A DNA stretch of 64,000 nucleotides, from NCBI RefSeq assembly GCF_002939305.1, contig NZ_MVDI01000001.1, forward strand, positions 558,001-622,000, given 5' to 3'. A program made the position numbers and the translations under genes. Position 1 is the first letter of the stretch; every line of letters begins with the position of its first letter. Of this stretch, positions 1 through 64,000 are shown in pieces. The notes below the pieces were generated by a model. That model did not search any database. It saw only the letters and a list, made by a program, of their open reading frames with translations, and was not told where the DNA came from. This DNA comes from Chroococcidiopsis sp. TS-821. GTDB lineage: Bacteria; Cyanobacteriota; Cyanobacteriia; Cyanobacteriales; Chroococcidiopsidaceae.

Positions 1-38
1 AAAAATTGAGGCTCTTTTAGGAAGAACGAACTAACAGA

Positions 39-1748
39 ATGGAAAATAATCACAGTACGCAACTTGCTTTGATGTCATATCTAAGGCATGAATTGCGTAC
101 GCCAATTAATGCCATCATTGGCTACAGTGAAATGCTACTTGAGGAAATAGCAACTGATCCTCAAACAGCAACAACTTCTCATTTAGAGCAAATTCAAAAC
201 TGTGGTAATCAATTGCTAGCACTGATTAATAAACATCTCGATCCAGCTAGTGTAGATAATTATTCTTCTCTTCATTTAGCTACTATTAGTGAAGCTATAC
301 CTTTAGCATTAGAACCTCTTTTAAAGATGGTTATTTCTTGTTGCGATCAGCTTTCAGAACAGGCAGCAGAAGAATTAATCGCTGATATCAATAAAATTCG
401 TACTGCTACGCAATCATTATTCGAAATAATTAACAATATTACTCATTTTGCTGAACGTTATCTCCAGTTGAACAATATTAAATTCGAAAATAAAGTCTCG
501 GAAGAAAATCATATAGAAAGAAATAGCTATAAAAAATCCACAAATCGCTCAGGCAATATCTTAGTTGTAGACGACAACGAAAGCAATCGAGACTTACTTT
601 CTAGACTCATCACTGCTCAAGGTTACACTGTGACAACGGCTGCTAATGGTTTGCAGGCTATTCAACTGATTAAGACAGGTAACTACGACTTAATTCTTCT
701 GGATATACTCATGCCAGAAGTTAATGGCTATGAAGTTTTACAATGGCTGCGCGAGCAATTTCAACATATTCCGGCGATCGCTATTTCTGCTCTAGATGAA
801 ATTGATAGTGTTGTTAAATGTATCGAAATGGGAGCAGAAGATTATTTAACAAAACCTTTCAACTCAGTTTTACTACGTGCCAGAATCGAAGCTTGTTTAG
901 AGAAAAAACGTCTCCGCGATCGCGAAGCTCAATATTTAGCAGAACTTGGTCGTGCAAATCAGGAAATTACAATTCTCAATGAACGTCTAAAAGCTGAAAA
1001 CTTTCGCTTGAGTGCAGAACTTGAAGTGACGCGGAAACTACAGCAAATGATCCTACCTAAAGACCATGAATTAAGTCAAATTGAAGGATTAGATATTGCT
1101 GGATATATGGAACCAGCCGATGAAGTTGGCGGCGACTACTACGATGTTCTACACGCTGATGGGCGAGTCAAAATTGGGATTGGCGATGTCACTGGACACG
1201 GATTAGAAAGCGGAGTTTTAATGATTATGGTACAAACTGCCGTGCGAACACTTATGGAGAATAATGAAACCGATCCAAAAAAATTTTTAGAAGTTCTCAA
1301 TCGCACAATCTATAACAATATTCAACGCATGAGTTCTAATAAAAATCTAACACTTTCTTTAGCTGATTATCATAATGGTAAATTAAATTTAAGTGGTCAG
1401 CATGAAAAAATTATTGTTATCCGCTCTAACGGCGCATTAGAATGCATTGATACAATAGATTTAGGTTTTCCTATAGGACTTGAAGAAAGTATTGTAGACT
1501 TTGTTGCCCAAACGCAAATTCAATTACAAACTGGTGATGTTGTAGTGTTATACACCGATGGTATTACTGAAGCTGAAAACAGTTTAGGAGTTCAATACGG
1601 TATTGACAGGCTTTGTGAAGTCGTTCAACAAAATTGGCAAAAATCAGTTAGAGAAATTAGACAAATTGTTATTGATGACCTCTGCCAGCACATTGGTCAA
1701 CATAAAGTATACGACGATATTACTTTAGTAATACTCAAGCAAAAATAA
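39..1748 (+). CDS. REC-PP2C (SpoIIE-type) serine phosphatase with HisKA-like N-terminus
   Basis: A 569-aa regulator. Residues 13-36 look like a histidine-kinase H-box (HELRTP, His17), but no HATPase domain follows, so it is probably only a dimerisation or docking element. Residues 173-290 form a receiver domain with acidic residues Asp178/Asp179, phospho-acceptor Asp222 in LILLDILMP and Lys272. A coiled-coil linker (about 285-335) leads to a SpoIIE-type PP2C phosphatase with metal motifs DEVGGDYYD (361-369), GDVTGHG (382-388) and a late YTDGITEAE. The start ATG has AGGAAG upstream. The next two genes encode an ATPase-like regulator and a STAS protein, so the likely job is signal-controlled dephosphorylation of the STAS partner. 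The family assignment is firm; the pathway is inferred. Confidence 0.93.
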   Translation: MENNHSTQLALMSYLRHELRTPINAIIGYSEMLLEEIATDPQTATTSHLEQIQNCGNQLLALINKHLDPASVDNYSSLHLATISEAIPLALEPLLKMVISCCDQLSEQAAEELIADINKIRTATQSLFEIINNITHFAERYLQLNNIKFENKVSEENHIERNSYKKSTNRSGNILVVDDNESNRDLLSRLITAQGYTVTTAANGLQAIQLIKTGNYDLILLDILMPEVNGYEVLQWLREQFQHIPAIAISALDEIDSVVKCIEMGAEDYLTKPFNSVLLRARIEACLEKKRLRDREAQYLAELGRANQEITILNERLKAENFRLSAELEVTRKLQQMILPKDHELSQIEGLDIAGYMEPADEVGGDYYDVLHADGRVKIGIGDVTGHGLESGVLMIMVQTAVRTLMENNETDPKKFLEVLNRTIYNNIQRMSSNKNLTLSLADYHNGKLNLSGQHEKIIVIRSNGALECIDTIDLGFPIGLEESIVDFVAQTQIQLQTGDVVVLYTDGITEAENSLGVQYGIDRLCEVVQQNWQKSVREIRQIVIDDLCQHIGQHKVYDDITLVILKQK

Positions 1749-1812
1749 TTCGCGCAGCTAGTCATTAATTTTTAATAAAAACTTTTATAATTTGATTAAT
1801 TTAAAATAAATC

Positions 1813-2391
1813 ATGTCCCAAATATTTGGAGATTTTATTACCTGCCTACCGCTTAATCAAGAACACTTGATTGTTGGCTTCTCGCCTAGCTCTACTTCTC
1901 TCAAGCAAAGATGGCGTAACAACGGTCTTTCTGCAGATTTTTTAGCTGATTACCTAACGACTTTTTTTCCTGGTAATGAAGACGATCCTATCGTTGCTCG
2001 CAAGCAGATAGAAATCAAAAGTGCTGTTAGTTACATCGCTAACGAATTACTCGAAAACGCGATGAAATTCAATCATGAAAGTTCTGCTCCTATCAGCATT
2101 CAACTTCATCTACACAGCGATAAAATTATTTTTGTCATCTCTAATAGTATTAGCCTTCAACAAGTCGATGATTTTCAATCATATATCAAAACATTATTAA
2201 CATCAGACGTAGAGGAGTTATACATCAGCCAGTTGGAAAAAAATACAGAAGAAGAAAATCCTACTACCTCTGGTTTAGGTTTACTAACAATACTCAACGA
2301 CTACAAAGCTAAGTTAGGCTGGAAGTTTGAAAAAAATCGAGGCGACTCAGATCAAATAATTGTTACTACAATGGTACAGTTGATAGTATAA
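1813..2391 (+). CDS. Partner-switching regulator with histidine-kinase-like ATPase fold (slr1658-like/DUF6272)
   Basis: A 192-aa soluble protein. Residues 70-92 carry an N-box-like stretch (ANELLENAMKF) and residues about 154-160 a glycine-rich GLGLLTI, both as expected for a GHKL/anti-sigma-kinase ATPase fold, although the G-boxes are weak. It lies 64 bases after the PP2C gene and 15 bases before the STAS gene. By analogy with RsbW/SpoIIAB-type switches it may phosphorylate or sequester the STAS protein. From memory it resembles the cyanobacterial slr1658 regulator family. Kinase activity is not shown by the sequence. Confidence 0.8.
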   Translation: MSQIFGDFITCLPLNQEHLIVGFSPSSTSLKQRWRNNGLSADFLADYLTTFFPGNEDDPIVARKQIEIKSAVSYIANELLENAMKFNHESSAPISIQLHLHSDKIIFVISNSISLQQVDDFQSYIKTLLTSDVEELYISQLEKNTEEENPTTSGLGLLTILNDYKAKLGWKFEKNRGDSDQIIVTTMVQLIV

Positions 2392-2406
2392 ACTACTTAA
2401 TCAACT

Positions 2407-2772
2407 ATGAAAAAATTCTTAGATCTAATGAAAATAGAAGGAAAAAATTACAGTGTTCGCTACGATGAATCTACTGCAACTGTACTATTTCAGGGTTCAC
2501 TCCGCCTCAGTGGCACAGAAGAATATGCTCCTATTGAACAGCTACTGAATCATTTAATAGAGCGAGAACTGCCAAGCATAGCCTTAGACTTGCGGAAATT
2601 AGAGTTTCTTAATAGTTCAGGTATTAGTATGTTATCAAAATTCGCGATTAATGTACGCAAGAAAAAAAATATCCAGATGCGCGTGATTGGTTCTCAGGAA
2701 ATCCCTTGGCAGAGTAAGTCATTAAAAAATTTACAACGACTCATGCCTTCACTAAAGCTAGACATTGTTTAA
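2407..2772 (+). CDS. STAS-domain anti-sigma-factor-antagonist-like protein (slr1659-like)
   Basis: A 121-aa single-domain protein. Residues 55-80 show the STAS core: a hydrophobic strand ending in DLRKLEFLNSSG, with Ser70/Ser71 at the usual phosphorylation position before the helix GISMLSKFA. It is the last gene of the three-gene cluster, 15 bases after the ATPase-like gene. In partner switching, the phosphorylation state of this serine would decide whether the protein binds the ATPase-like regulator. The downstream effector is not visible here. Confidence 0.85.
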   Translation: MKKFLDLMKIEGKNYSVRYDESTATVLFQGSLRLSGTEEYAPIEQLLNHLIERELPSIALDLRKLEFLNSSGISMLSKFAINVRKKKNIQMRVIGSQEIPWQSKSLKNLQRLMPSLKLDIV

Positions 2773-2926
2773 AATATTTACATAAATTTACACAATTGAA
2801 AAATCTTTATATTTTTAGAACACATTTATACACATATATTAAAAGTCAACATATTTTTCTGAAAAGTCTAGAGTATATAAAAAGTAGTAAGGGCAGAAGC
2901 CCATTATAAAATGAAAAGCTAATTTA

Positions 2927-2976
2927 AGTTGGTATTGTTAATCTTGAGTTTTTTGATTTAAATAGCTATACCAACT
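2927..2976. repeat. Inverted repeat AGTTGGTAT...ATACCAACT
   Basis: Nine-base arms at 2927-2935 and 2968-2976 flank a 32-base AT-rich loop. The repeat lies in the 225-base gap between the STAS gene and the M23 peptidase gene, just before the peptidase start. There is no T-run directly after it, so a terminator is not certain. It could be a cyanobacterial dispersed repeat or a leader structure. Confidence 0.5.
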
Positions 2977-2997
2977 AAGCAATTTCGGCTCAGCAAC

Positions 2998-3873
2998 ATG
3001 AAATTGAAATCAGGTTTTCTCAACAAAGTGTTGTTATTAGGCAGCATTGTCGTATTGCTTGTTGCCTTGGCAACTCCAGGACAGGCTGCGCAAGTACAGA
3101 TATTACCAGCCAACCCTCACTTAGGAGATACGCTGTCAGTTTTGATTCAGCAAGACAGCAACGCAAATGGTCAGCCGTCCGTAACGCTCAATCAGAAAAC
3201 ATACCCAGCTTTTGAAATAGCCCCGCATCGTTTTCGGGCCATGATTCCCACGACACCTTTGGAGCAACCAGGAGTACGTCGAATTCAAGTCAACATGGGC
3301 GAGCAAGTGCGCAACTTAGCAGTACAAGTACGGAATCGCTCATTTCCCATTCAACGCATTAATCTTCCTCCAGGAAAAGCAGGAATCTCGGCAACGCAAT
3401 ACGAACTTGACCGCGTCGCGGAATTTAAAAAACTGGTAACACCACAAAAATATTGGAATGGTCCTTTTGCCCGACCCAACAAAGGTCGAATCAGTGCGAT
3501 TTATGGCGTTCGTCGTTACTACAATGGCAAATTTGCTAAAGACTACTACCATCGCGGTGTTGATTATGCAGGTGGTGTGGGTTCGCCAGTGGTCGCTCCA
3601 GCATCGGGACGCGTTGCTTTGGTGGGCACAGTATCTCAAGGCTTTCGCATTCACGGTAATATTATCGGCATCGACCACGGTCAAGGGGTGACAAGCGCCT
3701 TTTTACACCTCAGCCGTATTGATGTTAAAGAAGGAGACATGGTGAAACCAGGTCAAGTTATTGGGGCAGTGGGAGCCACAGGTGCCGTGACCGGACCTCA
3801 CTTACATTGGGGATTGTACGTTCATGGCGAATCGGTCGACCCCGTACCTTGGCGCGAACAAGGATTTAATTAA
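2998..3873 (+). CDS. Exported M23-family (LytM-type) metallopeptidase
   Basis: A 291-aa protein with an N-terminal signal peptide (charged start, hydrophobic 10-26, likely cleavage near residue 30 at GQA-A). Residues 30-120 form a beta-rich N-terminal domain, and the M23 domain covers about 160-285. Zinc ligands His185 and Asp189 (HRGVD) and His270 (GPHLHWG) are present, with the catalytic-site histidines His237 and His268. The family cuts peptide bridges in peptidoglycan or activates amidases. All catalytic residues are intact, so I expect an active periplasmic hydrolase. The gene is monocistronic. Confidence 0.94.
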   Translation: MKLKSGFLNKVLLLGSIVVLLVALATPGQAAQVQILPANPHLGDTLSVLIQQDSNANGQPSVTLNQKTYPAFEIAPHRFRAMIPTTPLEQPGVRRIQVNMGEQVRNLAVQVRNRSFPIQRINLPPGKAGISATQYELDRVAEFKKLVTPQKYWNGPFARPNKGRISAIYGVRRYYNGKFAKDYYHRGVDYAGGVGSPVVAPASGRVALVGTVSQGFRIHGNIIGIDHGQGVTSAFLHLSRIDVKEGDMVKPGQVIGAVGATGAVTGPHLHWGLYVHGESVDPVPWREQGFN

Positions 3874-3971
3874 TTACATCGAGCTTGATCGTTTTGCGGG
3901 AGAAGCTGGGAAAAATTAATACAAGGTTACTGCGATCTATTTGAGCAAGCGCCGTGGAGTTTGGAAGCGTT

Positions 3972-4532
3972 ATGAGTATCCAAAAAATAGTAGAACAAGC
4001 TTTGCAAGATGGTTATTTAACACCAGCAATGGAAACCGAGGTCGGTCGAATTTGCGACACAGCAGTGGAGCTTTCCATTGAAGATTACATGGCACTCGAC
4101 AAACTCATGGGAGCGCTATTAACGGGGGAAGTTGTCGCAGTACCGCGCAAGCAATTCATCAATGTGATGGAAGAATTAGTGCTAACCGAAGCGATCGCGC
4201 GGGTAGCCGAAATTCAAGTGACAAGCGTACATACGATTGACGTAGGCGATATTGCCGCTTATGCATTAAATCGTCTTCCCCCGCTTTATGCCACAACCGA
4301 AGAAGGTGCTAAATACCAAAGCCAAAGAGCAAGTGAAGAACTGCAAGATTTAATTCGCGAACAAGTCAGCGCGGCGATCGCGCGCAGTCTTGACCAACCG
4401 AATTTCTTCCCTGAGCGGCAAGCTATCAGCAAGAGTACTGGAAACGAAGTTCTTAAACAAGTCAGTAGCCTTCTACAAGCTTACGCACCAGATTTTGAAG
4501 AACAAACTGCTACAGACCGCGAGGCATCTTAA
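3972..4532 (+). CDS. ComFB-like late competence development family protein
   Basis: About 186 aa from the ATG at 3972, which has GGAAG four bases upstream. A GTG at 3954 would add six residues and is less likely. The region around residues 55-115 (NVMEELVLTEAI, then DIAAYALNRLPPLYATT) matches the ComFB domain common in cyanobacteria, with the typical coding of alpha-helical NVMEE and LNRLPP motifs. ComFB proteins are linked to competence and, in cyanobacteria, to cyclic-nucleotide signalling; which applies here cannot be told. The C-terminal 70 residues are helical and variable. Confidence 0.85.
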   Translation: MSIQKIVEQALQDGYLTPAMETEVGRICDTAVELSIEDYMALDKLMGALLTGEVVAVPRKQFINVMEELVLTEAIARVAEIQVTSVHTIDVGDIAAYALNRLPPLYATTEEGAKYQSQRASEELQDLIREQVSAAIARSLDQPNFFPERQAISKSTGNEVLKQVSSLLQAYAPDFEEQTATDREAS

Positions 4533-4713
4533 TAACTCTAAAACAAAAAATTAATAAAGATTTACCAGTTTTTCATGCATTTTTCCTCATACCTCAGGCA
4601 CATTATAGCTAGGAATTCAGTCATATTTTTTGGTATCTGGCTTGGTGTTGCCAGCTTGATTGCCAAGATTTGTGATTTAGCAAAAAAGTGTGGCGTGAGG
4701 ATGAGGAATAGTG

Positions 4714-4899
4714 ATGCTAGAGAGACTTATATTAGCGATCGCAGCTACGTTTTGCCTTAATTTATTTTTGGGAGTACGTCTGCCAAACAAGACCGTTACC
4801 TATCCAAGTTATCGCATAGGAGAAACCCCAACGCGTTTAGTGAATGCCCCAAATCGCTCAAAGATACCTCAATTACCTGCGGCTTCCATCCCCTGGTAG
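4714..4899 (+). CDS. Possible small exported or membrane peptide, 61 aa
   Basis: The ORF starts at ATG 4714 (GTG 4711 is an alternative) with GAGG-type purines upstream. The first 20 residues are hydrophobic after one charged residue (RLILAIAATFCLNLFLG), like a signal peptide or anchor. The remainder is short, basic and proline-rich. I do not recognise a family. Its position upstream of the SigG-type gene gives no functional hint. It could be a chance ORF. Confidence 0.35.
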   Translation: MLERLILAIAATFCLNLFLGVRLPNKTVTYPSYRIGETPTRLVNAPNRSKIPQLPAASIPW

Positions 4900-4918
4900 C
4901 TCTTCTGAAAAAGAGGTC

Positions 4919-4993
4919 AGGGGTCAGAGAAACAGAAAAACTTTACATTGTATTTCCTAACCTTTGATCCCCGATTTCTAATTCCTGACCCCT
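4919..4993. repeat. Inverted repeat AGGGGTCAG...CTGACCCCT
   Basis: Perfect 9-base arms at 4919-4927 and 4985-4993 are separated by 57 bases. The left arm is preceded by a partial direct copy (AGGTCAG). The structure lies upstream of the sigma-factor gene and resembles the intergenic repeats common in cyanobacterial genomes rather than an operator. Confidence 0.5.
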
Positions 4994-5045
4994 CTAGTGA
5001 TCCAGTGATAAATCTGGCACTCAGATAAGGAACTTCCCTGCATCT

Positions 5046-5744
5046 ATGGTGTCTAATAATGAGGGATGTGTCGAGCCAGTGGCTTTTATGAGTCAATCAA
5101 TTCCTGTAAGCTGGTCATCTGTTGAGGCAAATATTCCTCAGACACCAGTGCAAGTAGACAGCTTATCTAACTACGATTTGATTTTGCTTTGTCAAGCTGG
5201 GTTACGCCCAGAGCGGAATGCATTTGCTGAATTGTTACGTCGGTATCAATCCCACGTAGATAAGGTTTTATACCATCTGGCTCCCGACTGGCAAGATCGA
5301 GCAGATTTAGCTCAAGAAGTGTGGATTCGAGTTTATCGCAATATCAAGCGCTTAAACGATCCAGTGAAATTTCGAGGTTGGCTGAGTCGGATAGCAACAA
5401 ACCTGTTTTACGACGAATTACGCAAACGCAAACGCAATTCAAGCCCGCTATCTTTAGATGCTCCCCGTGCAGTGGAAGATGGAGATATGGATTGGGAAAT
5501 CGCAGGCGATCACCCTAGTCCTGACGAAGAGTTGACTACGCGCGAGTTTTACGAACAACTCCAAGAAGCGATCGCTGACTTACCCGAAGTTTTCCGTACG
5601 ACTATCGTACTGCGCGAAATCGAAGGCATGGCGTATGAAGACATTGCCGAAATTACTGGTGTTTCTTTGGGTACTGTTAAGTCTCGCATCGCGCGGGCAC
5701 GTTCCCGATTACAGTCACAACTTCAACAATATTTAGAAGGTTAA
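5046..5744 (+). CDS. sigG: ECF-type RNA polymerase sigma factor (SigG-like)
   Basis: A 232-aa sigma-70-family factor with regions 2 and 4 only. Region 2 (about residues 55-125) contains LRRYQSHVDKVLYHLAPD and the DLAQEVWIRVYRN -10-recognition helix. Region 4 (about 180-228) contains LPEVFRTTIVLREIEGM and the helix-turn-helix YEDIAEITGVSLGTVKSRIA. ATG 5046 is used here; ATG 5088 (MSQSIPVSW) is a good alternative because related proteins begin near it. A gene for a membrane anti-sigma-like protein follows after a 159-base gap, the usual arrangement of envelope-stress sigma factors. The SigG name rests on family resemblance and context. Confidence 0.92.
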   Translation: MVSNNEGCVEPVAFMSQSIPVSWSSVEANIPQTPVQVDSLSNYDLILLCQAGLRPERNAFAELLRRYQSHVDKVLYHLAPDWQDRADLAQEVWIRVYRNIKRLNDPVKFRGWLSRIATNLFYDELRKRKRNSSPLSLDAPRAVEDGDMDWEIAGDHPSPDEELTTREFYEQLQEAIADLPEVFRTTIVLREIEGMAYEDIAEITGVSLGTVKSRIARARSRLQSQLQQYLEG

Positions 5745-5766
5745 CGAATGTTGACTTGATGAAGAT

Positions 5767-5785
5767 AAGTAAAAAAGCAGAGGAG
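5767..5785. repeat. 19-base dispersed repeat, copy 1
   Basis: The 19 bases AAGTAAAAAAGCAGAGGAG occur exactly here, between the sigma and anti-sigma genes, and again at 11733-11751. The second copy continues into further GCAGAGGA units. Both copies are intergenic. This looks like a dispersed purine-rich repeat family rather than coding sequence. Confidence 0.7.
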
Positions 5786-5903
5786 GATTATGTCTTAAAG
5801 AAGATTCTCAAAACCTTAGGTTTTTGCAGATTATTAAAAGTAGCAGTTAACTAGCGTGCATAGTTGGCTCGTCTCCCCAATCAAATTTGGTAGTAATGTT
5901 AAA

Positions 5904-6464
5904 ATGACGTCTGAGATCAAGTTGCCACGCGAGCAGTCCCATACAAGGGATTTGCCAGCAATACACACTGGTTATGCTAAGCCAACGGGTGTTATGGATA
6001 GATGTCAGCGCGACCGCTTCGAGTTACTAAGTGCTTTTCTCGATGGTGAAGTCACAGCAGCAGAACGAAAGGAAGTAGAAGAATGGCTGGCAAAGGACGT
6101 AGAAATGCAACGTTTATACGCCCGATTGCTCAAGTTACGTCAAGGTATACGAACGCTACCGACACCGACCGAACAACAGCCAGTAGAACAAACTGTGCAG
6201 CAAGTCTTTACTCGAATTGATCGACGTCGTTCGCGGCGCTTCGCCCTCTGGGGAGGAACAGCGATCGCTGCCTTGTTCGTCGGTGCTTTGTCTGGCGTAT
6301 TGACGGATCGTTCATCACTGCAAATCGCTGAATTGCAACCAGTACCCGAAGCTAGCGAAACTTTGATGGTGGCTTTGAATAGCCCAGTCATTGAAATTCC
6401 GAAAGCAGCCGTCGCCGCTCCAGAACCTCACTTTATCAATCAAGCTGACTATCGTCACGAGTAA
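5904..6464 (+). CDS. Anti-sigma factor of the SigG-like sigma factor
   Basis: About 186 aa from ATG 5904; a GTG at 5856 would add 16 residues. Residues about 32-85 (RFELLSAFLDGEVTAAERKE and the helices after it) match the N-terminal anti-sigma domain of RseA-like proteins, but the zinc-binding CxxC of ZAS domains is missing. One transmembrane helix (about FALWGGTAIAALFVGALSGV) splits the cytoplasmic domain from a short periplasmic tail. The gene sits directly after the sigma gene, so it most likely tethers and inhibits that factor at the membrane. The release mechanism is not visible. Confidence 0.82.
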   Translation: MTSEIKLPREQSHTRDLPAIHTGYAKPTGVMDRCQRDRFELLSAFLDGEVTAAERKEVEEWLAKDVEMQRLYARLLKLRQGIRTLPTPTEQQPVEQTVQQVFTRIDRRRSRRFALWGGTAIAALFVGALSGVLTDRSSLQIAELQPVPEASETLMVALNSPVIEIPKAAVAAPEPHFINQADYRHE

Positions 6465-6496
6465 AATCCCAGTGAAAACGAGTGGTTGATTTACGG

Positions 6497-6910
6497 TTAT
6501 CGACAACCACTCCACCAACCATCTGGTAACAGCTTAGCGCCAAAATCATTAACCTGCTTTAATGTCATAAAATACGCCCAAGCAGAAGCAAGAAAAGATA
6601 AGTCTAAATTGTAAGTATCAATCTGCTGGCGATAATATTCATTTTCTTCCATCGGGCGCTGAGGATTGTAGTCTTCTAGCAGATCGAGGTAAGTTAATAT
6701 TTCTGCATCAGCAAACGAAAGTACAAATCCTTGGACGCGATGCTCGCCAGAAGTCATTGCTGGATACCCAAAAGGAAGCTCGTAAAGTTGACCGAAAGCG
6801 ATCGCCCGCCTTTGTTGCAAAACTTTACCCGCACAATAGCGTTGATAGTTAACCTCCCCAGGCTTCAAGGTTCCATAAACAAAAATATTAATAACTTCCG
6901 ACGATTTCAT
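6497..6910 (-). CDS. Gamma-glutamylcyclotransferase-like (AIG2/GGCT fold) protein
   Basis: A 137-aa protein with the GGCT signature VYGTLKPGE at residues 11-19 and a downstream acidic LDLLEDY (Glu79 the likely catalytic acid). Family members cyclise gamma-glutamyl groups to 5-oxoproline or have unknown substrates; the substrate cannot be read here. It is convergent with the anti-sigma gene. Length is normal for the short bacterial form. Confidence 0.88.
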   Translation of the reverse strand: MKSSEVINIFVYGTLKPGEVNYQRYCAGKVLQQRRAIAFGQLYELPFGYPAMTSGEHRVQGFVLSFADAEILTYLDLLEDYNPQRPMEENEYYRQQIDTYNLDLSFLASAWAYFMTLKQVNDFGAKLLPDGWWSGCR

Positions 6911-6984
6911 GTGTGAATGTGGTTACACAAATTCACGTGTCTAGCACACTTCAATCATAGTTCGAGCAAACTCGATTGTTAAAT

Positions 6985-7572
6985 TTATGCCGATTTCCCA
7001 CTTTCTCCTTTGACTACAGCAGCACCGATCAGATGGGCGAGACGCAATGCCTCTGGCACCTTACCACAGTTCGTCAAACGTTGCAGAACAGCAAACGTAA
7101 CTTCAGGACTCGCACCAGATACCTGAAAGAAAAAAGGTGGATACTGATAAATCGTACCAGCACGTTGCAGCGTCTGTAAGCGTCGAGCAGGTTGAGGTAA
7201 ATGATGTATTGCTTCTTGCATTGCTTGGAGATTAGGTAGGCGGCGCATGACAGTAACGCACGGAAGCGAAAGTGTATGCGCAAGCAATGGTAGGTCAATA
7301 ATATTAAATCCGCCAAAAGCAATGCCATCAAGTAACAGAATATGCAACTGTGGTAAGAATTTTTTTCCTAATAGCAATTGACAAATCGTTTCTGTTGCAT
7401 CCCAACCATCCTGCTGCACTTCTCCCCAAACCATACCTTCAAATCGAGTATCTGCACAAACTACACCCGCAATATTAACTTTTCCGCCACTGCTAGGGCG
7501 GGAAAATGGTGCATCATCAAAGCCAATAACACGAATAGTACGACCGCGTCGTAGCAAAGTTTCTAGATCCAT
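6985..7572 (-). CDS. DUF99 family protein (endonuclease V-related fold)
   Basis: About 195 aa from ATG at 7572; a TTG at 7605 would add 11 residues. Motifs of DUF99 are visible: RVIGFDDAPF near the N-terminus, then VVCADTRFEGMVWG and HILLLDGIAFGGFN. The DUF99 family is distantly related to endonuclease V, but nuclease activity is not established for it, so no function is assigned. The gene stands alone, convergent with nothing and divergent from the AI-2E family permease gene. Confidence 0.85.
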   Translation of the reverse strand: MDLETLLRRGRTIRVIGFDDAPFSRPSSGGKVNIAGVVCADTRFEGMVWGEVQQDGWDATETICQLLLGKKFLPQLHILLLDGIAFGGFNIIDLPLLAHTLSLPCVTVMRRLPNLQAMQEAIHHLPQPARRLQTLQRAGTIYQYPPFFFQVSGASPEVTFAVLQRLTNCGKVPEALRLAHLIGAAVVKGESGKSA

Positions 7573-7774
7573 GCGGTGGATGAAAACCACAACACTTGCA
7601 AACAAAAGCTAGCAAAACGATTAATAATTAACAACTCAAGTTGAGTGACAACTTCTTTCTTTAGCGACCAAGCCAAAACGATTACGCTACGCGCAGCGCC
7701 TGAAGCGATCGCGCTGACTGTTGCGTTTATTTACTGCTACATTTTGGAAAGTAGCTTGTGAATACAGCTTTCCA

Positions 7775-8896
7775 ATGAATCGTGTCTTTTCGCCACTACA
7801 ACAGTTTTTAATTACCTGGCTGCTGATCTTGATAACCGGTTGGGTGACACTTAACGCCTTAAGGTACATTGGGGAACTACTCAGCATTTTGATTACAGCT
7901 GGGCTAATTGCGTTTTTGCTTAACTACGCGGTTGCAGCGTTACAACCATTTTTACCTCGGAGTATTGCTGCAATCTTTGTTTACTTGTTAGCCGGAGTCA
8001 TTGTTGCTTTCACTGCGGTGACTTTAGTACCACCAGTGTTTATTCAAGCACGGCAATTAGTTGTGAATTTACCTTCATTAGTAGCTTCTGCACAACAGCA
8101 GTTAATAATGTTTCAAACTTGGAGTGTAGAGCACAACTTACCGTTTGATGTCCGGATATTAGCATCGCAGTTTCTCGCACGGGCGCAAACTTGGAGTGAA
8201 GCGATCGCCACGAAAGGTTTTGGTTTGGTATTAGGAACTTTTAACTGGGTGTTAGATTTAATTTTCGTTTTGGTCATCTCGTTTTATATGCTCATTGATG
8301 GAGAGCGATTATGGCAAGGTTTAACACGTATTTTTGCACCAACAATTCGAGACAGACTGACAGAATCACTTCAGCGTAACTTACAAAGATTCGTTTCTGG
8401 TCAGTTATTACTCGGTTTATTTATGGCAGTAACGCTGACACTGGCGTTTTGGACATTGCGCGTGCCATTTTTTCTTGTATTTGCAGTTTTTATTGGGTTT
8501 ATGGAAGTGATTCCTTTCATTGGCGCAACTTTAGGAATCGCAACGGTAACGATTGTAGTCGCATTCATTGATTGGTGGCTAGCATTGCAAGTTTTAGCAG
8601 TTGCAGTAGCACTGCAACAAATCAAAGATAATTTAGTTGCTCCTCGAATTATGGGCAATCTTACAGGGCTATCTCCAGTAATTATTTTTGTCTCTTTGCT
8701 ATTGGGAGCGCAATTCGGTGGATTTTTGGGCGTTATTTTGGCAATTCCTCTCACTGGTGTTATCAAAAGTTTGACAGAAATTGTTTTTGACCCCACACTA
8801 CCGCCTCAAACTGGCTCGTTTTTTTACAATCCACTTGATAGTAGCGATCAAATTTTACTCAGAGTCAGTTCTAAAACTAATGATGATAGCAATTAG
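7775..8896 (+). CDS. AI-2E family (PerM/YhhT-type) membrane permease
   Basis: About 373 aa from ATG 7775; a TTG at 7721 would add 18 residues. The chain has paired N-terminal membrane helices, a soluble central part (about 90-150) and a C-terminal helix group containing QQIKDNLVAPRIMG and LTGLSPVIIFVSLLLGAQFGG, characteristic of the AI-2E/UPF0118 family. Members export autoinducer-2 or act as Na+/H+-type exchangers; the substrate here is unknown. The gene is monocistronic and divergent from the DUF99 gene, sharing a region with an HIP1 site. Confidence 0.9.
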   Translation: MNRVFSPLQQFLITWLLILITGWVTLNALRYIGELLSILITAGLIAFLLNYAVAALQPFLPRSIAAIFVYLLAGVIVAFTAVTLVPPVFIQARQLVVNLPSLVASAQQQLIMFQTWSVEHNLPFDVRILASQFLARAQTWSEAIATKGFGLVLGTFNWVLDLIFVLVISFYMLIDGERLWQGLTRIFAPTIRDRLTESLQRNLQRFVSGQLLLGLFMAVTLTLAFWTLRVPFFLVFAVFIGFMEVIPFIGATLGIATVTIVVAFIDWWLALQVLAVAVALQQIKDNLVAPRIMGNLTGLSPVIIFVSLLLGAQFGGFLGVILAIPLTGVIKSLTEIVFDPTLPPQTGSFFYNPLDSSDQILLRVSSKTNDDSN

Positions 8897-9123
8897 TTTT
8901 CGTCATTTTTACTTTGTATACCAATCTTCTATTCATTCGAGAAAATCTCTCTTTATTCTTCTCTCTGTGTTCCTGTGTCTGGAGTGGTAGCTTACCGCAA
9001 GCCGAAGAAGCATCTATGTTTAAAAACAATATTCACAAATCAGATAAAAATGCTATAGCTATTAATAGTAATTGAATTCTAGAAATATAGAGAATACAAA
9101 AGTTATTTGGTACCAACGCATCT

Positions 9124-9561
9124 ATGTTGAAAATAGTTCGTAAAAACAAAGAACTTCTACGGGTTATTCTTGCTGTATCTATTACTGTAGTTGGTCTGCT
9201 ACATTTTGCCGTACCTGATATTTTCGTCAGGATTGTACCATCTCTTTTACCATATCCCTTAGAGTTAGTTTATATTAGTGGCATTTTTGAAATTTTAGGA
9301 GGAATTGGGTTACTTGTTCCTACAGTTAGTCGTGCGGCTGCTTGGGGATTAATTGCACTTTTTATTGCGGTTTTTCCTGCCAATATTAATATGGCGGTAA
9401 ACCACATTCATATTGATGGCATTCCTGATTCACCTTGGTTTCAGGTTGTTAGACTTCCCTTTCAAGGAGTTCTCATCGCTTGGGCGTTTTGGTATACAAA
9501 GCCTTCAACAAATATTAAAGACCAAGCGGCAATCATCAATTTGTACGATACAGAAACTTAG
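9124..9561 (+). CDS. DoxX-like small integral membrane protein
   Basis: A 145-aa protein with four predicted membrane helices: about 13-32, 47-67, 75-95 and 112-130. The spacing, with the motif SGIFEILGGIGLLVP in helix two, fits the DoxX/DoxD-like superfamily. The last 15 residues overlap the start of a decayed siderophore-binding-protein frame, so the present C-terminus may not be original. No function beyond a small membrane protein can be supported. Confidence 0.82.
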   Translation: MLKIVRKNKELLRVILAVSITVVGLLHFAVPDIFVRIVPSLLPYPLELVYISGIFEILGGIGLLVPTVSRAAAWGLIALFIAVFPANINMAVNHIHIDGIPDSPWFQVVRLPFQGVLIAWAFWYTKPSTNIKDQAAIINLYDTET

Positions 9562-9719
9562 AAAAAATTCTTAGCCTCAAACCTGATTTAATTGTGGGTC
9601 ATATATGGCGGGCGCAATACTATGCGCTGCTATCGGCGATCGCGCCTACAGTGATGGTAGATACAAATAGTGAAGTTGACTTTAAGAAGAACTTGAAATA
9701 TTTAGCTGAAATTCTATGA
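9558..9719 (+). pseudogene. Fragment of an iron-siderophore ABC transporter substrate-binding protein
   Basis: A 53-codon frame ending in TGA at 9717 reads LEKILSLKPDLIVG, then LLSAIAPTVMVDT and NLKYLAEIL. This is the central segment of FecB/FhuD-type periplasmic binding proteins. There is no start codon or signal peptide, its beginning overlaps the stop of the DoxX-like gene, and its end overlaps the ATG of the Uma2 remnant. Only about one fifth of a normal protein remains, so it is a relic left by deletion. Iron-uptake function is not retained. Confidence 0.75.
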
Positions 9720-10247
9720 ACGCTCTTACCGTTGACATTAAATCAGTCATTGACTTGACCGATGAGCAGTTCTACCAGCTGTGTCAGCGCAATCGGGATT
9801 TGCGGTTTGAACGCACAGCCCAAGGAGAACTGATTATTATGCCACCTACCGGAGGGGAGACTGGAAATCGCAACGGTCGGCTTATTCAGCAATTATTCAA
9901 CTGGACTGATGTTGATGCAACTGGTATTGCTTTCGATTCGACTGGTTTTAAATTACCCAATGGAGCCAACCGCTCTCCTGATGCAGCTTGGTTAACGCTA
10001 GAGCGTTGAAATACGCTTACGCCTGAGCAGCAAGAGAAGTTCATCCCGCTTTGTCCCGATTTTGTCGTGGAGTTGATGTCTCCCAGTGATTCGCTGGTGA
10101 CAGTTCAAGCTAAGATGCAGGAATACATCGACAATGGTGCGCGTATTAGGCTGGCTACTGAATCGCAAGGCAAAGCAAGTTGAAGTTTATCGTTCGGGCA
10201 AGGCGGTTGAGGTTTTACAAGCACCTGAAGCGCTTTCGGGTTGGTAG
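9716..10247 (+). pseudogene. Uma2-family (DUF820) endonuclease-like gene, disrupted
   Basis: The first 97 codons (DLTDEQFYQLCQRNRDLRFE, then GELIIMPPTGGETGNRNG and SPDAAWLTLER) are clear Uma2. A TGA at 10007-10009 stands where the family has Trp, and the same frame continues (NTLTPEQQEKFIPLCPDFVV, then ELMSPSDSL). An extra A near 10145 shifts the frame; after it the sequence reads LGWLLNRKAKQVEVYRSGKA and EVLQAPEAL before TAG at 10245. Two independent lesions make a functional full-length product unlikely, though the N-terminal ORF could still be translated. Confidence 0.88.
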
Positions 10248-10340
10248 TGTATGTATTCGTAGATGAGCCTTTTAAGTGGAGTGAAGAAAGACGCGATCGC
10301 TTGTACTGTTGCCAAGAAAAATATTTAAAATGCGTAACTT

Positions 10341-11729
10341 TTAATTTGGCGCACTTACTTGAGATTCGCGAAACTTGAGACAGCGTTGTATAAACTGTTG
10401 AGGAATTTCTAGATTCCCACCAAAATGAAGGTGAAGATAAGACGCATGAACTTGATACGCTTGCCATCCTTCTAACACCAAGCTTGAGGAATTGTATCCT
10501 TGTAGCTTGTATAAAGGTTTTGTTGGTGTTTGATTTAGCCGCGACCGATGAAACTCGTGTCCCCATATTGCTGTACCGGTTTTAAATAGTGGACTTTGTA
10601 GTACAGTTGCTTGGCGATAACCGAGTGTTAAGCGAGCATCCATAATTGCTGTTGCGGGAATAACTCCTACCATTGACCACGATTTTTGCTCAAAATCGAC
10701 GATCGCTTGTGACAGATACATCAACCCACCACATTCAGCATAAGTTGGCATTCCTTGCTCAATTGCTGTTTTTACTGCTACCCGTGCTGATTTATTTTCT
10801 GCTAGTTGTTGGGCAAATACTTCCGGAAAGCCGCCTCCGAAATATAATCCCTGGATATTTTCGGGTAAATCAGGATCAGTCAATGGACTCCAATAAACGA
10901 TTTCTGCACCAAGTTGTGTCAGAATTTCTAGATTATCTGGGTAGTAGAAACTAAACGCGCGATCGCATGCCACTGCTATTCTAAGTGAAGTACTACGGGT
11001 AGCATCTGCGATTTTTTTGTCATCTTGTGTCGTTACGTTCAAACTCCTCACTCCTTTTAAAAGTGGTAAGAGCCGTTCCCAGTCAAAACAGGTTTCTCCG
11101 AGGCGTGCAAATTTATCGATCAATTGATCGAGTTGCGTTATTTCTGCGGTGGGAACTAAGCCCAAGTGACGATCGGGAATTGTTAAATCGTCTGCACGGC
11201 GTAATACACCAAGAATCGGTAACTGTATTGATTCGAGAGCTTCTTTTAAAAATTGCAGATGGCGATCGCTACTAACGCGATTTAATACAACTCCCGCAAT
11301 TTTGACGCGCGGATCGAACGAACGATAACCGTGGGCGATCGCCGCCACCGAGCGTGACAATCGACTACAGTCGATCGCAAGTAAAACTGGTAACTTTAAT
11401 AACCGTGCAATATGTGCTGTACTTGCTGTATCATCAATCCCCGTAGCCCCATCAAATAATCCCATAACGCCTTCTACCAGCGCACAATCAACACCTCGAC
11501 TGTGACGTTCAAAAGACTGCTTTACATAAGCATCATTAGTCAATATCGGATCTAAATTTCGGCAGGGGCGTTTTGTTACATACTGATGAAACATCGGGTC
11601 GATGTAATCAGGTCCAACTTTGAAAGATTGCACTTGTACTTGTAGTCGCTGGCTTAGATATGCAAGCAACATCAGAGTGACTGTCGTTTTACCAACGCCA
11701 CTACGTTCTCCAGCAATAATTAATGCCAT
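10341..11729 (-). CDS. cbiA: Cobyrinate a,c-diamide synthase
   Basis: A 462-aa enzyme that amidates the a and c carboxyls of cobyrinic acid with glutamine and ATP in B12 synthesis. Residues 7-16 form the P-loop GERSGVGKTT. The N-terminal dethiobiotin-synthetase-like domain runs to about 240. The C-terminal class-I glutamine amidotransferase domain has its nucleophile Cys333 in AECGGLMYL. Length is normal. The last B12 gene in the window, cobM, lies at 27957-28745, so the pathway genes are scattered. No cobalamin riboswitch was recognised upstream. Confidence 0.95.
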   Translation of the reverse strand: MALIIAGERSGVGKTTVTLMLLAYLSQRLQVQVQSFKVGPDYIDPMFHQYVTKRPCRNLDPILTNDAYVKQSFERHSRGVDCALVEGVMGLFDGATGIDDTASTAHIARLLKLPVLLAIDCSRLSRSVAAIAHGYRSFDPRVKIAGVVLNRVSSDRHLQFLKEALESIQLPILGVLRRADDLTIPDRHLGLVPTAEITQLDQLIDKFARLGETCFDWERLLPLLKGVRSLNVTTQDDKKIADATRSTSLRIAVACDRAFSFYYPDNLEILTQLGAEIVYWSPLTDPDLPENIQGLYFGGGFPEVFAQQLAENKSARVAVKTAIEQGMPTYAECGGLMYLSQAIVDFEQKSWSMVGVIPATAIMDARLTLGYRQATVLQSPLFKTGTAIWGHEFHRSRLNQTPTKPLYKLQGYNSSSLVLEGWQAYQVHASYLHLHFGGNLEIPQQFIQRCLKFRESQVSAPN

Positions 11730-12311
11730 TTAAAGTAAAAAAGCAGAGGAGCAGAGGAGCAGGGGCGCAAAAGGAGAAACGATGTGTAGTTTTCATTTGG
11801 TGAAATAGTATGAATGGTTCATGATTGGAGAGAGACAAGAAAAAGCTTAAGTTCTTACTGTAAGTTATTTTATCTGCACGAACTGAGAAAAGCTGAAAAG
11901 TAGGGAGCGTAGGCAGATAAGTTGATTTGTTATAAAACTCTGACATCATTCCCCTCGACCAAAGCTTGTTGTTATAAAATCTTGACATTGCGATCCCCGA
12001 AAGGCTGATTGATACGTAGAATTACTCAAAGCTGCCAGGTGTACCCCTTGATCCCTAGGAAGGATTTGCGGCTTAATAGTTATTAACCAGCGATCCCCAC
12101 GATCCCGAAAAAATGCTGTTTTTTGGCAGACGCAGGATTGTTGGGAATGTACCAACAAGAGCCGTTCAAAAAGCTAAATGCATAGCTAAGACATTCCACT
12201 CCTCCCAGCAGTCAAATTGATTGCAGTCATTCTGGCATTGGATGTCACCGACAGAACGGAGTTTTTGTCCGGCAACAGAATAGTTGATTCAAATTACCGG
12301 AGACAAAATTC
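11730..12311. other. Intergenic region, 582 bases
   Basis: This divergent gap between cbiA and the DUF4912 gene contains the purine-rich repeat at 11733-11768. Minus-strand frames at 11701-11988 and 11946-12158 show no family resemblance and are probably chance. AT-rich blocks at 11860-11950 could carry the cbiA promoter. GGAG-type purines at 12298-12302 precede the DUF4912 ATG. Confidence 0.5.
11733..11768. repeat. 19-base dispersed repeat, copy 2, with GCAGAGGA tandem units
   Basis: Positions 11733-11751 match 5767-5785 exactly over 19 bases. The octamer GCAGAGGA is repeated at 11743-11750 and 11751-11758, followed by a degenerate GCAGGGGC. The copy lies directly upstream of the cbiA start. 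Confidence 0.7.
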
Positions 12312-13565
12312 ATGGCTAAAGAACGCCCACCTTTAGAAGAGATGACCTTACGGCAACTAAGAAGAGTTGCAAGTGAATACGGTGTCTCGCGTTATAGCCG
12401 AATGCGGAAGGCGCAACTGCTAGCGGCAATTCAACAAATCGAGCGCACAAAAGTTTCTGTTGTTCCAACTCGTACACTGGAGGCACAAGAAGCAGTGGAA
12501 GCAGCTAAATTTGAACTAGGTCAAGATGACCGCACAGGTGGCTCCTTAGCTGACGTAGATGAAGGTTTAGCCGAACTACCTGATGGATACGGTGAAAGTC
12601 GGATCGTGTTACTGCCCCGCGATCCTCAATGGGCATACACTTACTGGGATATCCCCAACGAGCATAAAGAAGACTTGCGCAAACAAGGCGGACAACAGCT
12701 AGCACTGCGCATATACGACGTCACAGATATTAATATCGATTACCAAAGTCCTCACAGCATTCAAGAATATCCTTGCGATGAGTTGGCACGGGAATGGTAT
12801 TTACCGATTCCTGTGAGCGATCGCGACTACGTTGTCGATATTGGTTATCGCTGTGCTGACGGTCGTTGGTTAGTTTTAGCACGTTCTGCACCCGTTCACG
12901 TACCGCCGGTTTACCCTAGCGATTGGATTGAAGATCGCTTCATTACGGTCAGCTTTGAAGAAGATCTGCGCGGTAAAACTGTTTACGAACTTGTACCACC
13001 AGCTAAGCGCATGGCAGTTGCTGGAGTTCAACAAGACAGTAATCCGATCTACGACGAAATCTTCGGTATGGCTCAAGGCGCCGAAGCACAAAGAGTGGCA
13101 GGTTCGCTCTATGGCTCGATGCAGCAAGTACCAGGTTCGGCTCAAATGGTCGGCGTACAATCAATTAGCTCGTATATCACTGCTTCTGGAATGGGTATGT
13201 GGGCAGTACCAACAATGTCTGGGATAGGAATGTCCGGTGTAGGAATGTCCGGCGTTGGCTTCTCAGCTTCGGCAATTCCAATGCGCCCGCGTCAGTTCTG
13301 GTTAATCGCAGATGCTGAGTTAATTGTTTATGGTGCAACCGAACCGGATGCTACTGTAACAATTGGCGGACGCCCGATCAAGCTCAATCCTGATGGGACA
13401 TTCCGCTTCCAGATGTCCTTCCAAGATGGTTTAATCGATTATCCGATTAAGGCAGTAGCGGCTGATGGCGAGCAAACACGCTCTATTCACATGAAGTTCA
13501 CCCGCGAAACACCATCACGAAATACGAATACAAAAGAAGAAGCAGTTCCAGAGTGGTTTGCTTAA
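12312..13565 (+). CDS. DUF4912 protein with N-terminal SAP/Rho-N-like helix-extended-helix
   Basis: A 417-aa protein. Residues 8-45 (LRQLRRVASEYGVSRYSRMR) resemble a SAP or Rho-N nucleic-acid-binding motif. Residues about 95-205 form the DUF4912 domain (LPRDPQWAYTYWDIP, DYVVDIGYRCADGRW). A low-complexity Met/Gly/Ser stretch (about 296-325, repeated GMSGVGMSG) links to a C-terminal beta domain (about 335-405). The role is unknown; nucleic-acid contact is inferred from the N-terminus. It is followed by a good terminator, so it forms its own transcription unit. Confidence 0.85.
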   Translation: MAKERPPLEEMTLRQLRRVASEYGVSRYSRMRKAQLLAAIQQIERTKVSVVPTRTLEAQEAVEAAKFELGQDDRTGGSLADVDEGLAELPDGYGESRIVLLPRDPQWAYTYWDIPNEHKEDLRKQGGQQLALRIYDVTDINIDYQSPHSIQEYPCDELAREWYLPIPVSDRDYVVDIGYRCADGRWLVLARSAPVHVPPVYPSDWIEDRFITVSFEEDLRGKTVYELVPPAKRMAVAGVQQDSNPIYDEIFGMAQGAEAQRVAGSLYGSMQQVPGSAQMVGVQSISSYITASGMGMWAVPTMSGIGMSGVGMSGVGFSASAIPMRPRQFWLIADAELIVYGATEPDATVTIGGRPIKLNPDGTFRFQMSFQDGLIDYPIKAVAADGEQTRSIHMKFTRETPSRNTNTKEEAVPEWFA

Positions 13566-13602
13566 AGCATTATCTGCCACACTGATAAATAGATTACAAA
13601 AT

Positions 13603-13630
13603 CCCTCGACAATTGTCGGGGGTTTCTTTT
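13603..13630 (+). terminator. Intrinsic terminator after the DUF4912 gene
   Basis: A hairpin whose core CGACAATTGTCG is a perfect palindrome is extended by CCCT/GGGG pairing, and is followed by TTTCTTTT (13623-13630). It ends 12 bases before the next ATG at 13642. Its G-rich 3' arm is the only purine run near that start, so the hairpin may also control translation or read-through into the next gene. Confidence 0.8.
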
Positions 13631-13641
13631 CGCTAAAGATT

Positions 13642-14208
13642 ATGACACCTGAAGAAATTGCAAGTACGCTGAAAGAAATTTTTGACCCAGTAACTGTGCA
13701 GGAAATCACCCCTGGTTCGTGGCAAGTGGAAACACTAGAATTCCGGTTATTGGTACTTTTATCCGACGATCAATCATGGTTGCGACTTTTACTACCAATT
13801 ATGTCTGCCGAAGCGGCACAACCTTTTATAGAACAACTGCTAGCTGCCAATTTTGATGATACGCAAGAAGTACGCTACGCACTGCAACAAGGTGTTGTTT
13901 GGGGTGTGTTTCAGCATAGAACCGAAAGTTTAGTACAGGCTGATTTAGCAGATGCGATCGCGCGTTTAGTTTCCCTACACCAAGCCGGACTCAATGATGT
14001 CTTTTCGCAATTAGTCGAAAGTCGGATGCGTCAAATTATTCTTGCAGCAAAACAGCAAGGGTTAACCCTTGAAGCAACTTTACAGAATCTCGATCGCTTT
14101 TATGAAGAAGGAATTTTAGGCGATATGGAACAAGGAGCGCAGTCACGCGAGGAAACACTAGCAGTATGGAAGCAACAGCTAGAACGCTTGTGGCAAGAAG
14201 TTGAGTAA
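13642..14208 (+). CDS. Conserved-looking hypothetical protein, 188 aa
   Basis: ATG 13642 (MTPEEIASTLKEIF) is the likely start; an in-frame start at 13558 would place the terminator inside the gene. The N-terminal 90 residues alternate strands and helices (WQVETLEFRLLVLL, then SWLRLLLPI) in a way that recalls YbjN/CesT chaperone-like folds. The C-terminal half is helical. No catalytic motif is seen. Fold resemblance is an impression only. Confidence 0.75.
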   Translation: MTPEEIASTLKEIFDPVTVQEITPGSWQVETLEFRLLVLLSDDQSWLRLLLPIMSAEAAQPFIEQLLAANFDDTQEVRYALQQGVVWGVFQHRTESLVQADLADAIARLVSLHQAGLNDVFSQLVESRMRQIILAAKQQGLTLEATLQNLDRFYEEGILGDMEQGAQSREETLAVWKQQLERLWQEVE

Positions 14209-14262
14209 ATTTAGAAGGTAATTGATTTTCCTGCTTGTCGATTTTAAAAACGTTGTTGCAAA

Positions 14263-14283
14263 TTATACTAGTATTCAGTATAA
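14263..14283. terminator. AT-rich hairpin between convergent genes
   Basis: TTATACT (14263-14269) and AGTATAA (14277-14283) are perfect complements around a 7-base loop, in the 93-base gap between two convergent genes. The stem is weak and lacks a U-run, so bidirectional termination is only a suggestion. Confidence 0.3.
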
Positions 14284-14301
14284 TGAATGTAACTTACTCA
14301 A

Positions 14302-14838
14302 TTACTCTGGTTGTGCTGCTGGTGCAGAAACACCAACACACGCTGCTGCTAACTCAGGATGAACCTTAGGGTCGATTCTGACTCCCCTGCTGCTAAAATC
14401 AACGCAAGTCTTTACTAGAGTCAGGCTAGTATCTAGACGACGTTGTTTGACAATTTCATCAGTGAGGCGGCGACAATTACCTCCTACTTTTCCTCCAAGA
14501 GGAATCATCAGAGAAACTGTAGCGCCGTATACTTCGCGCTCCCTACTCAGAGAACTCATATAGCCATTAAGCGAAATACTGGGAGTACTGCAACTAATAC
14601 CTGGACCAAAATTATATTCGCCAATAGTTTGATTGAGAATTCCGACATTTTGCACAGAGCCAGTGTTAGTTTGAGAAGTTTCAGCATTGTTACTTTGAGC
14701 ATTATCAAGCTGAAAGCTACTATTCAAACTTTTGGCATCTTTGTTACGATGTGTCGCTGACTGATTTTTTTCACTCGCCAGTACTGGGTGAGACAACAAC
14801 AAGACTACTGCTGTACATAAATAGATATAACGCTTCAT
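14302..14838 (-). CDS. Small secreted protein of unknown function, 178 aa
   Basis: A signal peptide (MKRYIYLCTAVVLLLSHPVL, cleavage near ALA/SE) leads to an Asn/Ser/Gln-rich stretch (25-70) and a C-terminal part with three cysteines (CSTPS, NCRRLTDE, KTCVDF) plus a final ACVGV. The glycine-rich middle (SLMIPLGGKVGG) looks like a membrane-facing strand. I do not recognise the family. A perfect Shine-Dalgarno AGGAGG precedes the ATG, and a terminator of the upstream gene ends just before it. Confidence 0.75.
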   Translation of the reverse strand: MKRYIYLCTAVVLLLSHPVLASEKNQSATHRNKDAKSLNSSFQLDNAQSNNAETSQTNTGSVQNVGILNQTIGEYNFGPGISCSTPSISLNGYMSSLSREREVYGATVSLMIPLGGKVGGNCRRLTDEIVKQRRLDTSLTLVKTCVDFSSRGVRIDPKVHPELAAACVGVSAPAAQPE

Positions 14839-14851
14839 TTTTCCTCCTAAT

Positions 14852-14883
14852 TCTTAAAAAGATCCGATGTGCACCTCGGATCT
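14852..14883 (-). terminator. Intrinsic terminator between two small secreted-protein genes
   Basis: On the minus strand AGATCCGA (14876-14883) pairs with TCGGATCT (14860-14867), and TTTTT plus further T residues follow at 14860-14852. It ends the upstream 14902-15267 gene. The AGGAGG of the next gene begins right after, so the second gene may be expressed by read-through or from a promoter in the short gap. Confidence 0.8.
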
Positions 14884-14901
14884 TCTACTGCTTTTAGCTA
14901 A

Positions 14902-15267
14902 TTAGAAGTTGCTGAAAGCGGTTGTTCTGTGTTCGTGACTGGTGTTACCAAAGTGGCTAGCGGTGTAACCATTAGCTTTATTTTCTACCAAGTAAGTACC
15001 AGCACTGAGATAACCAGAAGTCGCATTGACATCTTCAAAAGAAAAACCACTCTTATCGAATTTGATATTAGAGTAGTCCTTGTCGGCGTAGGCAAAAGAA
15101 GCTTCAAACCCTTTACGAATTTCGTAGGAGCTAATATTAATATGGCTATTACCATGACTCCAGCCATCGGTATACTTATTGGAAACTCCAACTTCGCCAG
15201 CGAAAGCAGCGATAGGGGAAAGAGCTAAAGCTAATGTGGGTAGAACTACAGCGAACTTTTTCAACAT
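14902..15267 (-). CDS. Small secreted protein of unknown function, 121 aa
   Basis: From ATG 15267 (MLKKFAVVLPTLALALSPIA) the chain begins with a clean signal peptide cleaved near AFA-GE. The mature protein is rich in Ser, Asn, Tyr and Gly with alternating hydrophobic residues, like a beta-stranded surface or matrix protein, and has no cysteine. A longer start at 15318 is less likely because it masks the signal. The next gene downstream also encodes a secreted protein. Family not recognised. Confidence 0.75.
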   Translation of the reverse strand: MLKKFAVVLPTLALALSPIAAFAGEVGVSNKYTDGWSHGNSHINISSYEIRKGFEASFAYADKDYSNIKFDKSGFSFEDVNATSGYLSAGTYLVENKANGYTASHFGNTSHEHRTTAFSNF

Positions 15268-15658
15268 AAATACCTCTTTTGATAGTTGCGTATTTGCTAT
15301 TGCAGTTGTTATCTGCATGACCTTAGTATCAGTTAAATTACTGAGTGAGTAAAGATACAGTACTACTTCTTATTATTTTTTTTACATCAAGGTAAGTATT
15401 TGCACTGATACCAGAAGTGTCAAAGTGCTATAGGCTATTGGCAAAATGAGATTTTCTGAGAATATGTTGTAAACATAAAGTTAAAGAAAAATTCAGGATT
15501 GTTGTGAGCAGAAGAGGAAGAAAAGCAGCCTTTTTTGAAAGATTTGTCTATAAATTGCCTACACCCCATTGACATTTGAATTACTTCGGTGGGTCAAGGA
15601 AGGCAAGACGAATAACCTCCTAAACTCAAAAGTAGCCTGCTACAAAACAGCCACACGT
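15268..15658. other. Divergent intergenic region, 391 bases
   Basis: This gap separates the secreted-protein pair (minus strand) from the DUF2358 gene (plus strand). It is AT-rich with a long T-run near 15368-15381. An in-frame TTG at 15569 could extend the DUF2358 protein but adds unconserved-looking residues. I see no further gene. Confidence 0.5.
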
Positions 15659-16048
15659 ATGGACATAGTTGAAATCCTCAAACAGGATTACCAAAGGTTC
15701 CCCGCAAATCAGACGTACAGCATCTACGCACAAGATGTGTACTTCAAAGATCCTCTAAACGAATTTCGCGGCGTTGCAAAATATAAAGCGACGATCAAGT
15801 TTATTGAAACGTGGTTCATTGCGCCCAAAATGGACTTACACGATATCCGCCGCGAAGGAGACACAATCAAAACTGAGTGGACTTTAAGCTGGAATACTCC
15901 TGTACCCTGGAAACCCCGCATTGCAATTCCTGGTTGGAGTGAGTTGCGTGTCAATCAACAGGACATTATTACTTCTCACGTCGATTATTGGAAATGTTCG
16001 CGGCTAGACGTCATTAAACAACACCTATTTCCTACCAAGAATAGATAG
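15659..16048 (+). CDS. DUF2358 (SnoaL/NTF2-like) protein
   Basis: About 129 aa from ATG 15659 ([15 protein letters not shown]). The pattern [17 protein letters not shown], then [19 protein letters not shown] matches the DUF2358 family found in cyanobacteria and plastids, with an NTF2-like fold. No enzyme activity is known to me for the group. The ArsA-like gene follows 43 bases later and may be co-transcribed. Confidence 0.85.
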
Positions 16049-16091
16049 AGTAAAGAAATATAAACATTGCTTAGACAGGACAAAAGTATTC

Positions 16092-17279
16092 ATGCGTGTA
16101 ATTCTGATGACAGGCAAAGGAGGAGTCGGAAAAACCTCTGTTGCTGCTGCTACTGGACTTCGTTGCGCAGAGTTAGGCTATCGCACACTCGTTTTGAGTA
16201 CCGATCCAGCACATTCACTTGCAGATAGTTTTGACTTAGAACTCGGACACGATCCGCGACCAGTCCGCCCGAACCTTTGGGGAGCAGAATTAGACGCATT
16301 ATTAGAATTAGAAGGCAATTGGGGAGCTGTTAAGCGCTATATTACTCAAGTCTTACAAGCACGGGGACTCGACGGCGTACAAGCTGAAGAACTCGCAATT
16401 TTGCCTGGAATGGATGAAATTTTCGGTTTGGTACGTATGAAGCGCCATTACGACGAGGGCGAGTTTGATGTTTTAATTATCGACTCGGCTCCGACTGGTA
16501 CTGCACTGCGTTTATTGAGTCTACCCGAAGTGAGTGGCTGGTATATGCGACGTTTTTACAAGCCATTACAAAAGATGTCTGTGGCGTTAAGACCGCTTGT
16601 AGAGCCTTTATTTCGACCGATCGCAGGATTTTCTTTACCTGACAAAGAAGTGATGGATGCGCCGTATGAATTTTACGAGCAAATCGAAGCTTTGGAAAAA
16701 GTATTAACTGATAATATGCAAACTTCGGTACGCTTGGTAACAAACCCTGAAAAAATGGTGCTGAAAGAATCGCTACGCGCCCATGCTTATTTAAGTTTGT
16801 ATAATGTAGCAACAGATTTAGTCGTTGCCAATCGGATTATTCCTGAGGAAGTGCAAGATCCTTTCTTTCAAAGATGGAAGGAAAATCAACAGCAATATCG
16901 CCAAGAAATTCATGAAAATTTTCGTCCATTACCTGTAAAGGAAGTCCCTTTATATTCTGAAGAACTGTGCGGTTTAGCAGCTTTAGAGCGACTGAAAGAT
17001 ACGCTTTATAAAGATGAAGACCCAACGCAAGTTTATTACAAAGAAACGACTGTACGCGTTGTTCAAAATAACAATCAGTACAGCTTGGAACTTTATCTAC
17101 CAGGAATCGCTAAAGACAATATTCAATTAAGTAAAACTGGCGATGAATTAAATATCACCATTGGCAATCATCGCCGTAACTTAGTATTGCCGCAAGCTTT
17201 AGCCGCATTACAACCAGCAGGTGCAAAAATGGAGGATGATTATTTGAAGATTCGTTTTGCTAATGGTGTAGGAGCTTAG
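16092..17279 (+). CDS. ArsA/Get3-family ATPase with C-terminal HSP20-like domain
   Basis: A 395-aa protein. Residues 8-16 are the deviant Walker [15 protein letters not shown] follows at about 38-42, and [20 protein letters not shown] is the switch region. The ATPase part runs to about 310. Residues about 317-393 ([20 protein letters not shown]) form an alpha-crystallin-like beta sandwich typical of the ArsA_HSP20 fusion. With no arsenite gene nearby, arsenic transport is not supported; a protein-targeting or chaperone role is more likely but unproven. Confidence 0.92.
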
Positions 17280-17321
17280 CAACTAAAGTTGCAGCTAAAT
17301 AAACAAAGTCTGCTTTCGCAG
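17279..17321. repeat. Two tandem small hairpins after the ArsA-like gene
   Basis: GCAACTAAAGTTGC (17279-17292) is an inverted repeat overlapping the stop codon of the ArsA-like gene. It is followed by CTGCTTTCGCAG (17310-17321). There is no U-run after either. They may act as a rho-independent-like stop or mRNA 3'-end protection, or be a dispersed repeat. The rest of the 224-base gap before the methyltransferase gene shows no gene. Confidence 0.5.
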
Positions 17322-17503
17322 GCTAGCTACAATTTAGTATTGCAAACTTTTTGTATGAGTTAGGCATTGCCTCGACGACTTTTCCCCAAAATTGGGGGGA
17401 CTGAGAGGGCGCGGGAAAGCATAACCGGAAAAGTGCGTCAGCTTCGTGTAGTGATTGTGCAAGCGACACATTCAATTGCATAAAAGCGTACTAGGAGCAA
17501 AAA

Positions 17504-18319
17504 ATGACGCAACAAAAGCTTAATTCAAAGGCGTTTGTATCGCTCTCTGCAAGACTCACAGCAGCAATGCGATCGCAAGAAACTGCAAGATGCGATCGCC
17601 TTTTTAACGATCCATTTGCGACTCAACTTGCGGGTGCTGATGCATTCGCCTTTTTAGCACAACGAAAAATTCAACCAGAACAGGATGGAAGACCTTATGT
17701 CGTTGTTCGTACGCGATTTTTTGATGATTTTCTCTTAGCAAAACAACTTCCGCAAGTTGTCATTTTAGCATCAGGAATGGATACGCGAGCCTATCGGCTT
17801 CTTTGGGTAGCAGATACCAAAGTCTACGAACTCGATCAACTTGAAGTTCTTCGTTATAAGGATGCTGTACTAAAAGACGCAACACCTACTTGCCAACGGT
17901 ACGCGATCGCCGCCGATCTGACGCAACCTTGGTCGCATTTATTATTAGATCGAGGTTATCGTACTGATCTGCCTTCTGTATGGTTAATCGAAGGCTTATT
18001 GATGTACTTAGATATACCGCAAGTCCATACTTTGCTGACAACAGTCTCGCAACTAGCGGTAGCCGGAAGCTGGCTCGGTTTAGATGTCATTAATACTACA
18101 GCAATACCATCAACCACAGACAGTAGTTTTCAAGGATATTGGCGTTCTGGATGTGATAACCCAGAAGAGTTGCTAGCAGACTACGGGTGGAAAGCAAAAG
18201 TTATTCAACCTGGAGATGAGGGCGCGCATTTTGGGCGTTATACTCGCAAATTACCACCTCGCGACGTTCCCAATGTCGAACGGGTATTTCTTGTAACCGC
18301 GCAGAAATTTCCTCGCTGA
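17504..18319 (+). CDS. Class I SAM-dependent methyltransferase, LCMT/PPM-like
   Basis: A 271-aa enzyme of the leucine-carboxyl-methyltransferase-like family. The N-terminal SARLTAAMRSQET and FNDPFATQLAG, then VILASGMDTRAYRL (SAM-binding motif) and WLIEGLLMYL are typical. The substrate is unknown; bacterial members often methylate small-molecule or polyketide carboxyls or hydroxyls. AGGAG lies 6 bases before the ATG. It is convergent with dnaN, with only 11 bases between them. Confidence 0.9.
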   Translation: MTQQKLNSKAFVSLSARLTAAMRSQETARCDRLFNDPFATQLAGADAFAFLAQRKIQPEQDGRPYVVVRTRFFDDFLLAKQLPQVVILASGMDTRAYRLLWVADTKVYELDQLEVLRYKDAVLKDATPTCQRYAIAADLTQPWSHLLLDRGYRTDLPSVWLIEGLLMYLDIPQVHTLLTTVSQLAVAGSWLGLDVINTTAIPSTTDSSFQGYWRSGCDNPEELLADYGWKAKVIQPGDEGAHFGRYTRKLPPRDVPNVERVFLVTAQKFPR

Positions 18320-18330
18320 GGTTAGCGTAT

Positions 18331-19470
18331 CTAAGTTCTAATTTGCACTGGCATAATCAAATAAGTCATTTTTACACCACCCAGCGGCGTTAAGATTACT
18401 GGGCTTGTTGGTGTATTAATCTGCATTTGAATTTCTGAAGTTGGAAGTGCTTTTAAGCCATCAACTAGATATTTAATATTAAAGGCAATATCAATGCTAT
18501 CACCAGAGATTTGTGCAGACATTGATTCTCTACCGCTACCAATATCTTGCGCATCAACTGATAGAGCTAATTCTTGTCTTGGACTATCTAGCGTAAATTT
18601 AACAATATTATTTTTCTGGTCTGCTAAAACAGCAATTCGTTCGATTGCACTGAGTAGATACTTGCGTTCGAGTGTAACTTGAATTTCAAATTGACGGGGA
18701 ATTAGTTGACGATAAGCCGGATATTGTCCTTCTAATGTGCGACTAGTCAGTCTTTGGTTTTCCCATTCAAAAACAATTTGTCCGCGATCGCAGTACAATG
18801 CCAATGATTCGCTTTGATCGCGCATTCCTAGCATCCGTTCTAGTTCGCGCAAAGCTTTTGCTGGTACTGTCACCTCTAATTGCGTTGTTTCAACCTCTAC
18901 AGGGGCGTTTTCATTGATCGTTTGTACAACTGCCAAACGATGACCATCTGTAGCTGCAAATTCTAGAGTATCTTGTTCTATAGTCAAATGCAGTCCAGAT
19001 AGTATTTGTTTCGTTTCATCTGCACTCGTTGCAAACAAAGAACCGCGTAGCCCTTCGGTTAATGCTTCTGCTGGGAGATAAATCGTTTCACTTTCAACAA
19101 CAGGTAATTCGGGAAATTCGTCAACTTCCATACCCCGCACTTGATACTTTCCCGAAGTTGATGCGATCGTTGCACTTAACGGCGTGTCGCCTTCGTCATC
19201 AATCGTCAATTCTCCTTGTGGCATTCGAGAGATAATGTCATTGAGTAACTTCGCCGGAAGGGCGATTTCTCCACCTGTTTCGACTTGAGCCGCGAAACTC
19301 GTGCGAATCCCTAAGCTAAGATCGAACGCAGTCAAACTTACTTGTCCTTGCTGTGCGTCTGCGGTTAGGAGAACGTTTGCCAAAATTGGATGTGTTGGAC
19401 GTGAAGGAACCGCCCGACTGACGAGTGACAAGTTTGTACTGATATCACTTTGGTTGCAAACGAATTTCAT
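18331..19470 (-). CDS. dnaN: DNA polymerase III beta sliding clamp
   Basis: A 379-aa clamp with the three repeated clamp domains (about 1-125, 126-250, 251-379) and the C-terminal VILTPLGGVKMTYLIMPVQI expected for DnaN. It tethers the replicative polymerase to DNA. It reads away from the DnaA-box cluster at 19610-19804, matching the known dnaN-adjacent position of oriC in several cyanobacteria. Confidence 0.98.
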   Translation of the reverse strand: MKFVCNQSDISTNLSLVSRAVPSRPTHPILANVLLTADAQQGQVSLTAFDLSLGIRTSFAAQVETGGEIALPAKLLNDIISRMPQGELTIDDEGDTPLSATIASTSGKYQVRGMEVDEFPELPVVESETIYLPAEALTEGLRGSLFATSADETKQILSGLHLTIEQDTLEFAATDGHRLAVVQTINENAPVEVETTQLEVTVPAKALRELERMLGMRDQSESLALYCDRGQIVFEWENQRLTSRTLEGQYPAYRQLIPRQFEIQVTLERKYLLSAIERIAVLADQKNNIVKFTLDSPRQELALSVDAQDIGSGRESMSAQISGDSIDIAFNIKYLVDGLKALPTSEIQMQINTPTSPVILTPLGGVKMTYLIMPVQIRT

Positions 19471-19607
19471 TGATGTATCCAGCAGTTGCTTGCGATCGCG
19501 TTTTTGTCAAAATCAGCTCAGGAAAACTATCCTAGCACTTGCGCTCCACATTTGCTGCGAACTATCTACTACGGATATATTTATTATTTTCTACAGTAGT
19601 AGTAGGT

Positions 19608-19960
19608 GCTGTGGAAACTGTGGAAAAAGTCAAAAAAATATCCACCTGTCTTCGTTTTCGCGGTTCAAGCTTGTGGAAAACTTGTGGAAAAAGTCCTTAG
19701 TTTTTCACACAGTATTTATACCTAGTAAGATTTCCCCCTAAACTCTCGCTAGTTTTCCACAGATTTTCCCAAAGTTTTCCCCAGAAACGTCAAAGTTTTT
19801 CACAGGGCAATTTTTTCTTAAATTTTCTTTAAGCTAATTTTAAGCTGAAACGAATTAGAAAAATAACACTATTTACAATTCTATTTTATTCAATATCAAA
19901 GTGATATCTTACTCAAAGAATTTGAGAAGTCTCTACAGTAAGATCACTGAACTCAATTTT
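19608..19960. other. Probable chromosome replication origin (oriC)
   Basis: Upstream of dnaN lie many 9-mers close to TTTTCCACA: TGTGGAAAC at 19610; TGTGGAAAA at 19619, 19672 and 19683; TTTTTCACA at 19701 and 19796; TTTTCCACA at 19753; TTTTCCCAA at 19764; TTTTCCCCA at 19775. The orientation switches from reverse to forward near 19700. An AT-rich stretch follows (about 19806-19900), a suitable unwinding element. The box density and the position beside dnaN support oriC. No dnaA gene is in the window. Confidence 0.85.
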
Positions 19961-20125
19961 GTTCAACAATTGATTTGACAAGATTATCAGTAAGATTGCG
20001 CTTATATAAAAAATTAAGCCTCGGTTAAGCTAAAGAAAAATGGCAGCTAATCTTCTGATTTAAGTTTTATCTTATTTATTTTTTAATTTAAATTCTTAAA
20101 TAATATTGAATATAAACGACCTAAC

Positions 20126-21283
20126 ATGTTTGTATCTGAATCTATATTTTTAATTACAAACACAAAAATTAGTCCGGGAAAACAAATAAATTCTTACCAG
20201 CAAACAGCTTTAAAAATCATTGCACGTTTTCATGGAAAACGCGATGTAGTATTAGCAATTGATTTAACGGAAAGTGTTGGTATTAATAATGAAGGTCGTA
20301 TTCGGTTACAACAAATTATTGAGAAAAGTTTAAAACCTGGAGATTCGGTATATATTGTTCCTTTTGCAGCAGAAGTAACTCAACTGCAGGGAGTATCTAA
20401 CTTATATCCACTAGGAACGCCAGTTGAATTCAATAATAATCAAGAAATTTTTGATAAGATTTTTCAAAAAATTCCACTAGCAGCAGATTTAAAGTTACAA
20501 AATACAGATATTCAACAAGCAGAACTCACTATCTACCAAGGTTTAGCCCAACTCAATCAAAATCGTCTTCAACAAAATCAGCCAATTAGAGCGCAATCAG
20601 TTATTTGGGTTACTGATGCTCCTTTACTAGCCAAATCAGGAAACGATTGGATTGAAACTCCAGCCAATAGTCCTTTTCGAGTAGTAGATTCTACCTTAAG
20701 CAAAGAACGACAAGCATGGATTAACATCCTACCTTTAAATAAAAGAGAGCTAACGATTGAAAACTCAGCATCTCAACAATATAAGTTAGCTGTTGTCGAT
20801 ATAGAACCAACGGTGCAAGAGTTTTGTACAATTGCACCAAATAGTCAAGAAGTTTGTAAGGTTAACTCTTATCTATTAAGCCAATTGTGGCTACCTTCTC
20901 TATTAACTGCTTTCGGCTTGGTTTCGCTTATTTTATTAGTCAATTATCTCGTAAGCTTACGTAAAAAATGGCGCGTTTCAGTTTCTACAGATTTAGAAGA
21001 ATACGAGAAAGAATGTCGCCCTTTATTACCCGGAAAATCTCTGGCTATAGGGCAAGCTGATTCGAACTGCATTGATGAAATTGATTGTCCTGGTTCAGAA
21101 GTAAGAGGTTATTTAGAACGGCAAGGTAATCAACTTTATCTAGTACCAACTCAATTAGCTCCAATTCAATGGAATGGTAAAGAAGTCAATAAACGAACTC
21201 GCTTGACAGGAAGTTCTATTAAATTGAATTGTCCAGATAGTAAAGATAAAGATTTCTATTTAAATATTAAAGTTAAGAAATAG
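20126..21283 (+). CDS. vWA-domain membrane protein with FHA-like C-terminal domain
   Basis: A 385-aa protein. Residues 40-200 form a von Willebrand A fold with a MIDAS-like motif DLTES (Asp46, Thr48, Ser50) and a later WVTDAP near 161-166. One transmembrane helix lies at about 254-277. Residues 300-385 (SLAIGQADSN, then LERQGNQLYLVP and NGKEVNKRTRL) look like an FHA beta-sandwich, but the canonical phosphothreonine GR and SxxH residues are missing. There is no signal peptide. It is the first gene of a four-gene cluster with the tubulin-like gene 21 bases downstream. I infer an adaptor holding the system at the membrane. Confidence 0.85.
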   Translation: MFVSESIFLITNTKISPGKQINSYQQTALKIIARFHGKRDVVLAIDLTESVGINNEGRIRLQQIIEKSLKPGDSVYIVPFAAEVTQLQGVSNLYPLGTPVEFNNNQEIFDKIFQKIPLAADLKLQNTDIQQAELTIYQGLAQLNQNRLQQNQPIRAQSVIWVTDAPLLAKSGNDWIETPANSPFRVVDSTLSKERQAWINILPLNKRELTIENSASQQYKLAVVDIEPTVQEFCTIAPNSQEVCKVNSYLLSQLWLPSLLTAFGLVSLILLVNYLVSLRKKWRVSVSTDLEEYEKECRPLLPGKSLAIGQADSNCIDEIDCPGSEVRGYLERQGNQLYLVPTQLAPIQWNGKEVNKRTRLTGSSIKLNCPDSKDKDFYLNIKVKK

Positions 21284-21304
21284 TGACTTATTGAGAAAAC
21301 AGCT

Positions 21305-24300
21305 ATGTATAGTCAAAACTCTATAAATGAACGTCAATACCGAGGAATTAATCGCACTATTTGTATTGGTTTGGGTGGTACTGGTAGAGATGTTTTGATG
21401 CGCGTTCGTAGGCTAATTGTAGACCGCTATAAAAATTTAGATAATCTACCAGTAGTTAGTTTTGTTCATATTGATACAGACAAAGAAGCAACACAAGCTG
21501 TTAGCCTGCGAACAGGTAATATATACCAAGGTGTTGACTTAGGTTTTCAAGATGCAGAAAAAGTCAATGCTACAATGACTGCTACGCAAATTACAGAATT
21601 AGTTCAAGGGTTAGAGCAATGCAATCTAATTGGCGACCAACCCAGTCCTTACGCTCATATTGCTGAGTGGTTTCCACCTCAACTTTTAAGAAACATCAAA
21701 GCAATAGATCAAGGTGCAAAAGGTATTAGACCTATTGGTAGACTGTCATTTTTTCACAACTATTCAAAAATTAAACACGCGATAGAAATTGCTGAACAGC
21801 GTACGCGGGGACACGAGCGAGAATTACTGCAAAATTTCAGCTTGATTGTCGATCCTGGGCTAAATATTGTGGTTGTAGGTTCGTTGTGTGGTGGTACAGG
21901 TAGCGGTACTTTTTTAGATATGGCATATAGCTTACGATATGCCTACCCTGAAGTTAAACAACTTATTGGATATTTAGTTATTAGCCCAGAATTATACGGT
22001 AACACACCAAATATGTGTGCAAATACGTATGCAGCATTAATGGAGCTTGATTATTATTCAAGTCCTGGTACAACGTTTGAAGCCTGCTACGACCCAAGAT
22101 ATCACATTAGTGTGTGCGAAAAACGTCCTCCATTTGATTACACCTACCTAGTTTCTAAATCAACTGAACAAGGTAACTATGTTATCGATAAACAGCGCAA
22201 ACTTTGTAATGTTATTGCCAATAAAATTGCGCTAGATTTTTCTAGCGAGTTGGCTCCTGTTGTTAAGGGAATGCGTGATAACTTTGCGCAGCATCTTATT
22301 CAAGAAGACGATCACCCACGTCCTAATACTCAAAATTACCTGACTTTTGGTTTAGCGGCTATTTATTTTCCACGCGATCGCATTTCTCAAATCACAGTTA
22401 CGCGTATCAGTCATAAGCTTGTTAATTTTTGGTTGCAAGGGGAGGGACAAAGCCCCGATCCGCTAAAATTACTAGAGCAGTTTTTCATTGAGTATCATTG
22501 GCATAATAGCTTAGAGCAAAAGAACGGTCTAATCTCTAAGTTAGAAGACTTACCGCTAGAGAATGAGAAAAATTTTAATGCTTTGATGAACACTTGGAAA
22601 TCAAAGTTAGAAAATAAAATTACTGATTGTAAAACCAAAGAAGATCGTTCTAGCTTGCTGCGACAACTTCAAAGAGATTTTCGCGAACAATTTTATAAAA
22701 CTAAATCAGGAGATACAGAAAGTAATCGCGGAGCTTGGTTAACAAAAATTATAAAAGGCAAAGCTAGCTTAGCTACAAAACTTTGCGAAGATATTGACAG
22801 CTATTTATATAGCTTGCTTCAACCTAATAACCAATACTTCTCAATTACCAATAGTCGGAACTGGCTTGATGCGCTTCAATCCGAATTAAATACTTATCAA
22901 TACGAAATAGAATCAAAAATAAAAAGTTTTGATGGCGAGCGTACACTAGACCATTTAGAAAAAAAATGGTTACAAGTGAGTAAAATAGTGCAAGATATTG
23001 AAGAAGAATTTAAATTACTGTTCAATAATAAAAATAGTCGCGTTCAAGATGAAGCAAGAAGGGCAGTAAAAGAAACAGAATCAGCCATCAAACAAAATTT
23101 CAACTTATCTGTAGCATTAGAAGCTTTAGAAATTGTCAAAATCTTGCAGCAACACGTACAAACAAGAGCCAATCAATTAACTATTTTAAGTCGAGCAATA
23201 GAAACTTTAAAAAATGAATATGAAAAAGAACAAATAAGATTGAAACAATCGAATTCGGATGAAATGAGTGGTGAGGAGATTTTCTCCGAAGAAGATATAG
23301 AAAGTTGTTATGAAGCTTTATTACCTCAAAGAGAATATCGCGCTCAATCAATTCAAATCACTAAAAAAGTTTTAGAACATATTGCTGAAGGAGCCTCTTT
23401 AGCAGTTCTTCTTGTACAAAATCATATTGGGGCAGAACAACTAAAACAAGAAATTGACAATAAAGTAAACCAATTATTTGGTTCGCGGAGTGCAGATCTC
23501 ATACAATCAGTTATCAAGCGCTTCAACGAGAAATATCCTGTTTCAGAACGTGCAGTACGGCTAGGGCAAATTATCCGCGAAGCACAGCCACTACTACCGC
23601 TCAATCTTACTGCGCCTTATTTTCACAATAGTCTCGCTAAGAAGAGTCAACTTATTGGTTTTAAAGATACTGATGAATCAGAAGTACAACATTTTCATGA
23701 AGTTCTAACAAATAAATTAGCGATTCCTGATAATGAAATTAAATCTACTCAGCATGAAGATAAGGTTTTAATTGTTACAGAATATGCTGCTTTTCCTTTA
23801 AGATTAATTGATAATTTAGAGCAGCTTAGGAACCACTACATACGACAAAAAAATCAACCAGGAAATGCTCCATTACATAACCATCGAGGTGAAGGTTTTA
23901 CTGATATTGTACCGCCACCTGTTAAAGAAATGCTTGCTTTGCAAGATATTTTTTATCCTTGCTTAGCTTTAAATTTGATTCAAAATAATCCAGAAACTCA
24001 CCGACTTGAATTTCAATATTTTGATGAGTTACGCGGACAATACTATACTGCTTCTCTCGATCCAGCATGGAAAAAAGCTTTACAAGAATTAATTGATAAT
24101 AAGAATAAAGCAGCTGCACTCCAAGAATTACTAGATAGAGTTATCGAAGAAATAGAACATCAACCACGCAGATGGCACGAACACTACTTACCACAGCTTC
24201 GTAGGTTTGTACAGCAAGTTGATAACTTACCAGATAATCACGTGAATTATCCTTATCGTTTAAACGTCGTCGGTTCGCGAGGAAGTGATTCTACTATTGC

Positions 24301-24574
24301 AAGAGAAGGAGTTATTAATCGCTTCCAAGCAAAGATGCAGAAAAAATTTGTAGAAGATATATCTAGTAATAATGGTAATGCAAGCAATTCTAGCTCTAAA
24401 GTTCTCACAGGCGAAGTGATTTTGCTTGAGCCTGCTGTAGATATTGAAGATAATAGAACGCGACGTCGCATAGAAATCGAGCGTCTGAAGCAAGATCTCG
24501 CCGATGGTATTCTCACTCAAGAAGAATACGAGCACGAGCATCGACAAATTATAGCTAAGTATCCCTTGCGTTAG
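21305..24574 (+). CDS. Tubulin/FtsZ-like GTPase, large form, with SHOCT-like C-terminus
   Basis: A 1089-aa protein. Residues 19-29 (ICIGLGGTGRD) start a Rossmann-like fold, FVHIDTDK is at 53-60, and GSLCGGTGSGTF (192-203) is the tubulin signature loop that contacts GTP phosphates. The GTPase domain probably ends near 400. Residues about 400-800 are helical with coiled-coil stretches, and the rest is mixed. The last 30 residues (RLKQDLADGILTQEEYEHEH) look like a SHOCT motif, often a membrane- or partner-binding tail. Length far exceeds FtsZ. Its neighbours are vWA, MotA-like and OmpA-like genes. GTP use and polymerisation are inferred. Confidence 0.85.
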   Translation: MYSQNSINERQYRGINRTICIGLGGTGRDVLMRVRRLIVDRYKNLDNLPVVSFVHIDTDKEATQAVSLRTGNIYQGVDLGFQDAEKVNATMTATQITELVQGLEQCNLIGDQPSPYAHIAEWFPPQLLRNIKAIDQGAKGIRPIGRLSFFHNYSKIKHAIEIAEQRTRGHERELLQNFSLIVDPGLNIVVVGSLCGGTGSGTFLDMAYSLRYAYPEVKQLIGYLVISPELYGNTPNMCANTYAALMELDYYSSPGTTFEACYDPRYHISVCEKRPPFDYTYLVSKSTEQGNYVIDKQRKLCNVIANKIALDFSSELAPVVKGMRDNFAQHLIQEDDHPRPNTQNYLTFGLAAIYFPRDRISQITVTRISHKLVNFWLQGEGQSPDPLKLLEQFFIEYHWHNSLEQKNGLISKLEDLPLENEKNFNALMNTWKSKLENKITDCKTKEDRSSLLRQLQRDFREQFYKTKSGDTESNRGAWLTKIIKGKASLATKLCEDIDSYLYSLLQPNNQYFSITNSRNWLDALQSELNTYQYEIESKIKSFDGERTLDHLEKKWLQVSKIVQDIEEEFKLLFNNKNSRVQDEARRAVKETESAIKQNFNLSVALEALEIVKILQQHVQTRANQLTILSRAIETLKNEYEKEQIRLKQSNSDEMSGEEIFSEEDIESCYEALLPQREYRAQSIQITKKVLEHIAEGASLAVLLVQNHIGAEQLKQEIDNKVNQLFGSRSADLIQSVIKRFNEKYPVSERAVRLGQIIREAQPLLPLNLTAPYFHNSLAKKSQLIGFKDTDESEVQHFHEVLTNKLAIPDNEIKSTQHEDKVLIVTEYAAFPLRLIDNLEQLRNHYIRQKNQPGNAPLHNHRGEGFTDIVPPPVKEMLALQDIFYPCLALNLIQNNPETHRLEFQYFDELRGQYYTASLDPAWKKALQELIDNKNKAAALQELLDRVIEEIEHQPRRWHEHYLPQLRRFVQQVDNLPDNHVNYPYRLNVVGSRGSDSTIAREGVINRFQAKMQKKFVEDISSNNGNASNSSSKVLTGEVILLEPAVDIEDNRTRRRIEIERLKQDLADGILTQEEYEHEHRQIIAKYPLR

Positions 24575-24682
24575 CGAACAGGGTGGGTGTTGCCTACTCT
24601 GTTGAGTATACCTAATCTTATAGCCCTAGTCAGTGGAGTGAGTAGATCTTCCTGACTATAATAAACCTTGCCCCTACTACAT
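24575..24682 (+). other. Leader with two hairpins inside the cluster
   Basis: The 108-base gap before the ZorA-like gene contains AACAG...CTGTT (about 24578-24604, extended by GTGGG/CCTAC) and AGTCAG...CTGACT (about 24629-24657). Neither is followed by a U-run. Other gaps in the cluster are 18-21 bases, so this may be an mRNA processing or attenuation site that sets different levels for the channel genes. Confidence 0.45.
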
Positions 24683-26191
24683 ATGGAAAATTTTATATCT
24701 ACTTTACCACCGATTCTACTATTCAGTATATTTTTATTTGTTGTCTTACCTTCTTTTGCCGCTATTTTTTTGCGCTCAACTCTTTATAACAAACTTGTTT
24801 TCCTAGAAAGTCGTGTAAGAAGACTTATCAATCGTACTCAACGCGGACAGCAACCAGACATTATCAAAGAGTTAGAACGGCGCTTTAAAGAAGCTAGCAC
24901 AGATCTCGATCGAGTTAATACAGCAGCTTTAATTGAACAAATTTATAGTCAGCAAAAAATTGGTCTTTTTTCTTATGACCAAATTGAATATTTTTGCCGA
25001 ATTTTACCTAATTTGCTTTTAGCATTTGGCTTGCTTGGAACTTTTTTAGGTATTACATTAAACTTAAGTCAGCTAAGTCAAACTATTACTAATAATACTG
25101 TAGTAAGTAAAAATATAGATAGTTTATTAGAGCAATTACAGCAACCTTTGCAAGCAATGAGTATTGCTTTCTCTACTAGCTTAACTGCAATACTTTTTAG
25201 TGCTTCAATAACAGCCTTCAATTTAATTAAAAATACAAGCGTAGCTAAATATAAACTAATCATCTCGATTGAAGACTATTTAGATAATATTTATCAATCC
25301 GAAATTCAAGGAAATCATCGATTGGACAAGGCTGTAGATCGATTAGTTTTTGAGTTTAAAGACTTTTTAGGCAGGTTCGGTATAACTGTACGCGATGCAG
25401 TCGAATCTTCACTTGGAGCTAAGATTCAAGAAATCGTGGATGTCAACAAACAGGCTAATGAACTTGCTTGTCGTGTTTACAGAGGATTTCAAGAATCATC
25501 TGGTACTTTTGCAAAAAGTGTTGACGATCTACAAACAGCTACAACTACGTTTGTACAAACAGCTCAAATATTTGAAGGCAGTAATTTTGCTCAAACTCTA
25601 GCCAGTGCTGCGAAAGATTTATATGTTATCCAAAATAAATTTAATCATTCAACTGAAGTATTATGTGAGTCAGTATCAACAATTGAAACAGCAGTAGTTG
25701 AAAGTATCAATACAAACAACAAATTATTAGATTTGTGCAGAAAAATAGATAATTATAATCAAAGTGCAATTCAAACTTTAGAATTACATCAAAATAATCA
25801 ACAATCTCTAAGCGAAATCATTCCTCAATTATACGAAGGGGGAGCTAAACTGCAATCTGCTATAGAAGTTCTTGATATACTACAGCAAAAAAACTTAGAC
25901 AAAGCAGATAGTTTTGAACGCGTAGAGATTGAACTTAAAACTTTAGCTGACACACTTAATAAATATAATCAAGTAGTAGCTGTCGGTTTGAAAAATTTAA
26001 GCGATCGCCTGATTGCAGGACTTGATGCACAATCAAGTAATCAACAGCAGCAAATGCAAATTATTGTAGAAAATTTAACTCATTGCACAAAGCATCTAAG
26101 TGATACCAAGCACGAAAGCTATCGCTTAAATAAACTTTTAGAGAAGCAGCTAATCGTAGATAAAAGTCGCAAACAGCATTCATTAAGATAA
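24683..26191 (+). CDS. MotA/TolQ/ExbB channel protein with long coiled tail (ZorA-like)
   Basis: About 502 aa from ATG 24683; a TTG at 24668 would add 5 residues. Membrane helices lie near 8-30, 108-127 (ILPNLLLAFGLLGTFLGITL) and 158-182 (MSIAFSTSLTAILFSASITA), the arrangement of MotA/TolQ/ExbB proton-channel subunits. Residues about 210-500 form a long, mostly helical cytoplasmic tail, as in ZorA of the Zorya anti-phage system. The OmpA/MotB-like partner follows 18 bases later. I infer an ion-driven rotary stator whose tail reaches into the cytoplasm. It is not the flagellar MotA, as no flagellar genes are present. Confidence 0.88.
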   Translation: MENFISTLPPILLFSIFLFVVLPSFAAIFLRSTLYNKLVFLESRVRRLINRTQRGQQPDIIKELERRFKEASTDLDRVNTAALIEQIYSQQKIGLFSYDQIEYFCRILPNLLLAFGLLGTFLGITLNLSQLSQTITNNTVVSKNIDSLLEQLQQPLQAMSIAFSTSLTAILFSASITAFNLIKNTSVAKYKLIISIEDYLDNIYQSEIQGNHRLDKAVDRLVFEFKDFLGRFGITVRDAVESSLGAKIQEIVDVNKQANELACRVYRGFQESSGTFAKSVDDLQTATTTFVQTAQIFEGSNFAQTLASAAKDLYVIQNKFNHSTEVLCESVSTIETAVVESINTNNKLLDLCRKIDNYNQSAIQTLELHQNNQQSLSEIIPQLYEGGAKLQSAIEVLDILQQKNLDKADSFERVEIELKTLADTLNKYNQVVAVGLKNLSDRLIAGLDAQSSNQQQQMQIIVENLTHCTKHLSDTKHESYRLNKLLEKQLIVDKSRKQHSLR

Positions 26192-26209
26192 TTTTTAATT
26201 AAAACTTAT

Positions 26210-26872
26210 ATGCGTAACTCTAACAGGCAAACTCAACAAACATATGAAGAATTAAATGTTTGGTCTGCGTTTACAGACTTGATGTCCAATACATTTATGA
26301 TAGCTATGTTGTTTTTATTATTAGCTCTCGTTAAAGGTGCGATCGCGCAAACTGAAGTTGCAGAAATTCAAACTCCCAAAAGCCCTCCTCCCATACTTGT
26401 AATTGAAGACGAAGGCGCTTACAGATTCGCTTCAGGAAGTGCGGAAATTCCACCAATTATGAATGCATACATCAACAATAAAATTGTTCCAGAAATTGAG
26501 CGCAATACAAAAGAATATCAAATTAACGTTGTAGAAATTATCGGTCACACTGACGGTCAAGGCAACGGTAACGCTGCTAGTAACTTAGACCAAAACTTAG
26601 AAAAAGTCGCCAACGGAAGTATACCTGTAAGACAACTCAAAGCAGGGTCTAATGCTGACCTTGGATTGATGCGTGCTTTAGCAGTTGTTAAAGTTTTGCA
26701 GGATGTTCAATCTAAAGGAAAGCTAAAAGGTTTAAAATTTAGAGCTTATTCCGCTGCACAACTAATCTTACCCAATGGCAATTTTGCATCTGTCAATCGC
26801 CAACCAGATGCAACGCGGCGACGTATTGAAATTCGTTTTACTCGCCCAGGCGAGCCAATTAAGGTGAAGTAA
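26210..26872 (+). CDS. MotB/OmpA-domain protein (ZorB-like)
   Basis: A 220-aa protein. After a short cytoplasmic start, residues 18-45 form one transmembrane helix led by WSAFTDLMSNTFMIAMLF; Asp23 is at the position of the ion-carrying aspartate of MotB/ZorB. Residues about 75-215 are an OmpA-like peptidoglycan-binding domain with FASGSAEIPP, VVEIIGHTDGQG and RQPDATRRRIEIRF. An insertion between the strands (about 120-150) resembles ZorB more than MotB. It is the last gene of the cluster and would anchor the motor to the cell wall. Confidence 0.9.
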   Translation: MRNSNRQTQQTYEELNVWSAFTDLMSNTFMIAMLFLLLALVKGAIAQTEVAEIQTPKSPPPILVIEDEGAYRFASGSAEIPPIMNAYINNKIVPEIERNTKEYQINVVEIIGHTDGQGNGNAASNLDQNLEKVANGSIPVRQLKAGSNADLGLMRALAVVKVLQDVQSKGKLKGLKFRAYSAAQLILPNGNFASVNRQPDATRRRIEIRFTRPGEPIKVK

Positions 26873-26882
26873 TAATTAACAA

Positions 26883-27236
26883 TTAACCAAACGTAGAACC
26901 ATTCCAGCCCCACATATAACCTTTTGCGTCTGCAAATTCAATATAAACTCGACTTTTATCAACACCCAAAGCTTGATTAATCTGTTGACAAAAATCTTGG
27001 CTCATTGCTTTAGTTTGCTCTGGCTTCATCGTACCAATGCTTTTAATTTCGATATAGCAAGCTGGGTCAAGCGTACCAGCGAAAGTCATCGGAATTCCAG
27101 ACTCCAAAGCTGTCATAACATAAGATTCTGGTTTACCCAAATGTTTTGCTAATGCTGAAGAAAGATTCTTAAGTAAAGCTTCAGCATCAGATTTCTCAAC
27201 ACTAGCCACAGAAGTTTGAACTTTGATCAAAGGCAT
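26883..27236 (-). CDS. MIF-like tautomerase family protein
   Basis: A 117-aa protein of the macrophage-migration-inhibitory-factor/phenylpyruvate tautomerase family. Pro2 (Pro1 after Met removal) is the catalytic base, and SYVMTALESGIPMTFAG with YIEIKSIG are family motifs. The natural substrate is not known in bacteria. The gene converges with the ZorB-like gene, its stop lying 10 bases away. Confidence 0.9.
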   Translation of the reverse strand: MPLIKVQTSVASVEKSDAEALLKNLSSALAKHLGKPESYVMTALESGIPMTFAGTLDPACYIEIKSIGTMKPEQTKAMSQDFCQQINQALGVDKSRVYIEFADAKGYMWGWNGSTFG

Positions 27237-27350
27237 AATTCCTCCAAAATATATCTATTTACTAAATTCTTCTCTTCGTGACCTTTGAGTTTTTTGTGAT
27301 TTGTTTAAAAAACACTTTTCATGAAAATTAAAGTATCTCGAACAATGACA

Positions 27351-27369
27351 AGCAGGCAAGTCGCCTGCT
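27351..27369. terminator. Hairpin downstream of the flavin-reductase gene
   Basis: AGCAGGC and GCCTGCT are perfect 7-base arms around AAGTC, beginning 17 bases after the stop of the minus-strand flavin-reductase gene. No clear U-run follows, so it is a likely but imperfect terminator, or a mRNA-stabilising structure. Confidence 0.55.
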
Positions 27370-27385
27370 GTACCTACACTCCTAG

Positions 27386-27865
27386 TTAGCCACCATAGTT
27401 CCAACCTGTAGTTTCTAATCTAAGAGATTCACCTTCGCGGTGAACGCCCGCAGCAATCACTTCACCAACATAGATAGTATGATCGCCTTTTTCTACCGCA
27501 TCAACTACTTGACATTCAATGTAGCCTAGACTGTCAGAAATAATGGGACATCCAGTTTCGCCGATGTAAAATTCTACATCCTCAAATTTGTTACCCACAC
27601 GGCGTTGTGGTTGAAAAAATTTTTGGGCGACTTCTTTTTGTGAATCATCTAAGAAGCTGATAGCAAATACCCCGCTATTTTTAATCATTGCGTGAGATTT
27701 AGAATCTTGTTTGACACAATTGACAACTAAAGGCGGCTTAAAGGAAGCTTGCATTAACCAGCTAGCAGTAAAGCCATTGACTTCTTCTCCATCTTTGACG
27801 CCACAGATGTATAAACCGTGAGGAATTTTCCGCAACATGGTTTTTTTGGCTTGTTCGTCTAACAA
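27386..27865 (-). CDS. Flavin-reductase-like FMN-binding protein
   Basis: A 159-aa protein with the flavin-reductase-like domain: IPHGLYICGVKDGEEVNGFT, WLMQASFKPPLVVNCVKQDS and LGYIECQVVDAVEKGDHTIY. It resembles the C-terminal domain of cyanobacterial diflavin flavoproteins (Flv) but is a stand-alone protein. It probably passes electrons from NAD(P)H to flavin or oxygen. Met10 is an alternative start. Confidence 0.9.
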   Translation of the reverse strand: MLDEQAKKTMLRKIPHGLYICGVKDGEEVNGFTASWLMQASFKPPLVVNCVKQDSKSHAMIKNSGVFAISFLDDSQKEVAQKFFQPQRRVGNKFEDVEFYIGETGCPIISDSLGYIECQVVDAVEKGDHTIYVGEVIAAGVHREGESLRLETTGWNYGG

Positions 27866-27956
27866 GGGTTTTTCTCCTATTGGATTGCTACATCGCTAAG
27901 TTTAACGAACCACAAAGACACAAGGGACTCAAAGAGAAGAATAATTAGAGATTTTA

Positions 27957-28745
27957 TTAAGATGCTGTGGGTTGGTGTGGGCGGAATAGGTGAGAGTGTT
28001 CAGGATGGTATAAGCGAGAACGGGCGGCGGTTGCTGTGAGGGCGGGGCTAATAATATAAAGAGTGGTGCGAATTAGGTTCTCTGCTTGAGTAACTTTTGC
28101 CATTTCTGTTAACGTTGTCAAAATAATTTTCTCATCTGACCAACCAACGCGGAAGCAAATTGCGACTGGAGTGTGTGCTGGGTAGTGTTCGAGAAGTTGG
28201 CTTTGGGCTTTGTCTGCGTGACGCGCACTCAGATATAAGCAAAGACTTGCTTGATGTGCTGCAAGTGAGGATAATTCTTCGGTTGCGGGAACTTCTGTGC
28301 GTCCGCTAATCCGACCAAGGATAATAGTTTGTACAACTCCAGGAATTGTTAGCTCAACATTGAGTTTAGCCGCCGCCGCTTGAAAAGCACTAATTCCAGG
28401 AATCACCTCAAAGGGAATATCGGCTTCTGCTAAGGCTTGCATTTGTTCGTGGATCGCACTATAGAGACTCGGATCGCCCGATTGCAGTCGTACGACTGAT
28501 TTATGCGATCGCACGCGTTCCACCATTACAGGCAAAATATCTTCTAAAGTCTTATTCGCTGTTCTAATTATTTCGGCATCCGAGCGACAATATTGTAAAA
28601 TCTCGCGTGGAACAAGCGAATCGGCAAACAATACCACATCCGCCTGTGCGAGAATTTTTTGTGCTTTGACCGTTAAAAGATCTGGATCTCCAGGACCTGC
28701 ACCTACAAGATAAACTTTCGGTAAGAGTGATGTTGAATTATTCAT
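27957..28745 (-). CDS. cobM: Precorrin-4 C(11)-methyltransferase
   Basis: A 262-aa SAM-dependent tetrapyrrole methylase in B12 synthesis. It begins KVYLVGAGPGDPDLLTVKA, followed by ADVVLFADSLVP, RLQSGDPSLYSA and VIPGISAFQAAAAKL. ADSLVP with SGDPSLY is the CobM/CbiF pattern. It shares the cobalamin pathway with cbiA but lies 16 kb away. It is followed, in transcription order, by nothing linked; lgt is upstream with a 37-base gap. Confidence 0.95.
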   Translation of the reverse strand: MNNSTSLLPKVYLVGAGPGDPDLLTVKAQKILAQADVVLFADSLVPREILQYCRSDAEIIRTANKTLEDILPVMVERVRSHKSVVRLQSGDPSLYSAIHEQMQALAEADIPFEVIPGISAFQAAAAKLNVELTIPGVVQTIILGRISGRTEVPATEELSSLAAHQASLCLYLSARHADKAQSQLLEHYPAHTPVAICFRVGWSDEKIILTTLTEMAKVTQAENLIRTTLYIISPALTATAARSRLYHPEHSHLFRPHQPTAS

Positions 28746-28782
28746 GCGTCAAAGGTAAGTATAGACCCTTAATCTTACTTTC

Positions 28783-29649
28783 TCATCCCTCACCTTTCAC
28801 TTCTTCCTCTACCACATCAGGTAAAGCCCGTTTGTAGACATATAACCAAACTAAGCCTACTAATCCGACCGCGATTCCTGTTAAACTAACTACCTGAGCA
28901 ACGCGTAGTGGCCCAAGCATTAAACTATCAGTGCGCAATCCTTCAATCCAAACGCGTCCCAAGCTATAAGCAACGAGATAAACAAGAAACAATGTGCCAG
29001 TCTTTAGGCGTTGTTTACCTCGTACATCTCTCACGAATAAAGTGATTAACAACGCAAATACCATCAAATTCCACAGCGATTCATACAAAAAGGTGGGATG
29101 GAAGTAAGCGAAATTGGCAAATTCTGGCGGACGCATTTCGGGAGGGATATACAGTCTCCAAGGTAGATTTGTTGGATTTCCAAAAGCTTCGGAGTTGAAA
29201 AAATTACCCCAACGACCAATTGCCTGCCCTAAAATGAGTGAGGGGGCGACTAAATCGGCTAACTGCCAAAACGAAACTCGCCGGATGCGTGCGAAAATCA
29301 GCGCAGCCAGCAAACCACCAATAATTGCTCCGTGAATGGCAATTCCTCCTTGCCAAATCGCAATAATCCGCTCAGGATTCTGCGCGTATTCTGACCACTC
29401 AAATAAGACATAGTATAAACGCGCAGCAGGTATTGCGCCAATAACTAACCAAATTGCTAAGTCACCGATTAAATCTGGATTGACTTTGCGTTGCTTCGCG
29501 AGATACTGCGAAAGCGTAATGCCAATTAATACAGCTGAAGCGATAAGTAAACCATACCAGCGGATTGTGATTGGTCCAATATTAATAAAAATAGGACCTG
29601 GAGAAGCAAACTGAGCCAGTAAGTGGGAAGCTAGTAACATTAGCAACAC
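28783..29649 (-). CDS. lgt: Prolipoprotein diacylglyceryl transferase
   Basis: A 288-aa membrane enzyme that adds diacylglycerol from phosphatidylglycerol to the lipobox Cys of prolipoproteins. Seven helices are visible, with [13 protein letters not shown] and the Lgt signature [15 protein letters not shown] (about 145-160). Length is normal. The short acidic tail ([10 protein letters not shown]) is cytoplasmic. The gap to cobM is 37 bases. Confidence 0.97.
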
Positions 29650-29847
29650 CCAGAAACGATCGTTACCAGATCATCATACGAGGGGCTAGGGGTAGAGAGC
29701 TAGGAAGTAGAAATTACGTTAACGTCGTATAAGCGCCTAAATCTCCCACTCGTGAAGACTTTACAGGGTGGAAAGACTTGGTTCGCGCGATTACAGGGGT
29801 AGATTGTCCCCTTAGACACCGCTTTTTAACTTAAAATTTCAAATTTG

Positions 29848-30915
29848 ATGATGAGTAGTCAAAGCACAAAGCAAACGCTAGAGACAACAATACCAATTAC
29901 TGCACCGCAACAACTTTTGGGTCTAAGTTTAGCCGAGTTGACTGACTGGGTAGTTTCTCAAGGACAACCAGCGTATCGCGGGCGACAGCTATATGAGTGG
30001 ATTTACAAAAAAGGCGCGCGATCGCTTGACGTAATTTCTGTTTTCCCCAAAACATGGCGGGCGGCGATTGCTGATGTTTCCATTGGGCGATCGCAAATTT
30101 ACTATCGTTCGGTTGCGCCGGATGAAACCGTTAAGTATCTGCTACAGCTGAGTGATGGAAAAATTATCGAAACTGTCGGTATTCCTACCAAAAAGCGTCT
30201 CACAGTTTGCGTTTCTACGCAAGTCGGTTGCCCGATGGCGTGCGATTTTTGCGCGACAGGAAAAGGCGGCTTTATGCGTAACCTAGGGGTACATGAAATT
30301 ATCGACCAAGTTTTAACTGTTCAAGAAGACTGGCAACGCCGCGTTAGCCATATCGTGTTTATGGGAATGGGCGAACCGTTGCTCAATACCGCCAATGTTG
30401 TTGCAGCTATCAAATCATTAAATCAAGACGTTGGAATTGGACAGCGTGGAATCACAATTTCTACGGTCGGTATTCCTGGACATATCGCACGCTTAGCACA
30501 GCATCAACTCCAAGTGACTCTGGCTGTTAGCCTTCACGCTGCCAATCAAGCGTTACGCGAAAAACTAATTCCGAGTGCGCGTTATTACCCTTTAGAAAAT
30601 TTAATCGACGAGTGTTATCAATACGTACAAATTACTGGTCGCCGAATTACTTTTGAATATATTCTCCTTGCTGGAGTAAATGATAGTACAAAACAAGCAG
30701 CCGAGTTAGCTCAGCTGCTGCGCGGGTTTCAAACTCACGTGAATTTAATCCCTTACAACCCCATTCGGGAAGCGGACTACCAGCGTCCCACTTTTCGCGG
30801 AATTCAAGCTTTTGTTGACGTCTTGCATCAACATCAAATTGCGGTTAGCGTGCGTTACTCGCGTGGTTTGGAGGCTGATGCTGCTTGTGGGCAATTGCGG
30901 GCAGCGCAGGCTTAA
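29848..30915 (+). CDS. rlmN: 23S rRNA (adenine-2503-C2)/tRNA(adenine-37) radical SAM methyltransferase
   Basis: A 355-aa radical SAM enzyme from ATG 29848 (ATG 29851 is also possible). The cluster-binding CxxxCxxC is Cys128, Cys132, Cys135 ([12 protein letters not shown]), and the methyl-carrier Cys347 near the C-terminus (ADAACGQL) is present. It methylates C2 of A2503 and A37 of some tRNAs. The 3' end overlaps a minus-strand zinc-ribbon gene by up to 171 bases. Confidence 0.97.
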
Positions 30916-31089
30916 ACGCTGCGCGTCAACACCTGGCGCGTAAGCTTCTACTACTTTCCCTGTTACAGCACACGTTACCATCAAGTAATCGCAGCAGGAG
31001 CATTGTGTCCGAATCAACCGACTTTGAGGTAGGTGATGGCGTTCTCCCTCACTGCCGCAGTTTGGACACCGAATTTTTTGTACAAGCAT
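30745..31089 (-). CDS. Small zinc-ribbon protein, C-terminus extended antisense to rlmN
   Basis: From ATG 31089 the first 65 residues are a zinc ribbon: [14 protein letters not shown] and [19 protein letters not shown]. Small cyanobacterial proteins of this type are about 60-65 aa and are often labelled PriA-like, ending near AYAPG. Here the frame continues about 45 residues further as sequence antisense to rlmN, with no family resemblance. A lost stop codon or a frameshift near 30900 would explain this. The core is convincing; the true end is uncertain. Confidence 0.7.
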
Positions 31090-31615
31090 CTTAAACCTCT
31101 CGAAGCAAGCAGTTTTGAAAAGGAAAGAAAAATTAACTTGGAAATACAACGAACATACAGGACTAAACAAAAAGCAACAAATCTTAAATTTTTAGCTAAA
31201 TTGCGATCTCTACACCTTAGGAAGATGTTTCTCCTTTATTTAGCTTGCCATTACATTATCAAAGTTGTCATATAACCTAGGGGATAGAAAGTAACAAACC
31301 ATTTTGATTTTACTTTTGTTTTTGCTGATCCCCGTCTATATTTCTTCTACATTGTACTGTTTTAATCTAATTTAGCTAGATATTTAATTTTAAATTCAAC
31401 TTTAATTACATGACTAGACGAAGACTGTTGTCTGCATAACAAAGCAACCTCTAATCTGCCTTATGGTGGAGCTTTCGCTATCCATATTTAACATTTACTT
31501 AAGATTTCAGTTCTGCCGAAAGATAGATTAACGAGTAACAAAAAGCTGACAATGCCGACGAGGAAAACATCGGCACTCATCAACACCGTAGAGTTGATTT
31601 CAGATGTTTTCTATC
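31090..31615. other. Intergenic region, 526 bases, between zinc-ribbon gene and uvrC
   Basis: Two plus-strand frames across 30885-31275 show no family match and run antisense to the zinc-ribbon gene. The rest is AT-rich. Near its right end a TGCCGA...TCGGCA hairpin (31553-31575) lies downstream of uvrC and may end that transcript. Confidence 0.5.
31553..31575 (-). terminator. Putative terminator of uvrC
   Basis: TGCCGA (31553-31558) and TCGGCA (31570-31575) are complementary arms 41 bases beyond the uvrC stop codon. On the minus strand a TTG-rich stretch with CTTTTTG follows within about 20 bases. The loop is 11 bases, so the structure is moderate. Confidence 0.5.
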
Positions 31616-33517
31616 TTAAGAAGGATGAAAATAATTATAAATTTCTTGAGCTAGGTGCGAACCAATTCCTGGTGCGGCGGCTAATTGTTCCGGAGTAGCC
31701 TGACGAATATAGTCAATCGAACGGAAATGGGCAAGTAGCTGTTTTTGGCGGTGGTAACCCAAGCCAGGAATTTCATCTAAACGCGATCGCCGTAACTTAT
31801 CACTACGCTGCTGGCGGTGGAACGTGACAGCAAAACGGTGAGCTTCATCGCGCAAGCGCCGTAGTAATTGTACTCCTGGTTGTTCAGCTTCAGTAAGTAG
31901 CGGCTGCGATTCGCCTGGTAAAAAGATTTCTTCGCGCTGCTTGGCAAGGCTAACGACGCGCAACTCATCCATTAAATTCATCTCTTGCAATACCGCCACA
32001 ACGGATGATAACTGTCCTTTACCACCGTCAATCATCACAAGATCGGGCCAGTCAGGGTTTCCTACGCGCTGTAATTGCGGATCTTCAGCATACTTACGAA
32101 AGCGACGCTGAATCACTTCCGCAAGGCTGGCAAAATCATCAGAGTGACCAGAGGTAACTGTCGGATTCTTAATTTTATAGTGGCGATAGTATTGCTTTGC
32201 GGGTAAACCATCAATGAATACAACTTGAGATGCTACAGCGTTTGAACCTTGAATATGCGAAATGTCGTAACCTTCAATGCGGTGCGGTAAATCGGGTAAG
32301 TCAACAATTGCGGCGAGATCTTCCATTGCTTGCGTATTGCGATCGCTCAATTTCTGCGCGCGTTGTAATTCGTACTGCGCATTACGTTCTACCATCTCAA
32401 TTAATTCAGCTTTGGTAGCACGTTGTGGTGCGACAATTGTCACTTTCCGCGCTTTGCGATCGCTCAAGACATCGGCAAGCATTTCCGCATCGGGTAATTC
32501 ATGCTGCACTAAAATCTCTGTGGGAATTTCTACTGCATCAGCGGTTTGGTAATGCTCCTCTAAGACTCGTTGTAAAATCGCTCCAGGTTCTGCGTGCGCG
32601 TCTGCGACAAATCCCAAGCGTCCGACTAACTGTCCCGCCCGAATTTGAAACAACTGCACGCAAGCATGATTTTCATCGGCGGCAAGTGCGATCGCATCGC
32701 GCGATACCGTATCATCAGGTAACGACACCTTTTGTTCTGCACTCAAAGACTTTAACCCCGCAATCTGATCGCGAATTCGGGCTGCAGATTCAAAATTCAG
32801 TGCTTCTGCTGACTTGTGCATTTGTTCAGTAAGAATATCGATCAGTTCCTGCGTTCTGCCTTGAAATACCATCGCTACTTTTTGTACAGTTTTGCGGTAT
32901 TCTTCCGGAGAAATCAGCTTCTGACAAACACCTGGACATCGTCCTAAATCGTAGTTGAGGCACGGGCGGTCTTTAAATAGCGGTTGCGGTCGTTGTTTCA
33001 GTGCAAAAATTCGCTTCGACAACCGTAAGATATTGCGTAGTAACCGCGAGTCGGTGTACGGTCCGTAAAATTTATCTTCTTTTTTACCTTGACGGCGGTT
33101 GCGCGTGATAAAGATTCTGGGATATTCTTCTGACCAAGTAATACAGACATAAGGGTATTTTTTATCATCTTTGAGCAGCACGTTGAAATACGGCTGATGC
33201 TGCTTGATTAAGTTCGCTTCGAGTGCTAGGGCTTCAGCTTCTGTATCTGTGACAATAAATTCAATTTCTGTTACTTGTCGCACCATCAGCGCGATGCGTT
33301 CGCTGAGTTTCTGTGATTCCCGAAAGTAGGAACGAACCCGCGATCGCAATTTGCGTGATTTACCGATGTACATAATGCGATCGCTCGCATCGCGCATCAA
33401 ATAAACTCCAGGTTCAGCCGGAATTTCTTTTAAACGCTGTGCTAAACGTTCTGGCTCTTTAATGAGTGGTAGTGTTTTTGTCACTAATGTTTTGGATGGC
33501 AGTGCGTGCGATTTCAT
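31616..33517 (-). CDS. uvrC: Excinuclease ABC subunit C
   Basis: A 633-aa nucleotide-excision-repair nuclease that makes both incisions around a lesion held by UvrB. The N-terminal GIY-YIG domain ([20 protein letters not shown]) makes the 3' cut, the UVR motif ([14 protein letters not shown]) contacts UvrB, the RNase H-like endonuclease domain ([13 protein letters not shown]) makes the 5' cut, and C-terminal helix-hairpin-helix repeats ([28 protein letters not shown]) bind DNA. Complete. Confidence 0.98.
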
Positions 33518-33976
33518 TTTGATACGAGAATTAAATATCCGTTGAATTACGCTTTTTGCTGGCTGGCTATTTGCAATATTAATGATTTACTACCACGTGC
33601 TAGCTTGCTGAATCCCAAAAAGTCTTGAGATGCAATTTGTAACTTTGAACGCTGGCTCATAAGCCTTAAAGTTTACCTTTTAAGTTTAATTATGAGGATC
33701 TACAGATTGCTCTATATCAATCCTAGAAGTAACTACAGCATTTTGTTACTCAATTTTTGTGGTGATACTACTGATTTCAATTTTTTTGATTGTTTGATAT
33801 AATACTCAAAAACTTAGCGTTTAAAGTTGCTATCAAATTCAGGCTGCCAAAGATGAAATTATAACGAGTAGGAGCTAGTAAGACTGACATTTATAGTGTC
33901 AAAGCTTAGATTAGTATCTAGATGCAGATATAACATTTTATACTTATACGCTTTCCTAAAATACTAAAGCACAGCC
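33518..33976. other. Divergent intergenic region, 459 bases
   Basis: This gap lies between uvrC (minus) and the 59-aa ORF (plus). It has a TATAAT at 33798-33803 that could be the -10 of a plus-strand promoter, but the -35 (TTTCAA near 33775) is weak. I see no gene. A leader of about 165 bases would then precede the small ORF. Confidence 0.45.
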
Positions 33977-34156
33977 ATGAATTTGGAAGAATTTGAGACT
34001 CAATATCGAAATACACTTGAGCGCAGCCTCAATCAACTGCAAACAACGGTTTTGTTGCTAGCACAATTAGAAGCAAATATTGCTTCTGTAAGTAGAGATC
34101 TCCAAACTCTCAGCCAAACCGTAGAAGATTTTATCAGCGAGCAGAAAGCACAGTAA
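33977..34156 (+). CDS. Small helical protein of unknown function, 59 aa
   Basis: An ATG-TAA frame begins MNLEEFETQYRNTLERSLNQ and continues as alternating Leu/Gln/Ala helices (LLLAQLEANIASVSRDLQTL), ending KAQ. It has a heptad-like hydrophobic pattern, so a short coiled coil or two-helix bundle is likely. It is below usual size cut-offs. The response-regulator gene converges with it 16 bases away. Family not recognised. Confidence 0.6.
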   Translation: MNLEEFETQYRNTLERSLNQLQTTVLLLAQLEANIASVSRDLQTLSQTVEDFISEQKAQ

Positions 34157-34172
34157 TCAAAACTTACCTATT

Positions 34173-34646
34173 TTAAGTAGTCAAGGTAGCTAATTCTTCC
34201 TTAATTGCTTGTTTTAACTCTGTTAAATTTACTGGCTTAACAAAATACCGCGTAGCGCCTAGGCTTAACGCCCGCTGTTGATCGGCGCTAAAAGCAAACG
34301 CAGAAACTACAAATATTGGAATATCTTGCCAGTCGGCTCGGTTTTGCAGCTTTTCTAATAAAGTATAGCCATCAATATCTGGTAACTTTAAGTCTAATAA
34401 AATAAGTTGGGGCTGAAACTCAGTCATCTTTTGAAAAAAACAGGTGCCATCAGCCAAGCTGAGAATCTCGTAACCGCAAAAACTTAGGTAATCATCAAGC
34501 ATCTGGCGGTTCAAATCATTGTCTTCTACGATAAGAATTTTGCTACGGACAGTAGCAGACGGAATAACAGCACTGGAATCAATCGTAGAGCTTTGCGGAT
34601 CGCCGTTCACAACTTCTTCAGATATAGTAGTCACCAACTGTAACAT
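34173..34646 (-). CDS. Single-domain response regulator (CheY/PatA-like receiver)
   Basis: A 157-aa protein. After about 35 disordered residues comes a receiver domain (36-155) with Glu41/Asp42, the phospho-acceptor Asp85 in LILLDLKLPDIDG, the Ser/Thr at about 115 (VVSAF) and Lys137 (FVKPVN). No output domain exists, so it acts by binding another protein. Its cognate kinase is not in the window. Confidence 0.9.
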   Translation of the reverse strand: MLQLVTTISEEVVNGDPQSSTIDSSAVIPSATVRSKILIVEDNDLNRQMLDDYLSFCGYEILSLADGTCFFQKMTEFQPQLILLDLKLPDIDGYTLLEKLQNRADWQDIPIFVVSAFAFSADQQRALSLGATRYFVKPVNLTELKQAIKEELATLTT

Positions 34647-35198
34647 TTATGATGAAGTTTCTCCTCATGCATAGGATTATCATATTTTTCGGAAATTAAT
34701 TAGCCATAGAAAAATATTTATATTAATTTTATCTTTATTTAACAGTTATGTGCCTATTATCTAGCAAAATTGCCTTCTTTTGTAGCAAACTGACCTAAAT
34801 GTATAAAACTACAGCATGGATGGTGGTGACAGAAGTCATACTAGCTGAAAAAAGTTTTTTGAATAAATGGCATATTAGTGGACAAAGAATTGCATAACTT
34901 TGACTTGCGTGCGAATAAAGCAAGACTTTGTCAGTTTTCTGTGCAACTTTGCTAAAAAAGAGAAAATCAGCTTAAATAAATGAAAATAAATCAATAACTT
35001 TAAAATCGAGAAATTTCTGGTTATTTTGGTATCCTAAAAGCGTTTTTAGCGAATATCTGCTTAAAAAAAACGAGTAGTGTCAATTATTGATAAACTTTAA
35101 ATTGGCGATCGCCAATCTAGGGTATTCTGGGCTTAAGATTTAAAAACTCATTAAGATTCTGATAAAAAATAATTATAAATCGCTTGGAGTACAAGGCG
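34647..35198. other. Divergent intergenic region, 552 bases
   Basis: AT-rich sequence between the response regulator (minus) and deoC (plus). It contains the 16-base HIP1-centred palindrome at 35101-35116 and several short T-runs. No gene or clear promoter is seen; the deoC start has GGAG 9 bases upstream. Confidence 0.5.
35101..35116. repeat. HIP1 site inside a 16-base palindrome
   Basis: ATTGGCGATCGCCAAT is a perfect 16-base palindrome containing the octamer GCGATCGC, the Highly Iterated Palindrome of cyanobacteria. It is one of many HIP1 copies in the window and the longest palindromic context I saw. Confidence 0.9.
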
Positions 35199-35888
35199 AT
35201 GGCTGCTGATTATCCAGATATAGATATTGCGCCGTTGATTGACCATGCGCTGCTCAACCCTACAGCAACAGCAGAGCAAGTACAACTGTGTTGCGAACAA
35301 GCAGATCGCTTTCAATTTGCAACCGTTTGCGTTTATCCTTGTCATGTTCGTCAAGCTGCTGAACTCTTGCACGGCAAAAATCCGCAAGTTTGTACAGTAG
35401 TCGGATTTCCGACAGGTGCGACGACTTCTGCGGTTAAGCTTTATGAAGCACAAGAAGCAGTAGACAATGGTGCAACTGAGTTAGATGTTGTAATTAACCT
35501 CGGTTGGCTCAAAGCGGGTAAAACCGAGCCACTACACCGAGAAGTTGCTGAAATTTGCGAAGCCACAGGAAAAACCGTCAAAGCGATTTTGGAAACTACC
35601 CTACTGACAGATGCGGAAAAACGTCTTGCTGCAGAAATATGTATGGACGCTGGGGTCGCCTTTTTGAAAACAAGTACTGGTTGGAATGGAGGGGCGACGG
35701 TCGCGGATGTAAAACTTTTAAAAGAAGTTGCCAAAGACCGTGTAGGAATTAAAGCGTCTGGAGGAATTCGCACAATTGAACAAGCTTTTGACTTAATTAT
35801 GGCAGGTGCGACACGCTTAGGCACCTCGCGTGGTCCAGAATTGATTCGCCAACGCGATAACCTGGATAAAGAGGCAGTAGATTTATAG
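35199..35888 (+). CDS. deoC: Deoxyribose-phosphate aldolase
   Basis: A 229-aa class I aldolase that splits 2-deoxyribose-5-phosphate into glyceraldehyde-3-phosphate and acetaldehyde. The Schiff-base Lys157 lies in [10 protein letters not shown], with Asp96 (LDVVIN) and Lys185 (VGIKASGGI) completing the site. ATG 35199 with GGAG upstream is preferred over a TTG at 35184. The recO gene follows after 87 bases. Confidence 0.96.
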
Positions 35889-35975
35889 GGTAAACGTTTA
35901 AAGGTTAAGTGACTTTAGTGATTGCCGATGACTTCTAATGCCTTGCTATCTTCTCTAGCCCTCAGCACCTAATTT

Positions 35976-36914
35976 ATGAGCCGAACTTACAAAGCCACTG
36001 GAATAAATTTGAAAAGTATGGCGTTAGGCGAGTCAGACCGCTTGCTGACGATTCTAACGCGCGAGTTCGGCTTGGTTCGAGCTGTAGCACCAGGTTCGCG
36101 GAAACACAATTCCAGCTTAAGCGGTAGAAGTGGCTTGTTTGTCGTCAACGATCTGTTAATTGCGAAAGGGCGATCGCTTGATAAAATTACGCAAGCCCAA
36201 ACCAAAGAATCTTATCCAGGTTTAAGTCAAGATTTAGGTAAGTTAGCGGCTAGTCAATACTTAGCAGAAATGGCGCTGTATCAAGCGTTAAGCGAACAAC
36301 CGCAAGAAGAATTATTTAGTTTACTTAGCGAACACCTCGGTAGATTAGAACGCTTACCAAAAAATCAGCCGCGTTGGATTATCGCTTACCTCAGTCATGC
36401 CGTTTTTCACCTTTTGGCGATCGCCGGAATTGCACCTCAAGTACAACGTTGCTGTTTAAGTGGAATTCTTCTACAACCAGATTTGAGTAACTCACACTGG
36501 CAAGTAGGATTTAGTGCAGCCGCTGGTGGGATTGTTAGCTTGGATGCCCTAGAACGCCTGCAAGCACAAGGGCGTAGCTTTAGAGCAGGTGGTGGTATTT
36601 ATAATCATCAAACACCTCCTCAAGTCAAGCGCGTAGCCGAACCTGCACAAAGCTACCAGGCGATCGCACATCGGCAAGAAATACCTGCGCTGATTAGCCG
36701 GATTGATGCTACGGAACTAGAAATATTACAAAAGTTATCTCAAGCTGAGTTAGACCAACTGACACCACTGGCAGGGGACAATATTGTTACTGAGGGTAGC
36801 TGGATATTTATTGAGCAAATTCTCCGACAATATGCTCAGTATCACTTTGGTCGTCCAATTCGCTCTGCTGCCTTAATCGATAGCTATTTTGCTTTGCCGA
36901 CTTCTATATCATGA
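35976..36914 (+). CDS. recO: DNA repair and recombination mediator RecO
   Basis: A 312-aa protein whose N-terminal OB-fold ([36 protein letters not shown]) and helical C-terminal domain match RecO. It helps RecR load RecA onto single-stranded DNA covered by SSB. Its stop overlaps the MFS start in an ATGA-type arrangement, suggesting translational coupling. Confidence 0.94.
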
Positions 36915-38455
36915 TGATGCAACCGCCTAATTTAGATACAAAAAGCTTTTTATCATCTCCTCGCTTGCATAGCACTTACCAACGCAAGGGAACGTCATTT
37001 TATCATCACTATCCAGAGACGTCTTACGTTTATCAAGTTTCGCACGAAAATACGACGAACAGCGATGTTATCAGCACTAAAGTGACGCAGGGAGCACCGA
37101 ATGGTTCCTTGCTCAAACACAGTGACGACGAAGAAGTGACAGCGACGACAACGACAACACCAGCCGATAGCGAAGCTACCGAAGTTGGGTTTTTGCCGGT
37201 ATTAAAGAATCACAATTTCCTAGCCCTGTGGAGCGGTCAAGTTTTCTCGCAGTTAGCAGATAAAGTTTATTTGGTCTTAATGATTGCGATTATTTCTACC
37301 CGTTTTCAGACAAGCAACCAAAGTATCAGCGGTTGGGTATCAGCAATCATGATGGCGTTTACAATTCCTGCGGTACTATTTGGTTCAGTTGCTGGTGTAT
37401 TTGTAGACCGATGGTCCACAAAAGCTGTGCTGATAGTAACAAACTTGGTACGTGGCGGCTTAGTGTTATCAATTCCAGTGTTGTTATGGATGACTCAAGA
37501 CTGGGATGCCATTGGTAGTTTGCCAACAGGTTTTGCAATTTTACTCGTGCTGTCCTTCCTTGTTTCGACTTTGACACAGTTTTTTGCCCCAGCAGAGCAA
37601 GCGACAATTCCTTTGATTGTGGAAAGACGTCATTTGTTGTCAGCAAATTCTCTATATACAACAACGATGATGGCGTTAGTCGTTGTCGGGTTTGCCGTTG
37701 GCGAACCGCTGCTGGCAATTGCTGATACGTTGACAATGCGATTTGGTGGTTCTGAGATTGGGAAAGAACTCGTTGTCGGTGGAAGTTATGCGATCGCGGG
37801 TTGTTTATTAATGCTATTAAAAACAGGTGAAAAAAATTGCGAGCCTGAGAGAACTCCGCACATTTGGCAAGATTTACGCGATGGATTCGAGTATTTAGGG
37901 AAAAATCACCGCATTCGTACAGCTTTGATTCAACTTGTCATTTTATTTTCAATTTTCGCGGCGCTGGCGGTTTTAGCAGTGCGGATGGCAGAGGTAATTC
38001 CGCAAATAAAATCTTCGCAGTTTGGCTTTTTACTTGCGGCTGGCGGTGTAGGAATTGCAGCAGGTGCGACGCTATTGGGTCAGTACGGACAGCGTATTTC
38101 TGCAATTCAACTGAGTCTTTATGGGTCTGTAGGAATTGCAGGGTGTTTAGTCGGTTTAGCGATATTTACCGAACAGCTTTTAGCTGTACTATTATTAATT
38201 ACACTTTTAGGCGGTTTTGCGTCTTTAGTCGCAATTCCAATGCAAACAGCAATTCAAAAAGAAACTTCTCCAGAAATGCGCGGGAAAATTTTTGGATTGC
38301 AAAACAACGTCATCAACATTGCCTTGACACTACCGCTCGCGTTAGCCGGAGTTGCCGAGACATTTATCGGCTTACAGGCAGTTTTTTTGAGTTTAGCGGC
38401 GGCAGCGATCGCAGGAGGTCTCTTAACCTGGTATATTTGCCGTACAGAGACATAA
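36911..38455 (+). CDS. MFS transporter, drug/siderophore-exporter-like
   Basis: A 514-aa transporter with a roughly 90-residue soluble, Ser/Thr-rich N-terminal extension before the first helix ([20 protein letters not shown]). Twelve helices follow, with [13 protein letters not shown] after helix 2-3, typical of the MFS_3 group (EntS-like). The substrate is not determinable. Starts are ATG 36911, 36914 or 36917. It overlaps recO by 4 bases, and a glycosyltransferase gene follows at 38567. Confidence 0.9.
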
Positions 38456-38566
38456 ACTCTCAATTGATAAAGAAATACGGCAAGGAAACGAGCAGAAGGA
38501 AACTGTTTCAACTCCGCGCCGCTCACTTATCCCTCACTTCACTGAGAAAATCGCACCTCAACCTGA

Positions 38567-39715
38567 ATGCATATTGCCTGGCTCGGAAAAAAATCACCCT
38601 TTTGTGGCAATGTCACGTATAGTCGAGAAGTCACTAATGCCCTATTAGAGCGGGGACATCAAGTCAGCTTTCTTCACTTTGCACAAGAGCAAGAAGAGCC
38701 TGATAACTGGCCCGATTGTCCAGAGGTTTCCCTGCCATTTTTGTACAAATCCCAAGTTTACACTATTCCAACGCTGAAAGCTGCTAAGGTTTTAAGTCAA
38801 TCTTTGCGGCAACTTAAACCCGATATAGTCCACGCGTCGCTCACACTCTCCCCACTAGACTTTCTCCTACCAGACATCTGTGGAGAACTCAACTTGCCTC
38901 TCGTTGCTACTTTTCATACTCCGTTTGCGGGCAAGGGAGCCAAGCTTAAATCAGGAACACAACTGTTGGCATATCAACTCTACGCACCTTTTTTAGTAAA
39001 CTACGACCGCGTGATCGTTTTTTCGCAGGTGCAACGCGATTTATTAGCACGCTTGGGACTTTTGCCCGAAAATGTTGCTGTCATCCCCAATGGGGTAGAT
39101 ATTCAAAAATACTCTCCTGGTTCGTCAAAAATTAAAGCGAAGCTCAACGCACAGCGCTTGTTTATTTACCAAGGTCGCTTGGCACCAGAGAAAAATGTGG
39201 AACCGCTACTCCGCGCCTGGAAGCATTCTGAAATGCATCCAGATAGCAAGTTACTAATTGTTGGTGATGGTCCATTAACACCGTCATTAGAACCGTTTTA
39301 TGGTTCTGAACATGGCATTTACTGGTTAGGATTTATTGCTGAGGAAGAACGACGCATCGAAATCCTACGGGGTTGTGATGTTTTTATTTTGCCGTCTTTA
39401 GTCGAAGGACTATCAATATCTTTATTAGAAGCAATGGCTTGTGGTGTAGCTTGTTTAGCAACCGATGTTGGCGCCGATGGCGAAGTTTTAGAGGGAGGCG
39501 CTGGTGTCATTCTCACACCACGCCGCGTAGAATCGCAGTTAAGAACCTTACTGCCACTCTTCCAGGATCATCCTGAGTTAACCACTTTATTAGGACAAAA
39601 AGCCCGCAAGCGCGTTGTGGAACGCTATACGCTTAGCCAAAATATCACCCAAGTCGAGAAACTCTATACTCAAGTTTTAGAGCAGCGGCGGTTCCATTTC
39701 AGTCGTGGGGCGTAG
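38567..39715 (+). CDS. Glycosyltransferase family 4 (GT-B)
   Basis: A 382-aa GT-B enzyme. The N-terminal half starts MHIAWLGKKSPFCGNVTYSR and the C-terminal half has RLAPEKNVEPLLRAW, the nucleotide-sugar-binding VEGLSISLLEAMACG and a conserved Glu pair. The acceptor is unknown; cell-envelope or extracellular polysaccharide sugars are the usual targets. It is 111 bases after the MFS gene. Confidence 0.92.
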   Translation: MHIAWLGKKSPFCGNVTYSREVTNALLERGHQVSFLHFAQEQEEPDNWPDCPEVSLPFLYKSQVYTIPTLKAAKVLSQSLRQLKPDIVHASLTLSPLDFLLPDICGELNLPLVATFHTPFAGKGAKLKSGTQLLAYQLYAPFLVNYDRVIVFSQVQRDLLARLGLLPENVAVIPNGVDIQKYSPGSSKIKAKLNAQRLFIYQGRLAPEKNVEPLLRAWKHSEMHPDSKLLIVGDGPLTPSLEPFYGSEHGIYWLGFIAEEERRIEILRGCDVFILPSLVEGLSISLLEAMACGVACLATDVGADGEVLEGGAGVILTPRRVESQLRTLLPLFQDHPELTTLLGQKARKRVVERYTLSQNITQVEKLYTQVLEQRRFHFSRGA

Positions 39716-39767
39716 CAAGGTGCAAAGGCGCTTGAGAGAGTTATGAGAGGGTGGTGAGTCAAGTTCT

Positions 39768-40808
39768 TTATGGGCGTACCATAACTTTGATCGCTTCCCG
39801 ACTATCCATTGCGGCATAGCCATTAGGTACACCATCGAGATCGACCGTTAAATCGAGAACCGCAGAAGCATCGAGTTTGCCTGCTACCGTATCAGCTAGC
39901 AATTCTGGAATATAAGCACGGGCAGGTGCAACACCACCTCGTAGTGCGATGTTTTGCATAAATAAACGACCCAAATTGAAATTGTGGTTGCTGCCGTGCG
40001 GTACGCCGACGTAGCCAATCGCGCCACCAGGACGGGCAATGCCGATCGCCGTTGCCATTGCTGACTCACTGCCAACACACTCTAGGACTGACTCCGCGCC
40101 GCCAGAGGTCATTTCTTGCACCGCCGCGATCGCTTCCTCTCCTCGACTACGCACAACATCCGTTGCACCAAACCGTCGCGCGATCGCCAACCGCGATTCG
40201 TGCCGCCCCAAAATGATGATACGTTCAGCACCAAGTCGTTTAGCGGCAAGCACGCCACACAACCCCACAGCCCCATCGCCAACCACTGCAACCGTGCTAC
40301 CTGGGCGAACACCTGCTGAAACAGCAGCATGATGTCCAGTGGACATCACATCGGTGAGTGGCAGAATAGCTGTGAGCAGAGCATCATCATTCTCAACGTC
40401 CTTGGGAATGACGACTAACGTGCCATCGGCAAAAGGCGCGCGGATAGCTTCTGCTTGTCCGCCATCATTTGTAGTTCCCCAAAAACCACCTTGTCGGCAA
40501 GAAGTTTGAATTCCTTTACCGCAGAACTCGCAGGTGCCATCAGAAAACGCAAAAGGAGCAAGAACGCGATCGCCCTTCTTCAAAGTACGAACATCATCGC
40601 CAACCTCTTCAACAATTCCCATCCATTCGTGTCCTGTTCGCCAACCAGGTTGCCACTCTTCTTCACCCCGATAAAACCAGAGGTCAGAGCCGCAGATACA
40701 AGCGTGAGTAATCCGGACAATAGCATCGGTGGGCTGTTGAATAACGGGGTCGGGAACAGTCTCCACACGTACATCGCCAGGGGCATAGTAAACGGTTGCT
40801 TTCATCAA
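39768..40808 (-). CDS. Zinc-dependent alcohol dehydrogenase family protein
   Basis: A 346-aa medium-chain dehydrogenase. The catalytic-zinc motif CICGSDLW, GHEWMGIVEEVGDDV and the NAD(P) loop VAVVGDGAVGLCGVLAAKRL are present. The structural-zinc loop has only three clear cysteines (CEFCGKGIQTSC). Codon choice is more GC-rich than in many neighbours. It is divergent from an AraC-family gene that probably regulates it. The substrate is unknown. Confidence 0.92.
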   Translation of the reverse strand: MMKATVYYAPGDVRVETVPDPVIQQPTDAIVRITHACICGSDLWFYRGEEEWQPGWRTGHEWMGIVEEVGDDVRTLKKGDRVLAPFAFSDGTCEFCGKGIQTSCRQGGFWGTTNDGGQAEAIRAPFADGTLVVIPKDVENDDALLTAILPLTDVMSTGHHAAVSAGVRPGSTVAVVGDGAVGLCGVLAAKRLGAERIIILGRHESRLAIARRFGATDVVRSRGEEAIAAVQEMTSGGAESVLECVGSESAMATAIGIARPGGAIGYVGVPHGSNHNFNLGRLFMQNIALRGGVAPARAYIPELLADTVAGKLDASAVLDLTVDLDGVPNGYAAMDSREAIKVMVRP

Positions 40809-41161
40809 ACGATCTCCTGATTATTTGCGAGTTTAGAGCTGAGAGCTTAGTACTCGAAAGCAAAACTAGAACTTTCTCAGGGATATTCCAGATGCTCGTA
40901 ATTATTTTTCGCCGCTGAGCGACCAGTTATTGGCTTTGATTTTGTCAGTCAGCGAGGCTACTGTCCAATCAAGTCTGAGTCTTCTCTTGCACAAAAGTCC
41001 AGAATTGTGATAAGAAGTCGAACTTACTTTTTCATTGCTTTAGCTTCATTCTAAGAATCCTCAAGAGCAAGCAATAGAACGATTGTCTAAGATGGTTGTA
41101 CAATCCTGCAAACTTGGAAATAAACGCTGTTAAAACAATAGAAAAGTCCGATATAGATTTA
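40809..41161. promoter_or_regulatory. Divergent control region between ADH and AraC-family genes
   Basis: The 353-base region lies between two divergently oriented genes whose products are a dehydrogenase and an AraC-type regulator, a classical place for an AraC-type operator. No repeated half-sites were clear by eye. A TTG at 41096 is an alternative regulator start. Confidence 0.45.
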
Positions 41162-42118
41162 ATGAATTACCAGCAGGCAAAGCGCGAGGCAGATAGGGCG
41201 CAAGCCAATAGAGACGAACTGAAAGAGCGAATTGCACAGGCTATCCGTCATGATGGGACGATTGAGCCGCTCACAGGTTTGTACCTCAAACGCTCTTCTT
41301 TGGCTGCGGAATGCGTTCATAGTATTTCTGTTCCTGCCTTTTGTGTAATTGCTCAGGGTAGCAAAGAAGTTCTTCTGGGTAGCGATCGCTATCAGTACGA
41401 CCCGATGCATTATCTACTAGCAACAGTCGAACTGCCGATTGTTAGCCAAATTCTGGAAGCGTCACAAGAGAAACCGCACCTGAGCCTGCGCCTCGATCTC
41501 GATCCCACCCTTGTTAGTTCAGTCATGGTTGAGGCAGGGTGTCCCTCATCGCGCAGCCGTGCTGAAGTGAAAGCGATCGGTGTAAGTTTGTTAGATGCCA
41601 ATTTATTAGATGCTGTGGTGCGGCTCGTCAGGCTTCTCGATTCCCCTGCTGAAGCTCATATTCTCGCACCTTTGATTAAGCGAGAAATCGTTTACCGACT
41701 CCTGATAGGCGAGCAAGGAAGTCGGCTGCGGCATGTTGCAGTTCTAGCAGGCTATACGCACCACATCGCCAAAGCCATCGCTCGACTTCGGAAAGACTTC
41801 AATCGACCCCTTCGGATTGAAAACGTGGCACGAGAACTGGGAATGAGTGTCTCGAGCTTCCATCATCACTTCAAGTCTGTCACCGCAATGAGTCCTTTGC
41901 AGTTTCAGAAGCAACTGCGGCTTCAAGAAGCTCGTCGTCTAATGCTGGGAGAAAACCTTGACGCAACGAGTGCTGCTCGCCGAGTGGGGTACGACGATGC
42001 TTCGCATTTCAACAGGGAGTACAAGCGGCTATTTGGTACACCACCGATGCGCGATGTGGAGCAGCTGAGATCGGCTGCTAGGGAAGCTGCTAGGGTAACT
42101 GAAGTTTTGACTTCGTGA
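41162..42118 (+). CDS. AraC-family transcriptional regulator (AraC_N type)
   Basis: About 318 aa from ATG 41162. The N-terminal part (GLYLKRSSLAAECVHSI, then VIAQGSKEVLLGSDRYQYD) is the AraC_N ligand domain; the C-terminal 100 residues hold two helix-turn-helix motifs (ARELGMSVSSFHHHFKSVTA, then SAARRVGYDDASHFNREYKR). It most likely controls the divergent alcohol dehydrogenase gene. The inducer is unknown. Confidence 0.93.
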   Translation: MNYQQAKREADRAQANRDELKERIAQAIRHDGTIEPLTGLYLKRSSLAAECVHSISVPAFCVIAQGSKEVLLGSDRYQYDPMHYLLATVELPIVSQILEASQEKPHLSLRLDLDPTLVSSVMVEAGCPSSRSRAEVKAIGVSLLDANLLDAVVRLVRLLDSPAEAHILAPLIKREIVYRLLIGEQGSRLRHVAVLAGYTHHIAKAIARLRKDFNRPLRIENVARELGMSVSSFHHHFKSVTAMSPLQFQKQLRLQEARRLMLGENLDATSAARRVGYDDASHFNREYKRLFGTPPMRDVEQLRSAAREAARVTEVLTS

Positions 42119-42226
42119 ATTCGCCTTTTACAATTGATCAATTCTATTACCATAGCTTGTACCATAGCTTGTTTTTCTGACCTCTGACCCTCGCTGTAGA
42201 GACAATAAAAAAAATCGACTGTCTGA

Positions 42227-43009
42227 TTATCTACTCTCAAATTTATCCCCTGGTAACAGCCATCCTAATCGAGTTGGTTGCTGATAAACTCGCTTTAGCG
42301 TGTTTACATCTCTAGCAGAAATTGAGGGTGGATTGCGTACTTGGGAAAAGTACAATGCATCGTTTGGATTTGGGCTATGTCCCCATATTCCTAGTGCATG
42401 ACCAAATTCATGACGCGCTGCGGCTTGAAGATACTTTCCCGTTTGATTAGGACTCAGCAAAATCGAGCAACGATGAGATAAAATCCGCTCAGAATTTACA
42501 TACAACTCGTAGGTCGTTTCAGCCGATCGCGCGCGCGGGAATTTCTCGTTAGGGGCGATTCGCAACGGAGGAGACGAGCGCAGAATTTTTATATCTGCAA
42601 TATCAGGTTGTTCTACCACTTGCAAAGGCAAATAAACACCCCATTCTTGAATCGCTTGCCAAACTTCGTTTGCCCAACTTCTTAGTCGGTTGGCGTTGTG
42701 GGTTTCGAGGCGCGGTTGTTGAATGTAAACTTTGATGGGCAATTGCGACCATATTAAGTAGCCAACTTCAGTTGGTTTTATCTCAGAGAAGTAATCACCG
42801 CTATTACTTTGGTCTTGCCACTGCACCAGGTTCGCAGGTAAAGGATGTCCCTGAAGTTCTGGCAATTTAGAAGCTTGTGCTACTTCAGTAGTCAGCTTGG
42901 CACTGGCGCTCAAGGTATGCTGATTGATAGCAAGTAATAGAGTAGCGATCGCTACCAGAACAAATATAAAAAATTTCTGCCGCCAAGCAGATTTGATTCG
43001 CGTCAGCAA
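42227..43009 (-). CDS. Matrixin-like (metzincin) metalloprotease
   Basis: A 260-aa protein with an N-terminal membrane anchor or signal (FFIFVLVAIATLLLA, 13-28). The zinc motif HEFGHALGIWGH gives ligands His200, His204 and His211 with Glu201 as the base. The Met-turn Met of metzincins is not obvious; ALYFSQV follows instead. It is probably exported or membrane-bound. Its stop is 108 bases from the AraC-type gene. Confidence 0.85.
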   Translation of the reverse strand: MLTRIKSAWRQKFFIFVLVAIATLLLAINQHTLSASAKLTTEVAQASKLPELQGHPLPANLVQWQDQSNSGDYFSEIKPTEVGYLIWSQLPIKVYIQQPRLETHNANRLRSWANEVWQAIQEWGVYLPLQVVEQPDIADIKILRSSPPLRIAPNEKFPRARSAETTYELYVNSERILSHRCSILLSPNQTGKYLQAAARHEFGHALGIWGHSPNPNDALYFSQVRNPPSISARDVNTLKRVYQQPTRLGWLLPGDKFESR

Positions 43010-43045
43010 AATGAAAGATAAACTTACTTAGCTATAGCACCTTGG

Positions 43046-43279
43046 TTAACGAGGCAACCAGTTAGCACTGAGAACAACAGTTAAACCTAGAAAAAGTACT
43101 GTGAGTGTCCAAGTAACTCGGTTCAACGTCGTTTCAGCACTTTTTGTACTGCTAAATAGTTGCGCCTGCCCGCCAATTGCCCCAATACCATCTCCTTTGG
43201 GACTATGTAGTAGTACCAATACGGTTAAACCTATCGCGGACACAACCCACAGAATTTCTACAACGTTAGTAATCGTCAT
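43046..43279 (-). CDS. secG: Preprotein translocase subunit SecG
   Basis: A 77-aa protein with two membrane helices (about 7-25 and 52-72) joined by the loop HSPKGDGIGAIGGQAQLF, the SecG pattern. It assists SecYE in protein export. It lies 36 bases after gpmI in transcription order and 36 bases before the matrixin gene, so these may share a transcript. Confidence 0.92.
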   Translation of the reverse strand: MTITNVVEILWVVSAIGLTVLVLLHSPKGDGIGAIGGQAQLFSSTKSAETTLNRVTWTLTVLFLGLTVVLSANWLPR

Positions 43280-43314
43280 GCTGACACTCTACCAAAAATG
43301 AACATTACAAGGCT

Positions 43315-44916
43315 TTATAGCGCTGATTGTACGGGAGTACGTTGATTGTGTAAGGTACTGTACTCGGCTGGCACGAGCAGCGACTGCCCAGTCATCTCAG
43401 GGGGTTGCGGAATCTGAAGAATTTCCAGAATTGTCGGAGCAATATCGCACAGACGACCGCCACTACGTAACCCTACGTTGCCACCATACCCTTGTATTTT
43501 AGCTCCTTCGCCTTCGATTAAGATCAAAGGCACAGGATTAGTTGTATGCGCTGTCCAAGGATTACCTTGCGGGTCACGCATATATTCAGCATTACCATGG
43601 TCAGCAGTTACAATCGCAGTTCCACCAGCTTTACTGACACTTTCTAACAAGCGTCCTAAGCAACGGTCAACGGTTTCTATAGCTTGAATGGTTGCTTCGA
43701 TTTGACCTGTGTGCCCTACCATGTCGGGATTGGCGTAATTAATGACGACCAAAGAGTAGGTACCTTTTTCAATCGCTGCACTTGCAACGTCAGTCACAGC
43801 TTCTGCAGACATGCTCGGAGCGCGATCGTAGGTTGCTACCATCGGACTCATCACGAGTTCGCGGTCTTCTCCTTCAAACGGCTCTTCTAAACCGCCATTA
43901 AAGAAGTAAGTGACGTGGGCGTATTTTTCTGTTTCCGCGGTGCGGAACTGCTTCAGCCCGTGTTCCGAAATGACTTGCCCTAGAATGTTGTTTAAGTTTT
44001 GTGGCGCAAATGCTACCGCCACGGGTAACTCAGGGTCGTACTGTGTAAAAGTGACAAAAGATAATGGGCGAATTTGCTCGCGCTCAAAGCCATCGAATTC
44101 TGAAGCTACAAAGGCTTGAGTTAGCTGTCTGGCACGGTCTGGGCGAAAATTGAAAAAAATCACGCCATCACCCGACTCTATAGCTCCTGGTGCGACACGC
44201 TGGGGTACAACAAATTCGTCGGTGATTCCCGCATCGTAGGAAGCTTGTAAAATCTCAACTGCAGTGCGACTATCACCTTCGCCATCTTGAGTCATGACAT
44301 CATAAGCGAGTTTCACGCGGTCCCAACGGCGATCGCGGTCCATTGCGTAATACCGTCCGCTAATCGTGACGATTTTCCCTACACCTAACTTCTCGGTGTA
44401 GTCTTGAATGAGCTTAATGACGCCTATGCCTTCGGTTGGCATTGTATCGCGACCGTCTGTAATTGCATGAATGCACGCTTGGGAAATTCCCTGTGCTTTG
44501 GCGACGTCAAGCAATCCTAACAAATGATTGACGTGCGAATGAACGCCACCTTCGGAACAAAGCCCGATGAGATGTAGCTTACCATTTCGTTCGCGAACAT
44601 CCTGACACACTTGCAACAATGCGGGATTTTGGTGGATTGAACCATCTTCTACCGCATCAGAAATGCGCACGAGTTCTTGTGGTACAACGCGTCCCGCGCC
44701 TATGTTGAGGTGCCCGACTTCAGAGTTTCCCATTTGACCTTCGGGTAAGCCTACTGCTTTACCTGATGTTTGGATCAGTGTTCTGGGATATACCTGCCAA
44801 AGGCTACTCATTACTGGGACTTTCGCAGCAGCGATCGCATTACCGTCTGCTTCTTCTCGATAGCCCCACCCGTCTAAAATGACTAGCACCACGGGAGCAA
44901 CAGGTGCTTGGGTCAT
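43315..44916 (-). CDS. gpmI: 2,3-bisphosphoglycerate-independent phosphoglycerate mutase
   Basis: About 533 aa from ATG 44916 (a GTG at 44934 would add 6). It interconverts 3- and 2-phosphoglycerate in glycolysis with two Mn ions. Asp15 in LDGWG and the phosphorylated Ser65 in MGNSEVGHLNIGAG are present, as is the DHGNAEYM metal motif near the C-terminus. Length is normal for cyanobacteria. Confidence 0.97.
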   Translation of the reverse strand: MTQAPVAPVVLVILDGWGYREEADGNAIAAAKVPVMSSLWQVYPRTLIQTSGKAVGLPEGQMGNSEVGHLNIGAGRVVPQELVRISDAVEDGSIHQNPALLQVCQDVRERNGKLHLIGLCSEGGVHSHVNHLLGLLDVAKAQGISQACIHAITDGRDTMPTEGIGVIKLIQDYTEKLGVGKIVTISGRYYAMDRDRRWDRVKLAYDVMTQDGEGDSRTAVEILQASYDAGITDEFVVPQRVAPGAIESGDGVIFFNFRPDRARQLTQAFVASEFDGFEREQIRPLSFVTFTQYDPELPVAVAFAPQNLNNILGQVISEHGLKQFRTAETEKYAHVTYFFNGGLEEPFEGEDRELVMSPMVATYDRAPSMSAEAVTDVASAAIEKGTYSLVVINYANPDMVGHTGQIEATIQAIETVDRCLGRLLESVSKAGGTAIVTADHGNAEYMRDPQGNPWTAHTTNPVPLILIEGEGAKIQGYGGNVGLRSGGRLCDIAPTILEILQIPQPPEMTGQSLLVPAEYSTLHNQRTPVQSAL

Positions 44917-45134
44917 AACTTTGTTGCCCTTCACTTTTTATGTAATTCACCGCAATGATACCATTGCTACTCGCTGCTGCAAGTAGATTTTTGCTTATTC
45001 TTGCAATTATCAGATATTTTTTGCTACTTTGGCTACTTTTTTCTGTAGGGATCGCAGTTTATGTCAGGAACCTAAGATTTTTGCGGTTAAACTCAAAAAC
45101 GTTGTGTTTTTCTTTGATCCCCAATGGTACTTCT

Positions 45135-46823
45135 TTATGATTTGCGTTTGGCGGTTGCTTTAGTAGCTTTTTTAGTGGCTTTCTGTGCAGCGATCGCCGC
45201 TAATCGAGCTTGTTCTTTCTCTGCGGCTATTTTCTCCAAATAGTAGTGATAATCTCCGTTGTATAGGTGAAATTCTCCATCGCGAATTTCGACAATTTTA
45301 GTTGCTACTTGAGAGATGAAATAGCGATCGTGGGAGACGATAATGACTGTACCATCATAATGTTGAATCGCTTCTTCGAGCATTTCCTTTGCAGGAATAT
45401 CTAAATGATTCGTTGGTTCGTCCAATATGAGTAAATTAGCCGGACGTAACAACATTTTTGCTAATGCTAACCGCGCTTTTTCGCCACCACTCAAGGCGAC
45501 AACTTGCTTAAATACTGTATCTTTGCTAAATAAAAATCGCCCCAACAGCGTCCGCACTTCCTCGTTTTTCCAATCAGGGACTTCATCGTGAATTGTTTCC
45601 ATTACCGTTTTGTGAAGTTCTAGCGCTTCTGCTTGATTTTGCTCGAAGTAACCTGGAATAACGTTATGATTTCCTAGCTTAACGATGCCTTCTGAGGGCG
45701 ACTCTAGTCCCATAATTAAGCGCAGTAAGGTAGATTTACCTGCACCGTTAGGACCTAAAAAGGCAATGCGATCGCCGCGTTCGATTAACAGATCCGCGCC
45801 TAAAAAGAGAATTTTGTCTGCGTAAGTATGTACCAAGTCCTTGATTAATACAACTTCTCTACCACTGCGGGGTGCTGGAGGAAAGCGAAAGTGGAGGCTG
45901 CGTAATTCAGCGACTGGTGCTTCGATCCGCTCAATTTTTTCCAGTTGTTTTTCGCGGCTTTTTGCTTGAGTACTGCGTGTCGCACTCGCGCGGAAGCGAT
46001 CGACAAACGCTTGCTGCTTTTCTAGTTCTTTTTGTTGGCGTTCGTAGGCGCTCAGTTGTGCAACTTGTGCTTCAGCTTTTTGCTGTAAATAGGCAGAATA
46101 GTTACCTAAATAAGTTGTGGAGACGCCACGTTCTGTTTCGACAATTTGCGTACATAGTCGGTCGAGAAACTCGCGATCGTGCGAGACAATTACCATTGGC
46201 GTGGTTAAGCTTTTTAAGTAATTTTCTAGCCACTCGATAGTTTCTAAGTCAAGATGGTTTGTTGGTTCGTCGAGTAGCAGCAAATCTGGCTTTTGTAGTA
46301 GGATTTTGCCTAAACTCATGCGCATTTGCCAACCGCCACTAAACGAGCTGACTAAGCGATCGCCGTCGGCTGGCTCAAAGCCCATTTCTGGTAAAATTTT
46401 CTCGATTTGTGCTTCTAGTCCGTAACCATCTAAGGCTTCAAATGTACGCTGCAGGCGATCGAGCTTGCGAATCAAGCGTTCTAATTCTTCTGGCGTCGCA
46501 GTTTCCATATCGCGCTGGACTTGTGCGAGCGATTGCTGCACTTCATTTGCTTGCTTAAAGACTGTCCAAAATTCTTCGCGGACAGTGCGCCCAGGATCGA
46601 CTTCAAATTCTTGTGTGAGATAAGCGACGTGCAAACTTGCTGGACGAATCACTTCTCCTGCGGTTGGTTCAATTTCACCTGCAATGATTTTGAGTTGAGT
46701 CGATTTTCCTGCACCGTTAACCCCTACTAAACCGATGCGATCGCCACTTTTGACTTCCCAATTAACATCTTTAAGAACTTCACCGGTAGGGTATATTTTA
46801 CTGATATGTTCTAGTCGCAGCAT
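45135..46823 (-). CDS. ABC-F family ATP-binding protein
   Basis: A 562-aa protein with two ABC ATPase domains and no membrane segments. Walker A motifs GVNGAGKST and GPNGAGKST, and ABC signatures SFSGGWQMR and ALSGGEKAR, are visible. The inter-domain linker is helical and charged. A Lys-rich C-tail (KKATKATAKRK) follows. ABC-F proteins act on ribosomes, for example in stalling relief or antibiotic resistance; the subfamily is not certain. Confidence 0.94.
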   Translation of the reverse strand: MLRLEHISKIYPTGEVLKDVNWEVKSGDRIGLVGVNGAGKSTQLKIIAGEIEPTAGEVIRPASLHVAYLTQEFEVDPGRTVREEFWTVFKQANEVQQSLAQVQRDMETATPEELERLIRKLDRLQRTFEALDGYGLEAQIEKILPEMGFEPADGDRLVSSFSGGWQMRMSLGKILLQKPDLLLLDEPTNHLDLETIEWLENYLKSLTTPMVIVSHDREFLDRLCTQIVETERGVSTTYLGNYSAYLQQKAEAQVAQLSAYERQQKELEKQQAFVDRFRASATRSTQAKSREKQLEKIERIEAPVAELRSLHFRFPPAPRSGREVVLIKDLVHTYADKILFLGADLLIERGDRIAFLGPNGAGKSTLLRLIMGLESPSEGIVKLGNHNVIPGYFEQNQAEALELHKTVMETIHDEVPDWKNEEVRTLLGRFLFSKDTVFKQVVALSGGEKARLALAKMLLRPANLLILDEPTNHLDIPAKEMLEEAIQHYDGTVIIVSHDRYFISQVATKIVEIRDGEFHLYNGDYHYYLEKIAAEKEQARLAAIAAQKATKKATKATAKRKS

Positions 46824-47288
46824 TCAAAGTCTCCACGCACAGCTCACGCGATCGCTAGTCGTCGCCTCCAATCGTAACAAAAATTAACCCCACAATTTGG
46901 CATTGCCAAACTGCTTGGTTTATTTCATAGATGAGATTATTGTTGAATGCGATTTTTGTTGGTCACAGTAGTTTGCAGCGGAATATCAACAATTTTGCAG
47001 GTACCATAGCAGAGGTCAGGGCTAAAAGCTAACCGAGACAAGGTTTCTCAGCTATTAAACTATCCTAACTTTCCCTTCGACGGCTATAGAAAATGATTTT
47101 TTTACGCGAATTAAACGATTTAGGCAGTACAGCAGATTTACCGGTAATACGACCATTTAGGCTGTAGGGTTGTCTTTTGTGAAGTACAACGAACAATACA
47201 CTGCATTAAACACTGCGGCTCATACCCATGCCAAGTCGGACTGCCTTCAAGCCGTCATGGCAGGCAGCGTGCTTTTACATAATCTTAA
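46824..47288. other. Intergenic region, 465 bases
   Basis: This gap between prfA and the ABC-F gene contains a 24-codon ATG-TAG frame at 47093-47167 (MIFLRELNDLGSTADLPVIR) and another short frame after it that runs into prfA antisense. Neither is recognised as a gene. An HIP1-like site (GCGATCGC) lies near 46849. No RNA gene was found. Confidence 0.45.
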
Positions 47289-48422
<1,134 letters not shown>

Positions 48423-48459
48423 TCACAAAAATCGTATCCGGTTCGACTATCTAGCCTGG

Positions 48460-48702
48460 CTACTTTTTCTTGTCGTTGCCTGTAGGTTGGTTAGCTTCCA
48501 TCATGCCGTACTTCCGCAAGAAGCGTTCTACTCGACCTTCGGTGTCGATGATCTTTTGCGTACCTGTATAAAAAGGATGGTTGCCTGACCACACATCAAC
48601 GTGTAGTTCAGGTTTAGTTGAACCAACGGTCGCAACAAGTTCACCATCACAGTATACTTTTGCCTCAGGATACCATTGTGGATGAATATCAGGTTTTGCC
48701 AT
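48460..48702 (-). CDS. rpmE: 50S ribosomal protein L31
   Basis: An 80-aa large-subunit protein (MAKPDIHPQWYPEAKVYCDG, then VWSGNHPFYTGTQKIIDTEG). Only one cysteine is present, so this is the zinc-free L31 form. It is 103 bases from rpsI. Confidence 0.95.
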   Translation of the reverse strand: MAKPDIHPQWYPEAKVYCDGELVATVGSTKPELHVDVWSGNHPFYTGTQKIIDTEGRVERFLRKYGMMEANQPTGNDKKK

Positions 48703-48805
48703 TGTCTTTTTCTTTGTAATTGCCTATATCTATTGTAGCTCTTAGCCTTCAGCGCTCAGCCCCTTGGCTAGCAACGAACTTTTGAAAGTTGATTGCTAAT
48801 AGTTT

Positions 48806-49222
48806 TTATCGCTTGGAGAACTGAGGAGCTTTCCGTGCTTTGTGTAAACCATATTTCTTGCGCTCTTTCGCGCGAGGATCGCGCGTTAAGTAGCCTTCTG
48901 ATTTGAGCGGCGCGCGGTTTTCTGGGTCAAGTTGGCACAGGGCGCGGGCGACGCCTAAACGAATCGAATCGGATTGTCCAGTTAAGCCGCCACCATGTGC
49001 TGTCACTAAGATATTGTATTCATTTTCCAACCCTAAGGTTTCTAAGGGAGCTTTAGCAACTGCGAGGTAGTTTGGGTTGTATTGGAAATACAAGTCGCCT
49101 GGTCTACCGTTGACAATCAGTTGTCCATCACCAGGGACTAAGCGGACTCTGGCGACGGAGGATTTGCGACGACCAGTTCCTCTGTACATCACGCGATCGC
49201 TTGCTGTCTCTGTTGCTTGCAT
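48806..49222 (-). CDS. rpsI: 30S ribosomal protein S9
   Basis: A 138-aa small-subunit head protein whose basic C-tail ([12 protein letters not shown]) reaches the P-site t[17 protein letters not shown] near the start is diagnostic. Its ATG overlaps the rplM stop by one base, so translation of the two is coupled. Confidence 0.98.
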
Positions 49223-49677
49223 TAGTTTTTCTCTCCTGGAATTGTTTGGATTTTAATTTCTTTTGGTTGTTGTGCTTGGTGAGGATGTTCTGCACCCGCA
49301 TAGACTTTCAGCTTGGTAAATAATTGACGCCCTAGACTATTTTTGGGCAGCATACCTTTAACTGCATGTTCTACAATGCGCTCGGGTAGTCGCGATTGCA
49401 GTTGAGCAAAGGTTTCTGTTTTCATTCCGCCTGGGCGTCCTGAGTGGCGACGATAGAGCTTTTGACTGCGCTTTTTCCCAGTGACAATCACTTTGTCAGC
49501 ATTAACAACAATAACAAAGCCGCCTGTATCCATGTGTGGTGTAAATTCTGGTTTATTTTTACCGCGCAAAATCATCGCGATTTCAGTTGCTAATCTGCCT
49601 AAGCGCTGGTCGGTTGCATCGACAACATACCACTCGCGTTCGATGGTATCTTGTGCTGGAACATAAGTTTTGTTCAT
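49222..49677 (-). CDS. rplM: 50S ribosomal protein L13
   Basis: A 151-aa early-assembly protein of the large subunit. [19 protein letters not shown] and [16 protein letters not shown] are typical. It shares one base with rpsI (TAATG) and follows truA by 24 bases. Confidence 0.98.
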
Positions 49678-49701
49678 GGGTGTTTTCGTGTCCTGTAGAT
49701 T

Positions 49702-50580
49702 TCAAATAAATTGATGGTGTATGCTTTTGTTTACAATCTCTTTTGAAGAAACATAGTTGGCGTCTGGTAGCACCCACCGAGGTTGCGCGTCATACCAGAC
49801 TTCTGGAGGAAAAGGAAAATTGTTATAGCCAACGCGTAGTAAGCATAAACCTTGAGGCGGAGCCGCATATTTCACATTTTCGCGGCGTTGCTGTTGCCAA
49901 AGATCGGTAAATTTTTCAAGTGATAGGCTACCTTTTCCTACATCGACCAGCAATCCTACTATTAACCGTACCATTCCATACAAAAATCCGTCTGCTTGAA
50001 TTTCTATCTGGATAAACGGACCATTGCGCTCGCACTCTACTGCTTGGATTTCTACCCATGAGTGCTTGCGACGCGAACCCGCGCGGTGAAAAGCTGCTAA
50101 GTGATGTTTGCCTAGCAACGGCTGTAGTGCAGCACGAATCAGACCTTCATCTAAGTTTGCATAGTAATAATGCCAACTAAATGGCTGAACAAACAAGTTA
50201 GGTCGGGAATCGGTATAGAGCGTATAGCGATAACGTCGCCATTTGGCATCAAACCGAGCGTGCCAGTTACTCTCAACAGCGGCAGAACCGCGAATCAAGA
50301 TGTCTTGAGGAAGATAGCTATTGAGAATTGCCGCCCACCGCTCTGCCGGAATGGGACCTGTTGCATCAAAGTGTGCCACTTGTGCAGCAGCATGAACTCC
50401 TGTATCAGTACGCCCTGCACCATGCAGGGTAACAGGATGACCGAGTACGCGAGCGATCGCATCTTCGATTTCTGCTTGTACTGTCCGCAATTTTAGTTGT
50501 CGCTGCCACCCATGAAAATGAGTGCCCAAGTATTGGATGACTAGGGCTACTCGTTTTAGCTCGGAATTTGGGGCAATCAT
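49702..50580 (-). CDS. truA: tRNA pseudouridine(38-40) synthase
   Basis: A 292-aa enzyme that makes pseudouridine at tRNA positions 38-40. The catalytic Asp59 is in HGAGRTDTGVHA, with RYRYTLYTDSRP and FHRAGSRRKHS downstream. About 20 extra C-terminal residues (SSKEIVNKSIHHQF) extend beyond the core. It sits between rplQ and rplM. Confidence 0.96.
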   Translation of the reverse strand: MIAPNSELKRVALVIQYLGTHFHGWQRQLKLRTVQAEIEDAIARVLGHPVTLHGAGRTDTGVHAAAQVAHFDATGPIPAERWAAILNSYLPQDILIRGSAAVESNWHARFDAKWRRYRYTLYTDSRPNLFVQPFSWHYYYANLDEGLIRAALQPLLGKHHLAAFHRAGSRRKHSWVEIQAVECERNGPFIQIEIQADGFLYGMVRLIVGLLVDVGKGSLSLEKFTDLWQQQRRENVKYAAPPQGLCLLRVGYNNFPFPPEVWYDAQPRWVLPDANYVSSKEIVNKSIHHQFI

Positions 50581-50612
50581 GCAACTACCTTAATTTATGA
50601 TGCTAATTGCAG

Positions 50613-50963
50613 CTACACGAGTTCAATAATTGCCATTTCAGCGTTGTCGCCTCGACGCGGGACAGTGCGCAAAATCCGCGTGTATCCACCCACCCGATTA
50701 GCGTAGCGGCTGGGTGCTTGTTCGAACAAAGCATGAACAAGTTGTTTGTCATAGATATAGCCAAGTGCTTCTCGGCGCGCAGCCAAGGAGCCATTTTTAG
50801 CTAAAGTAATCATTTTCTCAGCTTCTGAGCGAACTGCCTTGGCGCGCACTTTAGTAGTTGTAATTCGTCCGTGACGAATTAACTCTGTTGTTAATGCTCT
50901 TAAAAGAGCGCGACGCTGGTCAGCTGGTTTACCGAGTTTGTGAACACGACGACGGTGACGCAT
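50613..50963 (-). CDS. rplQ: 50S ribosomal protein L17
   Basis: 116 aa from ATG 50963 ([20 protein letters not shown]). An upstream start at 50993 would add 10 atypical residues. L17 lies near the tunnel exit of the large subunit. It follows rpoA in the usual order. Confidence 0.97.
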
Positions 50964-51034
50964 GGTGATGTTTACAATTTGAGGTTTATGCAAGATTGTC
51001 TTGAGTTACTGCTAGCAACTCACAACATAGTCGA

Positions 51035-51982
51035 CTACGATGGTTTGGCAGACTTTTCGTGTGGTAACGTGATGCCTAAACGCTCTTGCAAGGCTTCAAT
51101 AACTTCTTCTGCAGACTTCTGCCCAAAGTTTTTGATTTCTAATAAATCTTCTTGAGTGTAATCTAATAAGTCTGCTACTGAGTTGACTTGTGCCCGCTTC
51201 AAGCAATTGTAGGCTCTTACCGAAAGCTGAAGTTCTTCGATTGGAATTTGACTGGTAGGGTCTTCATCCGTTGGCGATTCATCTTTCATCGCCTCGAGCG
51301 AAATATCTTTGAGTGGGTTAAACAGATCGACTAAGATATTGGCAGCTGATGAAAGTGCTTCTTGCGGAGTTACGCTACCATTTGTCCAAATTTCTAAAAT
51401 CAAGCGGTCTTTCTGCAAAGAACCATCAACGCGAGCATCTTCGACGCTATAGTTGACTTTGCGTACCGGCATGAAAACCGAGTCGATTTGGAGAAAGTCT
51501 AAAGCTGTAGCTTCGTCGCGACCCCGTTCGACTGTCCGATAGCCTTTACCGCGATCGATCCGAAATTCCATTTCGAGTTTCGCACCTTCAGCGACGGTTG
51601 CTACGTACTGAGTTGGGTCAATAATTTCTACCTCGGATGGCAGATCGAAGTGTTCTGCTGTTACGGTGGCAGGTCCTGTCACGAGTAAACGCCCAATTTG
51701 CGGCTGTGAAGAGTAGCTTTTGAGCACAATCTCTTTCATGTGCATGAGAATCTCTAGCACGTCTTCTCGAACACCTGGAATTGTGGCAAATTCGTGACTT
51801 ACGCCAGCAATCCGAACAGCGGTAATTGCTGTTCCTTCTAGATTAGATAACAAAGTCCGTCTTAACGCGTTGCCAACGGTCGTTCCTTGACCGCGATCGA
51901 GAGGTTCCAGAACAAATCTACTGTATTGACTCCGATTCTCTAGCGTATTAGACTCGACACATTCAATTTGAAACTGCGCCAC
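51035..51982 (-). CDS. rpoA: DNA-directed RNA polymerase subunit alpha
   Basis: A 315-aa subunit. The N-terminal dimerisation domain (GTTVGNALRRTLLSNLEGTA) seeds RNA polymerase assembly, and the C-terminal domain (about 245-300, LKRAQVNSVADLLDYTQEDL) contacts DNA UP elements and activators. Length is normal for cyanobacteria. It follows rpsK after a 208-base gap. Confidence 0.98.
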   Translation of the reverse strand: MAQFQIECVESNTLENRSQYSRFVLEPLDRGQGTTVGNALRRTLLSNLEGTAITAVRIAGVSHEFATIPGVREDVLEILMHMKEIVLKSYSSQPQIGRLLVTGPATVTAEHFDLPSEVEIIDPTQYVATVAEGAKLEMEFRIDRGKGYRTVERGRDEATALDFLQIDSVFMPVRKVNYSVEDARVDGSLQKDRLILEIWTNGSVTPQEALSSAANILVDLFNPLKDISLEAMKDESPTDEDPTSQIPIEELQLSVRAYNCLKRAQVNSVADLLDYTQEDLLEIKNFGQKSAEEVIEALQERLGITLPHEKSAKPS

Positions 51983-52190
51983 GGAGCGACCTCCCTTAGT
52001 AATTTAGATGCCAATATAGGCATAGTTGCCTAATTTAAATGCGCAAATGCCTCGCTGCCACTGTTTCATTAACGGCGGCTACCACAAACGAGACAATGTG
52101 CTTTTTTATAGTTACAAAGTTGTTTTAGCTTGCCTCAAAAGCTTGCTCAAGCAAAATTCAAAAATGCTGCCGCCTACTGTACTACCTTGA

Positions 52191-52583
52191 TTAGACTCGA
52201 CGGCGCTTTGGCGGACGGCAACCATTGTGCGGAATTGGGGTAATATCTCGAATCAATGTGATTTCTAATCCTGCCCCCTGCAATGCTCGAATGGCAGTTT
52301 CGCGACCTGCGCCAGGACCGCTGACCATGACTTCGATTTGACGCATCCCTTGGTCAGTTGCTTGTCGGGCTGCACTTTCGGCTGCTGTTTGTGCAGCGTA
52401 TGGAGTGCCTTTTTTTGCTCCTTTAAAGCCGCTCGAACCGGCTGAAGCCCAAGAGATAACATCGCCGTTTTGGTCGGCAATCGTCACGATACTATTGTTG
52501 AAAGTTGATTGAATGTAAGCAATGCCATTTGGGACATTGCGTTTTTGCTTTTTCGTACCTGATTTTTTCTGTTGTCGCGCCAT
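52191..52583 (-). CDS. rpsK: 30S ribosomal protein S11
   Basis: A 130-aa platform protein ([20 protein letters not shown], then [19 protein letters not shown]). The C-terminal [12 protein letters not shown] contacts 16S rRNA. It is 58 bases from rpsM in order S13-S11-RpoA-L17. Confidence 0.98.
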
Positions 52584-52641
52584 AATGCTAAGAAATAATT
52601 AGCTTGGTTGTTCGTGGGAGTTTCACTGAATGATTTAAGTC

Positions 52642-53022
52642 TTACTTACCAGGGGCTTTCTTCTTACCTGCTACGGTTTGACGTCTACCACGACGAGTCC
52701 GTGCATTTGTCCGCGTCCGTTGTCCGCGTACAGGTAAACCCATACGATGGCGACGACCGCGATATGTTCCGATATCAACTAAGCGCTTGATGTTCATTGC
52801 CTCCAAGCGTCTTAGGTCACCTTCGACTTGATAGTTGCTTTCGATTGCGTTTCTCAACGCTGCCACGTCAGTATCGCTTAAATCTTTGACACGAGTATCT
52901 GGGTTGACGCCGGTTTGCGCCAAAACCTCTTTTGAGCGAGTTAGCCCAATTCCATAAATGTAAGTAAGACCAATTTCAACGCGTTTGTCGCGTGGAAGGT
53001 CTACACCTGCAATTCTTGCCAC
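52642..53022 (-). CDS. rpsM: 30S ribosomal protein S13
   Basis: A 126-aa head protein that bridges to the large subunit and touches tRNA through its basic tail ([20 protein letters not shown]). [20 protein letters not shown] at the start is diagnostic. Confidence 0.98.
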
Positions 53023-53105
53023 AATGAATTTCTCCCTATTCCTGCGATCGCTACGATAATGTTTGAAGATGCCACTGATACTAAACCCTTATGCTGTGCT
53101 CGTGT

Positions 53106-53219
53106 CTAGCCTTGGCGTTGCTTATGTTTAGGATTTTCGCAAATTACCATTACCCGACCTTTGCGGCGGATAATACTGCACTTTTCGCAAATTTTTTTGA
53201 CTGATGCTCTAACTTTCAT
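53106..53219 (-). CDS. rpmJ: 50S ribosomal protein L36
   Basis: A 37-aa zinc-binding protein too short for a usual size cut-off. It reads [20 protein letters not shown] and ends HKQRQG. Cys11, Cys14, Cys27 and His32 form the zinc site (CxxC...C...H). Position between infA and rpsM matches other cyanobacteria. Confidence 0.97.
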
Positions 53220-53327
53220 TTTTCCCTTTATTACAAACTCTATATTATATCAATATTTTTATGAGTGAAGCAAGGTAACTGGAAGTGGCTTTTCAGCCAA
53301 AGAAATGCTCCCTGACTGGGGAAAATG

Positions 53328-53552
53328 CTATTTTTTACGCAACCGATAAGTGATTCTGCCTTTTGTTAAATCGTATGGCGTTAACTCTACTTTGACGCGA
53401 TCGCCAGGTAAAATTTTGATATAGTTACGGCGGATCTTGCCAGAAATGTGTGCTAAAACATTAAAACCATTGTCAAGGTCTACCCGAAACATCGCATTAG
53501 GCAATGACTCGGTGACTGTGCCTTCCATCTCAATTAAATCTTGTTTAGACAA
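53328..53552 (-). CDS. infA: Translation initiation factor IF-1
   Basis: A 74-aa OB-fold protein ([20 protein letters not shown], then [19 protein letters not shown]) that occupies the A site during initiation. A small GCTGC...GCAGC hairpin lies just upstream. It is followed by rpmJ after 108 bases. Confidence 0.98.
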
Positions 53553-53775
53553 TTTAAACGTTCCTCAACTCAACATGCTGCTGTAAATTAAAGCAGCCGC
53601 TCGTCTGATTGCGAGCAATGAAAGACGATTGTTAAAACCTTCCAGCTTATCATTAATATATTTTATTAAAATTCGCTGGAAATTTGAGATATCAAACCAG
53701 AAGGTGGCAGAAAGCGGTAACACTCGATCGTGGATGTATTACTGCCAGCTGCCATAAAGTTCAAGATAACTTTCT

Positions 53776-54333
53776 TTAAGAATCAATTACATTGAGCAAT
53801 TCCGCGGTCACTTCCTCCAAAGATTGATTACCATTAACAGAGACAAGTTGCTGGCGATCGCGGTAAAAGTCGATTAATGGAGCTGTTTGCTCGCGGTATA
53901 CTTCTAAACGCCGACGAATCACTTCTTCGTTATCGTCTGCGCGACCGCGTCCTAAAAGCCTTGCTATTAGTACATCGTCCGGTACTTCTAAATTAATCAC
54001 CCGAACGTCTTGATGAATTTGCTTTTGTTGTAGCAGTTCATCCAAAAAGAAGGCTTGACTCACCTTGCGGGGAAATCCATCTAGAATCCAGCCATCTTGA
54101 GCATCGGGTTCATCGAGGCGTTCCTCAACCAAGTCATTGACTAATTGATCGGGAACTAGTTCACCCCGCGAGACATAATCTTGCGCCCTGACACCCAAAG
54201 GTGTTTGCTTTTGCATTGCTTGGCGCAAAATATCGCCAGTGGAAACATGAGGAATATTCCTGTGATGAGCCAAGGTTTGAGCTTGAGTACCTTTACCCGC
54301 ACCTGGCGCTCCCAGGAAAATCAATCGCGTCAC
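53776..54333 (-). CDS. adk: Adenylate kinase
   Basis: A 185-aa enzyme that interconverts ATP+AMP and 2 ADP. P-loop [10 protein letters not shown] (8-17), DGFPRK and a short LID domain without zinc cysteines are visible. The start is GTG at 54333, overlapping the secY stop by one base. adk directly after secY is the usual bacterial order. Confidence 0.98.
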
Positions 54334-55646
54334 TATTGTTTCACCATTCCTTCATAACGTTGGGAAATCACGTAAGTTTGAATTTGCTTTGCTGTGTCAA
54401 TAGCAACACCAACTAGAATGAGCAAAGACGTTGCGCCTAAACCTTGGAAAGTACGAACTTGAGTTGCACTTTCCACGGCAGTTGGAATAATGGCTACCAA
54501 ACCTAGAAAGATGGCGCCTAAAAAAGTTAAACGGTTCAAGACACGCTCGACATACTCACTTGTAGCTCTGCCAGGGCGAATTCCTGGAATTGTAGCACCC
54601 ATTTTCTTCAAGTTTTGCGCTAAATCGACTGGATTAACGATTAATGTCGCGTAGAAGTAGCTGAAGAACAGAATTAAAACAAGGTAAGCGAGTGCGTAAA
54701 TCCAAGGAGTAGGACCGCTAGGGTTCAGATAATTGGCAATTCTCAACAGAAATTCATTGCGGGTAAAACTTGCCAAAGAAGCGGGCAAAATCAGGACGGC
54801 AGAAGCAAAAATGATAGGCATAACGCCGCCTTGGTTGAGGCGCAAGGGTAAGTAGCTACGTTGTTCTTGGAAAAAGCGTCGACCAACTTGTCTGCGTGCA
54901 GAAATAATCGGGATACGGCGGGTTCCTTCTTGAACGAAGACAATACCGACGATCATAGCGAGGAAGACCAATAGCAGAACAACGACGCCGCCGACAGCTT
55001 CTCTGCTACCCGTTTGTGCAAATGCGATCGTGTCTCCTAAGGCTCTAGGAAGTGAAGCGACGATGTTGACAAAAATCAAAAGAGATGCTCCATTACCAAC
55101 GCCGCGTTCGGTAATTAATTCCGACGCCCACATGATGAACATGGAACCAGCCGTAAGTGCGATCGCTGTCTCGGCGACAAAGACAGGACCTGGGTTGAAT
55201 GCATAGGGTTGTAGCCAAAAAGCCGCAATAAAAATACTTTGGAGAATTGCCCAACCTAAAGCCACATAACGGGTAATTTGGGAAATTTTCCGCCGTCCGG
55301 CTTCACCTTCATTTTTCTGAAGATTTTCTAAAGCTGGGATAGCAGCGGTCAACAATTGGATGATAATAGAAGCATTAATGTACGGCAAAATTCCTAGAGC
55401 AAAGACTCCCAGCGTTGAAAGTCCGCCTCCAGAAAAAATATCTAAGAAACCAAATAAGGCATTGTTGCCAGCTTGACTTGCTTGGGCAAATAAAGCGCGA
55501 TTAATTCCCGGAACAGGTAAAAAGACGCCAAGACGCGCCAAAATCAAAATACCAATGGTCACAAGCAGTCGCCTTCGCAAACCAGCTGCTTGTGCCATCT
55601 GCATAAAAGTCTCTTGTGCCGTTGGGGCTTTGTCTCTGCTAATCAT
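54333..55646 (-). CDS. secY: Preprotein translocase subunit SecY
   Basis: A 437-aa protein with ten membrane helices and long cytoplasmic loops, the core of the Sec translocon. [36 protein letters not shown] and [17 protein letters not shown] are recognisable. It is co-transcribed with ribosomal proteins; the adk start overlaps its stop. Confidence 0.98.
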
Positions 55647-55718
55647 AAAGAGGTACCTTTTTTGTAATCCGGCTGGGGTTGTTTAAGGTACTCGTCTACC
55701 AGAAAACAGGGTTTCACT

Positions 55719-56171
55719 TTATTTGGAATCGAGAACTTCACAATTTCCACCAGCTGCTGTGATTTTCTCACGCGCCTGCTTAGTGAAAGCTGCAGCTTGG
55801 ACTCGCAAGGGAACATTAATTTCCCCGTTTCCCAAAATTTTTAACGGTCCCTGTACAGCAGTAAGAATACCGGCTTCGCGTAACGAAGCTAGATTGACTT
55901 CTGTGTTAGCCGGAAGTGATGCCAGCTTTTCTACATTGATCGTAGTGTACCGCTTACGATTAACGATCGGAAAGCCTTTGAGTTTGGGAATGCGTCGATA
56001 CAAAGGTTGTTGACCACCTTCAAAGCCTGGTCTGGTACTGCTACCAGAACGAGCTTTTTGCCCGCGCATACCTAGACCAGCACTTGCTCCTTGACCTGCC
56101 GAAATACCGCGACCAACACGACGGCGGCGTTTTTTTGAGCCTGCTTGAGGCTTAGGATCAGTTAGTCTCAT
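55719..56171 (-). CDS. rplO: 50S ribosomal protein L15
   Basis: A 150-aa protein with a basic, glycine-rich N-terminus ([20 protein letters not shown]) and a globular C-terminal part. It comes right after rpsE with no rpmD (L30) between, the normal cyanobacterial layout. Confidence 0.98.
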
Positions 56172-56206
56172 TGACTTGATACTCGTTTTGAGTTGGACAA
56201 AATGGA

Positions 56207-56734
56207 TTAAGCGTAGAGGTTTTCAATTGGAATGCCACGCTCTTCTGCAACTTCGGAAAAAGTCCGAAGAGTTGATAGTGCGTTAACCGCTGCGCGAGCG
56301 TTGTTGAGTGGGTTATTCGAACCAAGTTGCTTGGCTAGTACATTGCGCACGCCAGCAAGTTCTAGCACAGTACGTACTGCACCACCTGCAATTACACCTG
56401 TTCCAGGGGCTGCTGGGCGCATGATGACTTTTGCACCACCACCACTACCGTTGATAGGGTGGGGAATCGAGTTGGAATTGGTGAGAGGAACATCGATGAG
56501 ATGCTTTTTACCATCGGCGACACCTTTTTTTACCGCACCAATGACATCTCCCGCTTTACCCACGCCAATACCGACTTGACCGCGCTCGTTACCAACTGCG
56601 ACAACTGCACGAAAGCTGAGTTTCTTACCACCTTTTACTACCTTGCTGACACGGCGAATTTGAATCACTCGCTCTTGCCAGTTAGTTTCTTTTTCTTTTA
56701 CACGGTTACTTTTACGACGACCACCAGTTGCCAT
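56207..56734 (-). CDS. rpsE: 30S ribosomal protein S5
   Basis: A 175-aa accuracy protein of the decoding site. [20 protein letters not shown] and [20 protein letters not shown] are diagnostic. The C-terminal [17 protein letters not shown] is intact. Confidence 0.98.
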
Positions 56735-56794
56735 AGTTTGTATCCTTTTAAAATATTTTTATGCTCTGTTGCTAATTGTTAGCGACTGGCACAA

Positions 56795-57157
56795 TTAAAA
56801 ATCTAATCCTGCTTCGCGCGCCGCTTCAGCCAGGGCTTTGACGCGACCGTGATACAAGTTTCCTCCGCGGTCAAACACAACTTTAGAGATGCCTTTTGCG
56901 AGCGATCGCTGCGCAATTAATTTTCCAACCTCAGTAGAGGCTTCGCAAGTTGCGCCAGATTTCAACGATTGCTTCAAAGTTGGCTCTAGCGACGAAGCCG
57001 CAACAAGTGTGTGGTGTTGTGTATCGTCAATCACCTGCGCGTAGATATGTTGGTGCGAACGAAACACAGCTAAACGAGGACGTTCTGGGGAACCGCTGAC
57101 TTTTCCTCGAATGCGGCGATGTCGAATTTTTTTCGATTCTCTCCGATCTAATTTCAT
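56795..57157 (-). CDS. rplR: 50S ribosomal protein L18
   Basis: A 120-aa 5S rRNA-binding protein ([20 protein letters not shown], then [20 protein letters not shown]). Its ATG overlaps the rplF stop by one base, implying coupled translation. Confidence 0.98.
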
Positions 57158-57696
57158 TACTTCTTACCTGCCTTACCAGCTTTACGTCTGACAAATTCAC
57201 CAGCGTAGCGAATGCCTTTACCTTTATATGGTTCGGGCGGGCGAACATCGCGAATTTTTGCCGCCGTATTGCCTACCAGTTCTTTATCGAAACCGCTAAC
57301 AATGACGTTCGTATTGTTTTCTACAGCAAGTTGAATTCCTTCCGGTGGTTCGATTTGTACTGGATGGCTGTATCCTACGTTAAGTGTTAGATTGCGACCT
57401 TGAACCGCGGCACGATAGCCGACTCCTTGAATTTCTAGCCGACGTTGAAATCCTTGTGAGACACCATCAACCATATTAGCGACCAGCGTGCGCGATAAAC
57501 CATGCATCTGGCGGGCTATCCGCGAGTCGTCTTTTCTTTTAACTAGCAGCGTATCGCCTTCTTGCTCAATGGTGACTGCAGAAGGCAGTTCGCGCGAAAG
57601 TTCGCCTTTTGGTCCTTTAACTGTAACTTGTGACCCGTCAATCGTAACTTGTACTTTGGCGGGGATTGTAATTGGGCGCTTACCGATTCGAGACAT
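57157..57696 (-). CDS. rplF: 50S ribosomal protein L6
   Basis: A 179-aa protein with two similar RNA-binding domains ([20 protein letters not shown], then [20 protein letters not shown]), near the factor-binding centre. A 147-base gap without a gene separates it from rpsH. Confidence 0.98.
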
Positions 57697-57843
57697 GACT
57701 TATGATGTATTCCTAATCAACTAGCTACTAACTAAACGGGCATAATTAAAAATCACACCTTTCGGTTGTTGGGCAATAGGTAATGATGATGACCAATAAC
57801 CAGTTACCAGCCTTGAAGTTACGTTCTTGCTCAGCTAGTTGTT

Positions 57844-58245
57844 TCACCAAACATAGCAAAGCACTTCACCGCCTAAGCCTTGACGTCGGGCTTCGCGATC
57901 GGTCATGATGCCGCTAGAAGTCGAAATAATCGCAATACCGATGCCACCGAGTACGCGTGGTAACTCTTTGCGGTTCGAGTAAACGCGTAAACCTGGTTTG
58001 CTAATGCGCTTTAACGCAGTAATTAAAGGCTGGCGATTTTTACCTTTGTATTTGAGCGAGATAACTAAGTTACGTTTTACGCCTTCGCCTACCTCTTCAA
58101 AATCGGCGATAAACCCTTCGTCTTTTAATACTTGAGCAATGCTGCGGGTCATCTTTGTGGCTGGTATCTGTGTTGTCTGATGCCGCGCCATATTAGCATT
58201 GCGGATGCGCGTCAGCATATCTGCAATTGTGTCGTTAGCCGCCAT
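57844..58245 (-). CDS. rpsH: 30S ribosomal protein S8
   Basis: A 133-aa central-domain organiser. [20 protein letters not shown] and [20 protein letters not shown] are diagnostic. It follows rplE with 19 bases and no rpsN (S14) between, as expected in cyanobacteria. Confidence 0.98.
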
Positions 58246-58264
58246 CGTTTCCTCTTAATAAACT

Positions 58265-58810
58265 TTATTGATCCCGGAAAGGCATTCCCATTGCTGTGAG
58301 TAATGCGCGACCCTCTTCATCGTTTTTTGCTGTTGTGATAATGGAAATATCCATGCCTCGGATTTGGTCGATGCTGTCGTAATCAACTTCTGGAAAGATA
58401 AGTTGTTCGCGAACTCCAAGGGTGTAGTTACCACGTCCATCAAAGCTTTTGGGGCTGATGCCGCGAAAGTCGCGAATTCGCGGTAACGCCAAGTTAACGA
58501 GTCGATCGACAAAGGCATACATGCGTTCGCCGCGCAATGTTACCATCAGTCCCACAGGCATACCTTGGCGAATTTTGAAGCCAGCGATCGCTTTTTTGGC
58601 GCGCGTCACAACAGGTTTTTGTCCTGTAATTGTGGCAATCTCGTTAATCGACGATTCGAGGGCTTTTGCGTTTTGTGCAGCTTCGCCCAAACCTCGGTTA
58701 ACTGTGACTTTTACAAGCTTTGGCACCTGATGGATATTCGTGTACTGAAATTGCTCCATCAGTTGCGGGACTATCTTTTCTTGATATAGGGTTTTGAGTC
58801 GTGCTGTCAT
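58265..58810 (-). CDS. rplE: 50S ribosomal protein L5
   Basis: A 181-aa 5S rRNA-binding protein that contacts the P-site t[23 protein letters not shown] and [20 protein letters not shown] are typical. Length is normal. Confidence 0.98.
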
Positions 58811-58863
58811 AGTTTTTACTTTTACTTCTTCCTGGTCTTGGTCAGGAATAATTAGCTTTTAAG

Positions 58864-59220
58864 CTATTTATCAAGAATTTCACCTGTTTTTTTAAGCATT
58901 CGGACTTTACGACCTTGCTCGTTAAAGGTGTAGCAAACGCGACTGGCAATGTTTTGCTTCGTCGAGTAGAGCATGACATTAGAACTGTGAATCGGAGCTT
59001 CTGAAGTTACGATTCGACCAGATTCACCTTCTTGGGTTGGTTTGACGTGTTTGGTTTTGACATTCACGCCTTTGACGATCACTTTGCTTAATTTAGGATA
59101 CGTCTTGAGAACTTCGCCGACTTTACCTTTGTCGCTACCTGAGATGACTTGTACAGTATCTCCGGTTTTGACGTGCATTTTATGGCGAATCGGCGCATTT
59201 CCATTCTTACGTGCAGCCAT
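58864..59220 (-). CDS. rplX: 50S ribosomal protein L24
   Basis: A 118-aa KOW-motif assembly initiator ([20 protein letters not shown], then [20 protein letters not shown]). Its ATG overlaps the rplN stop by one base. Confidence 0.98.
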
Positions 59221-59588
59221 TACAGCACCTCCGGAGCCAGGGAAACAATTTTGGTAAAGTTTTTGTCGCGTAGTTCGCGGGCAACAGGTCCAAAAACACG
59301 CGTACCTCTGGGATTACCATCGGCGTTGATAATAACTGCAGCATTGTCATCAAAGCGAATGCTCATGCCACTTTCGCGGCGCAATCCTTTACGCGTACGC
59401 ACAATTACTGCCCGCACAACATCTGATTTTTTTACTGCCATATTCGGAATGGCGTCTTTTACAACAGCGATAATCACATCGCCTACATTGCCATAACGGC
59501 GATTACCTGCACCCATAACGCGGATGCACATAAGTTTGCGCGCACCGCTATTATCAGCAACATTAAGGTAAGACTGGGGTTGAATCAC
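59220..59588 (-). CDS. rplN: 50S ribosomal protein L14
   Basis: A 122-aa inter-subunit bridge protein ([20 protein letters not shown], then [20 protein letters not shown]). Normal length. It follows rpsQ by 18 bases. Confidence 0.98.
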
Positions 59589-59606
59589 AGTTTGTCTCCC
59601 GATTGT

Positions 59607-59858
59607 CTAGCTAGTAGTGGCACTACTCAGAATTTCTTTAACTACCCAGCGTTTTGTGCGGCTGAGCGGTCTAGTTTCTTGGATGCGGACGCGATCGCCT
59701 TCTTTACACTCATTTGCTTCATCATGAGCTTTATAGCGCCGCGTTTGGACGACGATTTTTCCGTACTTGGGGTGAGGAGCGCGGTTTTCTACGGCAACGA
59801 CGACCGTTTTTTCCATTTTGTCGCTCACTACTACGCCAACTCGTTCTTTAACTGCCAT
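59607..59858 (-). CDS. rpsQ: 30S ribosomal protein S17
   Basis: An 83-aa OB-fold protein ([20 protein letters not shown], then [20 protein letters not shown]) that binds the 16S 5' domain. Six bases separate it from rpmC. Confidence 0.98.
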
Positions 59859-59864
59859 AGTGAT

Positions 59865-60095
59865 TTATTTTTCTGCAACCGACTGTGATGATTGTGCTGC
59901 GAGCTTTCTTTCGTGTTCTACGGTGAGTAATTGAGCTAGCTGGTGTCTAGCGTGCTTAAACTGATGTGGTTTTTCTAACTGTCGCGTAGCTCTTTGTAGG
60001 CGCAGTTGAAAGAGTTGCTTCTTCAGCGCTGCGATTTGAGTAGCTAGTTCTTCGTCACTCAAGTTTCTCGCTTCGGAAATTTTTGGAAGTGGCAT
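59865..60095 (-). CDS. rpmC: 50S ribosomal protein L29
   Basis: A 76-aa two-helix protein at the tunnel exit (EARNLSDEELATQIAALKKQ, then QLRLQRATRQLEKPHQFKHA). It has a Ser/Gln-rich tail. It starts 3 bases after rplP. Confidence 0.97.
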   Translation of the reverse strand: MPLPKISEARNLSDEELATQIAALKKQLFQLRLQRATRQLEKPHQFKHARHQLAQLLTVEHERKLAAQSSQSVAEK

Positions 60096-60098
60096 TGA

Positions 60099-60518
60099 TT
60101 AAACCTCCTCCTCAGAACGCACAATAAACTTTGTTTTGATCGGCAACTTGTACATTGCCAAGCGCATTGCTTCGCGCGCGGTTGCTTCAGGTACACCCGC
60201 GATTTCAAATAAAATACGTCCTGGTTTAACAACTGCTACCCAGTATTCGGGAGAACCTTTACCCGAACCCATCCGCGTTTCGGCTGGGCGCATTGTTACT
60301 GGTTTATCAGGAAAAATACGAATCCAAATTTTTCCACCACGGCGAATGTATCGAGTCATTGCTCGACGCGAAGCCTCGATTTGACGTGAGGTGATCCAAG
60401 CAGGTTCTAGCGCTTGAAGACCAAAGTCACCAAAATTAAGGGTATTACCTCGCGTGGCGACTCCTTCCATCCGTCCGCGCTGCTGTTTGCGGAATTTTGT
60501 TCTTCTAGGACTTAACAT
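60099..60518 (-). CDS. rplP: 50S ribosomal protein L16
   Basis: A 139-aa protein near the peptidyl-transferase centre. [20 protein letters not shown] and [20 protein letters not shown] are diagnostic. It follows rpsC by 42 bases. Confidence 0.98.
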
Positions 60519-60560
60519 GATTTAGTACCTTCTGCGCAATTAACTAACCGCTAACGGATT

Positions 60561-61310
60561 TCATTCTTCGTTGGAACGGTCTTCAAACTGCTGACGACGG
60601 CGCTGTTGTGGTTGGCGACGACGCGGCTGATTTGATGATGGTGTTGGTGCTTGCTCTTGTCCAGGAATAATTTCTCCTTTAAAGATCCATACCTTAATGC
60701 CTAAAATTCCGTAGATCGTTTGAGCAGTGGTGTAGGCATAGTCAATATCTGCCCGTAACGTGTGTAGAGGAACTCTACCTTCACGAGTCCACTCGGTACG
60801 CGCAATTTCTGCACCATTTAATCGACCGCTGACTTGAATGCGGATGCCTTGAATTCCTGCTTTTTGAGCGCGCTGAATCGTTTGACGGACGACGCGGCGA
60901 AACGAAACGCGACGTTCTAACTGCTGTGCAATATATTCAGCAATCAGATAAGCATCAGCATCGACTTGCTGCACTTCGACTACATTAATGCGAATTTGAC
61001 GGTTACCACCGAGTAATTCTTGTAATCCTGTGCGCAGCGATTCGATTCCTGTACCACCTCGACCGACAACGACGCCGGGGCGAGCAGTACGTACTTCTAG
61101 GTCGATTTGATCTGCTTTACGCTCGATCCGTACTTCCGAAATTCCTGCGTTATTTTGTGCGAGTCTGCCGAGCTTTTGCTCGATATAGTTGCGCAGCTTA
61201 TGATCTTCTTTCAAAATCTCAGGATAGCGCGCTGGTTCAGCAAACCACCGCGATTGGTGTTCCTGAGTTACTCCTAGGCGAAAACCAACTGGATGAATTT
61301 TCTGTCCCAC
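60561..61310 (-). CDS. rpsC: 30S ribosomal protein S3
   Basis: A 249-aa mRNA-entry protein with KH domain ([20 protein letters not shown]) and C-terminal domain. About 35 extra C-terminal residues are rich in Arg/Gln/Pro ([16 protein letters not shown]), a low-complexity tail. Confidence 0.98.
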
Positions 61311-61328
61311 AAATACTTCCTCTAGTTA

Positions 61329-61697
61329 CTAACTTTCTGCTGCTAATGCTGCATCTGTAGCGACGGCTACAGTAATGTGGCACGTAGGTTTGCGAATTTG
61401 GTAAGCCCGCCCTTGCGCTCTAGGTTGAAAGCGCTTAAGCACAGGACCTTGATCCGCATACGCTTGAGTTATTTTGAGTTCGGCTGGATTTAATCCCGCA
61501 TTGTGTTCGGCATTAGCAACTGCGCTTCTGAGCACTTTGAGGATCGGATCGCACGCTCTGTAGGGCATGAATTCAAGAATAATCAGTGCTTCGCGGTACG
61601 ATCGCCCGCGAATTTGATCGAGAACGCGACGTACTTTATAAGGAGACATCCGAATGTAGCGCGCGCTTGCTTTTACTTCTGTAGTATCACTAGCCAT
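61329..61697 (-). CDS. rplV: 50S ribosomal protein L22
   Basis: A 122-aa protein lining the exit tunnel ([20 protein letters not shown], then [20 protein letters not shown]). Normal length. Confidence 0.98.
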
Positions 61698-61737
61698 AAC
61701 CTTTCTCCTCTAGCTGTTAGCGTTAGCTATTAGCTAT

Positions 61738-62016
61738 CTATCTCCCTGCTTTCTTATCGCTTTTGGCATGACCGCGAAAAGTACGTGTTGGCGCAAACTC
61801 GCCTAGCTTGTGTCCTACCATTTGCTCGTTGATAAAGACTGGTACGTGTTGGCGTCCATTATGGACGGCAATTGTGTGACCAACCATCTGAGGCAAGATG
61901 GTAGACGCTCGCGACCAGGTTTTAATAACTTGTTTTTCGCCTTTTGCATTTAGCTTTTCAATTTTGCTGAGCAAACTGTCAGCGACAAAAGGACCTTTTT
62001 TGAGAGAACGACCCAT
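61738..62016 (-). CDS. rpsS: 30S ribosomal protein S19
   Basis: A 92-aa head protein ([20 protein letters not shown], then [32 protein letters not shown]). Normal length and order. Confidence 0.98.
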
Positions 62017-62053
62017 AGCTCAATTTCGGATATTAGATGTGTTCGATGTAGAA

Positions 62054-62917
62054 TTATGATTCTCTGCCACCGCGACCGCGTTTGGAAGACTTACGTCGAC
62101 GGCGAACGATCAAAGCATTACTCGCTTTTTTCGGCTTGCGTGTCTTAGCTCCCAATGCTGGTTTACCCCACGGTGTCACAGGACCTGGTCTCCCAATGGG
62201 CGCTCTACCCTCTCCACCACCATGCGGATGATCGACGGGGTTCATTACACTACCCCTGACTTTGGGTCGGCGTCCTTTCCAACGATTGTGTCCAGCTTTT
62301 CCAGCACTGAGGTTACGCGCCTCAATATTGCCAACTTGCCCAATCGTGGCGTAGCATTCGCGGCGGATCATGCGGACTTCGCCAGAAGGCAGTTTGAGTG
62401 TCACGTAGTTACCTTCTTTAGCGACAACCTGCGCGCTAGCACCTGCGGCGCGGACAATTTGCGCACCGCGACCAGGATACAGTTCAACGTTGTGAACGGT
62501 TGTTCCTAGAGGAATGCGGCTGAGTGGTAAGGCATTGCCGTCCTCAAAGGGTGCATCGGGTCCAGAAATTACAGTTTGTCCGACTTTTAAGCCGTTGGGT
62601 TGGAGAATATACCGCTTTTCGCCGTCTTGGTAATATAGCAGCGCAATGCGCGCGTTACGGTTGGGATCGTACTCGATCGCGGCAACTTTAGCGGGAATAT
62701 TGTGTTTGTTCCGTTTAAAGTCGATGATTCGATACAAACGCTTGTGTCCGCCACCGCGACGGCGGCTTGTAATTACTCCGCGATTGTTCCGACCTTTAGC
62801 ACGGTGGATTGATACAGTAAGCGATCGCTCTGGCTCAGTCTTGGTAATTTCGCTAAAGTCAGAGACAACGCGTTGGCGCGTACTGGGTGTATATGGTCGA
62901 TAAGAGCGTGTACCCAT
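62054..62917 (-). CDS. rplB: 50S ribosomal protein L2
   Basis: A 287-aa core protein needed for subunit joining and peptidyl transfer. [20 protein letters not shown] and the conserved [20 protein letters not shown] near the C-terminus, which holds the essential His, are present. Confidence 0.98.
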
Positions 62918-62988
62918 AAGTTGTTTGGTTGTTGTGTTGACAATTTTGAATTGCGCGTGGCATCAGCTAGCGTCCAACTGACAATTCA

Positions 62989-63303
62989 CTAAACATCTGG
63001 GAACAGGACTTTTCTAATTTTGTCTTCTTCCCCAGTCGCTACCGTGACAATAGCTTTCTTGTATTGGGGCTTAAAACCAACAAATCGCCCGACCCGACGC
63101 TGCTTGCGCGGCTGCTGTTGGGTATTAACTTGAACAACTTTGACTTCAAATAAGTCCTCGATCGCTGCTTTGATTTGTGGTTTTGTTGCTTTTGGAGTCA
63201 CTTCAAAAGTAAATTTGTTTTCCTCCATCAGCCGCGTCGCCTTTTCGGTGAGTATAGGACGACGTACTAAATCAGGGAGCGATCGCCGATCAATTTTAGG
63301 CAC
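62989..63303 (-). CDS. rplW: 50S ribosomal protein L23
   Basis: 104 aa with a GTG start at 63303 ([20 protein letters not shown]); AGGAGGT lies 6 bases upstream, inside the end of rplD. A longer in-frame start at 63327 would add eight atypical residues. The gene overlaps rplD by 8 bases. L23 is the docking site for trigger factor and SRP. Confidence 0.95.
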
Positions 63304-63928
63304 CGTAGACCTCCTGAATTTTTTCAATAGCAGCTACTGTTGTCACGATCCGGTCAGCGTTTAACAAGTCGTAGACATTTAACTGATCTGCGGTGATTAG
63401 CTTAATTTGTGCAACGTTTCGGGCTGATAAATAAATTGTTTCTACCATTTCTGGTAGAATCAACAGTACCTTGGTATCTGTATCAATTCCCCAGCGCGCG
63501 ATCGCCGCAATTAAATCTTTTGTCTTGGGTCGGGCTAACTCACTCGCGAAGTCTTCCACAACGACTATATCTTCAGCGCGACTTACTAAAGCGGTGCGTA
63601 AAGCAAGCCGTCGCTCTTTGCGATTCATTTTAATTTCATAGTCTCTGGGCTTTGGTCCAAAGATGACACCACCGCCACGCCATAATGGCGAACGAATCGA
63701 ACCAGCCCGCGCGCGACCTGTTCCTTTTTGTCGCCAAGGTTTGCGACCCCCACCACGGACTTCTGCACGAGTTTTAGTACTTGCCGTGCCTTGTCTCGCA
63801 TTCGTTGTTTGCCGTACTAATGCACGGTGGACTATGTGCGAGGCACTTTTTTCATTGGCAACTTGCAAATCGAGTGCTGCTTGCCCTACCTCTTCTCCCT
63901 GCCAGTTTTTTACTACACACTCTACCAT
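63296..63928 (-). CDS. rplD: 50S ribosomal protein L4
   Basis: A 210-aa tunnel protein. The extended loop ([20 protein letters not shown], then [20 protein letters not shown]) reaches the tunnel constriction. It ends in QEVYGA just past the rplW start. It is the first complete gene of the cluster in this window. Confidence 0.98.
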
Positions 63929-64000
63929 TTCTTCTTTACCCCTTCTTTGTAGTCGCTTGGTGTATAGAGTAAACTACGCGTTTACCTCGAACACCTGTAG
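63929..64000 (-). other. Right edge: upstream of rplD, gene end unresolved
   Basis: rplC (L3) is expected next in the operon, but the 72 bases here do not show a C-terminus I recognise as L3. One minus-strand frame ends [14 protein letters not shown] before a TAA 14 bases from the rplD ATG. The edge is too short to decide. Confidence 0.3.

What the first reader, a model, noticed from the sequence alone, without database searches (positions are those of the whole stretch)
20126..26872. Zorya-like ion-driven motor genes joined to a tubulin-like GTPase and a vWA protein
Four co-directional genes with gaps of 21, 108 and 18 bases encode, in order, a membrane vWA protein, a 1089-aa tubulin-signature GTPase, a MotA/TolQ/ExbB protein with a long coiled tail, and a MotB/OmpA protein. 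The last two match ZorA and ZorB in architecture: TM placement, a roughly 290-residue cytoplasmic tail, Asp23 in the ZorB-like helix and an inserted OmpA domain. Known Zorya types add ZorC/D, ZorE or ZorF/G; none of those is here. Instead, vWA and tubulin-family proteins stand in the effector or sensor position. FtsZ-like families in vWA-containing neighbourhoods have been described by Makarova and Koonin; the coupling to a stator pair is what seems new. Possible roles: anti-phage defence, envelope remodelling, or force transmission from the proton gradient to a filament.
Basis: partly seen in the sequence, partly recalled or inferred. Interest (0 to 1): 0.92.

Follow-up and report, generated by a model that had tools for sequence, protein, structure and literature searches.

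The report
Ion-driven motor paired with bacterial tubulin
A four-gene unit found in many cyanobacteria couples a membrane ion-driven motor, related to the one in Zorya anti-phage defence, to a tubulin-like GTPase and a von Willebrand-type protein; the tubulin/vWA/OmpA part was predicted in 2010, but its tie to a motor appears unreported and what it does is unknown.

Summary
The four genes are real and at the stated coordinates. They are a conserved unit, not chance neighbours. Of 80 tubulin-gene loci from named genomes, 70 carry all four genes within 8 kb; most exceptions are contig ends. Of 81 complete loci, 79 keep the order vWA-tubulin-ZorA-like-ZorB-like on one strand. In 292 cyanobacterial genomes, 34 of 35 with the tubulin gene also have the ZorB-like gene, against 13 of 257 without it. 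Key residues are nearly invariant: motor Asp23, pore Thr/Ser, peptidoglycan-binding residues, vWA MIDAS, GTP loops. The predicted tubulin-like protein has the complete tubulin/CetZ fold, split by a helical insertion of about 390 residues.

The stator pair also occurs alone, in six or seven clades inside the tubulin-linked diversity. Tubulin plus stator recurs in Deinococcus.

The family is FtsZl1 (Makarova and Koonin 2010), who already listed vWA and OmpA neighbours. No searched paper reports the MotA/ZorA-like subunit, so the motor coupling is the new part. It is not Zorya: no ZorC-G in the window, no defence-island context in cyanobacteria. Best reading: a peptidoglycan-anchored ion motor whose tail acts on a vWA-assisted tubulin-like GTPase. 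Its role (envelope upkeep or phage sensing) is open.

The parts
20126..21283 (+). vWA protein, 385 aa: N-terminal vWA domain, one TM helix, C-terminal beta-rich (FHA-like?) domain
   Evidence: ORF; relatives 42-83% identical; profile match to Pfam-recognised vWA E 1.5e-4; TM 254-272. FHA-like is a guess from the sequence.
20261..20275 (+). MIDAS D46-x-T48-x-S50 of the vWA domain
   Evidence: invariant wherever the column is filled, 80 of 80
20885..20941 (+). single transmembrane helix, residues 254-272
   Evidence: hydropathy 2.25
21305..24574 (+). FtsZl1 / Tubulin_2 GTPase, 1089 aa: tubulin GTPase domain about 15-380, helical insertion about 380-770, second tubulin domain about 780-874, helical C-terminus
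   Evidence: PF13809 E 2e-102; AF2 pLDDT 79.6; CetZ Z 24.6, 300 residues aligned over 15-854
21368..21385 (+). T1 loop GLGGTG (residues 22-27)
   Evidence: conserved
21878..21907 (+). T4 GTP loop GSLCGGTGSG (residues 192-201)
   Evidence: G196, G197, T198, S200, G201 present in 84 of 84 filled; aligned with FtsZ T4
22235..22249 (+). putative T7 catalytic loop DFSSE (D311, F312, E315)
   Evidence: E315 in 84 of 85, F312 in 84 of 85; between helices 297-312 and 317-334 of the model; assignment to T7 is inferred
24683..26191 (+). ZorA-like stator subunit, 502 aa: pore region about 1-215, long helical cytoplasmic tail about 215-502
   Evidence: PADLOC ZorA1 E 2e-10; pore-region profile finds only ZorA chains below E 0.01 in the PDB; TolQ/ExbB/ZorA folds Z 10-11
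25040..25042 (+). pore threonine T120
   Evidence: 84 of 85; aligned to the GTF motif of ZorA
25178..25180 (+). pore serine S166
   Evidence: 86 of 86
25400..26188 (+). helical tail of the ZorA-like subunit (from about residue 240)
   Evidence: all-helix in the model at low confidence; length varies widely between genomes
26210..26872 (+). ZorB-like stator subunit, 220 aa: short N-terminus, one TM helix, OmpA-like peptidoglycan-binding domain
   Evidence: PADLOC ZorB1 E 5e-7; OmpA; alignment
26276..26278 (+). ion-carrying aspartate D23
   Evidence: 87 of 87
26402..26848 (+). OmpA-like domain with GHTD (112-115), SNADLGLMRA (147-156), RRRIE (203-207)
   Evidence: G112, H113, T114, D115, S147, D150 and R155 in 87 of 87; R203 and R205 in 86 of 86

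Best explanation
A membrane motor-GTPase machine. ZA (probably five copies) and ZB (two copies) form an ion-driven 5:2 stator of the ZorAB/ExbBD/MotAB kind; ZB's OmpA domains hold the peptidoglycan, and ZA's helical tail reaches into the cytoplasm. The tubulin-like GTPase is the cytoplasmic partner of that tail, and the membrane-tethered vWA protein acts as a metal-dependent adaptor that recruits or clamps it at the motor. Ion flow, or its release when the envelope is disturbed, moves the tail and so switches or drives GTP-dependent assembly of the tubulin-like protein at the membrane. SHOWN: the four genes are one conserved unit; the motor, vWA and GTPase residues are kept; a complete tubulin fold is predicted. 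INFERRED: 5:2 assembly, tail-tubulin contact, adaptor role of vWA, polymerisation, direction of signalling. The biological output is open; I slightly favour an envelope maintenance or stress role in cyanobacteria over dedicated phage defence.
For: 70 of 80 tubulin loci have all four genes and 79 of 81 complete loci keep order and strand. The tubulin gene and ZB co-occur at Fisher P 1.5e-32. vWA occurs only with the tubulin gene or its remnants: 29 of 31 genomes, plus two deletion derivatives. Ion-pathway D23, T120, S166, peptidoglycan-binding residues, MIDAS, T4 loop and E315 are near-invariant. ZA/ZB are nearest to ZorA/ZorB among families and solved structures. CetZ/tubulin fold Z 24.6. Tubulin-linked ZA is longer than unlinked ZA, median 550 against 472 aa, P 1.7e-5, not corrected for kinship. 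Tubulin + MotA + OmpA recurs in Deinococcus with about 26% identical tubulin. One genome (G030) keeps all parts with ZA and ZB moved to distant sites.
Against: No physical contact was tested. ZA/ZB work somewhere without tubulin or vWA, so the motor may have a function of its own. vWA topology is unclear: most lack a signal peptide, while charges after the TM suggest a cytoplasmic C-terminus. The ZA model is weak (pLDDT 61). Related tubulin/vWA pairs in cyanobacteria and Thermus lack a stator.
Confidence: 0.5

Rival explanations
1. Zorya-like anti-phage defence: the motor senses phage-induced envelope disturbance and signals through its tail to the tubulin-like GTPase and vWA, which replace ZorC/D, ZorE or ZorF/G as effector.
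For: Nearest relatives of the stator pair are ZorA/ZorB. Patchy presence, 35 of 292 genomes, with repeated independent decay at one locus. Low GC in 75 of 76 loci. Thermus and Allomeiothermus tubulin/vWA genes lie beside brxL, RecQ and helicases; Azospirillum beside caspase-family genes. Tubulin+vWA systems in other phyla were proposed as conflict systems (PMC7159879).
Against: Window and other cyanobacterial flanks are housekeeping (dnaN, MIF, psbO, icd, ycf48), with no PADLOC hit near the window and no excess over control flanks. Fixed chromosomal sites within lineages. No nuclease in the unit.
Confidence: 0.3
2. Two co-transcribed but mechanistically separate modules: a Tol/Ton-like envelope motor (ZA/ZB) and an independent vWA/tubulin device.
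For: ZA/ZB occur alone beside hisS, phoH, recR or resB; vWA/tubulin relatives occur without a stator.
Against: vWA and tubulin of this clade almost never lack ZA/ZB. Stand-alone pairs are nested as several derived clades. Coupling recurs in Deinococcus.
Confidence: 0.15
3. The tubulin-like protein is a non-polymerising GTPase switch or scaffold, so no filament is involved.
For: A helical insertion of about 390 residues and an added C-terminal helical region could block longitudinal contacts; Makarova and Koonin also doubted canonical filaments.
Against: Complete two-domain tubulin fold, with a conserved acid at the putative T7 position E315.
Confidence: 0.35
4. Chance neighbours.
For: Stand-alone ZA/ZB pairs exist.
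Against: Conserved order in 79 of 81 complete loci over many families with different flanks.
Confidence: 0.01

Closest known systems
FtsZl1 / Tubulin_2 vWA-OmpA operons (Makarova and Koonin 2010, PMC2875224)
   Same: Same tubulin-like family, N-terminal FtsZ-like domain with a long helical middle and C-terminus, vWA neighbour, OmpA neighbour; cyanobacteria and Deinococcus among the examples
   Different: They read the OmpA protein as a porin/peptidoglycan protein and name no MotA/ZorA-like subunit; they could not place T6-H7 or find a second tubulin domain. Here the OmpA protein has the motor Asp and pairs with a ZorA-like subunit, and the model shows a complete tubulin fold.
Zorya ZorA/ZorB
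   Same: Pore Thr/Ser, Asp in the ZorB helix, OmpA peptidoglycan domain, long cytoplasmic ZorA tail
   Different: No ZorC/D, ZorE or ZorF/G; paired with tubulin and vWA; ZorB-like domain carries its own insertion; sequence similarity weak (E 1e-10 to 1e-6)
MotAB, ExbBD, TolQR stators
   Same: Fold of the ZA pore region (Z 10-11) and ion-path residues
   Different: No sequence hit to Pfam MotA_ExbB; no rotor, TonB or TolA partner; long tail
GTPase-centric tubulin/vWA conflict systems (Kaur et al. 2020, PMC7159879)
   Same: Tubulin with coiled-coil region plus membrane vWA
   Different: Those have GAP1/DO-GTPases, HSP70 or FNIII components in Firmicutes and Actinobacteria; none is here
vWA proteins coupled to TolQ motors (PMC12204202)
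   Same: vWA next to a 5:2 motor gene
   Different: There the vWA itself supplies the pore helix or transduces force; here a separate ZorB-like gene does, and a tubulin is present

Membership tests
FtsZl1 / Tubulin_2 | Tubulin_2 domain with T1 and T4 GTP loops | tested here: met
   E 2e-102 over 355 of 356 profile positions; loops conserved
FtsZl1 / Tubulin_2 | Helical/coiled middle and mostly helical C-terminus | tested here: met
   AF2 model
FtsZl1 / Tubulin_2 | vWA gene in the operon | tested here: met
FtsZl1 / Tubulin_2 | OmpA-family gene in the operon (several genomes) | tested here: met
FtsZl1 / Tubulin_2 | Ser/Thr kinase or P-loop GTPase gene in the operon (frequent, not universal) | tested here: not met
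   Only four genes; flanking genes are housekeeping. Frequent but not a defining requirement of the family.
Zorya | ZorA: MotA/TolQ/ExbB pore with long helical cytoplasmic tail | tested here: met
   weak sequence similarity, NCBI cut-off not reached
Zorya | ZorB: TM helix with ion-carrying Asp and OmpA peptidoglycan domain | tested here: met
Zorya | Type-specific effector ZorC+ZorD, ZorE or ZorF+ZorG in the locus | tested here: not met
   None among the four proteins or ten neighbouring window proteins
Zorya | Defence-island context | tested here: not met
   (135 flanking against 132 control proteins; only the 25 commonest families are listed)
Zorya | Anti-phage activity | not testable with these tools
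   needs phage challenge
Ion-driven 5:2 motors (MotAB/ExbBD/TolQR/ZorAB) | Pore Thr/Ser ring and transmembrane Asp | tested here: met
   T120 84/85, S166 86/86, D23 87/87
Ion-driven 5:2 motors (MotAB/ExbBD/TolQR/ZorAB) | 5:2 assembly and ion flow | not testable with these tools
   no complex prediction or assay available
Tubulin/FtsZ/CetZ filaments | Complete two-domain tubulin fold | tested here: met
   CetZ Z 24.6, rmsd 3.6, 300 residues, model range 15-854; a predicted model
Tubulin/FtsZ/CetZ filaments | Catalytic T7 loop acid | tested here: inconclusive
   E315 conserved at the expected place, but sequence profiles do not align there
GTPase-centric tubulin/vWA conflict systems | GAP1/DO-type GTPase gene | tested here: not met
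   none in the unit

The most novel reading that the evidence does not exclude
A bacterial machine in which a proton- or sodium-driven rotary stator, anchored in the peptidoglycan, acts through its tail on a tubulin-like filament: coupling of ion-motive force to a tubulin cytoskeleton, which no characterised system known to me shows.
Probability: 0.25. Interest if true: 0.93.

Novelty: new variant of a known kind. Interest (0 to 1): 0.74.

Why it matters
It gives the 2010 FtsZl1/vWA/OmpA prediction a missing engine: the OmpA gene is one half of a ZorAB-like motor. It also extends Zorya-type motors beyond nuclease effectors, to a tubulin-like GTPase. If the motor drives or gates tubulin assembly, it would be a first link between ion-motive force and a tubulin-family protein, testable in culturable cyanobacteria and Deinococcus.

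Tried and rejected
FtsZ profile against the tubulin-like profile: only the T4 region aligned, so T7 rests on the model and conservation. Solved-structure sequence searches with the tubulin and vWA profiles found nothing related. Phages hold one distant match only. The promoter/terminator scan gave no more promoters than shuffles. A fifth component was sought: neighbours shared by up to 21 loci look like lineage synteny (psbO, sigma factor, ABC transporter, ycf48, icd), not part of the unit. Defence-island enrichment was sought and not found. The structure search for ZA does not single out ZorA over TolQ/ExbB (tied Z 10-11); the sequence profile does. The Hu et al. Zorya structure paper is not held. 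Paper searches for tubulin with Zorya/MotA found no report of the coupling; subscription journals, most preprints and supplements were not searchable.
Full report
WHAT IS THERE. The window lies in a 5.2-Mb cyanobacterial genome (the nearest named relative found is Gloeocapsopsis). Four genes on the + strand at 20126-26872 have gaps of 21, 108 and 18 nt. They encode a vWA protein with one TM helix, a 1089-aa Tubulin_2 protein (Pfam E 2e-102), a ZorA-like protein and a ZorB-like protein. Below, ZA and ZB stand for the ZorA-like and ZorB-like proteins. The unit has 35% GC in a 44% background, and the unit is poorer in GC than its flanks in 75 of 76 loci tested.

IS IT A UNIT? A scan of 84,980 species genomes with the tubulin profile kept 80 loci, all cyanobacterial by their titles. 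In 70, vWA, ZA and ZB lie within 8 kb. Of the ten exceptions most run into contig ends, while L076 and L144 are lone tubulin genes with ample flanks. Over all loci gathered, 79 of 81 complete sets have the same order and strand. In a sample of 292 genomes of the phylum the tubulin gene of this clade is in 35; 34 of these have ZB, and the last (G315) has a 46-residue ZB fragment. ZB is in 13 of the other 257 (Fisher P 1.5e-32, not corrected for kinship). Among 100 nearer relatives, tubulin and vWA are found in 31 genomes each, 29 shared. The two vWA-only genomes (G002, G012) have the tubulin gene deleted or reduced to a remnant. Of the two tubulin-only genomes, G005 is a truncated contig and G043 a lone gene. 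In G030 the parts survive far apart: vWA-tubulin at 22 kb, ZA at 2.18 Mb, ZB at 2.93 Mb.

THE STATOR PAIR ALONE. ZA/ZB pairs without tubulin occur beside hisS, phoH, recR, resB and other genes. On a ZA+ZB tree they need seven changes and fall inside the tubulin-linked diversity, so they look like derived losses or duplicated copies; several genomes hold both kinds. The tree is a quick one and cannot by itself tell gain from loss. Unlinked ZA proteins are shorter (median 472 against 550 aa, P 1.7e-5, not corrected for kinship).

SEQUENCE ANATOMY. ZB: D23 87/87, GHTD 87/87, R155 87/87. ZA: T120 84/85, S166 86/86. vWA: MIDAS D46/T48/S50 80/80, plus an invariant cysteine pair C234/C244. Tubulin: T4 loop 84/84, E315 84/85. 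The ZA pore profile finds only ZorA chains below E 0.01 in the PDB. The fold comparison puts ZA among TolQ, ExbB and ZorA alike, on a weak model. The tubulin model (pLDDT 79.6) matches CetZ at Z 24.6 over 300 residues spread from 15 to 854. So both tubulin domains appear to be present, separated by about 390 helical residues. Makarova and Koonin could not find the T6-H7 elements or the second domain by sequence. The putative T7 acid E315 is inferred from its place in the model and its conservation.

OTHER PHYLA. Deinococcus plasmids carry vWA-like(TM)-108 aa-tubulin-MotA-OmpA, followed by a repeat-rich protein of about 860 aa and a beta-helix protein. Their motor proteins keep the GLLGTVLG and ASLW pore motifs and a TM Asp (by eye). 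Thermus and Allomeiothermus have vWA-tubulin without a stator, beside brxL and RecQ. A second, diverged tubulin clade in cyanobacteria (26-37% identical) sits with a vWA and a periplasmic-binding protein, without a stator. So vWA+tubulin looks like the core, and the stator pair a partner found in at least two phyla.

DEFENCE? The window neighbourhood is dnaN, an ArsA-type ATPase, MIF, flavin reductase, and genes read from their sequence as a precorrin methyltransferase, lgt and rlmN, with no PADLOC hit. Flanks of 28 loci are not richer in PADLOC matches than flanks of stand-alone stator loci. Within the window's family the unit sits between dnaN and MIF and has been lost in at least two different ways: G002 lost most of the tubulin gene, ZA and the start of ZB; G010 lost vWA, the tubulin gene and the first 191 residues of ZA. 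That is a dispensable gene set kept at one site. Non-cyanobacterial relatives do lie near defence-like genes, so defence stays a live rival (0.3).

KNOWN OR NEW. The family and the vWA and OmpA links were published in 2010. No paper found in the held library reports a MotA/ZorA-like subunit or Zorya likeness. Supplements of the 2010 paper, whose unnamed families may include this gene, could not be read. I therefore rate it a new variant of a known kind: an FtsZl1/vWA system with a ZorAB-like motor. It should not be filed as Zorya.

MECHANISM. Shown: unit, residues, predicted folds. Inferred: stator assembly, ion flow, peptidoglycan anchoring, tail-to-tubulin contact through vWA, GTP-dependent assembly. 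The function stays open between envelope upkeep and phage sensing.

Noticed in passing
L065, L067, L069, L070, L072, L073, L074: A second, diverged Tubulin_2 clade in cyanobacteria; where neighbours were checked it sits with a vWA of about 300 aa and a Peripla_BP_6/TPR protein of about 540 aa, without a stator.
   Followed up: partly
L250:6349-17089, L256:6387-17080, L257:5883-16668: Deinococcus plasmid operons with tubulin, MotA-like and OmpA genes plus a 3-TM 108-aa protein, a repeat-rich protein of about 860 aa and a beta-helix protein.
   Followed up: partly
L252:4090-8501, L253:3727-8474, L254:3689-8516: Rhizobial plasmids carry a four-gene operon ending in a ZB-like OmpA protein (profile E 1e-42) with a vWA-like 274-aa protein and a two-TM coiled-coil protein, no tubulin; the TM Asp seems replaced by Glu.
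   Followed up: partly
L249, L255: Thermus and Allomeiothermus plasmid vWA-tubulin pairs next to brxL, RecQ and helicases.
   Followed up: no
L251: Azospirillum tubulin-like gene beside two caspase-family genes and several OmpA genes.
   Followed up: no
L223-L231: Short-tailed ZA/ZB pairs, several of them directly beside phoH, in genomes of which several also carry the four-gene unit.
   Followed up: partly
L215-L219, L220-L222: Stand-alone ZA (with ZB where found) beside hisS or recR, with no gene of this tubulin clade nearby.
   Followed up: partly
L063, L235: Two different deletions of the unit at the same dnaN-MIF site in relatives of the window's genome.
   Followed up: yes
window 20126-26872: The unit is about 9 points poorer in GC than the rest of the window, and AT-richer than its flanks in 75 of 76 loci.
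   Followed up: partly
L243:8988-11597: Another long MotA_ExbB-type protein (484 aa) in the same genome at C1:99395, followed by 153-aa and 248-aa genes; possibly an ExbB/ExbD/TonB-like set.
   Followed up: no
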